Source of the DNA: Cliona cf. orientalis
Lineage: Eukaryota > Porifera > Demospongiae > Clionaida > Clionaidae
Reading direction: 5' to 3'
DNA: 64,000 bases
Assembly: GCA_963930775.1 (NCBI GenBank)
Contig: OZ005689.1
Location: forward strand, 24,860,058 to 24,924,057
Shown here: positions 1-64,000 of the stretch, piece by piece
How the letters are laid out: each line of letters begins with the position of its first letter
Numbering within the stretch: the first letter of the stretch is position 1
Position numbers and translations under genes: made by a program
Notes under the pieces: model-generated
Database searches by the model: none
Seen by the model: only the letters and a program-made list of their open reading frames with translations
Told to the model about the DNA's origin: nothing

Positions 1-1
1 G

Positions 2-328
2 CGAGTTCACTTATACAATTGCCTCCAAAAAGGTGAAATGTCGGCCTTCCCCCAGATGCAGAAAACATCAGAAACCATTCCCCGCCCAAAATCTCAACTC
101 TTCTCCTATCCTATTAACTGCTTCTGCGGTATGCCTGATGAGTATGATACTGATATGATCCAGTGCGACAGCTGCAACAAGTGGGTCCACTGTGCTTGTG
201 CTGGCATTTCTGAGCTCGAGACTGTCACAGACTTCAGCTGTAGTCTGTGTCTGGGCCGTGGGGGGACTGTAGCTGGAAAGCCAAAAGAGTTCTCTGTGAA
301 GTATCCTGCTAAGAAAAGGAGCAAGTGA
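2..328 (+). CDS. Ulp1-like/PHD-finger protein, C-terminal end (cut by window edge)
   Basis: The frame is open from the window start to a TGA at 326-328, so this is the 3' end of a longer coding region. The first residues, with a CLQKG motif followed by a proline-containing stretch, resemble the segment just after the catalytic Cys of Ulp1-like (C48) proteases. They run into a PHD zinc finger: CFCGMP, then QCDSCNKWVHCAC, then a final CSLC, giving the C4-H-C3 spacing. PHD fingers usually read histone tails. The tail is basic (KKRSK). The Ulp1-plus-PHD pairing occurs in lineage-expanded, often repeat-associated proteins of aquatic invertebrates, and a decayed relative lies at 36.3-37.7 kb. The internal ATG at 38 is probably not the true start. 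The PHD call is firm; the Ulp1 link is inference from order and residue pattern. Confidence 0.75.
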   Translation, partial: RVHLYNCLQKGEMSAFPQMQKTSETIPRPKSQLFSYPINCFCGMPDEYDTDMIQCDSCNKWVHCACAGISELETVTDFSCSLCLGRGGTVAGKPKEFSVKYPAKKRSK

Positions 329-1664
329 CCTGCACATGCTTGTGCAATAATGTCAACATCTTTTCTACTGATCAATAACTTGTTTATGACTTGTTTTTTG
401 TGTTATTGTTGTGTTTCTATACAATGTCATGTTGTAATTTCATGCCATACAAGATTCTTGGGTTCAAAGTTCATTCTAGGGGCGGGGTGGGGCGTGGATA
501 AGGGGTGGGCGCTCGTCTGGAATCAGGATGCGCGGTGCTGAAGTGGCCAGGGAACAATTTTTGTACGTCGTCCGGCTGGCCGAAAAACTGTCCGACATTA
601 GCTATTTTCAGCAGAGGTGACGATTCTCTGCACTGGCAAGCTACAAGCGGGTCTATACCTTGCATACTACTAGGGTGTACTCGAGTCCACTAGCGGTCTA
701 TATAATCTATTGGAAGGCAACGATCGATAAGCTGTCCGAAAGATATAGCGTCCGATTATTCGTGGTGGCCGATAATCGATCATTTACTCTACATTGTACA
801 AGTATTATAGGAAAAGGTTATACATGAGTACATACATATTTTCTCCATATTCTTACAAATTTGAGATCTCGCACCATCATGTTCTGACTGCGGCTATGCT
901 GCAATACAAACACATTTGCAGTTAAGACGAATTACTTTACTTGATTCAATATTAACCTCTGAAATGCTAGTAAATGAAGAACCATCATCATCACCTTGAT
1001 TATGCATAGTGGCATACTGAAATAAACCATAAATGAAAATACAGGTAAATGGGGATGTGTAGCAAACCACAAGATGACAAAATATTACCGTATTGTTATC
1101 ATAATGGTTCATAGTCATCGCTGAGGAATATGGTGGATAAGTATTCCTTCTGGTAAGATGGAGAAAGGGCTCAGGACCTGATAGAGTGACTGGTGTAGAA
1201 TATGAACGCCACTGTGCCTGTACATACAAATTAATGGACATAATAGCAGACTAGTCCTCAATATTTTCATAACATCATCACAAGGATACCACAATGGCTT
1301 CAGGTCCCATTAGTCTCCAATAGGAGATGTTTATCTTTCCTATGAGGTCAGGGTTCCTTTCAAGAGTTTGCTCAAGAGGAGGCAAATGCATAGTGGCTAA
1401 CTTTAAGAGGGGCCAAATCGATCCCAGGGGAAACACCCCTTCACTCCCGCTGAAATAAACTCTGTTAGGTGTACCTTATGTTCACCAACTTCACTTTTCC
1501 AATAGGGACAACTTCTCCAACCGTCTGTATACGTCTGATCTCGCTGCATACTTAAGTCTGACGTTCGCACAAACGCTTCACTTCCAAAGGAGCGATCAGT
1601 AAAATCGGTAAAAGATTCACTTCCAAGGTCACCAGCATAAACACTAGTGTCACTTTCCATGGCC
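329..1664. other. No gene recognised
   Basis: This is A+T-rich sequence between the PHD gene and the last exon of the minus-strand gene. A minus-strand open frame at 1403-1690 overlaps the final exon in another frame. It has no recognisable domain and no clean splice link, so I did not call it. Confidence 0.5.
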
Positions 1665-4600
1665 TCAACAGTCGTGTTTTGAACCCTCACCAGTCACAGT
1701 ACTGCTAATACAGGATGGGTTACTACTCATGGATGTAGCAGTTACATGTACCCCAGTTGCTGTTGCTGCTGAAGTGATTGTTTTACTACATGTAGCCGTA
1801 GTTGCAGTGCCCGTAGTAATTATCTGGGTGGTACTAGTAGTGTCCATAGTGATTGAATTTGATGGCATGGTAGTGGTGTCTGTAAAATGATACAAAAAAC
1901 AATAACACACATATTACACTTCAGAAAATCTTACTTTCTGAAGGAATTAGTTGTGCAATTTGCTCATCAATTTTCTTTGCTGCTGATTGCCGCACCTTAT
2001 CCTTCTTAATTGCCCCCTTACCACCTGAAAATTTCTAATATTAACTATACTACAAACCACAAACCATGGGGTTGGTCAACTCACCTAAAGCGGTTTCCCC
2101 TTGTAGAGGATTCTTCTTTTTTATAGGTGTGCTTGTAGTCGTTGCTGGTGAGGCCTTTTTTTACGGGAAGACTTTACAGGTGAGGCTGTATTAAGTTTTT
2201 TAAATTTCAAATGAATGTACAAACATGCATGTACAGTAGTTGTCAATAAAAAGTTAACGTTCCGTTCTGTTGCACGATCGTTCTGAGGTGCAACTGTTTT
2301 CATTTTCGCACCATCGCAGAGTACACATTTCTGCATCCAATGCTTTTACATTCGTGTGATTGTGTGGAAGATTCAGCTCGAGAGAAGTAAGCACAGAGCA
2401 CAACCACCTACTGTACAGGCTCACTAATGTAGCTGACATCGAAAAAAATGTTGTTATTTTGTGTTTTGTCACTTGCCAGATACATTTTGAGCAAGCAGTT
2501 CGAGCAATTGCCTCGAATGATGGGCTTAACTTTGAACGAGCAACAAATAACCAGCAGTCTAAGTCGCCTGGCGATCGTAGAACACAATACAGAAGGCAAC
2601 TACGGCTACGCTAGAACATACTTTGCATGCTGAGCACATTTCTCACTCGCCATACCCGTATCGTTCCAACTTTATCACTATTCAACAATCACAGAACAAC
2701 GTATATTTTTAATGGTGTCTGCTGTACATGTATCAGCTGCATACACGTGCATGTAATTTCTGTCTCCTACATGTATAATAATGGTTGGCACATGCTATTC
2801 ATACTGTACAGCCGCCAAAATTGGCGGGAATAAAATTTGGTGGTTGGTTTCTAAATAGTTATTATAAAAGTATTGGCGAATTGAAATTTGGCAGGTCGGT
2901 AAGGGATCGCCATACGTATACATGCAGGTATGAAATATTGGCGGATTTTAAATTTACTTTGGCAGCGACAAGCTAGACTACCAAACCATCAAATTTAATT
3001 CCCCACCAAATTTCCGGCTATGTAGAGAAATCAATTCACCACAATTTCACACTAATTTGGAGCTATTCAAAATGCATAGCTGAATACATTGCACACGCTC
3101 ACAAATTGTGTAAGTAAAACGTACATATATTTTCACTTTGATAGGCACATGTACAACAATGTACAATAAGTAGTTTATGATACCTGCATTAGATCCAGCT
3201 GACCGCTTTTTGGAACTTTTAGTAGGTGTGTTTTTGAGTGATCTCTCTGCACACACACGGGATAAATATACATGTACATATGTATATGTAAAAAGGGACA
3301 TTACTGTATAGCCAGAAATTTTTCCTATAGAAACTTTTGCCCTTGGTCTCATGGACAAAAATTTGATCCCTCGAAAATTTTCCATATATTACTGTCGTTA
3401 ATCGAATACAACGCATGATCCAATTTAACGCAATAAATTAGCATTTTCTGAATTCTCATAACGTTTATATAAGGAGCGATTGACGACCTTTACCAGGTTT
3501 TTCAAAATTGAAATTATTTTTTTTCCATGCGTAGTATTAGATTAAGTACGGTAATAAGCCTAAGGTGATCTCCATGTATATTGCACAGGTAAAATTTATA
3601 CTACTGCAATACAACTGTAGCAGTGTTGGGTGTAAGTTTTGTCCAGTGAAAGCTATATGGTACATCTACACACACACACACACATTTTTGTTGGTAGTTG
3701 ACCTCTGTTTATCCCATTGGCCTACTTTATGATGACCCAACCCCTTCCCATAGCCAGCAAATTGCCTATAAAAACTTTGGTTGCTAAGCAACTACCAACA
3801 AACGTACACACAGTACACACACAAATACACCCACACACATGCACACACACAGGGATAGAGATGTATGGTGAGTGTACCCTAATTGATGTTATGTCATGCA
3901 TATACTATATGTAATAGAACAGGAACTTGCACAACATCCACATGCACCCTAACACACAGAGTTTACCTCAATTCAGAATTAGGACAAGAGCAAGCAACTG
4001 CAACTGCTAAAAATCTATTTCTCAGTTGATTAAGATTCCCCAAACCACTAATTGAATCAGCAGCTGTAGGTCTTTGATTTGTATGGCTGCAGGACAACAC
4101 CACCAGTGCATGTGCACACATTCTCTCTCTGACTAGTCTACACACACCTTGGCTGGCACACACACCAAGTACACTGCATCTTCTTAAATTTAGTAGAGCA
4201 ATCCAATATCTATAAATAGATCTACCAAGGCCAAACGCATCCTTTTGGGGGGGGGGGGGGGGGGGGGGGGGGGATGGAAGTCTACATTGCCACCATAAAG
4301 AAACTAAGACACCACCTACATTCTTGCACAGGTGTATCAGTTAGTTTGGAATCTTACAAGCAATTACTTTTGTACCTAGGGACTACACCACACATACACA
4401 ACACACACAGTCCACACAACTGTACATTCTCTTTCTCTCTCTTACACACACACACACACATACATTTGTACAACATTATGCCAGTATGGACTTCAAAACA
4501 TGCACATTATTAGAAGAGCTTAAATTTATACAACACCTTCCTTTTCATCCTCCCTGACAACGAAGGATTTTGAATACTGTACACGAGACCCTCTTCCATC

Positions 4601-4983
4601 TTTCCATGGAGCAAGGACTTCCATCCCCACCTCTAGCTCCTCATACATGGCAAAAGGCATCTCACTCCCCACTTGCAGCAATTCTGTCCACTCCAAGGCA
4701 TAGACTTCGTCATAGTCTTCAAATTGAATGGGAATGGTAGTATTTTCAACTAAAAGAAAAGTGAAGGCATCAATGTTAATACCGTCAACAGGACACTGTA
4801 ACCCCCCCTTCCCGTCAGCCTGTAGCGCCTAGCTACACGTGCACATGTAAATCTCTCGCAAACACGCCAAGATCAGTATCCTTCCCCCCCCCCCTCCCTT
4901 AATACTTGGTTTAACTTACGTGCTATCTTTTTGGCGATGGCGGAATTGCCGCTTGTATTTCTTCTTTTTCTTCCAGTACTCAT
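1665..4983 (-). CDS. Six-exon gene for a small Lys/Ser/Thr-rich, probably nuclear protein
   Basis: Six minus-strand exons join with GT-AG introns: 4920-4983 (start MSTGRKRRN), 4537-4749, 3184-3246, 2085-2185, 1935-2024 and 1665-1879 (stop TAG or TGA class, at 1665-1667). Phases agree at every junction (all phase 1) except that exon 4 is one base short. An A7 run at about 2156-2162 reads through if one A is added. The product would be about 250 residues. It has a basic N-terminus, an acidic and aromatic second exon (DYDEVYALEWTELL, then VLAPWKDGRG), two lysine-rich patches (KSSKKRS, KSSRKK), a charged helix (KKIDEQIAQLIPSE) and a Thr/Ser-rich tail. No catalytic motif is visible. A chromatin-associated protein is plausible, and the layout loosely recalls the segment before BEN domains, but the function is unknown. 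The indel may be real decay, a base-call error, or an exon boundary I misplaced. Confidence 0.55.
3391..3550. repeat. Dispersed repeat, inverted copy at 60528-60681
   Basis: About 150 bases containing the words taatcgaatacaacg, taacgcaat, ggagcgattgac and gtagtattagattaagtac recur in reverse complement at 60528-60681 with modest divergence. It lies in the intron between exons 2 and 3 of the six-exon gene, or just at its edge. Confidence 0.7.
4247..4273. repeat. 27-base G homopolymer
   Basis: Uninterrupted run of G. Similar runs of 15 or more occur at about 18059, 29292, 35041, 40987 and 62162. They can form G-quadruplexes and are prone to sequencing error. Confidence 0.9.
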
Positions 4984-5227
4984 CCTGGCCAGTCAGTAGC
5001 GCTCTCGTGTCTCCAGTTCAACATCAACCCTCCGGAGAACACTCTTAAGGTCCGATGTTAATGAAGACAAAAGTGCGTGGGTGGATACTCTCAAAAATCA
5101 TCTGAAAATATATATATTTTCGACCGTCTCAACTAGCTTATTCACAAAATCGCACTCCCATCTTCTACAACTCAAGTATAAGCGATTTTCGAAGGTTATG
5201 GTCGTCACTTTAAAAAGTACTATTGCC

Positions 5228-5314
5228 GCAATGCGCGCACGCGCACGCGCGCGCGAGACTTCGTGCACGTGCGCGGTTGTGACACTGTACCATGCATGCG
5301 CATGCGCGCGCGCA
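5228..5314. repeat. Alternating purine-pyrimidine tract (Z-DNA-prone)
   Basis: Two blocks of almost pure GC/GT/AT dinucleotide alternation (gcgcgcacgcgcacgcgcgc and catgcgcatgcgcgcgcgc) lie about 245-330 bp upstream of the start of the six-exon minus-strand gene. A promoter-proximal role is possible but not shown. Confidence 0.5.
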
Positions 5315-5522
5315 AAACTTAATAACTAGTTGGGCGGGGTTATAGGAGGTTTGCGCACGCACAAATCGATCCCTGGCACATGGTCTGGGTCAAAGTACGT
5401 ACTGTATGTTCAAGCATTCAAACCATAGATTATATCTATGTTCAAACCGAGGAGCTGGCAGTAAGTCCTCAATTACGTTAGAACATGAGATGATCTGATG
5501 TGTCAAGGTTCCAAGATAAGAA

Positions 5523-5559
5523 TCTCGTGGGCCAGATCCAGGTGTGCTGGCCCACGAGA
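5523..5559. repeat. Short hairpin, TCTCGTGGGCCAG arms
   Basis: 13-bp perfect inverted arms around an 11-base loop. A variant of the same arms occurs at 5802-5843 (agtctcgtgggccagc and gctggtccgcgagact), so this is a small repeated palindrome family. Confidence 0.6.
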
Positions 5560-5801
5560 CTACATGTACCAAGGCAATTGATTTCGATACTCCATCCCTG
5601 TGATGACCGGGTCAGAGGAAGTGAATAGCAAGCAATTTTATTTGTGCCTATAAATTTCCACCATAGGTACATCTGTGAGAAAATTGTGCCCACGTGTTGT
5701 ACATTCCGTCACCAAGCAAGGTGCTGGAACCAGAGCTAGCGGTAAGTTACCTTTGCAAGATAATTTCAGAAAAGGGCATAGGGACAAGGCTGTAAGAGGA
5801 T

Positions 5802-5843
5802 AGTCTCGTGGGCCAGCCCATCACACTGCTGGTCCGCGAGACT
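5802..5843. repeat. Second copy of the short hairpin
   Basis: 16-base arms with one or two mismatches and a 10-base loop; related to 5523-5559. Confidence 0.55.
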
Positions 5844-6354
5844 ACCAAGATGATTATTACCCAACCTTTTGGCAATAGACACGTTGCAATTGTGTCATAA
5901 AACAGGAAATTTCCGGATATTTCCGTACATGGACACACCCCCGCAACCATCTTGGTGTACCACCTCCATACTCGCTTATGGCCGTTTGCACTAGCAGCTG
6001 TTGGAGAGCGCTTCTTTCTGTCTCTCTGTCTTTTAGCGACTCGAAGACAAAATAAGCAGTATCCCAGGATAATTCAACGTACTATAATTTCACTGGTTGC
6101 AGGTTACATTGTAGTGATCCTCTCAGAAAGAGCAGCTGAAAGTCAATCAAATACATTTTCTCTACTACCCAAGGGATACCTCAGATCGGAAGTCTGTCCT
6201 TATGAAGTTGTACATTGTATGTTGCTTTGGTGAAACGAAGCCTTATGGGTTCAAACCCCTGCTAGATGACAGTTCAGAAAAAATATATCAGATTTTTGAG
6301 TGAAGTTTTTAGTTCCCTGATCTATGATCCGTTTACTAAACTATCCAGGGTTTC

Positions 6355-6406
6355 ATTGGGGGGGGGGGGGGGGGGGCGGAGGGGTCATTGGCCCCCCCCC
6401 CCCCCT
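6355..6406. repeat. G-run followed by C-run
   Basis: A G tract of about 20, a short spacer, then a C tract of about 14. The two tracts can pair as a hairpin. Nearby text (ccccccttgacaaaaatcc) looks like the same class of G/C-run repeat seen near 27.4, 30.1 and 49.1 kb. Confidence 0.55.
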
Positions 6407-6419
6407 TGGAAGCTGGGAT

Positions 6420-9415
6420 TCGTGCAACGCACAGTAGGAGACATATTCCACATCCTCGCAACATTTGACTTGAAATAAAGGGATATTACCAAGAGTATAT
6501 ACTCTTGATATTACTGACAGACTCTCCCCATCCGAGTACCAGAAACAGTCTCAAAGGTTGAGACATTAAAAAGTTTTCCTGGGGGAGCATACCCCCAGAC
6601 CCCCCTAATATAATGAAGTTAATGAGCACAATATCATTCTTCACTGATGAAAAAACATACTATAATCTTTGCGCCCCCCTTAACTCTGGAATTATCGCGT
6701 TTGCCCCCCCCCCCTTGACAAAAATCCTAGTGAAAACCTGCTTTCCTCACTTAAGATGGCATTGAAGGGACCTACCAATCTAGAAGTATTCATTAGTCAA
6801 TCTTGCATTCCTCAAGAGCCACCTCTCTGAGATTCTAGGACTTTTAATTTCCTAGTTCACTATAGCTCGATCACTTTGCTGAACTTTTTGTTTCCTTTTC
6901 TCCATGCAGAAGGACTGGGCAGTGGCACTGTCGTCAACCTCGAGTCAGCCAAAGCCCTAAGTGCTTCATATTCTACTCGTACAACTCATCCAAGCATGGC
7001 AAGAGGACAGCTTCTCTGTCATCTACGTAGTTAAGGAGAGACAAGCAAGTCGGGCTACTCTAACTTGAAAGGTACATATAGAAATTTTTATCGTTTGTAG
7101 TAGTAAAGTGTGTATGATTTTACCGTATAACAAAGGTAGAGATATTAACTGTCCATTTTATGCTTGTAAACTATTGTACTAGACCATCCCTGTCAGAACC
7201 CTGTACACCAGTTAATCTGATCATACATTGATATCCTGTGAAAATTCACCAAACAAGTATCCTTATGTGCAGATCTATTTTGATGTGTGCTGGTACTGAC
7301 TGGGCATGGTCTTTGCAGCTGTTTCCATTAGCAACTTGACAGCATCACAATCATCCCAGCGTACAGGCGGCTATAAAAATCAGGTATACATGTATGTACA
7401 TGCAGAGATAGTATGCGGGCATAATTCTCGAGCAGTGAATTATAAAGAATTGATAATACCTAAGCCATGGATGTTAACTGTCACCACTACCTTATATTAT
7501 AGCCATACACTGTACATCATTGTTTCTTTATATTATGTGTATTTATCAAGAGGTTTACACTCTCCAAATTTTGTGTATAGCTGGGTCAGGATTAGTTGGA
7601 CTGATGCACATGTACTACACCCCAACTCAGGACTGATAAACACCTTAACCATGCATTATTTTGTTAGTGCTGCTCAAACCCTCTGTCTGATCTTTGCACT
7701 CAACAATATCCACTACTCCATGCTCAGCAGACACTTACCTCACTGCGGACACGGCACCGACCTCAACTACTGGAAAAGCCACTCTTGATATATATAGGAG
7801 GTGATTCCCTATAATTTGCTAGCTGACCCAGTATGATAACCTAAATAACTCCCCACACCATTGGAAAGCTGAAAATAACCCAAGGATTGACTGTACCTAT
7901 TGAAGGGTCATTGGGTGCATGTATACTGTATTCGCTCGATCAGACGCCACGGCTACTGTTTGTTTCATCGCCTGAGTTTGTGTGGCGTTTATTCGAGAGC
8001 AGCAACTATTCGATAGTGGTATTTATTAATACCAGTTAGCTGCCTGAGAGGCCATCCTTAGAGAAACGGTCGATCGACACCACTGAGCTAGGAGATTCTG
8101 GCCCTTTTCTGATGTAGATGAATGTTTAATAGAACTCGTTCTAGAAGACTACTAAATACTTTTCTTGTACCTGCCATGCCTGCCATTGAGAACAAGTAGC
8201 GAGGCACTTTAATGTGCTTCTCGAATAGTAGCGTGGCGTGGCTACTATTTTAGAGTGGCGACTATTTCGTTCAGCACTTCTGGAGGTGCGGCAACTATTA
8301 AAGTGCAGTCACTAATCGTGCTGTCTTCTACGATTGCTAGGCAGCTCTACACGGCCACTCCCCGGAAGCCAAGCCGACAGTTCTTTTATTTGAGGCGATT
8401 ACTCGAACTACTCCTGGTAATCGACAGGATACAAAAACTGCAGCATTCTTTCGATGCCTGCTACATTATTGAGTCAGCACGAGGTTGGTTGAGCTTCTCC
8501 ATTGCTCATGGCTTCTCATTTCTTCCACGTGGCATTAAGAACAGTCAATTATTGCAGTATAGTCACACCTACCAATTAAGCTTTCTTGTGAATATAAAAA
8601 CATGCTTTTTTTTGTTTATATGTTTATAATAATTCTGCTTCTATAGCATGGATACAAAAATAGCAATTAAGATAACTTGCTAACGTGCATGTACCCAGAA
8701 AGAACAAGACAACAAAAAGAAAAACATGACTAAGTTATAAAGGCACAAGATGACTACCACAAAACAGTGAGAAAATGGAAACGCTATGCATCTCAACGAT
8801 TGTGCAAATGAATGGAATGTAAACTTTTTATTGACCACTACTGTAACCATGAAGTGCGTGGGTGGATATTAAAGTTAAATTAAATAATGTAAATGATGTC
8901 AATTGTTCGGTAGTTATATAAAATATTTTTCAGACGATCATTTTTCTTATACATTTATAATCCGTGTCATTACATGAGGGCATGGATACGCATCTTGGAG
9001 GTGCCCAGTTGCTATGAACGTGTGGCAGGGGCAGAGACAAAGTGTCAGGATTGGTCAGAACTGTAGGGCTGTGTACACAAGGAAGAGTTGCCTCGGGCCA
9101 TAGAGCTAGCTAGAGATGCGTACGCATTGTTGGGCGATTGGTGTGAAGCGCCGTGCATTTCGAGAGGCCTGCTGAGCAGGCGTTAGCCACTGAGCCTCGA
9201 GTGAAGCAAGAGGCTAAATCTGTACGTTTTTCGTCATACCTGTCAATAGTCTGGTAGCAATGTTCGAACGGAGCGAGAATGTCGCCATTGCACACTTAGT
9301 TAGGGCAGTTGCTTGCAGTGAGGGGTGTGGCCTAGCGTCTATGCTATAATAGGTTCAAAGTTCATCCTCCCTCTGCACATGTGCATTGTACCATTTGTAT
9401 GGGCAGGATAGACTA
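6420..9415. other. No convincing gene; degraded repeats
   Basis: The longest open frame is plus 7306-7788 (160 codons). It has no domain, unusual composition and no splice context. A stretch at 7925-8260 has words (cgccacggctact, cggctactatt, gtggcgactatt) shared with degenerate inverted-repeat elements at 40445-40530 and 61076-61170. Nothing else is recognisable. Confidence 0.45.
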
Positions 9416-9623
9416 CCCTATAGCGGGAAATTTTCGAGGGAGAAAACTTTCACGAATTTCGCGATTTTTCAGCCATCCGCAAAAGTTTTCTCCACGAAAT
9501 TCTAGGCATGCCACACCCATTATGCGACCAGTTTTTAACGTTCCGCGAAAGTTTTCTCCGCGAAATACTCCTTTCCTACCGATCCGCGAAAGTTTTCTCC
9601 CTCAAAAATTTCCCGCTATACGG
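9416..9623. mobile_element. TA-flanked inverted-repeat element (MITE), 208 bp
   Basis: Ends read ccctatagcgggaaatttt and aaatttcccgctatacgg, each next to TA. The interior is itself palindromic, with repeated gcgaaagttttctcc words. No coding capacity. The TA target and short size fit a non-autonomous Tc1/mariner-type element. Confidence 0.75.
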
Positions 9624-9920
9624 TATATATGCTGCTGTACTCTCTCTATGCTTTGTTGGCATGTACTGTTAATAGATGATCATGTGTACTAACAACATTA
9701 TCTCATGATTGTGATATTAAATACACTTGTATTGAACTTGAAATATATACATGTTTATTGTGTACGTGTGGTCACGGGGGGGGGGGGACGCGAGGGGGAT
9801 TAAGCATCCCAAATTTCGCATGCTATTATGATTGGTTTATATTACCAGGCATCTTCTATGATTGATGGTTTTTGCTACTGTGCCGTTCTTGCCGCTTGAT
9901 CACTCCCATAGTATAGTATA

Positions 9921-10415
9921 CTAGTGGTGATGAAAATCATCTGTGCGGGGCGAGCCTTCGCAAAAGTCACAAGATCTCTTTGAAAGCACACAGGCATGCA
10001 TGCGCACATGGGGTTGGTACCCCAATAGCTAGGCCTGAGAAGTTACCATGACAGTGAAAGTATCACTGATTGCTAATATAATAGCTATAGTCCAATAATG
10101 TCGATCACCTATACTATATTCAGTAGTCTACATGCCATGACCATGAGTCCAACTACAGGTCCTGAGGGGATAAGCCTCCATGCAGTCATCTTCATGCTCA
10201 GGAAAGTGGAGTCTACCAGTGATGTTAATCGAGGACCTGAGCCTTGCCAGAGTGGTACAGCACTCAACTCACCTTTGCAGTTTTATGCCTTGCCTACACT
10301 TGAGTTGTCTCTCAAATCGATGGTGCAGTGCGGGCGTATGCGTATGCGCATGACGACCATTACCTTACGCGTTCAAAATTAACTCTCTCTTCACTGAAAT
10401 GATCACCCCACTAAC
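9921..10415. repeat. Dispersed repeat, copy 1 (direct copy at 11333-11745)
   Basis: Shares ordered blocks with 11333-11745: cttcgcaaaagtcac, cacatggggttggtacccc, ccatgaccat, ggataagcctccatgcag, then gtgcagtg and actctctcttcactgaaatg. An inverted relative lies near 60870-61070. Confidence 0.7.
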
Positions 10416-11332
10416 ATATATATATACATATAAAACCGCTTCCTGTCCCTCGTATATTCGGGGCTTGCTCAGGCTCGCCCCGAACAAGTATAAAAAAACA
10501 ATGTAATTGAAGTGTGAAGTAGGGATGGGAGGCCAAAAAGTACACAAAACAAGATATGTAGGGTCTGGGGACGAGACTAGGCATAGGTAAATTTTTGGCT
10601 TCATAGTGATATGCTATGTTCATAGAGTTGCAACATGAAAAACTATAGTTATGGGCATTATTGTTTACTTGGATGCATGTAAATTTCAATTAAAAAATTA
10701 ATGGACACTTTTTCCGAAAAACGAATATATACCTACCCGAGTGCATAAAAATAGTCATAACTCAGTGTGTGATCAATATTTTTTCATGAAACTTGCACCA
10801 TTAGATTTAGCACACATACATGTAGAGCTATCAATCCATGCCAAAAACTCAATTTTTATAAAATATCCGGAGTGGTCCCTTTCTCATAGCAGGTCACAAT
10901 AATTATTATGATCATCACCTTTGAGAAATGAATCATCGAAAGTGTCATTTTATTCTGAGTGAGACTCAAGTACATGGATAGATATGAAGATGTAGTGTTA
11001 CTGTGTGCACCTATATGATAGTAAATTCATTACATGTGCATTTAATGTTTGGGAGCACTTGAGGAGATAATTTTTACATGGGCATGCAGAATGGATCGAA
11101 ACTAGAGATTTGACCTTGGAGAATTTTGATTCACACCTTAAAATTAAAGTTATGGCCGTTTGAAGTTTCCCCATATGTTCGTATAGGAAGCCATGCATTT
11201 GCAATGTTTTCCACCCACGCGCTACGTGTGCGGCGGGGCCTCGCGCGCACATAAACGTGACGACCTTTAAATGTACAATGTCTTGTATTGTATTGTTAAT
11301 AATTAGCATTATTCAATGTGCCATTAATACAT

Positions 11333-11745
11333 TAACTAGTGGAATCATCTGTGCTGAGTGGACCTTCGCAAAAGTCATAGGCATGCACATGGGGTTGGTA
11401 CCCCAATAGCTAGCCCTGAGAACCACAAACTGCCATATTCATAGTCTACATGCTGCCATGACCATCATGAGTCCAAGTATGTACCTGTAGACAGGCCCTG
11501 AGGGGATAAGCCTCCATGCAGTCACCTTCATGCTCAGGGAATATTGATTGTGGACCTGAGCCTTGCCCGAGTTGTACAGCACTCACCTTTCCAGTTTTAT
11601 GCCTTTGCCTACACTGTACAGGCCCGAGTTGTCTCTTACATCACGTGCACATGGTGCAGTGTGGGCGTATGCGCATGACAACCATTAGCTTTCGCGTTCA
11701 AAATAAATTTTAACTCTCTCCTCACTGAAATGATCACCCCACAAA
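11333..11745. repeat. Dispersed repeat, copy 2
   Basis: Shorter direct copy of 9921-10415 with small deletions. The shared order of blocks supports one element rather than chance similarity. Confidence 0.7.
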
Positions 11746-12184
11746 CACAGAAGGTTGGCCACGCATCATGATACATCATGTGCACGTGACAAAATTAGCA
11801 TTCCTGCATAAATTAGCGACTTAGTACTATATTTGTTTCGATCGCAAATTTAGTCAAAGACAACTTTCTTAGCCCGATTTCAAATTCTGAGAGGGAGAAC
11901 AGACCAATGAAGCCTTAATCAGCCTGAAATGCTGACTTTTGATTCATTATGAACGACAACAAAGCCTCGGATCTCGCTTATTTGGCAGGGGTTGAACGGG
12001 GTTGAATGGTTGAATTGTCAAGGCTCACCGAGTTCTTTCCCAACGGCATTCTTCGCGAAGCGCAGGAGTGTGCGATTGATACCTGCCATATGTTTCTATA
12101 CATTTTATATTAGTGCACGTGACACATTGATGACATTTGATGACGCATGTCCAACCTCCTCTGCAAACATACAAATATATAATA

Positions 12185-12594
12185 CAAGTATTAATAAAAA
12201 CAATTGAATAAAATTGAAGGATGAAGTTAGGGATGGCAGTGCCAAAAAATACACAAACAAGATTTGTAGGGATAATGTATCATATCCACTATACATCCCT
12301 ACGCTTGCTTCTCTTGATAATTTATATCATACACTTCTGATTCAGTATGTAAAGTGTCACTATAATTATTATTAGTTTTTGATATTGATCCATGGGTGTA
12401 CAGTATTGATTTTCTATTCCTGCATGTATGTGCCCCATATACAAATCTGTGTGTGCACAGCTACTCAAAAAGCAAGTGTAGGGATGTATAGTGGATGTGA
12501 TACATTATCTCTACAAATCTTGTTTGTATATTTTTTGGCACTGCCATCCCTACTTCATCCTTCAATTTTATTCAATTGTTTTTATTAATACTTG
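12185..12594. mobile_element. Fold-back element with ~125-bp terminal inverted repeats
   Basis: 12185-12310 (starting caagtattaataaaaacaat) is repeated in reverse at 12468-12594. The arms contain tagggatggcagtgcc and tatacatccctac. No coding capacity. A copy begins at 63747 and runs off the window; a fragment is at 63005-63140. About 40 bases of the arm also recur near 10490-10570. Confidence 0.8.
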
Positions 12595-13104
12595 TTACTG
12601 TTCTTTTTTTAGTGCCCTCAGGGCCTGGTAGTTCATGATCGTCACTAATTTTCATCAATGCCACCTAGCTGACTAATCTCGTGGGGACAGAGGCTGGGCA
12701 TGAGACTATACATATACCATGGCGACCTATTTGCCTATTCATTGTTTAATGTTAAAAATTTAATGCATGGAACTAGTTACAACTTAAAAATTTTTTCTGA
12801 ACCTAGCTACATCCAACTGTGCTCCAACAATAATACAATAATATTATTATTATAGGGAAGCAAGTACACTACTGATCCAGCATGCTTGTGAGATCTTAGC
12901 CTTTGCTATAGTACAGACCGTGTGTTCAAACTTGAATACTCCTGTAAGTGCAAATCCCAGGCAGTCTTTTGATAGCTAGCTAGGACGTCTTCTTTGTATC
13001 ACACACTATTGAACATGATAATTATTAAAGGCTAATTACCATAAGCCTGGTAAGGCAGGGGTTGAAACAGGCGATTGAGAAGTGAAGGAAGAGAAAAAAT
13101 CTCA

Positions 13105-13178
13105 GGATTTAGCCGGGATTTGAACCCAGAACCTTCTGAATTCTAGTCAGATACTCTTACCAACTGAGCTACTAAGCC
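13105..13178 (-). tRNA. tRNA-like sequence, minus copy (SINE head or pseudogene)
   Basis: 74 bases fold as a cloverleaf. The acceptor arm has one mismatch; the D-arm is GCTC/GAGT; the anticodon stem TCTGA/TCAGA is perfect; the T-arm is CTGGG/CCCGG around TTCAAAT. The loop CTAGAAT gives anticodon AGA, which would be Ser, but the long variable arm of Ser tRNAs is absent. A functional tRNA-Ser is therefore unlikely. About 30 bases after the 3' end are shared with the plus copy at 13415, as expected for a SINE or a duplicated cassette. Confidence 0.5.
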
Positions 13179-13414
13179 TTTAATTAAAGGCTAGCCTGAG
13201 ATAATTAGCCTTTAATTATCAATCCCGCCATCAGTCAGGCCACGACTGGAAACGACTCCTCGGAGGGCTTCGGCCACGGCTGTGAACTTAAGCTGCTTGC
13301 AGCTAGTCACAGTTGAGTTACACCATCACTGAGATTGAGAAGTGAAGAGGCCAGGTTTGAACTCGTTCCTAGGATGTATACCACCTATCCTACACTACAC
13401 TCCGCTGCCATCAG

Positions 13415-13488
13415 GGCTTAGTAGCTCAGTTGGTAAGAGTGTCTGACTAGAATTCAGAAGGTTCTGGGTTCAAATCCCGGCTAAATCC
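13415..13488 (+). tRNA. tRNA-like sequence, plus copy (inverted partner)
   Basis: Differs from 13105-13178 by one base (A/G between the D and anticodon arms). It carries the same 3' flank, ctgagattttttctcttcc. Good A box (TAGCTCAGTTGG) and B box (GGTTCAAATCC) would allow Pol III transcription. The pair lies head-outward 240 bp apart and would form a large inverted repeat. Confidence 0.55.
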
Positions 13489-14750
13489 TGAGATTTTTTC
13501 TCTTCCTTCACTTCTCAATCAACTATTGAACATGCATTAGTGGAGTTTTCGAGACAGCTCAGGTAACCAGCGTCTAAACTGACCTGCGAATGAAGCCACG
13601 CCCCTCATTATATCGATCCTGAAGCTGGCTGACAGGCAAACTTGAAAGAAGGCTGCTTAGAACTAAGTAGCGACGAAAACCTTCTGTTTCGGGAGCATAT
13701 TTTATTGCCCAGTAAGCTTACTGCTGGTAAGTAGCCACAATAATCGACAATTCACTGAGCTCGATCAAGCAAGGTCCTGGCGCATGCGTGCTACTTACAT
13801 CGGTCATATGACATCACCATGGCAACACCATATGAGCATGCGCATTATATGACAAAAGTGCTAATCAGACACACCCACTCACAAAACGTGTTGTACACAC
13901 ACAATTAAATCGCTATCCTGGTAACACAAAACGAGCGTGCCACAGACGTGCGCACTCCAAAATGGAGTGGATTTCTGCTCAAACTAAGGTGAGCGGTCAT
14001 AGTAGTCTCGAGTTAGCCGAAGAAAACAGAAAGAAAGAAAGAAACCTTGACAAATGGCTACTTTTTTGAACATCTGGTTCTGGCATATACTATTGAATTG
14101 ATGGATGATCTCTTGTTAGATAGATAATTTGCTGTAGATTCTGATTTTGACACTTCGAAAGTTCACAAAGTTATCAGTTTTGAGATACATTGTATTTGGA
14201 TTTTTTGTAATGTATTATATATATGGAGTATCCGTACCATCCCTACTTATAGAGTCTACCGGCTCTATGATATGCATATTATTATAAAACCGCTTCCTGT
14301 CTCTCGTGTATTCGAGGCTCACTCAGGCTCGCCCCGAATTAATGTTCTCTCCATTCAGGCATCAATGGTTGTGAATTAACATACTTGGACAGTTCAAGCT
14401 CATAGAGCTAGGTTTTTACACAGTCTTCAACTATGATTACCACTCAGACTTTCTAGGATAATTGTTTAGATTTATGTATAGTCATGTAGCATTGTTACAG
14501 CAATCATGGTTAACGTTTTTGCCATATTTATTAATTATTACATTGTGGTACGTATTATATATGACATAGTACATTTCAACATTCTTTTCATAAAAATTAA
14601 TTATTGTACAACTTTTTAGTACTGTTTATTCTATTCCTATAATCAATAGACATTCTATAATAGTGTAGATTGCATTCATTGGTTGTGATGTTTTATTCAT
14701 TGTTGGCCATCACCTAGCAACCAAAGCAAATTTCCAGCTGTATAATGATT

Positions 14751-15161
14751 ATTACATCCCGAGTCCCAATTAGAAAAAAAAAAATTCGGCTCTTGCTATG
14801 ATGAAATTATGATGAAACCTATGATGTAATTGCTGTGAAACTGTTTCAAAATGTTTAGCGCACATGAAAGGTTGTTGGGACCCAGAATTCGAACCTAGCG
14901 TAGAAGAGATTGTGGACTATCGATGAGATATGGCGATTTTCTTAGTTCGCTTTCTTTAGTGAGCTCGCACTGGGGGGGGGGGGGTTTCCCTATTCAGTCT
15001 ACCACATGGCAGGAGGTTACGTCTGGGTCAACCGGCTAAAGCCGCACGCCCCAATATACGCGTATACGGAGCATGTGCAGTTTGTCGATATGTCCTAGTT
15101 CGAATTATGGCAGCATACAGTAAGCGCGGTGGAATACTTATGAGGGACTCGGGATGTAGTC
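14751..15161. mobile_element. Inverted-repeat element, tandem unit 1
   Basis: About 411 bp. The start (acatcccgagtccc) is the reverse complement of the end (gggactcgggatgt), so the unit has terminal inverted repeats. Contains gttgttgggacccagaattc and gtagaagagat, shared with unit 2. Confidence 0.65.
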
Positions 15162-15171
15162 TTAAGTTGTT

Positions 15172-15577
15172 CATTACGTCCAGAGTCCCAATTAGAAAAA
15201 AAGAATTCGGCTCTCGCTATGATGAAATTATGATGAAATCTATGATGAAACCTATGATGTAATCGCTGTGAAACTGTTTCAAAATGTTTAGCGCGCATGA
15301 AAGGTTGTTGGGACCCAGAATTCGAACCTAGCGTAGAAGAGATATTGGACTGTTCGATGATATCATTATGGCATTTCTCTCAGTTTGCTTTCTCTAGCGA
15401 GCTCGCTTTCAGGGCAGGGGGATTTTCCTATTCAGTCGAGCACATGGCAGGTGAAGGTCAACCGGCTCAAGCCGCGCGCCCCAATATTGTACGCGTATAC
15501 GGAGCATGCGCAGTTTGTCAATGTGTCCTAGTTCGAATTTATGGCGCCGTATTCATGAGGGACTCTGGATGTAGTCT
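15172..15577. mobile_element. Inverted-repeat element, tandem unit 2
   Basis: Head-to-tail neighbour of unit 1, with an extra atgatgaaatct repeat and other small differences. Ends are ccagagtccc and gggactctgg. The 96-codon open frame inside it is not convincing. Confidence 0.65.
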
Positions 15578-15898
15578 CTCATTATGAATAATATTAGCAA
15601 TTTATTTTTCTGTGGTTATGAGGTAATTATCTCCCCAGTAGCAATTTACTTTTCTGTGGTCATGAGGTAATTGTGGTGTAATCTATGATGAAATTATGAT
15701 GCAACCTATGAGGTAATTATGAAAACATCCAGGGCCTTGCTGGAGCCTTTCTGGGACTTGAAAGTCAGTAAATATGTAGAGTATCTTACGCGTGTATCCA
15801 GCGAATAGATTACAAGCTGAGCGCTACTTTCTCTGAGAAGCACCGTTGATTGAACTTCACGTGTTTGCTTGGCTTACGTAATGCCGTGGATAGCTCTT

Positions 15899-17110
15899 TC
15901 CTATTATTATATGAATACATAATATGTCAAATAGTACAGATATCCTTACGTTTGTCCACAAGTTGTGGGAACCATGTTTTCCCCTTGTCTTTCACTTGGC
16001 CTTCAGTGATCTTTTTCATCTCCCTAGCCACATTCTTTGTTCCTATGCATCAGCATAATAAACATTAATACAAAAATACCATGCCAAGTGTCATAAGAGT
16101 TAACTAGTCCAAGCGTTTCTCTAATACACTTGGCCACTTGCGCCTGGATGTCATCAACAACATGGAGACCTATATTTATATCGCACATACTCAATTCACA
16201 TGAAATTTGACACAAACACGAGAACTCACCTCGGTCAATAACCTGCGGCAGAACATCTTTGGTACAAGCTAACTCCCTCATCTGTGCAGTAGCAGGAGCA
16301 GCTCGAGAGATGGTGCTGATACCAACAATCTTGTGCGTACTGTGCCACATAAAAATTCTATTAACTGATGACAAGAACCCTAAAAGTTCTACGTGCACAC
16401 CTTCCAGACAAGCATGGCACTGTATTGTGGTATGCATTGGCCATGGAATCATGCCGTGCACCAGTAATGACCCACTAAAGTTGGAGGAACAATAAAATTA
16501 CAGTATTCAGTTTACAATCACTTGCACATGTACCTCTCCTTTGGTTGAGTACTCCGGAAGAGCTTGCATTTCTTCCACGCTAGCACGCATACTCATTTCA
16601 GCAGCTCTTCCAACTATTTCAATGTACCCTAGCTTTTGATACACTAAAGGTAGACAACAAATAATTATACCAGTACATATTTGTCAATCATGGGTAAGAC
16701 AACCTCGGCGGATGTAAGCATGACCAACAACTCCTACGCCAGAAAACATACTTAAGTGGGTATACTGAGAAGGCAACATCCCCGCACATGTGAATGCATG
16801 CACCATCCTAATATTATACAAATACATGTAATAAGTATTTAATTTTTTATGTTACATACTTTTGGTTCACTACATAGTGCCCTGCCAGCACACGGGAACT
16901 AGACCATGTACGTCTTTGCTGCTTACAGCGATGACAACAGAAAAGAGCTCGGATAGAGTGCCCTTTCTGGGACAGTAGTGGATTGACATACATGTACATT
17001 GCTAAAGTTTCACATTGATCTTCATATCTGTACAACAGATTCTAGTACCCAGGGAGCACTCGTCTTTCCACACGAGCATTGTGTTGACAGGCCTTCAACT
17101 AAATCGGAGA
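15899..17110. repeat. 1,212-bp near-identical duplication, copy 1 (partner 51247-52458)
   Basis: Every base lines up at a constant offset of 35,348 with no indel that I could find. I saw three substitutions: near 16241 (c/t), 16975 (c/t) and 17083 (g/a), about 99.7% identity. It covers most of transposase exons 2-8 and their introns. Confidence 0.9.
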
Positions 17111-17512
17111 AGCAATGTCGTTCCGTAATAAACAAAGACTGCTCCTCAGAAGAAGCACCATCAGTGTACATTCCTAAAATTAATAATAGCAGCTTATACT
17201 CACTGCTGTATTTGTAAATCCATGCCATAGCATTTTCCATAACTTACCACTGTTGCGCATGAAAGATCTAGTAGCTGGGTCAGCATTATCGCTATGGCCA
17301 TGGGGGTCAGGGGTCGGATGGGAGCCAGATTAAGCAAGATCGAGTAGGGCATAGACAAGGTTCAGGTTCTCGAGCAGAGGGGCTCCTGCTGGTGTCATCA
17401 ACCTACGGACGTTCTGTAATCTCTACAGAAAAGCTTGTTTCTCCTCCAGAGTCGTGAAGCTCAAGTCAAACCCGTAGTGTTCGCGTTTATGTTTCCTCAA
17501 AGAACTCGCCAT
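15899..17512 (-). pseudogene. Multi-exon DDE-like transposase, copy A (5' part)
   Basis: Eight minus-strand exons: 17248-17512, 16860-17173, 16704-16807, 16534-16643, 16401-16474, 16230-16339, 16080-16169 and 15950-16042, with GT-AG introns. Phases match throughout exons 3 to 8. Recognisable blocks in order: a basic start (MASSLRKHKRE); a Cys pair (TQCSCGK) and CCHRCKQQ; a TGARHDSMANAYHNTV block; THKIVGISTISR; QAQVAKCIRE; and SYDTWHGTKNVAREM. The last two resemble the core of DDE-type transposases found in many invertebrate repeats. Lesions: stops at codons 30 (17423-17425) and 61 (17330-17332) of exon 1, and an apparent one-base frameshift in exon 2 near 17032. Similarity to known sequence ends at 15899, two bases past the acceptor of what should be exon 9, so the C-terminal third is missing. 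The superfamily is not certain. Confidence 0.75.
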
Positions 17513-17710
17513 TTTCACTCTTTAATTAGAAATACCACGTATTTTGTGCTTTGTGAGCTTTATTTTGTGCTTCAGTAAGTGCAATGTGTGTATAGTGTAT
17601 ATTCATGGTATAGTACAGCTAGCTCACAGAATCTTGCTGCAATCCGTTTCCTATCGGCCATTTTCTGACCAGGCCACTCCCCTTTTATACTTCGCCTCCT
17701 CGTTTAATAG
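17513..17710 (-). promoter_or_regulatory. 5' region of transposase copy A, shared with copy C
   Basis: About 200 bases upstream of the start codon match 56781-56982 closely, including aatccgtttcct, cggccattttctgacc and ccactccccttttata. Similarity stops at cctcctcgtttaa in both. That marks the likely element end beside a TTAA-like site and places the promoter inside this block. Confidence 0.5.
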
Positions 17711-18370
17711 AGAGCTAGCCACACGAATAAATTAATTAATTAACACTTAAGCAGTTCAGTCTAGATTGAGATCCAAAGAGAGTAACATGGCCTCTTTAAT
17801 CTCAGGTAGCTAGCATAAGAACAGAAATAAGATTTTGATCATCTGTCTAAATTGTAGGTCTTCCCAACCATATGACATATTCACTTCTTGGGAGCAACTA
17901 GAAGGGTGGGGAGAGTTCCCGCAAGGATAAAAGAATTCTTTAGCCCGCCATTCCTGGTTCTCAAGGCCAGGCATCTAGCCTCCCAATGCACAATCATATC
18001 TAGATATACAATAATTTTTTGGGGTAGTCCAACCATAAGCTCAGACTTAATCAATTTTGGGGGGGGGGGGGGGGGGGGGGGAATCTATAAGTTACATATT
18101 ATTGTGAATACTAGGAACGTTACAGATTACCTAATGGAACAAGGATACACAGTGTTGAAATTATGAACCAACAGTAACTGAATGACTTGTGTCACATGGT
18201 TGACACTATTATATACTCCATTTAGAAAAGTACATAGCCTCCAGTCTGAGACAGCTGACAGACGTCACTCCCAACCCTCTTCTTTTCTTTTCAAACACAC
18301 ACACAAGATGACTACCGAAACCCTTGCGCATGTGCGCCAAGGGTTAATTAATATATTAACTTACTATATA

Positions 18371-18972
18371 CCGTATCCTCCCGAAAATAAGCCCCCCTTT
18401 TTCAGCAGTAGACATGACCTATAGACTGGGGAGGGGGCTTATTTTCGAATATGCACTTTCCCTCGAATATAAGCCCCCCTCTGTGAAAGCAACAACGATC
18501 ACGATTCATTTGCAGTCGCCGTGTGGAAGGACGACACCATCGTTGGTCACGTACCGCGGGAAATATCCAGAGTTTTTCTTCAAAAGAGTGACAGCGAGAT
18601 GACCTGCTAAGTAGACAGCAACAGACGACGATCGGCGGTGGGGAAAGGACTTGTTGTTCCGTGTGTATACGTCTTCAGAGGAAAGCAAAAGCATCTTGAC
18701 CGGCTCATAAGTGTCTTCGCCAAGCTAGCAGTGCCATCATAACAGAGTGACTTCAAAACCGGCTTTTCTAAATGCCACCACCATACAAAAGATTCCTCTT
18801 TGTACTCGTAGTCAATTGAAGGGCGTGGTTACGTACGTACGCGCTCGCGCGCGCGTACATACGTACGTGTGCAGTCTACTTGGGGGGAGGGGGCTTATAA
18901 TCGAGCCAAACATACCTATGCAAGAACTTGAGGGTCAAAGAGGGGAGGGGGCTTATTTTCGGGAGGATACGG
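18371..18972. mobile_element. TA-flanked inverted-repeat element, ~600 bp
   Basis: Ends ccgtatcctcccgaaaataa and ttattttcgggaggatacgg sit next to TA on both sides. The inner text repeats gggggcttatttt motifs. A palindromic gtacgtacgcgctcgcgcgc tract lies inside. Long for a MITE but without a transposase. Confidence 0.75.
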
Positions 18973-19205
18973 TACATGTAGACTCACGCAGACAGTTCGT
19001 GGTAGATAGGCCTAACCTTCATACAACAACGGAGTTATTGCATGGGCTTCTCTTATGCCACATACAGAATCTTATATCCACGGACAAGTGGAATTTGGAC
19101 TCCAAGCTTCTAAATCAATTGGGACTGTCCTCATCAAATTTGGATGGTCTGACTGACTACAATAGTAGCATACCCCTCCCATACCCAGATACACCTACTG
19201 GGTAA
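18973..19205 (+). CDS. Possible terminal exon, unknown protein
   Basis: An open frame runs out of the neighbouring repeat through about 75 residues of ordinary composition (FVVDRPNLHTTTELLHG, then a leucine-rich stretch, ending YPDTPTG). No start or acceptor could be fixed and no domain is recognised. It may be chance. Confidence 0.2.
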
Positions 19206-19413
19206 TTAACTGGAAGGTTGTGGTTTATTTGCTGACTCAGCACCTGTGCATCTCCATAAAAGGATGTGCATGTGGTCATGTGGTGGATGAGGTGCTGAGT
19301 AAGCAAACAATGTCGTACATGGTGTCATCACCCCTTGAATAGATGAGGCATACATGTTGCTACCTAGCGGTCTATTTCAGATTTAGTATAGGTTTCAAAA
19401 CAAGATCTGTATA

Positions 19414-20264
19414 ATAACTAGAGCTCTATAGAGCACATACCCCGCGTGCACATTGCGCAATCTATAGAATTACTTTCGGTGCATGGCTTTAATTTTGTGA
19501 ACTTGAAAGAAATAATGGAAAATTATGCTGCTTAGTTGTCCCGGTGACACATGAAACAGCGCTCTCTGCACCCAGACCTAGCCCAGACTAGGAAGACATG
19601 AACTTCAGTGTACCTATAATTTTATTTTGTTGTGATAATAGTATACCATAGGACGGGTTTTAATTGCGTGGTTTAATAATTACGTTCTAGTCAAGTCAGG
19701 CCAAATTGCAAATCCAATAATTGCGATAGATGACCCCGCACCGTACTGTAGTATACGTCCACGTTTATGTTTGCGAATCTATTTATTGCAAAACGTAGAA
19801 AAACTTGCAATTCGCAATTAATAGATACTCGCAATTAAAATCCGACCTACGGTAGCTATCTTTAATGCATAGTGATTGGTTCCATTGGGCTTCAGATTTC
19901 AGTCACTATAGACGTCACGAGCATTATTTAGAACATCAACGATCTTTACCAGTAATATACGCGTGTTAGTGTGTGCATGAGCAGAAAGCACTATGGGCAT
20001 GCATCATGTATTGATGGGCACGGCCGATAGGCGTGGCTACGGTGGCCAACAAAAAGGCACAATTTGTGACACTCGTGAACCGTATCCATCAATTTTGACG
20101 CACACTGAAGCCAGTTTTTCGCCAAATTCGATTGATTCGTTATGCTTACGAGTCACTTAGACGCCTATATCTCGAGATATGGCGATTTTTGTGCTAACAA
20201 CGACAACAACGACAACGACGATACGACCGATTACTTTACCCCTTGCGCATGCGCGCGGGGTAAT
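19414..20264. mobile_element. Dispersed element, copy 1, with nested insertion
   Basis: Matches 23608-24227 from actagagctct through gcgcatgcgcgcggggtaat, except for one extra block at 19646-19852. Interior shared words include caacaaaaaggcac, ccagtttttcgcc and ctcgagatatggcgatttt. No coding capacity. Confidence 0.75.
19646..19852. mobile_element. Nested TA-flanked MITE, 207 bp
   Basis: Ends ccataggacgggttttaatt and aattaaaatccgacctacgg are inverted repeats, each next to TA. The sister copy at 23835 reads agtatagc with a single TA and no insert, so insertion with TA duplication is directly visible. A fragment of the family lies at 22090-22175. Confidence 0.85.
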
Positions 20265-22754
20265 AACGGACTCGAGATCGTTACTGTGGAGTGAATTAGT
20301 AAGACTGAATTTGGACACTAGCTATGTATTAATTATTGTGTATTACACAATAGTGATTACTTGTCATGTGACTGATTATGATGTGCATGTACCTTGTGTT
20401 ATTTATGATATGGAATCCTATTAAGTTACTTGGAAGAATCAAACGCTAGCTAGATAATTATCGCTACAGTTACTAGGATTATGTAGAAGACCAAAGGGAC
20501 TCATGTACAGCACAAGCAATGCAGAGTACCTAAGGGCTTTCTACGTCTAAATCACACGGAAACCTACTAATCACGGTCTAACATATTTAGATCCTACCAG
20601 CAGGCTAAATTATTTTGCAATACCAGCAGTGAGCCACAAACCAAGTAAATAGCATCCACATCTTCGAGGTCTAGCAATCAGGGTGGGCCACCCAGTTTGA
20701 CTTTGGGCTAATATCAAAGAAATGGGTGGAGTTTAAAGCCATAACTTAATTAAAAGCTTATGAATATCATTAAGCACCCGGTTTGGATTCTGTTCTGGGG
20801 GAATCCCTGGTCTAGTCCATGCTCAAGCGGCACATGGTCAGCTCTTAACTCAGACAGTCACTCCCATTATTAATATTACTAATGGGTGTGTTTTATATAT
20901 ACATGTAGTCCATGTGTACATGTAGAGCGGTACTGACCCTTTACGCATAACGCACATGTACGTTTGTGCATGTGCTAATAAAGACCCTGTACCATGCATA
21001 CGGTCACATCTATTAATTACTGATTGGCTTCTGGGGATGTGATCAAGGACTTTGGTTGCATTCCAAAGTGTGACTGACATACATACTTTCAACGAGGCCA
21101 TACTCCTGCATAGATGCCTCGTGCTAATGTGCTGGCAATCATTGTACATGTACAACAATACAGGAATTTCAAAGAGGAACAGGGGAGGGATTATATAGCA
21201 TGTGGCAGTGCGGTTTGCCAGGCAGGCTAATTTGTACTAGTGTAAATGCCATGGGACCTGGCTAACTGGCCAAACTCCAAACTGAGGAACTGGGGTATGC
21301 TACCCTAGGAAATTTACAAACTCTTGAACTGTTCCTGAAGACAACAAAATTGCATTGTCAGCAGATTTTAGCTTTAGTTGTGATTATGTATTCTTGTAGT
21401 TGAACAAGTCTTAGACACACCTCCAGCAGTGTCAAAATTTGCATTTTAGTGACAGCTGTATCAATCACTATGTAGCTAAAAGTGTGCACGTAGCTACAGG
21501 CAAGCAAAAAACTGCTCAAGAAGCACAGGTACATGTATGCAATGAATCCTTGAAGACATAGCTAGCATTGTAGAATACAAGTGAATACCGAATGTGTAGG
21601 CTAAAAGGAGCAGAATCAGAGTTTCAGTATTGAATCTATGCTGAAATGCTGTAATGTTAAGAAAGGGGGGAGGGGGATAAAATGTTAATGTCATAATGAC
21701 GTTAATTTTTCCACAAGGACTTTGGACAAGGCCCCTTAATGTTATATTATGTGATTATGGATCTCAGAAGGGAACGAAAAAGTTCAAGAGTAGCAAGAGA
21801 TCCAAGGAAGCTAGAAATTGTGCGAGTATGTCAGACACGCCTAAATTGGACACGCCCACCTAGTACCTCATGAAGTCTAATTGCTAATGCTCAAGCTGCT
21901 CTGGGAGTGTACTGTGCATGCTCGATCTTCTCTACAGCATACTTCTAGCACAAAATTAATGTCATGTGTGATCATGGATCTCAGAAGGGAACGAAAAAGT
22001 TCATGAGTAGCAAGAGACTAAACTTCAAAGAACAGATGTCTCAGGCATGGCATGGCCATGGGGGATATTGCAATGGCACGCGGGGTATGGCTCTATGAGC
22101 TCTAGTTGCGAAATGTAGAAAAACTCACAATTCGCAATTAATAGATACTCGCAATAAAAACCCGACCTACGGTATCTGTGGACAACGACAACGACTACGA
22201 CAGATGGACAAACCAATTACTTTACCACTTGCGCATCCACGCAGGGTAAGCCCTCACCCCAGTCTTAACCATATCTACTGCTGAAAACGGGGAGGCTTGT
22301 TGGTAGGGAACATTCGGGATTGGTCAGAACAGTAGGGCCGTGTGTACAAACATGGTGGTCATGGAGATGCATTCGAGAGAGTGCAATTCTGTCTAAGCAG
22401 TCAAAAGTGACCTTTGCTAGACCCTTCTCCATGATAAGTGATGGAAGTCTACACAGCTGGCCAGACTAAACAAGGCTTAAGTTCTCCTTTAATTCAGGAA
22501 CACAGACAATGATAATTAGCTTAAGTCACCAACAAGTGTATAATTACACACCCCCTGCATGCACACACACAGCATGCATGCAGAATCTCGTTATTTACGG
22601 ACTTACTCATTGGTATTTAATCACAGGGTTTCTCCCAACCTGCCAAGGAGCATCAAGTTTAACCACTTTTGTATGAAATTCCATGCCCTTGCGCTCAGAT
22701 AGTCTATGTACAATAGAAATTATATGCGTAGCTATAGTTAATAAAGTTATACTA
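20265..22754. other. No gene recognised; minor repeats
   Basis: A direct repeat (ggatctcagaagggaacgaa and following ~30 bases) occurs at about 21758 and 21974. A short fragment of the 19646 MITE is at 22090-22175. No open frame here shows a domain. Confidence 0.45.
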
Positions 22755-23188
22755 CCGTATGGCAGGTAATTTTCATGGGGTACTAATTTTCGTTATTTTC
22801 GTGGTTGACTTGCAGTCACGAAATTTTCCCACCCACGAAAATTAATTCCAGTACGGTACGGTATTATGCGAGTCCATGATGATGGGCGTGGCCACAAACA
22901 TCGTGGCAGCGCAGCCAACACTTTCCAGTATTAGAAAGCAGTAGTAGCCACTGTCATCCAGCTAACAGCGTCTTTGACATTAATATTCTTCTACCTCATG
23001 CTATTTGTCCAAGTCTCTGTTGGTATAGCTTAGTAACAAAGAAGATTGCGAGCTGCGTGTATTGATTATATCATCACTTGTGCAGCAGTGCCACGCCCCT
23101 GGACTGGTTGCTGCCACGAAAATTAATTTTGAGGGCCTTTTCGGACTTTCCACAAAGTTAAACCCCACGAAAATTACCCTCCATACGG
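22755..23188. mobile_element. TA-flanked inverted-repeat element, family copy 1
   Basis: Ends ccgtatggcaggtaatttt and aaaattaccctccatacgg next to TA. Related full-length copies are at 39351-39762 and 48068-48534, all sharing ttttcgtgg words near the ends and cactgtcatc in the middle. Confidence 0.8.
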
Positions 23189-23607
23189 TATCTAGGATTT
23201 TATTAAGTAGACGGAGATGACTGGATGCTGTTTTGCCATCTCTGGAGCTTCAAGTCTTCTCGACTCGATATGAAATCCATTAGGTGGTGGAGGTAGGCAA
23301 TGCTGTGTTTGTATCTCGTCCACTCCCAACTTCTGGGTTTATTGAACACGAATATATACAACCATAGATAAAATTGAAAGGTGTTTCAGCTGCTCAATAT
23401 AGACCTAGTTCAGCCTGGGCCAGGGTGCCAAAATTATGTTGAAACTTTTCGCTACAGAGTCTGCTAGACTCCTCAAATATATAAAAGGAAACTAGGAGAT
23501 TTCATATCTTACTGTGGCCAGCTGAGACAACATGGCAACAGTTATTATAGTAAGATATGAAACCTTAGCAAATGGTACCTTGGAGACAGCTCTGATAAAA
23601 AGATAAT

Positions 23608-24227
23608 TAACTAGAGCTCTGTAAAGCACATACCCCGCGCGCACATTGTGCAATCTATAGATTTACCGTTCGGTGCATGGCTATAATTTTGTCACACTTC
23701 AGAGAAATAGACTCGAATGCTGCTCAGCCTACTGGGGGTTCCAGTGACACTTGAAAAAGTGCTCTCTGCACCCAGACCTAGCCCAAATTAGAAACATATG
23801 AATTTCTACCTATATTTGTTGTAACAATAGTAGTATAGCTGTCTTACATTATGATTGGTTACAGATTTCAGTCACTGTGGACATCACGAGCATTATTTAG
23901 AACATCGACGATCTTTACCAGTCATATGTTAGTTGTGCGCATGAGCAGAAAGCACAATTGATATGCATAATATGCATTGATGGGCACTGTCAATAGGCGT
24001 GGCTACGGTGGCCAACAAAAAGGCACTATTTGTGACGCTCGTGGACCGTATCCCTCGATTTGACGCACACTGAAGCCAGTTTTTCGCCGAACTCGATTGA
24101 TTTGTTGAGATTACGAGTCACTTAGACGCCTATATCTCGAGATATGGCGATTTTTGTGCTAACAACGACAATAAGAACGATGACACGACCGATTACTTTA
24201 CCCCCTTGCGCATGCGCGCGGGGTAAT
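23608..24227. mobile_element. Dispersed element, copy 2 (empty site)
   Basis: Direct copy of 19414-20264 that lacks the nested MITE. Serves as the pre-insertion allele for comparison. Confidence 0.75.
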
Positions 24228-24998
24228 AAGTTTAATACCACCAGGACTCAAAGCATGGTGTCAACAGGACGTCCTTGAGAGTGAAATATGAGAACTTCTG
24301 AAGAACCAGGATGGCAACATAGTGGCTAGCTACATGTAGCTATGTGAGTACTAGTACATGTAGGTGGACTGAGGCACAACCTAGCCTCTGGACTCAAGAG
24401 CTCAGCGAAGCTTGTCATGCAATAGCTACTGATCTGTAACGATGAAATCCTTATGAATTTTATAGGGACATAATATTATTATTATTATGACTTTTGTAGG
24501 GACAGAATATTATTGTTCTGTACAGCAAGCTATTGAATGCTTCAAGAGTGTGTACTGTGTGAGTGCAAGTGCAAGGGCAAGGGCATGGAATTTCATATGA
24601 AAGGGGTTAAACTTGGTGCTCCTTGGCTGGTGGGGAACCCCTGTGATTAAATACCAATGAGGAAATCTGTACATAACCCACACCAGTGCCCACACACACC
24701 CACAAAGATCTTAATTGACTTAGATAAACCCACAGGGTGGTACTACACTACCCAAATTTTCTTGCTTGGGATTGCACCACTAGGTGCAAGGAGTGCTAGT
24801 TGTGGTTGGCTAGCACTTGGTGATTACAAACCTAAATGACACCCAGCACAAACTCTAGTATAACTTGCAAAACCCAGGGAATTTTAATTGCTTTTGAATG
24901 GGCCAATCATATTTTACTAGTCAGATTCTGACTAAGCAGCAACTTGGTTGGACCCTTCACCATAATATCATGATGAGGCTGGCCAGACTAAACTTGGT

Positions 24999-25198
24999 NN
25001 NNNNNNNNNNNNNNNNNNNNNNNNNNNNNNNNNNNNNNNNNNNNNNNNNNNNNNNNNNNNNNNNNNNNNNNNNNNNNNNNNNNNNNNNNNNNNNNNNNNN
25101 NNNNNNNNNNNNNNNNNNNNNNNNNNNNNNNNNNNNNNNNNNNNNNNNNNNNNNNNNNNNNNNNNNNNNNNNNNNNNNNNNNNNNNNNNNNNNNNNNN
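24999..25198. other. Assembly gap, 200 N
   Basis: Exactly 200 N, probably a nominal gap size. Flanks are repeat-like. Confidence 0.99.
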
Positions 25199-25359
25199 AA
25201 ACTGGCTAATAAAAAATCTTTTTGGGGGGACAAGCTGGAAGTATAGTTTGCTTGGAGCAACTACAGTGTAGGAGAGGGTGAGATAATAATTCTTATATGA
25301 ACTTCTAGTACATACTTTCATCATTCCAGCTAGATCACAACATAATTAACTACACTACA

Positions 25360-26160
25360 GTGTGGGACAACAGATCCCTTTTTTATGTATGCATATTAAC
25401 TTAATATTATAGGGTTGGGTTTACAATGAGGTGTATCCTTATAACTAGCTTGAATAGCTCATCAAACACTCACTTTTTTTATTATAGATCTTCATGTGCA
25501 CATTATCCCACCTGATCATTATCCATCCTAGATCCAACCAGTGTCTTGCATCATCCAGCCATCCTAGATCCAATAAATGTCATTGTGGAAACACAACCTA
25601 CAATAATAGAATTGCATAGGTTACATGCACATCACTTGATACTGGGTCATATCAAGAGTATACAATATAGTAGGGAGAATATCCTACTTGCGTAAAATCA
25701 GCCCTGCACCATACCATTTTTATTATATCCAAATGGTGGAAACTTATGTGTCTTAGGCCACACACACTTCTGCATGCTTCTGTAGCATTACTACTCTTCA
25801 CAGGATGTGCTACCTGCCATTATATACATGTACATGAATATTTCATCTCAAGGCTACTAGTCTAGATACCTACGAGTATTATGTCCATCCTGTACTTGAA
25901 GCATTAAATTTCGCACTAGCTCTTTGTGCTCTATTAGCGGGACTGCAACGCTCTAATTATAGACCACCGACACGGCGATTATTAGGAACAATAACAGTCG
26001 AAAGATACGAGCAGGGTAAGTAACACTAAGTAGAAAAAGAAAAACAAAGTTCTGAGAAACTCTTTTGTCCAGAGATAGCTCTGAGCTGACACAAACTCAT
26101 GGTGGCGGCACACTATACCCACTCGTGCCGCACCTCTTGGTAGGTGTCTGCAGACAAAGA
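25360..26160. repeat. Diverged repeat, related to 31740-32750
   Basis: Ordered shared words: catcctagatccaa, cacaacctacaataat, gttacatgcacatcac, atcctacttg, then gtaggcgcctgcaga-type text near 26140 and 32723. Suggests an old duplication of about 0.8-1 kb. Confidence 0.45.
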
Positions 26161-26372
26161 AAGTGCATTAATTTTGTAATCAAAACGGTCAACAAAAAAT
26201 AATCCACAAGAATCTATCAAATAAAATTTGCACACACATTTTATGTACACTATTATAGTACAGATTTTGCTACATAATCTAGATAGTATTCCAACTTGGA
26301 GATATATATATAGCATAATATCTAAGTTACCCTGATGAGGCATGCTGATGTGCATGCAAATGCATGCATGCT

Positions 26373-26640
26373 AGCATCCAAATACACACATAATTAAGTC
26401 TACCTGGGATTGCACCACCAGAGGTAAGGGTAGGGAAAGTGGTCTAGTTGTGGTTAGCCAGCAGGGCAGTGTAATGAAGGCTCAGCACAAACAATAGTAC
26501 AACTTGTGACTACCTGCAAAACCTTGGAATCTAAATCAATTTTGACTGGACCAATCAGATTCTGAGGTACTTTGGCCTGGTGTAAGAGCAAAGTTTACAT
26601 GTATACTCACACAACATAATTATGTATGGCAATGTATTTT

Positions 26641-26678
<38 letters not shown>

Positions 26679-27694
26679 TCCTTCTCCTCTCTCTCTCCCT
26701 TTCTCTCCCTCCCTCTCCTTCCCTCCCTCCCTCCCCCCCCTCTCTCTCTCTCCTTCTCCTCTCTCTCTCTCCCTCTCCCTCCCTCCCTCCCTCCCCCCCC
26801 CCTCTCTCTCTCTCTCTTTTGCAGTTCAAGACTGTACCTAAAAGGAAGGGGGGAGGGAATTCATAACCCTCTCCCTCATATTCTATAATTAGAAAATAGG
26901 CTTAAGCATCTCATAGTTGGTTATGATTAAGTGATTTTGCATTACCCTACTAATGGTCAACCAACCTGAAATTGTACAACATTCAAGGTCAAAATACTTA
27001 TCAGCCATGAGCTGATAACAACATGATCCATTCTTATTACTGACATGCATGTACATCTGTTCTGTAGGGCAAAAGGGCCTCATAGGTAACACACACATGG
27101 GCGTAGGAAGATGTTCTAGATTGAGGGGGCAGAATATTTAATTGTGTGCAAAAAATTTCCGACCATGCCCACAGGTCGTTTAATCACGACCATTTTTGCA
27201 TAAACAAGAGTGTTTTTGCTGTAGCAATGAAGTAACAAGCAAGCACTACAGTAACTAAGTACATGTACTATTCTTACATTCTATGTAATAAACAATAGCT
27301 AGGCCTAGTACAGCCAAGGGTTTACATGTACATGTATAAGCCCTTGGTACAGCATATATTGACATGGCTGTGTTTGTGCACTACATGCAGCTTGTGGGGG
27401 CAAGTGCCCCCACTGCCCCCCCCCCCCCTTCACTACACCATCACCTATGACACATACATAGTCTCGTCCCAAGGCCTTTACCAGCATTTTAATGTTGCAC
27501 ACTGAAAAGCGGAAGGGCCTGATATCTAAAATCACATGCATGACGTATTGCATAGAAAGACTGTAGAGAAATCTACCAGCGATCAGGGTGGGCCAAAGGT
27601 CACCAAGATTTCGTGAGCTTCTGTTGCCAAGGATTGAGGTATGGCATTATTTTTCATTGAGAGAAATAATGCCAGATTGGTATAACACGATCTA
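26373..27694. repeat. 1.3-kb direct duplication, copy 1
   Basis: Starts agcatcca, ends cacgatcta. The part from about 26920 onward is almost identical to 29580-30379. Contains a CT-rich microsatellite (26641-26818) and a G/C-run element (27099-27440) with the same internal order in both copies. The partner is 29014-30379, about 2.65 kb downstream. Confidence 0.85.
26641..26818. repeat. CT-rich microsatellite
   Basis: Long polypyrimidine tract of (CT)n with CCT and CCCT interruptions; low-complexity open frames on both strands are artefacts of it. Confidence 0.95.
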
Positions 27695-27725
27695 TACATT
27701 GTACTCTCCCATATGGTATGATTGC

Positions 27726-27832
27726 TCACTCTCTCATTCACTCTCACTCTCTCTCTCTCCTCTCACTCACTCACTCACTCACTCACTCACTCACTCACTC
27801 TCTCTCTCACTCTCTCTCTCTCATTCTCTTTC
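27726..27832. repeat. (CACT)n / (CT)n microsatellite
   Basis: Tandem cactcact and ctctct tract immediately after duplication copy 1, absent after copy 2. Confidence 0.9.
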
Positions 27833-29013
27833 TAGCATATTATCTGATCTAAACAAACTCAAACATCTCAAAGGTGGTGTAGGATCTACAGTAGTGTATA
27901 TCTACCCACAAATTGGCAGGGTGTAAAATAAATTCCTGGTTTTTATTCTACCTCTACAGGTTACTGTGGATACTACTATACTAGGTGGAGCAGTTAAATT
28001 GATCCCAAGTAGGCAAATAAAATATTTGCTTCATCATAGACTCTATAAGTAGGGATGGCCAGGTATGTCCATATACAATGTATGTACATAATAAATACAC
28101 TACAAAGAGCCTAAAACCTTGCACTAGCTCAACTTTAACTGTTTAAAACACTCATGGCCATAACATCAACCACATTTCCTATCCAACAAGCCTATTAAAT
28201 TTCAAAATTCACTAGACTGGATCAAAGTGGCCAATTGATTTTTATTTTCATCTGACCAATTTCATCAGATAGGTTGGATCAAAGTGGCTATTAGGCCACA
28301 CAAACTAAATTCACTGCTTATCATCACTGCCTGCATGCTATTTTGAAAATAATTAATTTTATCACCATCATAAATGAAATATAGATATCAAATGGGCACT
28401 CTGATAAAGCAATCTTAAAGGCATTATGCAATGATAATTATAAGGAATCACATGTATTTCTTAATGAGCTCATTATCTCGAAAATTCAATCAACATGGGT
28501 ACAGGAAGTATGGGCATGCCCAACATCAATCACACAATAGTGAACTGGAGTATGCAGAGATTGAACAGTGTAGTGCAAAGATTTTGTCAACCATCAAGTC
28601 AAGATGCTCACAATTTTGCAGTAGGGACAGTCAATGGGTAAGAATACTGGCAAGCAAGGGATATATTGCACATACAATGCTTGAAATGTTGAAGGTGTTA
28701 CATAAAAAGCCTCAGTAGGTAGACTTGAATGTAGAAGCACAAACTTATTAGCCATCCACCTTGCCCAGTTTCCATTTGTTGCAAGGGTGCATGTGGATTC
28801 ATTAGGGAGCAATCAGCCTTACAACATGGCACAAGCCTTTAATTCCAAGATTTTAGGAGCATCAGGTTTTGAAACAAATTTCCCTGAAAAAAACCACATG
28901 GCCACTTTTGTCCAGGACCCATCTAGTTCACAAGGTTAGGCAGCACACACTGGAGATATTTACAGTTTGTTGAGGGTGGACCTAACACCCACATGATGAC
29001 CACACACTCTGTT

Positions 29014-30379
29014 AGCATCCAGATACACACACAATTAAGTCTACCTGGGATTGCACCACCAGATGTAAGGATAGCAAGTGGACTAGTGGTGGTTAGCTAG
29101 CAGGGCAGTGTAATGAAGGCTCAGCACAAACAATAGTACAACTTGTTACTGCCTGCAAAACCTTGGAATTTAAATCAATTTTGACTGGACCAATCATATT
29201 CTACAGATTCTAATCATTCACTAGACCTTTGGCCTGGTGTACAAGGGTGTATACTCACAATTATGCATAGCAACATGTTTTTCCATCTCTTGGGGGGGGG
29301 GGGGGGGCTTCTCTCTCTCTCTCCCCCTTCTTCTCTTCTCTCTCTCTCTCTCTCTCTCTCTTACAGTTCAAGACTGTACCTAAGCGGAGGGGGGATTCAT
29401 AACCCCCTCCCTCATATTCTATGATTTAAAATAGGCTCAAGCATCTCATACATGTAGTTGGTGGAGGGATCTACAGTAGCGTACAGGGAAATTGGCAGAT
29501 ACATGTATTATGCACTCTTGATGTAATTGAATCAAGTCATTCCGACTGATATGTTGGAGTGGGACACAGTGGATACTTAATTGAAATACTTTTCTCTATG
29601 ATTAAGTGATTTTGCATTTTGCATTACCCTACTAATGGTCAATCAACCTGAAAATTAATCTACTGTACAATATTCAAGGTCAAAATACTTAACAGCCATG
29701 AGCTGATAACAACATGATCCATTCTTATTACTGACATGCATGTACATCTGTTCTGTAGGGCAAAAGGGCCTCATAGGTAACACACACATGGGCGTAGGAA
29801 GATGTTCTAGATTGAGGGGGCAGAATATTTAATTGTGTGCAAAAAATTTCCGACCATGCCCACAGGTCGTTTAATCACGACCATTTTTGCATAAACAAGA
29901 GTGTTTTTGCTGTAGCAATGAAGTAACAAGCAAGCACTACAGTAACTAAGTACATGTACTATTCTTACATTCTATGTAATAAACAATAGCTAGGCCTAGT
30001 ACAGCCAAGGGTTTACATGTACATGTATAAGCCCTTGGTACAGCATATATTGACATGGCTGTGTTTGTGCACTACATGCAGCTTGTGGGGGCAAGTGCCC
30101 CCACTGCCCCCCCCCCCCCTTCACTACACCTATGACACATACATAGTCTCGTCCCAAGGCCTTTACCAGCATTTTAATGTTGCACGCTGAAAAGCGGAAG
30201 GGCCTGATATCTAAAATCACATGCATGACGTATTGTATAGAAAGACTGTAGAGAAATATACCAGCGATCAGGGTGGGCCAAAGGTCACCAAGATTTCGTG
30301 AGCTTCTGTTGCCAAGGATTGAGGTATGGCATTATTTTTCATTGAGAGAAATAATGCCAGATTGGTGTAACACGATCTA
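29014..30379. repeat. 1.3-kb direct duplication, copy 2
   Basis: Matches 26373-27694 with a shorter CT tract and an extra stretch of about 140 bases near 29450-29590. Confidence 0.85.
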
Positions 30380-30450
30380 GTCTCAAAATCATGCATATGA
30401 CAAACACCCAATCAAGAAATTCACTGAAACTTCCATAATATATGGGGCTA

Positions 30451-30746
30451 TTAGATCCTAGTTGTAACAATACTGTTATCTGATTGGTCAGGAGCAGGTA
30501 CCTATTTTTCATATAAACCTGTAAAAAGCTCATGTAAACCTGTAAATTTTTCATATAAACCTGTAAAAAATTGTCGCTTGTGGTTAAGACTGTTGCCAGG
30601 CAGCAGTTTATATGTCAAGCCTATGGGCATTGTTGCTAGGATCTAAAGTTGTTAAGACACTGTTTAGTCGGTTTCTACGTGATTTAGAAGACCTCAGTGA
30701 TCTTCGGTCTTCTAAATCACGTAGAAACCTCCTAAACAGTATCTAA
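30451..30746. mobile_element. Small inverted-repeat element, copy 1 of 4
   Basis: Begins ttagatcctagttgtaacaa, contains ctgattggtcaggagca and cctgtaaatttttcat, and ends with a long hairpin whose arms are gtttctacgtgatttagaag and its reverse complement. Copies 2 and 3 follow at once; copy 4 interrupts the Ulp1-like pseudogene at 37059. Confidence 0.8.
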
Positions 30747-30753
30747 CTATTAC

Positions 30754-31080
30754 TTAGATCCTAGTTGTAACAATACTGTTATCTGATTGGTCAGGAGCAT
30801 GTACCTATTTTTCTGTAAAAAGCTCATATAAACCTGTAAATTTTTCATATAAACCTGTAAAAAATTGTCGCTTGTGGTTAGGACTGTTGCCAGGCAGCAG
30901 TTTATATGTCAAGCCTATGGGCATTGTTGCTAGGATCTAAAGTTGTTAAGACACTGTTTAGTCGGTTTCTACGTGATTTAGAAGACTTTAGGGCTCAGTA
31001 GAACCCTCACTTCGCTCGGGATTCTACATAGAGCCCTTCGGTCTTCTAAATCACGTAGAAACCTCCTAAACAGTGTCTAA
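30754..31080. mobile_element. Small inverted-repeat element, copy 2 of 4
   Basis: Nearly identical to copy 1, with an extra cactcgctcggattcta-like segment in the hairpin loop and fewer cctgtaaa repeats. Confidence 0.8.
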
Positions 31081-31092
31081 CTATAATGTATA

Positions 31093-31297
31093 CCGTATAC
31101 GCGGAAATATTGGCGAGCATTTAATTTGGCAATTTTCGCCATCGAGCCGCCAACAAAAATATCGGCGGTTTTAAATTTGGCGATTTTTTCCTATACAATA
31201 GCGCGAAAAATCTTTCGCGCGCATTTAATTTGGTGATTTCTGCGCCGATCGCCAAATCGCCAAATTTAATGTAACGCCAATATTTCCACGTTTACGG
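31093..31297. mobile_element. TA-flanked MITE, 205 bp
   Basis: Ends ccgtatacgcggaaatattg and caatatttccacgtttacgg next to TA. Interior ttggcgatt and aatttggc repeats. The degenerate stretch 2812-3015 looks like the same family. Confidence 0.75.
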
Positions 31298-31410
31298 TAC
31301 TTAACCACATTCCAGAGTTTGGGACAACAGTTGTACACAATATTTGTTACCTCACCCTTTTCATGTGTGCACATTAGAGTTGAGTTACAGTTGGGGGGGG
31401 GGATATATAA

Positions 31411-31739
31411 TTAGATCGTAGTTGTAATAAATACTTGATCTGATTGGTCAGGAGCAGGTATCTATTTCCCTATATAAAGCTCATATAAACCTGTAAATTT
31501 TTCTTATAAACCTGTAAGAAATTGTTGCCTATGGTTAGGATTGTTGCTAGGCAGCAGTTTATATTATATCAAGCCTATGGGCATTGTTGCTAGGATCTAA
31601 ATTGTTGGACACTTTTTAGTCAGTTTCTACGTGATTTAGAAGACCTCAGGGCTCAGTAAAATCCTCGCTTTGCTCGGGATTCTACATAAAGCCTTCGGTC
31701 TTCTAAATCACGTAGAAACCTCCTAAACAGTGTCGAACT
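31411..31739. mobile_element. Small inverted-repeat element, copy 3 of 4
   Basis: More diverged copy of 30451-30746; the gtttctacgtgatttagaag hairpin is kept. Confidence 0.75.
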
Positions 31740-31868
31740 ATTATTTATTCACTTTTTACTATTGATTCTCATGCATACCTTATCTCACCTCATCATCAGT
31801 CCTAGATCCAACACAAGGAAACACACAACCTATAATAAATTATTGGCGACGAGGCTATTATAAGTTAT

Positions 31869-31937
31869 AGTTACAAGACCTCAATTGGGGTGCATGAGAT
31901 GCATGGTCGAATGCACCCCAATTGAGGTCTTGTAACT
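31869..31937. repeat. Perfect 26-bp stem palindrome
   Basis: Arms agttacaagacctcaattgg(+6) and exact reverse complement around a 17-base loop. No mismatch in the stem. Function unknown; could be a recent fold-back remnant. Confidence 0.85.
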
Positions 31938-31939
31938 GT

Positions 31940-32954
31940 CTTATTGGCCCATGACCCCTTCTCATCACTGGCCTACCCTATGATCACCCACACCCCTGTC
32001 AATTTGCCTATAAAAATTTTGGTTGCTAGGTGATGGCCAATAAATTATGTTACATGCACATCACTGGGTCATTCAATATTAATATACGATGTACATGTAC
32101 ATGTAGGAGGGAGTATCCTACTTGTGTGATAACATTGCCATAATATTATTATGAGTCTTACTATTAAAACCCAATGTCAAATGGAGGCATTATCAACTAC
32201 ATTACTGTAGTTTATTCAGAGCACTCCCAAATGGTAGATCTCGTTCGACAGCATGGTTAAGTTGGAGAATCATGTGCCTCAGGCTTCCTCTATGTTCTCT
32301 ATTCACGATATAGCTACTCATGGTCATCTACTATTACTTGTACATCTTTCAAGGCTGTATTTGATACAGATGAATGTAGTATTATAGTATTCATACCTCC
32401 AAGTACTTGGCGACCGATGTCTCGAATGCGTTTATATACTCAATACCGATGACTCGTGTGCATGTGAGCTCCAACAATTTACCGAAGATACAGGTGGCAA
32501 TGCTCTAAATATAGCCCACCATGACGGCGATCCGTGCATTAACAACTTTTTGACAGCGAGAAGAGAACTTTGATTATTGTAAGAAAAACATTGCAGTAGC
32601 AGTAAATAAGATGAGAATATGAAATGTTCAGTATGGTAATGCCTATGCCATGGCGCCAAGAGTACTCTCGTGCCAGCTGCCTAGGGGGGAGGGATTCGCC
32701 CGACCCTCGCCGCACTTCTGGGTAGGCGCCTGCAGATGCATGGATAGAGAAATGTAAAGCTATTTGTATTTATAGTTGTATATAAAACAAATAACAAAAA
32801 AAACTTGAAAAAAAAGGAAGGAAAGAAACTAGCCTCTGCACAAAACAAAAAAAAAAAAAAAAAATAGAATCTGCACATTTATTTATAGCTGTACATTTTA
32901 CCGTGCAATATTCAATGTTTCACTACATTAATGTACAAGTATACTAAGCTTCTC
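31940..32954. other. No gene recognised
   Basis: Repeat-like text related to 25360-26160 up to about 32750, then an A-run (about 32850-32862) and A+T-rich sequence that is probably 3' flank of the PIN-like gene. Confidence 0.4.
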
Positions 32955-33740
32955 TTACATCCCCTTAATGACTTCTCCCGCCAGCTTGACCCTCACCCCC
33001 TGCTGTATAGAGAGGGTCCTCGCACAAACACTGTGCAGACTCTCTTCTGCTATGGAGGACTGGAGAAAAATCTTAAAGAAACGGTGGTCGTCCGTTACCA
33101 GGAATTTCCCTGTCTTCAGCTTGGAATACGCCAGACAGGCCTCCATATAAATGTGTATGTCTGCCTTGTGTTTCTGGATGATAGAAGGAGTGTTGAAAAG
33201 TGTCATAGCTGGCACAAGGTCTGATTCCTCCTGCGCACTTAGGGGCCTCCTCGCGGCTTGAGCCTTGACTTCTGGCAGCATTCTGACGACTGCCGCTTCG
33301 ACATCCTCTACTGGCACTATCAGGTCTAGCCGATGGACATCGTCAATTCCAGCGTCAGTAAATTCCTCCACCCATTCCATCTGTCTGCACTGCAATGAAA
33401 GAAACGGGAGCGGTTTAGTTTAGGCCTGCAAGTTCTCAGTGCACTCGACTATAATAACTTGAATAGAATAAGAGCTTACCTGGGGTGCAGAGAGCAGCTC
33501 CAACTTCACAGACGGCGTGATCATCAGTCTCCCACCGCTGTGCTTGAACTCCTTGCTCCACTCATATGCCAGCCTGATACGTTCAACCGTTGGATGGACG
33601 CCCATCTCCTTCATGGAGGAGCATGCCCACGAAAGTTCTGGGTAATACCTGGGCAGCTTTTCTGGGCATCTCGTCCACAACTCCCCGTCCAAAATTAAAC
33701 CCGCGACCGAGGTGTCCAAAAAATAAGCACTATGAGCCAT
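32955..33740 (-). CDS. Two-exon gene, PIN-like domain protein (231 residues)
   Basis: Exon 1 is 33480-33740 (87 codons, ATG at 33738-33740). A 90-base GT-AG intron follows, and exon 2 is 32955-33389 (144 codons and a stop). The junction is phase 0 and the frame is intact. The start AYFLDTSVAGLIL is the typical first strand of a PIN fold with Asp9. MITPSVKLELL gives Glu81. HKADIHIYMEACLAY gives Asp164. KFLVTDDHRFFKIF gives Asp187/188. These four acidic positions and their spacing match the metal site of PIN-domain nucleases, which cut RNA. The middle (residues 95-150) is charged and helical and is not recognised. No signal peptide or membrane segment. Context is repeats only, so the partner and substrate are unknown. 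The PIN assignment is by eye and should be treated as probable. Confidence 0.65.
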
Positions 33741-35359
33741 GTCGAGGGGTGTCGAGTGTGCCGGGAGAAGGGAGTGAGATAAGTAAATCAGTGACAGTAA
33801 CCGTTTGGAGGGAGAGAGCTCGGAGTCTGAGTAACAGTTAAACGATCAGCACCAAGCCGTGTCACTGAGGCAGACGCAACTTGAACCGAAACGGAAATCG
33901 GAGTCTTGAGTGACAGACGTATCCACAGCTACAGTGACTCGATCGATCGACGGATTTTAACACCACAGTACCCGGTATACCGTAATATATACCGTAGGTA
34001 TAGGGTACTAGGTACAGGTTGACGTTACACGTACACGGAAGCGGAAGCAGTTCAAAATTGAATTACGTATTTGAGCCGGCTGGCTCAGCGCCGCTGCGCC
34101 ATAGCCTGAATGCAACAATATTTTTTGGGAATTTCCAAAAATACATGCAGGCAGGTGACCAGAAACACATTTTATTGGAGTGGGCTTATCTCTAGCATGT
34201 ATAAAAGCTGAGAGCAAGCTAAAATTACCAACTATGTATTATTATGATATTAGGAGCATGAGAAAGGACACCTTGGCAGTGTTCTCAGCCCCTCAGAAGG
34301 CACTCTTCCTGAGGGTCCCTGGGCAGCACCATCACGAGGAGGTGACACTGCATCGCTGCCCTCCCACCCTTACACCCTCTCATACTCCTTCACAGCAACT
34401 AGTATTACAAACATTACTGAAGGAGTAAGAGCAAATCTCAGGATGACACAAGGTTTCATAGAGACTCGCACTTTTTACACTTCCAGGGAAAATCTGGATC
34501 GTCAAAACTTCAGGTTGTATAGTGTTGATGGTACCAAATCTTGCAAGCATCACATTCGGCCATTTGATCAACACCTACTTTTTCAGGCTAGTTTGCCTGT
34601 ACTCAAAACGCTAAATTTTAGACACAGCCTAATATTATACGATCATCTTTATATAACTACCTGATATCATTACTATAAATCTGACAGCGCCGAGGGTTTA
34701 GCACCAATGGTGTTCATAGTTTCAGGCACTTTATTTAGGCGATACTATAGGCATAGAAATATGTTGAATATTAGATATAATCACGTGCAAAGCACTTGAA
34801 AGTATAGTCCACTAAAAATATAGCTCAAACCATGCCCATTTTTGCACCAACAAGGCTATTGTACTTAGCAGGGAACATAAATGGGAGAAAGAGGTTTCTA
34901 GAATTGGCTGCAGAACGAACAGTAAGTCAAGTACAGCAGAGTCTATTTATGTGACTCACACTTAAATTTCTACGTAGACTTATACCTGTTGACAAGTTTC
35001 CATTTTGGGGTCTCTGCCCAGTAGTCAGTCAGATGGTTTTGGGGGGGGGGGGGGGGATATCCCTATACCAAAGGTGCTATAGCTGTAACGGGGGTTAGTT
35101 CACCCTTGCACCCTAAGGCTTGTGTGGCACACATTTATATCTCATTAAATTTTATGAACTCATCCAGCTGGGTCAAGTCCATAAAGCAAACCTTCTGCGG
35201 TACACTAACAGCCTGTATGGTATGACTACATCTAAATGGTGGGGGTGCATGGTGCAGGGGGATGACTAGAATCATCATCTGCAGATTCAGATTCATCATT
35301 GGGATCTTCATCAGTAGTGACACTAGGATCTGTTTACATAAAATACAACTGTAGTGGTT
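33741..35359. other. No gene recognised; 5' flank of PIN-like gene and repeats
   Basis: Just upstream of the PIN-like start are ordinary mixed bases without an obvious TATA box. A G-run of about 16 lies at 35040-35055. Open frames at 34180-34660 show no domain. Confidence 0.4.
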
Positions 35360-35659
35360 GTTGTAAACATGAGGCAAACTTTGAAACATCATCCAAGACA
35401 CAGGAGTGGGTAAAGGCTCAGGAGTGTAGGGAGTGTCTGAGTTTGTAGAGTCTGGCTCCACTACAGTAGAGAGTTCGGACAGATTGAGAGTTGCCTTTGG
35501 GGTTGCTTCAGTTCTAACTTTTTCGCTAATGTCATCGTAGATTTGCAACAGTAACTTTGGATGGTCTGGTACAGACTCTGGCGAGGGGCTAGGACCTGGG
35601 CACCTGTTGGTGCTTTCCCCAGTAGGCTCATCTCTTTCAAGTTTGATTTGAACCAGAAG
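35360..35659 (-). CDS. Possible exon, Pro/Ser/Thr-rich acidic protein
   Basis: An acceptor-like ttag at 35660 leads into about 80 open codons: KLERDEPTGES, then PSPSPESVPDHPKLLLQ, IYDDISEKVRTEATPK and an acidic Thr/Pro-rich tail. Composition is coding-like but start, end and family are unknown. Nearby plus-strand frames (35757-36240) may belong to the Ulp1-like relic. Confidence 0.3.
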
Positions 35660-36348
35660 CTAACTGTTCTGCGGTATTGTACATCTGGGAAGTAGTGGAG
35701 GGGTAGCACCACTGGAAGATGCTGATTCAGTATACTATATTATATCATTTTGTTGTTTGGGCTACCTGGGTGGTAGTGAAGGAGGGTTAGCAGCCTATCT
35801 CCAATACAGGAAGCAGCTCTATGGTATTGGAATATCCATTAATATTGGCTGGGTGCACCCACACGATAGTGATACTGCTGAGCTCAAGCCCAAAGAAGCA
35901 AAAAGGGACAAAAACTTGATGGGCAGTGCAAGTGTGTGTCTACAACACACTTACAGACCTCCCATAAGCAGTGCCCCTACAATAAAAGGAGATTAAATGA
36001 TGCTCCCACTCCATGATCCACCACACATGGATGATGATGTATCTCCATCTCACACAGTGACCTGTTAGATGATAATTTGTCACTTGCTGGTGACAATTTA
36101 TCCGATGAAAGTGGAAGTACCTCCAATGATGACTGGTGCTATGAAGATGACATTATCAGTAGTGACGTGTGTTTGTGGAGCCCTTGGTCGAGCACACAAA
36201 TGAGATTGTCCCATGAGCTCAAGGAGTAGCTTTCCTACAGAAGTGTATAGTATAGACTATCATCTTAGCCAATCTGATTCTGTATGGGAAGCAGTTGTCA
36301 AACCTAAGCCAAACTTGAGCAAGTCGGGCAATTAAGAGAATAAGCCAG

Positions 36349-37711
36349 GAAGTTGACAAACATCCTGTCATAAAGAAACAGCGAGTCACAACTTCCTCTT
36401 TTGAGGTTGGTAACTATGTCTGCCTGCATAGTAGTAGACTGGTTAGTCAGCATGTACCCTATCGTATTGTGAGAAAATCCAGGAAAGGATACCAATTGTA
36501 CTGCAGGAAGGGCATTCTTGACAAATTAAATCTACTCCAGTGATGAGCTAACTAGCTTGGATGGTAACAAGTGTATTACACTTGATGCCTGGCGTCAAGC
36601 ATCCAAAATCTCTTTCAAAAGTGTAATAAAGGATTCCTCTTATAGGTTTGCCATTGTGTTCTTAGCAAGTCTGCAGAAAATGTCATTGAGCTCACTAGTT
36701 CTGATGAGACAAGTACTGGTATCACAATGTGGGTGCACCAAATGCAGTGTACTATTAATTTTGACTAACAGTGATAAAGAAATAATCCTGTCACCATCTG
36801 GGTGGCTCAATGATAGCATAATCTCAGCAGCACAAAAGCTAATGTTACAGCATTTCCCTCTCATATCTGAGCTGCAATCACCTACACTTCAGCATGCATG
36901 GGGTTTTGACATGCATAGAGGGGATTTTGTACAGATTCTTCATGTTCACAATAGCGTTGTTTCTAATATTGGATGTGAGGATGGTGTTGTTAATTACTAT
37001 GACAGCATGTATCCTTCTGTTTCATCAATAACTGTGCAACTCATTGCCTCCATTGTGTTTAGACTCTAGTTGTCACAAATACTATGATTTGATTGGTTAA
37101 AACAAGGATTCTAAGTTACTTAGAATCCCTCCACTTAGATCCCTCTACTTAGATCCTTCTACTTAGAACACTAGTGCTTTGGGCAATAACATACAAGAAG
37201 TTACTAAGCAACCACATGCTAGAGTCTAAACAAGTTAACACTTCAGCCAATGGGATCTACAGTCTTTAGAATACTTCAGACACCTATAAAACCCTCAGGC
37301 TTCGCCTTCGGGATTTTATAATAGTGTCTTCAGTATTCTAAATCCTGTAGATCCCTTGGCTTCAGTGTCTAACTTATATTTAGTCCTTTATCATGCAGAG
37401 CTTGAAATTAGAATTATGGGTGTGGGACAACAGTCTAATGACTCAGACTGTGGTATTCTTGCCATAGCCTTTGCTTTTGACATTTAATTGCTGTGGCAAA
37501 GATCCATGCAGTGTAGGATTCGATCACAAATCTATAGCTATATATAAGGCATCATTTGGCCGGGTGCTTGGAGGAATGCAAGTTTACCCACTTTCCAATA
37601 CTTGGTGAGCGTAATTCCTTTGGTATAAAGCACATTCAGAAGACTGAACTCAATTGCCTGCCAAAAAGCTTAGAAATTTTTGCAAAAGTGGAAGAAGAAA
37701 AAAAACAAATA
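36349..37711 (+). pseudogene. Decayed Ulp1-like (C48) protease gene of a repeat-associated family
   Basis: Blocks follow the order of Ulp1-domain proteins. 36349-36540 encodes a region (VGNYVCLHSSRL, then YQLYCRKGILDKL) that precedes the protease. 36557-37058 has IILSPSGWLNDSIISAAQ, FDMHRGDFVQILHV and VVNYYDSMYPSV. 37405-37480 has GQQSNDSDCGILAIAFAFDI with the Cys motif. 37556-37700 has CLEECKFTHFPILGER. Lesions: a stop at 36542-36544, a stop in the Cys block (about 37482) with frame change, another frame change near 37555, and a 314-bp element inserted at 37059. The expected Asn-His-Trp around the catalytic His is missing (HVHNSVV). The PHD finger present in the relative at 2-328 is absent; sequence turns into a tRNA-like repeat after 37711. 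Confidence 0.75.
37059..37372. mobile_element. Small inverted-repeat element, copy 4, inside the Ulp1-like gene
   Basis: Same family as 30451-31739 (ttagactctagttgt start, tgtctaa end) but diverged. Protein similarity of the host gene stops just before it and resumes after it. Confidence 0.75.
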
Positions 37712-37715
37712 TATA

Positions 37716-37805
37716 TATCTAGCAGGATCCGAACCCATGACCACCACTCCACCATCACCCGCCCTAGTGCGCTCAGCCAACCCAGATCAACGCTACTGGA
37801 TGCCG
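37716..37805 (-). repeat. tRNA-derived SINE-like head
   Basis: On the minus strand there is a Pol III B box (ggttcggatcc) and, about 45 bases upstream, an A-box-like ggctgagcgcact. Its sequence differs from the tRNA-like pair at 13.1-13.5 kb. No cloverleaf with all arms could be drawn, so it is a SINE or relic rather than a tRNA gene. Confidence 0.45.
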
Positions 37806-37974
37806 TTTTTTGCCAACTATATACACCTTCATTCTTATGTCCCCTGACCCCACCTTTGTAGCGCTCACGCATGCGTATAGCTATTAGGCCTATGCCGTAT
37901 ATAGCGTGACACACCCAGCATTCCATTTATACGAAAAGTTAGCTGCCCGGGATCGGAGAAGTCAAGAAGCTATA

Positions 37975-38210
37975 GAATCAGAAAATGACTCCAAAACTAG
38001 CGAACAAAGTGTTCTCTACGAAATCCACACAAATCATCAGTTTGGAACGCCATAAGGAACCTTACAACATAAAAATTTGGACTCGCAAACGAGGTATGTA
38101 GTAGTTTGCGCGGTAACAGACAGATAGACAGACAGACAGACAGATAGACAGACACACACACACACAGAACGACTACCATAACCCTCGCGCATGCTCCGAG
38201 GGTTAATTAA
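37975..38210. repeat. Dispersed repeat with (GACA)n tract
   Basis: Contains gaaaatgactccaaaacta, a (gacaga)n microsatellite at 38120-38160 and a terminal palindrome aaccctcgcgcatgc...gagggtt. A related copy is at 44830-45035, and the terminal hairpin also occurs at 18320-18350. Confidence 0.65.
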
Positions 38211-39350
38211 ACTGCCTAGCAAGTAGAAATCATTGATGACTCTGTGATTTATCTCAAGTTTATCTGCATACATATGTTTGGTGGCAAACATCTAGTAAAG
38301 CCCAAAATTTTTAAATTTTCTCTTCATTTCATCTGTCTATTTATTGAGGACATGCAAACATATATAGTGGACCACTTGATTATATTATGAATGTGCAACA
38401 TACAGCAGCATTTCTTCTAGACAATCCGTTGATTTCGAGTAGCTTGAAACAGCTGGAACCTTGCATGGGCTGGCAAGAAAGCATGCAGATATCGAGGTCA
38501 AGGGTCACATATGCGCTTGTACGCAAAATGCGCCTAACGAGTACTTAGGTCACGAGAATGGCATGCGCTTAATAACGAATATGTGCTTATAAGCGAGATG
38601 TACCTAATAATGAGAAAATACGGTATTTCTACGAAAACTGTAGGCATATACATGTATACAGCTTGTATTAACATTTCATAATACTAGCTAGTATCCTTCT
38701 TTACGTACTATTCCTATTCTGTTTTTTGTACTACAAAAGTAACAGCACTAAGCCTGTTGCTGTGAACATATGAGTAGCTCGATACCATCCCACCTAGCAA
38801 GGATACTATTAATTAAAGACTACTTCTCTGCACGTAAGTCTGTGCACATAACTAACTAGCAGTGCATGTGGACTATAGCACAAACCCCATGTACTCTAGA
38901 AGTCTCATACATCCCAGTATGAAAAACACTTCCTAATAATGTCTGCTTTTTGGCACCAAGGGCTTGTAGACCCCATAAGCCTTTGGTGGCATCAAGAGTA
39001 AAGACGAGAAGCCACAAGAGTCGAGGTACAGTTAGCTAGCGAGCAGGAGAAAAACCCAACACAAGTTGATAGCCAGCAAAAGATCAGTACAAATCTCAGA
39101 AACTATGTATGTACCTTTAACCCCACTAAAAGGTGTAATGCAATACACAGTGCACGTACAACAGTACAAGCAATGGCTAATTGAATATTGTAGGCCATAT
39201 TTACATAATTACGCTATATACATAATTTCATTATTTGGAAATTTGGCATTCCAATGTATATAGGTATACATAAACCCTGCAAACTGCATGCCAACTGTCT
39301 GGTGACTTCATGATAAAGTCGTCAACCTAAGTCACTCTAACTGTGGATTA
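38211..39350. other. No gene recognised
   Basis: A+T-rich; 38560-38625 ends with agaaaatacggta, probably the remnant of one arm of a TA-flanked MITE. Confidence 0.4.
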
Positions 39351-39762
39351 CCGTATAGTGGGTAATTTTCGTGGGTATTAATTTTCGTGGAAGGTCCGAA
39401 AAGGCCCCCAAAATTAATTTTCGTGGTTTTAAATTTGTGGCAGCAATCAGTTCAGGGGCGTGACACCCAGCACAAGTGATGAAGTAATCGATACACACGC
39501 TTGATCTCGCTCGCGATCTTCTTTATTACTACTACAAAAAAGCATGAGATAGAAGAATATTAGTATCTAAGACGGTATCAGCTGGATGACAGTGGCTACT
39601 GTCACTTACAAATATTAGGAATGTTTATAGTAGCTTCGCTGCCACGACGTTTATCACCGGTACCGTAGGCATTAATTTTCGTGGGTGGAAATTTTCGTGA
39701 CTGCCAAGTCAACCACGAAAATAACAAAAATTAGCACTCCATGAAAATTACCCGCCATACGG
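39351..39762. mobile_element. TA-flanked inverted-repeat element, family copy 2
   Basis: Ends ccgtatagtgggtaatttt and aaaattacccgccatacgg next to TA; same family as 22755-23188 and 48068-48534, in reverse orientation internally. Confidence 0.8.
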
Positions 39763-41603
39763 TATAAGTACATTATTTGGGTATTACCTAAGCATAAAAT
39801 GAAACTTAGGGGAGATAATTATCTCTCCCCACTGCCTAAGTTATCACTTTCAAATCTGTATGTAAGTAAGAATTGCATAATAATCATCAGTGGAGGGTGG
39901 AGATCGCTCTCACTTTCAATTAAGTATTTCTCAGGTACCTGGATTTGAGCGATAAATGGGATCATACACATGCATATGAATTGGTTCCTGCATTGCAATG
40001 TATGACACGATAAAAATTCAGTATGCTTATGTGACTGGTACTCAACTTGCAAACTAATTTCCATAACAAAACTTGTGCATGAACATATTGCTTTTTTATA
40101 GTACCTGTCTTGGCGAGCTGACTGTTTTGTATAGTGTGACTAGTCAGTTTGTATAATTTTAGTAAATTTTGTGACAATCCAACCCACACACTTTTTAAAA
40201 ATATCGTTGTCAGATCCTTACGTTTGGTCAATACACTTGATGTAACAGATATGACCTGCAGTATTATACATTATTTTTACAGTGTAGTTGTGCAGGCTAT
40301 AAAAAACAATAAACTTGTGAATACATGAGTATAACCCTCTACCTATCAGCATCAACATAATATTATAATGGCAATACTATTTTAGTGATCACCATTAGTA
40401 TCATAAACACAATGTCTAGACATATACAACGAACGTGTAGACATACCGTATTTCCTGGAGTAGACGCCGCGGTGACTAATTTTTCCCCTCTGCTGAAACT
40501 AGCGGCGACTATTCGAGGGCGGCGACTTCAAGGCCTTGTTTGATGCGGCAACAAGTATTACGCACATGCGAACACATACCTGCTGACCCTTCGAGGCAGC
40601 AAGATTTCAAGGAAACACAGTAGATACATTTGACTATCAGGATCTCAAAGCATGTGACTATTGTAATCCTAGTCCCACAACCTTCCAAGGCTGATTCTTG
40701 GAGCAAAGTAAATTAGCTGCATGGATACATGTACATGTATGTAGTTGCTGAGTTTGTGTTGCATGTACTATGTATGGACTATCACACACTCAATTAAGCT
40801 CTAGCATATAAAAATCATACGTGTTCCTCATGAGTTGATGTCTGGGGTGGAGGACACCACAAACTCCCCGCTGTAGGACCAGAAATCACCATGCAAGTAA
40901 GAAATGGGATATGTTTGCTGTTGATGGAGCCTGGCACCTTCATGACTCTACCACCCTTAGGTAGCTGGGGCACATTCTTCTCTACATGGGGGGGGGGGGG
41001 GGGGGGGGGGGCCGTGGAGAAGAGGAGAGAGGAAGGGGGAGGGAGAAGGTGAAGGGAGGAGAAAGGGGGAGGGAAATTTCAAATGGAGTTAGTGAGCACC
41101 TGATAAGACCTGCAAGGGGAGTTCATGTAAATCATTGAGATCAGTCATATCTGCAACTGCAGACAGCAATAATGCTGTTTCAGCTTTGTTGAGCTTCATC
41201 AGTGCAGTGTAGCAGATCAAATAACACACTGTAATCACATATGCACAGCGTGTAGTTTGTGTCTGATGATTTTCTTTGTTCAAAACTAATCCAGTTCACA
41301 CACAGTAATACGATAATCATAGGTAAGTACTATAGCAGTATAGAAGATCAAGTAACATGCTTTACTTTATTACCATGTGATCATAATAATGTGGTGTATG
41401 TTTACATTTAAAGACCTTCTCTCAGACTGACAAAAGAAACGCATATGAAGGTAAAGTAAGCATTATGTGCACAAGAGAATGTGAGCAGCATGGAAACTAA
41501 TCACTATTTACTATAGGGATACCTGACCTGGTGCTTGTGGACAGTATCAATATCCACGGTACTGTGCATGACCAGTCACTATATCTAACAATGAGACAAA
41601 GTT
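39763..41603. other. No gene recognised
   Basis: Contains one arm of a MITE at 40447-40530 (ccgtatttcctggagtaga), a G-run at about 40987-41010 followed by a purine-rich gagaagg tract, and otherwise A+T-rich sequence. Confidence 0.4.
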
Positions 41604-42258
41604 TCAATGTTGTAAATTGTTACATCTAAGACCAGTAGTATGATAGGGTGTGGATAGGGAAGGCACTCTTCTCCATTTGAGCTGGAAGATACTGTGGGGA
41701 AAGCTACTGTCAGGGGAGCTTAAGGTTGCGGGATAGTGTTCTGCCCACACATGGTCAAAGTTTACATGAATAATAAATGAGACAGTTATATTCCAGTTTT
41801 TGTCCACATTCTTTGCACAGTCAAGACACAGGTAAGTAGCGCTCCTGATGCCTGCCCCATGGTCCACAAAAATGAAAAGCAAGCCTGCCACTGTCTGTCT
41901 GCAAGCGCAGGTAAATTTTGCAATTTTCTGCGTCAGTTTTTGCCAAGGTAAACAGCCTGTATGTAAATGAAACGATAGCTTACGAGTCTCTACAGGGCGT
42001 TTACACAAACAGAAAGCGAACATAAAAACTTACTGCTCAGCTGCCATGTAACTCGCTTAATGGCGGCCCTCCAGGACAAAATCTTGTCTGACGACTCACC
42101 ATCTTAGAGTTTCGAAAAAGCGCTACACTTGGCCCTGTTCCGATCGATGGACTATCGCGAACTACAGTGAAGTCAGTTCGTTCGAGTCTCTGGTATTCAA
42201 AAGTTGACGTAGAAACTTGGACTTTGTTTACATCTGGAAATGGTCGACGTTCGTTCAC
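41604..42258 (-). CDS. Possible two-part gene, unknown product
   Basis: A 53-codon open exon at 42100-42258 (MNERRPFPDVNKVQV, ending RNSKM) is followed by a good donor (atg|gtgagtcgt). A second open region reaches 41604 (139 codons, with CRQTVAGLLFIFVDHG and YLCLDCAKNVDKNW). The phase does not carry cleanly from one to the other, and two frames are open in the second part. A plus-strand frame (42240-42316, ending at a gtaagt donor) overlaps the first exon. Either or neither may be real. Confidence 0.25.
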
Positions 42259-42619
42259 GTTTCCGACTAAACCACATTAATACTGAGAATGTGGGGGCTG
42301 ATGTTACCGTTCAGTCAGTAAGTCCCGCACCAGTGAGTGGAGGGAGAGGACGAGAGACAGCAAGAAATCCGGGACTAACAAAAAAGGCCAGGAAACAGTA
42401 CTGTTGCCAAGTGTGTGGCCAAGTGCAGTGTACAGGCTAGTTAGACAGAGATGTTTGTTCCCCAGCCAACTGGAAGGCGTAGGCTGTACTCTGTAGGTTG
42501 ATATTGAATAGGTGAAGGCAAGAAAAGAAAGAGAGCGGGCGCCCATACAGTGAGAGTTGTACTGAATCAGTGGGGATAAAATGTAATCTCAATTCAGGGA
42601 CTGTTGATAAAACTAGTGT

Positions 42620-42658
42620 CACTATCATCCTTCTTTCACACACACACACACACACACT
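42620..42658. repeat. (CA)n microsatellite
   Basis: Short cacaca tract of about 20 bases after ttctttca. Confidence 0.8.
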
Positions 42659-42899
42659 TCTGACATGATCCAGGATATCAAGTTGGGGGGTCAAATAGTA
42701 AATAATCGTGCGCAAAGCGCACACAAAAACTTTGGCCACGCCCATTTTCGTGAAAACCACGCCCACATCGTTGCTGCGAACGAGACAAACAGCCCGAGAT
42801 GTCAATGGAACCTGACTTTCTCACCGTACAAACAGGTTTTTAGCTACATTTTGTGTCAGATCAAGGTTCATTAGTGATGGTAAAGCTAGCTTTTTAGCC

Positions 42900-44466
42900 A
42901 AGCACAGCAAGCTGGTACAAGATATTCAGCCCTGGAAGGGGGGGTCATCTGCCCCCCATGATCCCCCCTGGATCTGCCCCTGTGATCCACCCCCCAACTG
43001 TAAGCATTAGAATGCTTGATAGTATCATACATGATAGTTCAGGCTAACATAGATGGAGCCTAACATTCACTCACATCTGTGCTGATAGCAGCCAAACTAT
43101 ACTAGAGCACCACAGATCCTTCCTCTCATCTACATAGTAAGCCAGTTGGAAGAGAAAAAACAAAACAGGGTAACCCCAGGGCATTGTAAAGAATGGTTGC
43201 ATAAGTAAATACATGTACATACATACAGACATGGAAATCCGTAAAATAAGCACTAAACATATTTCACTCCTCAAAAAGGATATAAGGGACTGACGATTTC
43301 TTATTGCTATAGACACAGTCCAGCAAAACTCACTGACAAGCACTAAAACCTCAACTGACCTCCTGGAGGCTACGCAGCAAAACATAACCAAACAGTGAAA
43401 GTGTATCAAGAACTAGAAGTGTTGGCAGGATATCTATGCTAAAACAAAAGGCCAATAATATGAATAAACAAGAGGTCAACACAAAGCTGAGCACGTCATA
43501 CCTCCTAGATCCTCTGCAAATTTGAAAGCTACCGAGGCACAACAAAAAGAGTCATTCAAAGAGCCAAGAATCAACGAATACTCGATTTTCCATATGAAAA
43601 TTTTCTAGGCACCATCACCAACTGATGATTATATCTTTTTCGAGTGAAAAATGGCTTACCATGATGCACACACAGTCGTTACCAGGCTCTCTTTTCTCCT
43701 CCACCAAGAGAGCCTGGGGACGTGGCTAGGTACCTCAATATCTCTCTCTCTCCCTTCCCTCTCCCTCTGTCCCTTGCAGATACTTACAGTTAGCAATGCA
43801 ATCCATATCCATCTTCCCCGCCCCCCCCCCAACTCAAAAGCGTACTTTGACCCTATTACTGTTCTCTCTGCGTGTGCGCAAACTTGAACCAATAGCCGGC
43901 ATGGCAAGCCAGCACACACCAATGTACATACGCACACGCACGTAAACGTCACAAGTACGCACATGCATGTGTATGATGGTGCCGCGCGCGCCGTGCGGCC
44001 GTAATACTTGCAAAAAGTGACCATACTCAGTATTATAATAATCTAACTAACATCGCCAGGCCAGTTAGTACACGTACAGTGTGTATGTGCAATGAAAATA
44101 GCACTTACTTTTGAACCTATATGGTATTATGGTATAGACCACACCCCTCACTGCAGGCCAAGAGCAGCTACTTGAACTCACTGTGTAATGGCGACGTTCT
44201 TGCTCTGATTGAATGTCGAATCTACCACCAGACTATAATGAACACCATTGGTGCTGTGAAATTTATGCAACCCATCCCCAACCCCCCCCCCCTCCTCCCA
44301 TCCATACTGCATATATTATTATTGAAATCATTATGTATGTGTGTGATTGCGTCATAACCACGCGCCGATAATCTAATTAGGATGTCTATACATAACGATT
44401 TCGGAGATTTATTACAGTAGTGACTAGTCTACATGTTGTAAATTTGCAAGCTAAGCCTGCAACACT
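42900..44466. other. No gene recognised
   Basis: Mixed sequence with short G and C runs (42940-42985) and a CT-rich tract at 43740-43770. The open frames lack domains. Confidence 0.4.
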
Positions 44467-44538
44467 GTAATCTGGCGAGCTAGCCCCTCCTCTCTTCGCG
44501 CGTGCAAGAAGAGAGGAGGGGCTAGCTCGCCAGACTAC
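44467..44538. repeat. Long hairpin, 26-bp perfect stem
   Basis: Arms tctggcgagctagcccctcc(+6) and exact reverse complement around a 12-base C/G-rich loop; with one mismatch the stem extends to gta/tac. Very stable as RNA or cruciform. Confidence 0.85.
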
Positions 44539-44700
44539 CAACACTGTTGCTGTTAGCAGTGTTGTAGAGAGTAACTATAACCACAAGAATGCATTACTGA
44601 GTGCATGCATGGTATTACGTAATAGTACCACGTGCATGCCAGATCAACAGATCTAGTACAATTGCAAAGTAAAGCCAAGAAGCTTAGTTGATAGCTTATC

Positions 44701-44947
44701 GTGAATAGTGATGAGTCAGTCGAGTTACAAGAACTATCGCTTGAGCTACACACTAATCTCCTTGAAATGAGGCGGCTACTGTCTCTTTCATCGAGCGAGA
44801 GCTCGACAAGAAGCGAAGAAGGCCGTGGTGGTCAGAAAATGTCGCCAAAACTTTTGAATAAAGCATTTTCGACGAATCCACACAATGCATATATTGTACC
44901 TACGACAGAAAGCCTAATGGCTCCTTGTTTTCAACGTATAAAACAGG
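44701..44947 (+). CDS. Possible first exon, partly repeat-derived
   Basis: An 82-codon open frame (MNSDESVELQELSLELH, then a Ser/Glu stretch) ends at a good donor, cag|gtatgtag. Its 3' half overlaps the dispersed repeat also found at 37975-38090, which has the same gtatgtag. A captured exon or a repeat with coding potential are both possible. It could lead to 46630 downstream. Confidence 0.25.
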
Positions 44948-45039
44948 TATGTAGTAGCTAGCGTGGTAACAGACACACACACTTCACTCACTCACTCACA
45001 CACAGAACGACTGCCAAAACCCTCGCACATGGCCATCAT

Positions 45040-46400
45040 TGTTTATGCACATAGCACTACAAGCAAAAGATACTGCACTAGAAATTTTGTGAAATAATAT
45101 TTAATATCAATTATTCACCATACATAACTTCTTTTATCCAAGGCCGTTTACACATACCAAACTGTATGGTTCAAACTGAACTGGATTAAACACACACCAC
45201 GTGCTTAACTTAAGTTAAGATATTCATAGCCCACTACTACCATAGTGTCCTGGGCAAGCACCCACTCCCAGGTAAGCGCCCATGTACCTCATTTCAAGGG
45301 ATCAATGTAGCAGCTTCTATACAAATATATGGAAATTATGTCCCAGGGAAGAGCCCATGTGGGGGCAAAATCGCAATAATATATTATTTAAGCACTCATG
45401 GGTGCTTTACCTGGGACATGTACACTACGGTATGCACGTAACCCACTTCTAATACACATCAGAATGTGGGTTACAACCCGGGTTAACTAATTTGGTTTAC
45501 AAGTGGATTAGTGGGTTTACACGTAGTTTAACGGGATTCCGACCTGAGTTAAACTCTATGTGTAAACGGGGCTATTGATCAACCCCTTACTTTAATTTGT
45601 ATGCAGTATAGAAATCTTGGAAATTGGTCAATACACATAATGCAACTATCACTAAAAATTTTCATCATTTCATGTGAAACAAAGCTATTTTAGTGACATA
45701 ATTTTCACGGATTATGGTATGTAACAGAAGAGGTTGGACATGCGTCATCAAATATCACCAATGTGTAACGTGCACCAACATAAAATGTGTAGAAACATAT
45801 GTTCAAAAACTTGCTCCACTAATACCACTATGCTTTGGCAAGGTCTAGGAGCATTGCTTTTATTGGCCATGCCCATCAACAGTACAATGTAGGTAATGGT
45901 TGTCAACCAGTGCACATATGATAACAATTCCACTACTGCACAATGCAGATGCAGCAAACGGGTTATGTAACTGTGCTCTAGAGAGCTCTATTTTGTTATC
46001 ATTTTTTATTAGCCTCTTTACTGGGTGGCATATATGGTGATAAACAACTTTAATGCCCTTCGTTCTGTGGTAGGAGAGTAATGAGCAGCACACTAAAATA
46101 AACATTTAATACCATACACGAGGAAATTCAGGACTGGAGAAAAATATTATTGTCGCCCTTTTCACCCCCTGTTAATGATTGCCTACAGTGATCTTTATTG
46201 CAAGAGCAAGAACTAACTATTTCTGGTATGCAAGGGTAGCTGGGTTGGGTGAAATGTTTGTCCAGGACTTATGCAGACCAATAGCTGGTAAATGGTGCAA
46301 GTCAGTGGTTTAATCAATAGTGTAGTAAAATTCAATTATTCAGTGGTGGTGCAACCTCTCCATCATCTTACAAGTTCTAACTTTTTGTACCTATTGCAAC
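45040..46400. other. No gene recognised
   Basis: A+T-rich sequence; open frames on the minus strand (45748-46105) lack domains. Confidence 0.4.
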
Positions 46401-46629
46401 TACTAATGTAACATCTGATGATGAAATACATCCATGATAATGAAAGTAGAAGTACTGATGCAACAAGAAAAGTCATCGAGGTAAGCAAGGTGTCAGTATA
46501 TAAGACTAGCTACTCTTTAGGAGAGTCCATGACAGGCGATCAAAAGGACAGAAATGGGAGATGCACTTAGTCGTGAGTGGAATATTCTGAAATGGAATAC
46601 AATACACCTACCGATCTCTCTATGTTCAG

Positions 46630-47133
46630 GCATAGCTCTTTGCGAGTTGCACTTGAGAGAGAGGGAGATACATCTAGCAGAAAGAGAGAGGGCATTATTG
46701 GAGCTGGAGAGAAGGTGGAGAGGGGGAGAACAGTGGCCACAAAAAAGTAAGGCTGCATGGCAAATTTCTAGCCTATATTATGTACAAGTATGCTCACTTA
46801 CTTGGCTGTGCAACAGGTTATCCCAAGAGAGGCCACAAACAGAGGAGGAGGAGGAGGAGGAGAAACAAGAGGACCTCTGGCAGTTCAGGGGTTGCCACTA
46901 CTAAGGAGGCAGGCTCCTCTGTACCATCCCAGCACACTGGTGTGACTTCAGCTGGTGGGGGTACTTCCTCAGCACCAGCACATCTCCCTCCTCACCCTGA
47001 TGGTGCTACAGGGTCTTCCATTATAGGTGGATCTACAGATGCTCCCAACCTCATTGATCTACAGGCAGACACACAACCATCAATACCTGGAGACAGCATC
47101 AATGGGCTAATGGAAACATTAAATTTGAACTGA
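46630..47133 (+). CDS. C-terminal part of a coiled-coil, basic and Ser/Gly-rich protein
   Basis: Exon 46630-46746 encodes a charged helix (REREIHLAERERALLELERR). A 70-base GT-AG intron follows, then exon 46817-47133 in matching phase with a polybasic run (KRGHKQRRRRRRN), a low-complexity Ser/Gly/Thr/Pro region and the stop after GLMETLNLN. Upstream exons are not fixed; 46410-46480 may contain one, ending at gag|gtaagc. The helix plus basic patch recalls C-termini of Myb/SANT-like accessory proteins of Harbinger-type elements, but the DNA-binding part is not visible here. An alternative frame of exon 2 is open for only about 30 codons. Confidence 0.45.
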
Positions 47134-48067
47134 ATTGAGATTATACTCGGCTAGTATTGTAACTCAATCTTTTCTCGTTGATCCATGTATAATTACAATT
47201 ATATACTCCTATAAGAACTTCAGTACAGAAAAATTTCACCACCTGCTCTAATGGGAGAAAATATTGCCTATGCAACAGAATGGTGACCTTAAAGGAATTG
47301 GCAAATTTATTCTAGTGAATATTTCTGTAATGCAAAGGTAGCTGGGCATACATGTAGGTGAAATTTCTATAGTGAAAATTTTCAGCTGTATGGTATTTCA
47401 ATTCTGCATCATATAACCTTGCATGTCCATATACTCATACTACAGTGGAACCCCTCTAAATGAACACCACTGGGACCAATGATTTTGTCCACTGTAGCTA
47501 GGTGACCTTAGCTCAGGGGTTAGTGGTTGACCATGCCCCTCCTACAATCGCGGCTAGCTATGATAAAGTACTACTGTGGACGACGAAAAAGACCGTATTG
47601 GTCTGCTGACTGACAGGTGCTATAGGCATGAGTTGGAGACATACTGTAGCTACTAGGATAAAATTCACTATCGATTCTCCCACCCATATATACACGTAAT
47701 TTAGCGTACCCCCGCGCTAAATCCCATGCACCGGGTGGGCCACTGTTTTTTTTAGCTTACCTATACACTTTTGTATCTGCCTATGTATATAGGAAGGCCG
47801 GATTTAGCGTATATATACGCCCTTCCAGGTTAGGACATGGACTATATTATAAGAAAAATGATCGTCTGAAAATATTTTCGTTGTATATATAGTATAATTA
47901 TGGTAAGAAATAAAGAAAGGGTGCACTATAATTGTCTTCCTATATTTAGAGGTGGTAATAGATAGTGTAGGGATACCCTAAATCCCACCTACATGTACTA
48001 TACAAATGTAGTTCAAACTATGGTGGGAAATAGTGCATAGGTATGTACTCTTCTCCTATAATATATA

Positions 48068-48534
48068 CCGTATGGCGGGTAATTTTCGTGGGGTGCTAAT
48101 TTTCATTATTTTCGTGGTTGACTTGGCAGTCACAAAATTTTCCACTCACGAAAATAAATGCCTGCGGTGATCTGATATGGTATTATGCTCGGTATTATGC
48201 GAGACCATGATGATGGGCGTGGCCACAAACATCGTGGCAGTGCGGCCAACACTTTCCAGTATTAGCAAGCAATAGTAGCCACTGTCATCTAGCTGATAGC
48301 GTCTTTGATACTAATGTTCTTCTATCTCATGCTATTTGTGTCTCTGTATGCATATATGGCTTAGTAACAAAGAAGATTGCGAGCGCCTGTATCGATTACA
48401 TTATCGCTTGTGCAGCACTGCCACGCCCCTATACTGGTTGCTGTCACGAAATTTAAAACCACGAAAATTAATTTTGAGGGCCTTTTCGGACCTTCCACGA
48501 AAATTAGACCCCACGAAAATTACCCGCCATACGG
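48068..48534. mobile_element. TA-flanked inverted-repeat element, family copy 3
   Basis: Ends ccgtatggcgggtaatttt and aaaattacccgccatacgg next to TA. Interior matches 22755-23188, including gatgatgggcgtggccacaa. Confidence 0.85.
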
Positions 48535-48837
48535 TATCTAGGTAGAAAATAGTATAGGGACTCAACAACATGGTGCTAAACAGGAAGTGTGATACAGGGG
48601 GGGAGGATGTTTGGGTTTGGATTTGGGTTGTGGTTGTGGTTGGATTAGGATTAAACGAGGAACGCGTGCATAAAATAAACCAGATTGCGCGCTTGGAGAT
48701 CGCACAGTCGCGAGGTTGGGGCAGGGTAAAAAAGGGGGAAGGCCTGGTACCAGAAGTTGGTTAGTATGCACCTGCATGCGGAGGAAGGAGGGAAGGACAG
48801 ATATTTACGACAAAAGGGAAATAATTCCCAAATGCAT

Positions 48838-49133
48838 TAGGCGTAGGAAGATGGTGACGGTTGGGGGGGCATTGTAATATTTGCGCTAAAGCGTGTGCAA
48901 AATTTTTGCGACCACGCCCACTTTGGGTGTAAACCATGCCCTTTTCGCATGAATGACAGTATCAGGTCAGAGTTTCTTGGTTGTAGCAATGAAGAAACAA
49001 ACAGTAAGTCGATCAGAACAGACTTTGCAGCTACTCGTTCTTGAACATTTCATAGTCAGGCCTATTATAGCATTGCTCTGGCTGTTTGGGCACTGGCCCC
49101 CTTCCTTGCTGGTTGGGGGGGCACGTGCCCCCG

Positions 49134-49167
<34 letters not shown>

Positions 49168-49181
49168 TCCTACGCCTATGA
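48838..49181. mobile_element. G/C-run inverted-repeat element
   Basis: Starts taggcgtaggaag and ends ttcctacgccta. Near the 3' end ggggggcacgtgcccccggt leads into a C-run of about 26. Inner words are shared with 27099-27440 and 29790-30130 (tgtagcaatgaag, cgaccacgccca), so this is one family in three copies. Confidence 0.7.
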
Positions 49182-49245
49182 GTTACTGTAAGTATACTAC
49201 GGCATCCACACTACATAAAACCTTACCTTTCTCTTTACTTGCCAG

Positions 49246-49359
49246 ATCACGTCCAGGTACCTGAGTCATGATGGGAGCTACCGTGACTACAAGTCAACCT
49301 TTGAGGCGGGCATGGTGGATGATGAGCCCGAGGCTGAGTTCCCGCCTGCAGAGTAGTAG
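49246..49359 (+). pseudogene. Isolated terminal exon, transposase-like tail
   Basis: After a good acceptor (tttacttgccag) there are 37 open codons and a TAG: SRYLSHDGSYRDYKSTFEAG, then an acidic Pro/Glu tail. It resembles a C-terminal exon of a mobile-element protein. No upstream exon on this strand is visible. Confidence 0.3.
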
Positions 49360-49433
49360 TCTGAACAGCTTTTTTTTCGTTACCTATTAATTTTCATAAA
49401 AAAATATGAACTTCTAATGTGCTTGGATATCTG

Positions 49434-49650
49434 TCCTTACATGCGTTGACCAGCGTAGTCCAGAGAGAATCCACAAGAGGGAATTTCCATGTGGTTACAC
49501 GAGTATCTGGTGTTCGGTGAGTGACTGGGTGACGTACAATGTACATATACATGAATGCATAAGGTTCTGCAATACTATGAACATAAAAATAGATCTTACA
49601 CACTAACCTCAGCCAAATCCTCATTCTGAACGTCATCGAAATGGAGCTGT
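49434..49650 (-). pseudogene. Diverged relic of transposase exons 11-12
   Basis: Minus-strand text has SSISMTFRMRIWLRL followed by a gttag donor, then RTPDTRVTTWKFPLVDSLWT. These parallel the STVTFNMRMNLAVLDW and RPDRHTPLKVLVKK...LW segments of copy B just upstream of it in the same orientation. Probably an older, eroded copy of the same family. Confidence 0.35.
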
Positions 49651-50361
49651 TTCTAGAGTGCTTTCCCTGCATTATATTTGTTATAATAGTCATAAAAAGT
49701 ATACTGGGTATGTAGTACATGTGTACATGTAGCATGTTACAAAACAAGAAATTTCTATTTGATGCACAGTACTAGCAATCAGCAATATGTACATGCACAT
49801 GTATGTGTGCATATGAATATACCTTCATATACATGTATTACGAATATCCACAAGCCATTGAAGTAAGGATCACCTAAACGCATTCAGCACACGGCAGAGA
49901 AGGTACATAATACTTATGGAGAGTGGCACCAGGAGATTCTAGCAAGAAAGGAGACATAACAGTACATGGTAACTGAAAACGGATACACAAATGCGACGTC
50001 TCAGAATGTGCATTGTCATACATTAATTTTTATAAGTAATACATATACACTTATCTTATGTATTGGACAGCAGTGCATATTCAGCAGAACAACTATGACA
50101 GGTAAGGAGTACAGGCAATTGAGTGATACACGAGACAACAGTTCCTAGCAGGATTCATGTATGTACACGTACATGTAATCACAGCTAGTCCTACAAGATA
50201 TATCTGGTGTACTTACATTTTTTGCAGGAAAAGGTACAACTCAGGCACACGTATGGTAGTGACTATTCAGCAAGAGTTCGAACCCCTCAGAGCTTAGAGA
50301 TATACAAATATTTGTCACATACATGTACATGGAGATACTAGTAGATTTAGCATGCGTACCT

Positions 50362-52458
50362 TTAGCACTCGTCTTCACTTTCATCTGTGTCTGATTCAGG
50401 TGGTAGTTGTTCCCCATCTTCAAACTCCTCTCCATCATCACCACCACCTTCATCTTCATCATCAATTTCCCTGTAAAACTTAAAATAAAATCATCTCTAA
50501 ACTGAGGTACAAAAGTACTTACATCAAGTCAACTTTGTTTCGAGTGACAAACATAGCCCAGAGCAACTCCACAAGTTGTACTTCTTCTTCACCAGCACCT
50601 TCAAGGGAGTGTGCCGATCTGGTCGCCTGAGGTCTTTCACCTTACGTACACTGGTGTAAGCACGATTCACGTTCTCATTCTGCAGTGTACATGTACAATG
50701 TCATGCGAAGGTATCAAACATCCTAACCCAGTCTAGAACTGCCAAATTCATTCTCATATTGAACGTCACAGTCGAGAAGTGAATCCGCTTTGGTAAGTAA
50801 GTCAACAGCTGATGATTGAAGGACTCTACCCAGTAGGTGTCACGACACTAGAACAGTAGACAGACATAAAACAATAATCCCATTGTACACGTGTGGTGCT
50901 CACTCTGTAAAAATCTTCAGCACTGCGGTATATATAGGTAGACTTCAGCTGTTGGCATAAGCTCTCGATGGCCTTGCTCGGTGTGTAGGCTGGCGTGTGG
51001 CAAGGGGAGATAGATGGGCATTTGGAGTGCTGGCACTGTGTGTGCACATGTACATGTACATGTACACAATTGTAAGTACACTGTCATTGTTACTATGGTG
51101 ATATGCAAGCCCTGTCATGAGGCTAGGCTCGCCCCAGTGAATGTGCAAAATTATATACCTGGTAGTGACAGGGGATATTCATGATCAATTCCTTGAGTTT
51201 ACTGGGTGAATCACTGCAATTCTTCATGGCCCAGTAGAGATGTATATCCTATTATTATATGAATACATAATATGTCAAATAGTACAGATATCCTTACGTT
51301 TGTCCACAAGTTGTGGGAACCATGTTTTCCCCTTGTCTTTCACTTGGCCTTCAGTGATCTTTTTCATCTCCCTAGCCACATTCTTTGTTCCTATGCATCA
51401 GCATAATAAACATTAATACAAAAATACCATGCCAAGTGTCATAAGAGTTAACTAGTCCAAGCGTTTCTCTAATACACTTGGCCACTTGCGCCTGGATGTC
51501 ATCAACAACATGGAGACCTATATTTATATCGCACATACTCAATTCACATGAAATTTGACACAAACACGAGAACTCACCTCGGTCAATAATCTGCGGCAGA
51601 ACATCTTTGGTACAAGCTAACTCCCTCATCTGTGCAGTAGCAGGAGCAGCTCGAGAGATGGTGCTGATACCAACAATCTTGTGCGTACTGTGCCACATAA
51701 AAATTCTATTAACTGATGACAAGAACCCTAAAAGTTCTACGTGCACACCTTCCAGACAAGCATGGCACTGTATTGTGGTATGCATTGGCCATGGAATCAT
51801 GCCGTGCACCAGTAATGACCCACTAAAGTTGGAGGAACAATAAAATTACAGTATTCAGTTTACAATCACTTGCACATGTACCTCTCCTTTGGTTGAGTAC
51901 TCCGGAAGAGCTTGCATTTCTTCCACGCTAGCACGCATACTCATTTCAGCAGCTCTTCCAACTATTTCAATGTACCCTAGCTTTTGATACACTAAAGGTA
52001 GACAACAAATAATTATACCAGTACATATTTGTCAATCATGGGTAAGACAACCTCGGCGGATGTAAGCATGACCAACAACTCCTACGCCAGAAAACATACT
52101 TAAGTGGGTATACTGAGAAGGCAACATCCCCGCACATGTGAATGCATGCACCATCCTAATATTATACAAATACATGTAATAAGTATTTAATTTTTTATGT
52201 TACATACTTTTGGTTCACTACATAGTGCCCTGCCAGCACACGGGAACTAGACCATGTACGTCTTTGCTGCTTACAGCGATGACAACAGAAAAGAGCTCGG
52301 ATAGAGTGCCCTTTCTGGGATAGTAGTGGATTGACATACATGTACATTGCTAAAGTTTCACATTGATCTTCATATCTGTACAACAGATTCTAGTACCCAG
52401 GGAGCACTCGTCTTTCCACACGAGCATTGTGTTGACAGACCTTCAACTAAATCGGAGA
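50362..52458 (-). pseudogene. Multi-exon DDE-like transposase, copy B (3' part)
   Basis: Twelve minus-strand exon segments: 52208-52458 (partial exon 2), 52052-52155, 51882-51991, 51749-51822, 51578-51687, 51428-51517, 51298-51390, 51159-51248, 50904-51035, 50728-50847, 50523-50679 and 50362-50470. The 3' exons missing from copy A are here: LYWAMKNCSDSPSKLKEL; a Cys/His segment (CQHSKCPSISPCH); YWVESFNHQLLTYLPKRIHF; MRMNLAVLDW; KVLVKKKYNL; and an acidic tail ending SDTDESEDEC. Lesions: exon 1 and part of exon 2 are absent (junction at 52458). The frame does not carry from exon 8 to exon 9 exactly at the 51247 junction. A one-base shift lies in exon 12 (about 50577). Function when intact would be transposition. 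Confidence 0.75.
51247..52458. repeat. 1,212-bp near-identical duplication, copy 2 (partner 15899-17110)
   Basis: Constant offset of 35,348 and same orientation. The right edge abuts the BEN-domain gene; the left edge falls beside a splice acceptor. Confidence 0.9.
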
Positions 52459-54574
52459 CTCAGCCATCTTATCAGATCCAGACAAGATAGAGAAGCTACT
52501 CAAGGATGACCTGGCGTACTCTCACACACAGAGGCCCAAAGAACAAAGTCCCCACTGTACTCACTATCTAGTTTGCTGGCCTGAAGAGGGAGACTCCCTG
52601 TCAGTTGTGGCTGTGAAGAAGATTGTGACCCCCAGGCCTGATGATTTGGCTCCAGACACTTTCTGCAAAGTAAAAGGTTTGGAGAAGTACCCATGTAAAG
52701 TGGTTGCAGTAGGCAGTCATGAATGACATGCAAGTGGAAGAAAAGGATTATGAACCCCGTCCCCCACCCAAGAAGAAAGCTAGAACTGAGCCACCCAAAA
52801 AAAACAGAGGTGGAAAAGAGAATCATGCACCACGTTCTGGCCAAGGGAAGGGTACATCTACCACGAAGAAGAAGGGCAGAATCATCATAGTGAGTGGTGA
52901 TGGTAAAACACCCAGTGAGAAACAGAGTGATCCATCAGAACAAGTATCCACTTCTCCAAGTCCAGCAGAGCAGTCTGATACAGCTAGTGATGGTAAAACA
53001 CCCGGTGAGAAACAGAGTGATCCACCAGCCACTTCTCCAAGTCCAGCAGAGCAGCCTGATACAGCTAGTGATGGTAAAACTCCCAGTGAGAAACAGAGTG
53101 ATCCACCAGAACAAGTATCCACTTCTCCAAGTCCAGCAGAGCAGTCTGATACAGCTACCACGCTGGAGGAAACCTCCAATTCTCTCTCCAAAGCACAGAC
53201 TAGTAACTCCACTGCACCCCTCGAACTTGTTCAACCCTCCCTAGAGCAGCTACAAGCCAACAGAGTTTCTCCGATCCAAGCTGACAACCCACGAGATGAT
53301 CCACATAATTGCTCACAAAAGGAAGGACAAGTCGACGATGAAGAACTGAAGGAAGATAGTGACGATGGTAAGATTACATGTATGTGTAGCATGCAATGCA
53401 CTAGACACACTCACGTTATTTTTACAGGTGCATGTACATGTACATGTGCATGTGCATACATGTACTTCACTGTGTGTGATTAGTGATCAACCTCTATCAT
53501 TGATTTTACAGGTTATCTGCTACTAAACTTGACAGTGGATAACAACTCTAAACGCTTGGAATATCTTGAGGCAGAGGTTGTCAAGCTACAGGCAGCAGGT
53601 AAGTGCACTAAGCTTATACAGTAATACATTTGATGTATTATGACTATCTAATGCTTATGTTTAGATGCAGACAAATCCAAGAGACTAAGAGAGAGGCAAT
53701 AGTGGCTAGACTGGAGACAGCTGTGCAGAACAGCAACTGTTCATTCCCCCCTCCCATTCCACCCAAGGGTATCCCTCCTGGGCCACCAAATGTAGTGACA
53801 TCCACTGATAGACTGGAGACTTCCCTTCACCTGCCTGCCATCCCACCCAAGGATATCCCTCCTCCACAGCTGAATTCAGTCTCAACTGAGGCTGGGGGTC
53901 TACCCCAGGATCTCCCAACTCCCCTACTTCCCAGATCAGAAACAAGCCCACCACCACTGCCACCTCCATTGCCACCTCTCGACTATAGACCCCACCCTAT
54001 TCCCAAGACCCCCCAGCCACCACATCATCCTCCACCCACTCTGGCCTACACTCCCTGTGCACCATGTCATCCTCCCCCCAGTCTGTCCCTCACACCTCAT
54101 GCATCAAATCACCCTCCACCCCGTCATCTATTGAGCACCCCACCACCACCACCACATCCTCCTCCTCAGCTTCCTCGAAGAGAATCTCGGGAGGAGGCAC
54201 CACCAACTCTGCCATCCTCATCCATCCCGAAGAGCAGTCTGTTACCTGTCAGCTCTGTTGTGCATAACTATGCTGATCTGGTTGGAAAGGAGGGGAAAAT
54301 GACAACTCTAGCAGTAGCTCTTGCCAGAGAAGCTTTCTTTGGGGAGGAGGTGATGGCTAAGTGTACGGCAAAGGGGTATGGTGGCAAACCAGGACTACCA
54401 CAGCAAGAATTGATGGCGTTGAAAGAGGAGATTCGCAGACTGTTCCCAAACTATTGGAATAGTCCACTGGTATTTGAAGAAAAATGGAATAAATGCTCTG
54501 AGCAAATCAGCCAGGCTTGCAATAGAGCAAGAGCCAAGAGGAGGAAGAAGGGTCTTAATACTAACACTGACTAA
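52459..54574 (+). CDS. BEN-domain protein, N-terminus missing
   Basis: Exons 52459-53367, 53512-53598 and 53665-54574, GT-AG introns. Order: a folded-looking N-terminal part (DPDKIEKLLKDDLAYSH, HYLVCWPEEGDSLSVVAVKK, YPCKVVAVG); a Lys/Pro-rich linker; three in-frame repeats of about 30 residues (GKTPSEKQSDPPEQVSTSPS type) at 52899-53160; an acidic segment; a helix (LEYLEAEVVKLQAA); a proline-rich region; and a C-terminal BEN domain (about 54270-54545: MTTLAVALAREAFFGEEVM, LMALKEEIRRLFPNYW, W..CSEQISQACNRARAKR). BEN domains bind DNA and repressors. Apparent one-base shifts occur near 52713 (just before MNDMQVEEKDYE) and near 53695 (RERQ to REAIVARLE). The 5' end is lost at the transposase junction. 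The gene may be a pseudogene or the indels may be sequence errors; a shorter product could start at ATG 52719. Confidence 0.75.
52899..53160 (+). repeat. Coding tandem repeat, three units of 90, 81 and ~90 bases
   Basis: Units begin gatggtaaaac at 52899, 52989 and 53070. Lengths are multiples of three, so the frame is kept. The second lacks three codons (the EQV segment). Confidence 0.85.
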
Positions 54575-54780
54575 AGTTAATACTGTAAGACTAAACAAAC
54601 ACATGCAGATTTACTATTAATATTGAAATTACTTGTCATGTTCATGCAACCAAGTATAATATTATTATGCAAACAGAAAGATGGGATGGCAATCTTACTA
54701 ATTAAATTTAGTTTGAGTACACACAAATAATTGAATAAGAAAATATGGGATGCATGGTAGTAGTTTTTGGATGGTCCAAG

Positions 54781-55866
54781 TTAATACCCAGTAGCAGCTC
54801 CTTCTAGTTCTATTACCTTGGGAATAACCTTATTCAAATGATTGATGTACCTGTTGCACTTTTCAATGCTGACAGTTTCCCAGAATTTCAAGATTCCATC
54901 AACAAGTTCTTGCTTTGTCCGTGGTTTCACCTCTCCGGCTGAATTCCTTTAACTCATGCCATAGATTCTCTATGGGGTTAAGATCAGGGGATTCTGCTGG
55001 CGTCTTCCACCAATTGATCCCATTCTCGATGATAAAATCTCTTGCATAGATAGACGTGTGTTTCGGATCATTGTCCTGCATAAATCGATGTGAATCTGGA
55101 AACTCTTTTTCGATAAAAGGAACGAGAGTTCTGTCCAGAATCTCAGTAAACAGAAACCTATCCATAATTCCCTCAAAAATACAGATCTCGGTTCTTTCTT
55201 TTCTCGAGATACCTGCCCAGATGTGTACTTTCACTGGATGCTTTGCTCTAGAAAAAAAAACAAAATGAGTAGTCATATAATTATGTATCAGCATACACCA
55301 GTGTGCTGGAACATACTTGTACATGTTCGAACGTACCTAGGCTTTGGCTTTGGGGCTTGGCCAATTTTGCGACAGCAAAATCGCCGGTGAGTTTCTAATC
55401 GTACAGTGGCCTCATCTGTCCAGATTACATCATCAAAATTGTCATCTTTGTATTGCTCACTCCACTGCAGATGCTTCACCTTGTTCGCTTCCCTGATTAG
55501 CTGACAGTAAGTGCTCCCTCGAAATGTCCATCCCAGCGTAGTGCGACAGCGTAGAACAGTTTTGAGCGAAATCTCAATTCCGTTCTCAACTAGTAAGTGA
55601 TGCAGTTGGTATGCGGTGGTCTCATCGTCTTTTTACATTTGTTCTTCGACAAGCTCTTTGACTTGCATGGTGACCTTAGAAAGCCTCCCTGAGCCTGGTC
55701 GTCTCTGAACTGACCCAGTCTCTCTGTATGTGACCAGGAACTTGTGGACTCCAAATCTGCTCACTTTTATGCCCTCTTCTTTTAACACTTTGGCAATAGT
55801 GTAGGGCCTAAGACCATGCAAGTGATGGTGGATGATCCTCAACTTCACGTAAGTGGTGTAAGGCAT
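54781..55866 (-). pseudogene. Tc1/mariner transposase, DD34E, inactivated
   Basis: Exon 55337-55866, intron 55248-55336 (GT-AG, phase 2), exon 54781-55247. The N-terminal helix-turn-helix is YVKLRIIHHHLHGLRPYTIAKVL. First Asp is in VIWTDEATVRLE. Second Asp is in FMQDNDPKH. The Glu is in SPDLNPIENLW, with 34 residues between the last two, which is the Tc1 signature. C-terminus ends ELEGAATGY and TAA at 54781-54783. Lesions: in-frame TAA at 55633-55635 (where Lys would be expected) and a one-base deletion near 54930 (FSRR to EVKPRTKQELVDG). An intron in a Tc1 transposase is uncommon. Terminal inverted repeats were not found by eye. Confidence 0.9.
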
Positions 55867-56101
55867 CTACATGTATAAACCAGAACAAAATCTCTTTCAA
55901 ATGTATTGATATGTGCATATAGGCATTGTCTACACAAGTAAGTTGGACAACTAAATACAGATGAGCTTGGCTTAGACTATAGTGATACAGTATGCACAGA
56001 CGACTAGTAACCACACCAATAGTGTACCTACCTTTCAGGTAATCGTCCGACAGTGGTAGATTCTCACAGGATCAAGTAGATTTCTGTCAGTTCTGTGACT
56101 G

Positions 56102-56335
56102 ATGTCGAACAAAAGCGTACAGAATCTCTGTAAAGATCTCCTTCTCTAGCGATTAAGAGTCGTTCACTTTGACACCTGCCACAAGCGCTCGATCGGCGTA
56201 CGAACACGCGGCTGACTGATGGTCGAACAAAAGCGTACAGAATCTCTGTAAAGATGTTATTCTCTGGCGATCAAGAGTCGTTCACTTTGACACCTACCAC
56301 AAGCGCTCGATCAGCGTACGAACACGCGGCTCGTC
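56102..56335. repeat. Tandem repeat, two ~118-base units
   Basis: gtcgaacaaaagcgtacaga through cgtacgaacacgcggct occurs at about 56104 and 56222 with few differences. Confidence 0.85.
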
Positions 56336-56515
56336 TTTGCAAAATGGTAAACGTTTTCGCAGTGGGCGGAGCAACGTACGAGGGTGGGACGGAATGGAAC
56401 GGGACGGAAACGTGCTTGTAGCAATCATTGAACGGCAAGTGGAACGGGCTCGCGTGCCGTCGCGATGGGACGGAACGGAACGAAAACGTCACCGTTTTTT
56501 TGACTCCTACTGTAC

Positions 56516-56780
56516 CACTGTTGTGCATGAAAGATCTAGTAGCTGGGCCAGCATTATCGCTATGGCCATGGGGGTCAGGGGTCGGATGGGAGCCAGATTC
56601 AGCAAGATCGAGTAGGGCATAGACAAGGTTCAGGTTCTCGAGCAGAGGGGCTCCTGCTGGTGTCATCAACCTACGGACGTTCTGTAGTCTCCGTAGAAAA
56701 GCTTCTTTCTCCTCCAGAGTCGCGAAGCTCAAGTCAAACCCGTAGCGTTCGCGTTTACGTTTCCTCGAAGAACTCGCCAT
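56516..56780 (-). pseudogene. Transposase copy C, isolated first exon
   Basis: 88 open codons from MASSSRKRKRERYGFDLS to HNSG match exon 1 of copy A without its two stops. After the point where copy A has its donor (g|gtaagttatgg) this copy reads g|gtacagtagg and is unrelated thereafter. Open frame continues to 56271, but that part lies in tandem-repeat sequence. The 5' flank (56781-56982) also matches copy A, so promoter and exon 1 moved or survived together. Confidence 0.7.
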
Positions 56781-57286
56781 TTTCGCTCTTTAATTAGAAA
56801 TACCACGTGTTTTGTGTGTTGTTAGCTTTATTTTGCGCTTCAATAAGTGCGATGTGTGTATCGTGTATATTCATAGTACAGCTAGCTTGCAGACATTTTT
56901 GAATCTTGCTGCAATCCGTTTCCTGTCGGCCATTTTCTGACCGGGCCACTCCCCTTTTATACTCCGCCTCCTCGTTTAAGAAGAATAGTGTATACCTATG
57001 CCACTGCTTGATTTATAATAGGTGGGATTTAGCGATACTATATCCCTACGCTATTTTCCACCTACATGTATATACATGTGTTACATGTGTGTAAGCATAC
57101 ATACTATATCTAGCTACCCCATTTTCAAGTGGGTGATTTGTTTATACTAGCTAGGGAGAATGGGATCTGGAGTATCAAGATTCATACAGCTTTTTTTGCA
57201 TGCAGCTACCCAATTATTTTAACAAAGCTGTAAGTTAGATTGGATTGGATTGATGTGCATTTATTAGGGATCTGAACTTTAAGGTC

Positions 57287-59580
57287 ATGCCAGGTTGTCG
57301 AAGTTGTACTGGGACTGGACGCCACAATAAATCACGTATTGGAAGGATTAGGAAGCGGCATTTCAAGGTAAGCAGTTAAAGTAATTGTTGGAGTTTGGGT
57401 TTACCTTGTTTATCCTATATTCTGAGGAGATTGTACAAGTCCATATCTAAGGATGGATGGCATGATAATACTCAACCTAGTCAAGAAATCCAGCTTTTCA
57501 AGGTGCAGCGACAAAGTGATGGAGAGCCTATCGTTATGACTCCTTATTGCCAAAAATTGCACCTGGAGAGTCTATATTCATGGTCGCCTGGTTGAAAGTT
57601 GTCCAGCATTGTCGGAAATTCCCAAAGTATTGACAAAAAATGAAATGTGTGTGTTGGCCAGGCGGACGCCAAATTCGTTGACGTTTGTGTTGTTAAAAAT
57701 GGGCAAATTCTTTCCCATAACAAGCAGGTGGTCGTGTACTTGGATTCTACAGCTTGTGTGTCTGATGGACAGACGTATACCAAAACTGCGTGACGCTGAA
57801 TGTGAAATGCTGGTGCTTGGAATACATGTAAATGTGCTGGTCACAGGGACAACCTGAGAGCAATATCTCGTAATCATTCATTAAGAAAAACCCAGACCAA
57901 GTACTCTAAGCACACTAATTTGAGATACATGAGGAGCCCACAGAAGGAGTGTAGACTCCGAGTTCTTCAACAATCATTGCATAATAAGAAGAGACAATTA
58001 CAATATCTTAAAAGCAAGTTGAAGAAATTAATGGCAAAGGAGGGGTTAGAGATTTCAGAAGAATTGCAATCCAACTTGTAATCGGTTATTTGCCATCATC
58101 GGTCACAGATTGAGGAGTTAGCAAGTAATGATTTCAGAAAAATCTTTGGTAGCTGCAGCCAAGAAGACGAGTGCCAGATGGCACCCTCTCTTTATCCGAT
58201 GGTGTTTGAGCATAATGCTCTCTAGTCCAAAGACACATGACATCATCAGGGACTCAGAGTTCATATCACTCCCTTGTAGAGGTACTCCCCGTGACTACAC
58301 TAACTGGGTTAAGGCTGAGCCGGGATTTCAATCTGAGATCACAAGTTTGTTGCTAAAGGAGGCGAAGGTGGATGCATTGTCCGATTCCAAAAGGTAAGAA
58401 AGTAATGCCTGCACCTGTAACTATGACTACATAATTATTATGTGGTTAAGGAGTACTAAGGTCACCAGACATGTTAACTGTTGTGTAATTGTTGTGGTAA
58501 CAGCTGCAGCTGCAGCGCAGCTAGGTACGTTTGACTGAAATTAACAATGGTCATTATTACGGGTCTAGCCCCTGACTGCAAACATGTATACATTGTTTTG
58601 GGGGAGGGGTGGTACATGTATATGTACCAGTGTGTATATTCTTTCCACTCTTATACATCATAATCTTGACCCTATAGACACGTGGTTCTTCTCATGAATG
58701 AGATGAAGGTCAGGGAGGATCTGGTGTTCGATAGAAATGGTGAAATTATTGGATATGTTGATGTTGGAGATATCAACAACCATGCAGTTAAAGAAGCTGG
58801 AGAAAAGCTGTATGACACATGAATAGCAATAAATGAGTATGCAGCATTGTACCACCGCCTTTCCCATATTTTTGCACCGAAAACCACAGGACAGGGCCTA
58901 TAGGTATGAGGCTGCAAGCACTGTGTTGGAAAGAGTCGTCACATCATGAAACCGCTACATGTGTGCCTCATAGTGTTGCAATACTACGCTATAGTGGCTA
59001 CAGGGCGCGCGGGGTATGTGCTCTACAGAGCTCTAGTAGGTAAAGTAACAGATGGGGCAGAAGATGCTGCAGAGTCAGCAACTCATATTAAAATTTTTAT
59101 GTGTCATGGTTCAAGGAATCTTCATCAAATTAGAGTTTCCATTAGCTCATTTCTCCGCCCATGGTATGTGTGCTCTTGGTGTGTGACTTGTGTACATGTA
59201 GGTATTAATGGAACTGTGTTGTAGATGTTACAGAAAGTCAGTTGCACGATATTGTGTGGGGCTCAATTCGCCGTCTACATGAGATTGGACTAAATGTGAT
59301 CTGCATTGTGGCTGATGGCGCAAAACAGACGGTTCATAAAGGACCACTCACACAAGGAGGGGACAAAGAATATGGCATTGTCTATAAAGCAAGAAATATC
59401 TACAACCCTACCATGTTTGTCTACTTCATGTCTGATGTCCCCCATTTGATTAAGACAACAAGAAATTGCTGGTTGTGTTCCCAGTTTGGAGGGATACATT
59501 GCCTTTGGGTATGCAAACCACCAACCATCAACTATGTATGCACACACACATACATGCATAATCATGTAGGGTTTCTTTAA
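57287..59580 (+). pseudogene. P-element/THAP9-like transposase, decayed
   Basis: Segments in family order. First exon 57287-57367 is MPGCRSCTGTGRHNKSR and is followed by a gtaagc donor; I do not see a full THAP finger. WRVYIHGRLVESCPALSEIP is at about 57560-57625. A coiled coil (NKKRQLQYLKSKLKKLM) is near 58000. RWHPLFIRWCLSIML, SLPCRGTPRDYTNWVKAEPG, then after an intron (donor 58396, acceptor before 58679) VVLLMNEMKVREDLVFD and GEIIGYVDVGDINNHA follow. After another intron come ICIVADGAKQ and YFMSDVPHLIKTTRN. These are the core blocks of P-element-type transposases. Lesions: stops near 57810, 58078 and 58822, frame changes near 58080-58130, and Asn in place of the usual Asp before Glu-Met-Lys. 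The C-terminal part is absent. Confidence 0.8.
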
Positions 59581-60082
59581 AGAGCCTCTCAACAATGCAC
59601 TGCCACAGTACCATGTCTGTCACTGCTCTGATTTTGGCACTGTGGCTTTCCAGTAATTGGGGGAGCACGTATGCACGGAACTTAAATAGTGCAGGTCTAC
59701 ATATATCTCCCCATATGCATGTAGCTCCTCCAATTGCCATAGTTACCTCTTCAAGCTGTACATACAGTATAAAAGTTTCATCAATGGACATAGTGTACAG
59801 CTGCCGTTGTGAAAAACGGACTCACCTTCCTCTTTAGCATTGAAAGAACCATTCAAGCTGCATAGCTTCCGAACTTTGGAGCTTCCTTAAGTTGGTAAGC
59901 AGCTCTTTCACACAAGGAAAGTCCACCAGAAGCTCTTCCATGCCCACAACCTCATCCAGCACGGCAATAAAGCTCGCCATATTCGCCATTGATTCACTGC
60001 TCAAGGTTTGTTTATGCACGTTTGTTAGCAACGCCCATAAAACGGATGTGCCCACTGCCCTTTTATTACATTTCCAATCCAT
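59528..60082 (-). CDS. Possible short gene opposite the P-like relic
   Basis: An open frame starts MDWKCNKRAVGTSVLWALL at 60080-60082 and runs 82 codons to 59834. A second frame (87 codons, 59528-59791) follows after a gtgagt donor at about 59825. Both are of ordinary composition, the first with an acidic leucine-rich helix (VVGMEELLVDFPCVKELL). No domain recognised; the link between them is unproven. Confidence 0.25.
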
Positions 60083-60194
60083 GTTACGCGTATAATTATA
60101 ATATCTATAGTATGGTGCAAGTATAGGAAAGATTTAGCAAATCCTTAATACATAGGCGGATACAAAAGTGTATACATGTAGGTATGCTAAAAAA

Positions 60195-60296
60195 ATAGTG
60201 GCCCACCCATGTATATAGAGGAGGTGGGATTTAGTGTGTGTGTGGGGGGGGGGGGGGGTGGGTACACTAAATCCCACCTATATACATGGGTGGGAG
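60195..60296. repeat. Inverted repeat with G-run loop
   Basis: cccacccatgtatatagagg and cctatatacatgggtggg pair around gtgtgtg and a G-run. Related text (tttagcgtac, ggatttagcg) occurs at 47700-47820 and 57023-57062. Confidence 0.6.
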
Positions 60297-60417
60297 AATC
60301 AATATAGTGTAATTACATTGTATGTACAGATCCCTAGTCACTGAAACTGACCGATCAATGGTGGGTGCAGCTAACTGGCTATTGCACAGGTTCGAATGGG
60401 ACCAAAGTACACAGTGT

Positions 60418-60723
60418 AAGTGTCCATTAAACGGAATAACGGGGTATCCGCTGTTGAGGGGGTATTGAAGCCTATGGAAATATAATCCGGATATTCAGAA
60501 TTGTCCGTTACATGTACACCTGTATAACGTACTTAATCTAATACTACGCATGAAAAAAATAATTTCAATTTTGAAAAACACGCATTTTTCTGGTCAATCG
60601 CTCCATATAAGTTACGAGATTTCGTAAAATGCTAAATCATTGCGTTAAATTGGATCATACGTTGTATTCGATTAACTACAGTATCGCAGGTGTCTGCCAT
60701 TGAGGGGTGTCCGGTTCCACTGT
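60418..60723. mobile_element. Degraded element ending in ggttccactgta
   Basis: The end ggtgtccggttccactgta is the reverse of cagtggaacccc at 47445, a terminal motif common in Tc1/mariner-type MITEs. It encloses the inverted repeat copy 60528-60681. Confidence 0.45.
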
Positions 60724-60859
60724 ATAGTAACACATATACAGTGTGCAGAGAAATTTGAATGCTGAGAAATGATGAATTTTGAGACTTTGCAACCCACAAT
60801 AATGCATATTTGATGGAAATATTATCGAGGTCAGGTTTTGAATGTGAGATTCTTTGATT

Positions 60860-61075
60860 GCAAACTACAGGTGATCATTTCAGTGAAGAGAGTTAATTTC
60901 GAACGCGTAAGGTAATGGTCATCATGCACATATATACACGTGCATGCTATCTGAGTGACAACTCGGGCACTGACATACGCCGAGATGACCTATACAATGT
61001 AGGCAAAGACAAAAGTGAGTGCTGAACCACTCGGGCAAGGTTCAGGTCCGCAATAATTAACACCACTGGTAGATA
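60860..61075. repeat. Inverted copy of the 9921/11333 repeat
   Basis: Reverse complement shares actctcttcactgaaatgatc, ggtcctga/aggtccgc and gagttgtc words. Confidence 0.5.
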
Positions 61076-62448
61076 TACCGTTTCTATTCGAATACTAGCC
61101 ACGGCTACTTTTAATTTCAGCCTTGCTAGAGTGCGGCTACTAATCGAGGGCGGCTTTTATTAATCTGAAACACCTCTTGACACAATAGACTCTATTTTCA
61201 GGGCTATTTTCGAATGTTTGAGATAGATGATCGATAAATAAGCAGCAGAATCAAGCCAAGGACGTTTTCTGCCATGTTTTTGCCTCAAACTAAAGATCGT
61301 TCATGGTGTGTGATTGTGGCCATGCCCACTTATTTGTGTTCGCGCATGCGTGCGGCTACTATTTCTTTCGTAATGCTATTCAAACAAATACAGTACTTCA
61401 CTAAAGCTTAGCATGAAGGTGACTCACTGCATGGAAGCTTGTTCCCTTGCTCAGATACAGGTACTTGGAAATAACAAGGAGAAGGGAGTATTGAACATAT
61501 ACCCCATGTAATATGTTTTCGGTGAGTAATGTGACTTGCCGCTGTGCGCACGCAATTAACCCAAGGGGCTAAACACTTGATTTTTCTTTAAACTGTGAAG
61601 AATAGAGGCGTTTTTCATGAGTTTTATGCTAAATTCCTCATGAGCACTCGTTTTAAATTGTGATCTGTTCGTGTTTTCTGTTGAAATCGTGCTCGCATTA
61701 GCTTGCACTTGAGGTCATGCCCACAATGTGCCATTTGAATTGAGTGCTCTCATTGGTCAATTTTTGAATTCCTGGCATGTGACTTTCCGAAAACATCTCA
61801 TACGGAGCATTATAGCGTGTTCAATACTCTCTTCCCCTCCTTATTATTTACTCTTGCTTGGACTCATGATGGTCATAGCTAGCATGTACACACACTGTAT
61901 GTAGACTACACTATTCACTCTGACACTATTATCATCTACTATAATAAATTATAGCAAGCTATGGTACTTTCAGGCATAGCTATGCTATTACTCAGCGTGC
62001 AACTGACTGACATACTGTTATAGTTTGGTCTGGAGGGCCTGGGAATGAGGCTAAGAAAAGCTACATGCGTACATGTACGTAGATCAAGCAGTATAGCACA
62101 CTTCAAGGGAGCAATCAAGTGCTTATTTTCCCAATCAAAATCCTTAATCACCACTATAACCGGGGGGGGGGGGGGGGGGGGGGACACCCTGCTGGGCTCT
62201 ATACAGATAAATCCCTACTTGGTGCATCACCAATCAATAATAGTGCCCAAAATTATCAAATCTCTGGTTTGGTGTACATTGTAGCTCAGCGCCAAAGAGT
62301 GGGTCCAGAAATATCACCTAATAATCCCCCACTAGCTGCCTACGGCAACCCTGTGGTGTTCACCTTCCCCCAAAGTGACTATACATGGTAAAATAAGTAT
62401 GTTTGATGTCATAATCATGGAATAATGTGGCTAATATGCATGAGTTAT
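61076..62448. other. No gene recognised; repeats
   Basis: 61078 begins with a MITE-like ccgtttctattcgaa arm. A G-run of about 22 is at 62162-62183. Open frames spanning that run are not credible. Confidence 0.4.
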
Positions 62449-62532
62449 TCACAGTAAGCTCACATACTCAGAGAAAATCTGAACATACTCCCCTGGATGC
62501 ATGTCAACAGTGCAGTAGCTGCTTATACTCAC

Positions 62533-62661
62533 CACTGCAATGGAAACATCGACACGGACTAGACCTCGTCTCTTGCTTCGCTCAAGGCTTGGTGGCCGCC
62601 TGCTGAACAGGCCTCTTGAAACGCGTGGCACTTTGCCTTCTGAATTTGTAGCAGAGCGCAT
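62533..62661 (-). CDS. Possible first exon, Arg/Ser-rich
   Basis: 43 codons from MRSATNSEGKVPRVSRG to VDVSIAV end at a good donor (gtg|gtgagtataag). Part of the sequence (gcctgctgagcagg-type words) resembles 9158-9205, so it may be repeat-derived. No downstream exon found. Confidence 0.25.
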
Positions 62662-63004
62662 CTTTTATGCCCTCCAGGTTAGGACATGGACTATACTAGA
62701 AAAATGATTGTCTGAAAGAATTATTTTTGTACATTCCCAATAAAGCGGAGCAATGGCTTGAGCTGAACTATGGGTACTTGGGTGAAGATGCTGTTTGGGA
62801 CGCAGAGACAAGTAAATACATGTACAAGCGTTGTCAATGAAACCTATACACATCCTATCATAATCCAGCATAAAGAACAATCAAACTATAACCATTGTGC
62901 CATTGTATAACTAAACCTATGGTGTAATCTATGAGGTAAATATGAAAAAAAATTCAGGGCTTCCATGGAGCCTTTCTGAGACCTGAAAATTGGTTATAAA
63001 AACA

Positions 63005-63140
63005 ACTGAATAAAATTGAAGGATGAAGTAGGGATGGCAGGATTAAAAGGTACACAAGTATAAAAACAACTGAATAAAATTGAAGGATTGTATAGCATAT
63101 ATTGCATCTACTATACATCCCCATGCTTGCTTTTCTTTAT
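63005..63140. repeat. Fragment of the fold-back element
   Basis: Matches parts of the 12185 arm (acaactgaataaaattgaagg, tatacatcccc) with internal rearrangement. Confidence 0.65.
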
Positions 63141-63240
63141 TAATATCAATGTATTCGTACAAAGTCGAGAGGCAATTGAGGTGCCGGTGTATCGATGCGA
63201 CAGCTAGGGTATATAATAATAATAATAATAATATATTATA

Positions 63241-63460
63241 CCGTATTTCTTCTAAAAATTCGGCATGAAAATAACAATATTGCTTAAGTTTCGCCGAATT
63301 TTTAGAGGTTAATATTCAACATTCTGTCTGCGTGCGCATTCCATTCCCATTTATAGCATATACACATGACGACCTTTGCTGAAAAATTAGAGGCTATATT
63401 CAATCACTCGGTAAAGGGTGCCAAACAATTAGAAGGGCCGAATTTTTAGAAGAAATACGG
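63241..63460. mobile_element. TA-flanked MITE, 220 bp, perfect 24-bp ends
   Basis: Starts ccgtatttcttctaaaaatt and ends with its exact reverse complement, 24 of 24 bases, each side next to TA. No coding capacity. Perfect ends suggest recent activity. It sits beside an (aat)n tract. Confidence 0.9.
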
Positions 63461-63746
63461 TATTGACAACCTTTACCACATGCACTATGCAGCTACTGGG
63501 GATGTGGTCAAATTTTTCATTGCGGGCCAGATCCTCACACTCTGCAACATTATAGTTCTTTCAGAAAAAATACGCAGAGAGAGAATCTGGTCCACTGTCT
63601 ATACCCGTTTGGATTCATGTTATCTGGCCAATCAGATTCGGAAAATATGCAAATACATCACTTTTATAGCTTATCCCGCATAATTTTATTATAGCTGATG
63701 AATGGCGAGATTTCTGGGAAGTTGACTTAGGCCATCACTTATAATA

Positions 63747-64000
63747 AAACAAGTATAAAAAACAATTGAATAAAATGTAAGGATGAAGTAGGGATGGCAG
63801 TGCCAAAAAGTACACAAACAAGGTTTGTAGGGATAACGTATTACATCCACTATACATCTCTACGCTTGCTTTTCTTGATAATTAACGTCATACATTCCTG
63901 ATTCAGTATGTAAAGTGTCGCTATATTTTGATATTGATCCATGTATTGATTTTTCATTCCTGCATGCATGCGCCCCATATATAATACGCATGTGTACGGC
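63747..64000. mobile_element. Fold-back element, second copy (cut by window edge)
   Basis: Aligns with 12185-12460 from acaagtataaaaaacaatt through gccccatat. The right arm lies beyond the window. Confidence 0.75.

Follow-up and report, generated by a model that had tools for sequence, protein, structure and literature searches.

Results

The window, by which we mean the whole 64,000-nucleotide stretch analysed (contig C1, 24860058-24924057), holds two insertions of one kind of DNA transposon, here called A and B/C, whose gene reads on the minus strand (Table 1). When the sequence of A was compared with the genome (216.8 Mb in 149 contigs), at least 40 matches were found at E <= 0.001, many of them short, and 15 matching places besides the window were taken with their flanks (L009 and L012-L025). 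In the aligned ends the element is bounded by TTAAACGAGG at one end and by CCTCGTTTAA at the other. Its termini inside the TTAA read ACGAGG...CCTCGT, and among the ends shown TTAA is present at 14 of 15 right ends, L022 being the exception, and at all nine left ends. The length between the TTAA-flanked ends is about 4.9 kb in L012. At L024, element ends lie at 2067 and 7330, 5.3 kb apart, with the same 25 bases after each, which is probably a local duplication of an end together with its flank.

No Pfam match above the cut-off was obtained for three joined-exon pieces of the transposon protein. L012 contains the string DTWH, which is of the C/DxxH type. Kolobok elements have a DDD/E transposase with a C/DxxH motif, and an excerpt of PMC9587614 describes Kolobok termini as 5'-RR...YY-3'. 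The TTAA at both ends of our element and its DTWH string would recall Kolobok, whereas its termini, AC...GT inside the TTAA, do not fit and Pfam lends no match. Because these termini break the RR...YY rule as worded in that excerpt, we leave the transposon unclassified.

Other repeats are present in the window. Two segments of about 760 bp in direct orientation, 2.7 kb apart (26934-27694 and 29616-30379), are 97% identical and preceded by further similar stretches, which suggests a local duplication, and at 30450-31750 repeated and inverted segments are clustered, including a unit in three copies and hairpin-like arms.

Table 1. Features of the two transposon loci and their surroundings (window positions)
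Feature	Position	Strand	Basis
High-copy repeat with internal tandem units, left of A	14748-15894		cut by junction with A
Copy A, mosaic 5' portion of the TTAA transposon, 3' part missing	15894-17707	-	intact TTAA at 17704-17707
Shared block in A	15899-17110	-	3 mismatches to 51247-52458
Interval containing the right limit of the young, B-like tract in A	17111-17418	-	private sites, triplet tests, shared-state split
Old end of A	17419-17707	-	14 A-private changes and 5 sites without the state of B/C and L009, at 259 usable sites
Assembly gap (200 N) between A and B	24999-25198		sequence
Copy B, comprising the middle and the 3' part of a near-complete element	48651-52458	-	TTAA terminus at 48651
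Shared block in B	51247-52458	-	window self-comparison
Tc1-type mobile element inserted in B/C	52459-56512		CTACTG end next to TA (56513-56514); left end missing
BEN domain frame (PF10523) in the inserted element	53612-54574	+	Pfam
Tc1-type transposase frames, PAX-like N-terminal part, DDE_3 (PF13358)	54899-55866	-	Pfam
"Copy C", 5' end of B's element: exon 1 and upstream part	56513-56979	-	TTAA terminus at 56976-56979
Right flank of B/C, also beside L009 (C1:35.91 Mb)	56980-57919		sequence comparison

B and C are one TTAA-flanked DNA transposon, 48651-56979, split by a mobile element. In the initial annotation C was treated as a separate copy and B was taken to start at 50362, truncated in exon 2; B instead runs to its own TTAA terminus, and C is its 5' part on the other side of the insertion. 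Apart from the insertion, 134 bp (equivalent to 17111-17244 of A) that are present in L009 and in A are absent from B/C, and B has an 11-bp deletion at the left edge of the block described below, the stretch being intact in all six other copies shown. B/C and L009 have 0.94 kb of right flank in common, and L009 is a partial copy of the B/C locus without the Tc1-type insertion, as shown by its left limit, which corresponds to position 50859 of B. In L009, a run of 23 N (8006-8028) lies just beyond the end of the match to this flank, hiding the true extent of the segmental copy.

The inserted element resembles Tc1/mariner elements in its DDE transposase (PF13358, E 4.3e-14) and its TA target, as seen from the CTACTG-TA end and from L026, a copy that keeps both inverted ends; unlike them, it also encodes a BEN domain, in a second frame that lies on the opposite strand. 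Positions 52473-56514 are 97% identical to L026, and most of this sequence is also matched by L027, by L028 and by two places on C5. The three copies taken (L026, L027 and L028) are 93-97% identical to the inserted element of about 4 kb. Judged against L026, the insert in B would lack roughly its first 280 bases.

Copy A is longer than was first described. Its 5' side does not end at 17512 but at the intact TTAA terminus, and its left edge lies at 15894 rather than 15899, with 15894-15898 being part of the 11-bp stretch that B has lost. At this edge A meets, with an overlap of about 1 bp, a repeat that has at least 155 matches in the genome. The eight copies of this repeat shown (L029-L036) run on past A's junction point, ruling out that the left break of A is a natural end of the neighbouring repeat. 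Genome searches that allowed up to 3 mismatches gave a single hit for the left junction of A and a single hit for the junction between B and its insert, so these are not inherited features of a subfamily.

Self-comparison of the window bore out the reported near-identity of A and B over about 1.2 kb, with three substitutions at a constant offset of 35,348: the 1,212 bp of 15899-17110 align to 51247-52458 with 3 mismatches and 0 gaps (99.75%). This identity is above the family background: against six full or near-full copies (L012-L017), A shows 69-129 differences within the block (5.8-10.8%), and against L009, the next closest after B, 10 of 1,202 (0.8%); against L018 the figure is 101 of 1,193. 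The edges of the block have unrelated origins. The right edge, at 17110/52458, is due to the insertion and the 134-bp loss in B/C, while the left edge combines the 11-bp deletion in B with the junction of A to a different repeat. Thus the argument that two opposite truncations jointly make up one element fails, B being an almost complete element that an insertion has divided.

To the right of the block A departs from B/C. Over exon 1 and the upstream part (17246-17707), A differs from B/C at 26 of 457 sites and from L009 at 32 of 457, B/C and L009 differing from each other at 8 of 466; the earlier remark that A and C are far more different in exon 1 therefore holds. Private changes of A were counted at those 1,559 of 1,771 sites that are uniform among the six copies L012-L017: there is 1 in the block, none in 17111-17245, 1 in 17246-17364 and none in 17365-17418, whereas 17419-17707 has 14. 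With all A positions, not usable sites alone, as denominators, this gives 2 of 1,466 in 15899-17364 versus 14 of 343 in 17365-17707 (Fisher p 5e-9). In 17111-17245 the absence of private changes extends over 119 usable sites, with P about 1e-4 at the rate of the old end. Immediately beyond, A differs from B/C at 3 of 87 sites in 17246-17332, which is above the in-block rate, and then come 86 bp (17333-17418) without a difference between A and C. A and B/C also share three derived substitutions as well as deletions of 25 and 9 alignment columns, both of which are missing from L009.

The old end was compared with 15 copies (B/C, L009, L012-L022, L024 and L025), L023 being left out as it is without that part. 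A lies 8.5-13.0% from the 14 of these 15 with sequence in 17419-17550 and 5.9-10.6% from the 13 with sequence in 17551-17707; over 17419-17707 as a whole it is about 8-12% from each copy reaching there. B/C is slightly closer than the rest (13 of 132 and 10 of 152 in the two parts), and no close relative of this end was found among the copies compared. From 16673 rightward, twelve changes set A apart from all 15 copies, ten of them at or beyond 17419. Changed CpG bases amount to 0 of 64 in the young part of A versus 7 of 44 in the old part; CpG decay as the sole cause of the divergent end is ruled out by the 7 of 14 private changes that lie outside CpG. As these site patterns show, A is a chimera, belonging to the recent lineage of B up to about 17,400 and consisting of old sequence from there to 17707.

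Several comparisons bear on where the young tract ends. Among 44 sites at which A shares the derived state of L009 (and of B/C where sequenced), 42 lie at or left of 17267, whereas five of the six sites at which A is without the state of B/C and L009 fall in 17419-17707, a separation reached in 1 of 20,000 permutations. The shared-state sites alone split at 17220/17256, and two derived states common to A, B/C and L009 (17544 and 17576) are found inside the old part. We ran 252 triplet tests on nine copies with 2,000 permutations each, which ignore relatedness and are uncorrected for the number of tests. Among the best 30 of the 252, there are 16 triplets whose signal none of the 2,000 permutations reached, and A is part of every one of them; weaker signals without A exist among the same 30, for example for L012 and L014 at 16056 (1 of 2,000 each). 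When B/C was tested against A and one of L012-L017, all six triplets split between 17402/17404 and 17419, and a seventh, against A and L009, split at 17014/17256 (4 of 2,000 permutations). Triplets testing A or L009 gave splits from 17,034 to 17,594. In trees, A groups with B/C in the shared block (support 82), while B/C groups with L009 and without A in 17419-17707 (support 98) and in 17246-17707 (support 90). The likeness of A to B had been taken to end with the block, at 17110. The B-like tract instead reaches to somewhere in 17,221-17,418, where we place the right border of the exchange with uncertainty.

Discussion

Two alternatives had been offered for the near-identity of A and B, a very recent non-allelic exchange and an assembly join error. 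The site patterns that mark A as a mosaic speak for the former; the latter is disfavoured. We consider it highly probable that part of A was overwritten from the B/C lineage by non-allelic exchange. Since B/C and L009 belong to one lineage, both in the block and at the right end, and have 0.94 kb of right flank in common, the sequence of B/C would be at home at its locus and A would be the recipient. The B-like tract passes 17110 and carries no private changes in 17111-17245; the exchange would therefore have preceded the interruption of B/C, or the donor, for example an allele, would have been without the insertion.

Break repair is presumably the mode of this exchange, and the version that we favour takes a single step and strikes us as about as likely as not. 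In this version A would start as an old, decayed insertion of the TTAA-flanked transposon, and a break in it, or a gap repair aborted after an excision, would be mended with B/C as the template. On its right-hand side the broken end would invade B/C within exon 1 through homology, synthesis would run leftward for about 1.5 kb, covering 15894 to about 17,400, and the new left end would be joined without homology to the nearby high-copy repeat. The end-joined border may have been made in the exchange itself or later. The 4-kb Tc1-type insertion with its deletion in B/C and the 11-bp deletion at the other edge would have followed, and these would have trimmed the remaining match between A and B to 1,212 bp. 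A more specific scenario, which we regard as unlikely, is that A is the outcome of an interrupted gap repair: after a transposon excision, resynthesis would have begun on A's own sister, changed to B/C, 35 kb away, as template and been closed by end-joining.

The mosaic would fit equally well with an exchange in two steps, in which ectopic gene conversion of a longer A from B/C was followed by a separate deletion that brought A up against the repeat to its left, and indeed the left junction resembles simple end-joining. We count this within the exchange reading and hold it to be somewhat unlikely, given that it requires two events in place of one and that no remnant of the 3' part of A turned up elsewhere in the window. 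That A and B are sister insertions of one recent burst, damaged separately and never exchanged, is extremely improbable. Other pairs of the family are indeed nearly as close in the block (L012-L014, 7 of 1,261; L013-L015, 9 of 1,237), but their right parts are equally young (5 of 461 and 10 of 460), whereas a common burst would leave unexplained the right end of A, with its differences from B/C on both sides of 17550, in one and the same insertion. The mosaic contradicts such an origin unless a local mutation process accounts for the 14 private changes, of which half lie outside CpG.

An assembly error, by which one element or one allele was put at two loci, is very improbable, even though a gap of 200 N separates A from B. 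Three differences in 1,212 bp are within ordinary allelic variation, and a short-word assembler could have switched in the 86 bp over which A and C are identical. Against this, the left junction of A and the right junction of B, with about 1 bp of overlap and each found once, cannot be made by overlap misjoining, and A holds the 134 bp that B/C is missing. The flanks of A have no match to those of B among the self-comparison matches listed, which also rules out a contig overlap across the gap. As for gaps in general, the window has this one, and the 232,325 bases of L009-L038 contain a single N run, of 23.

The exchange that we favour is clearly of an ordinary, known kind. Ectopic, or non-allelic, gene conversion between dispersed transposon copies is a known process, and A and B/C resemble its products in having a tract of near-identity at two loci and a breakpoint inside homologous sequence. 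The difference is that A has one homologous border, and at the other it abuts a repeat to which it is unrelated. Synthesis-dependent strand annealing followed by end-joining, and interrupted gap repair after transposon excision, are likewise known, and with these A would share, on one side, a change of template to another copy and, on the other, non-homologous joining. If the interrupted gap repair were true, template switching between copies would make new mosaics in the TTAA family. The present case adds one tract with a mapped border region and changes no general view. It illustrates that neighbouring transposon copies can seem freshly duplicated or mis-assembled when one of them is partly overwritten, and that dating a single segment can give a wrong age for the remainder of an element.
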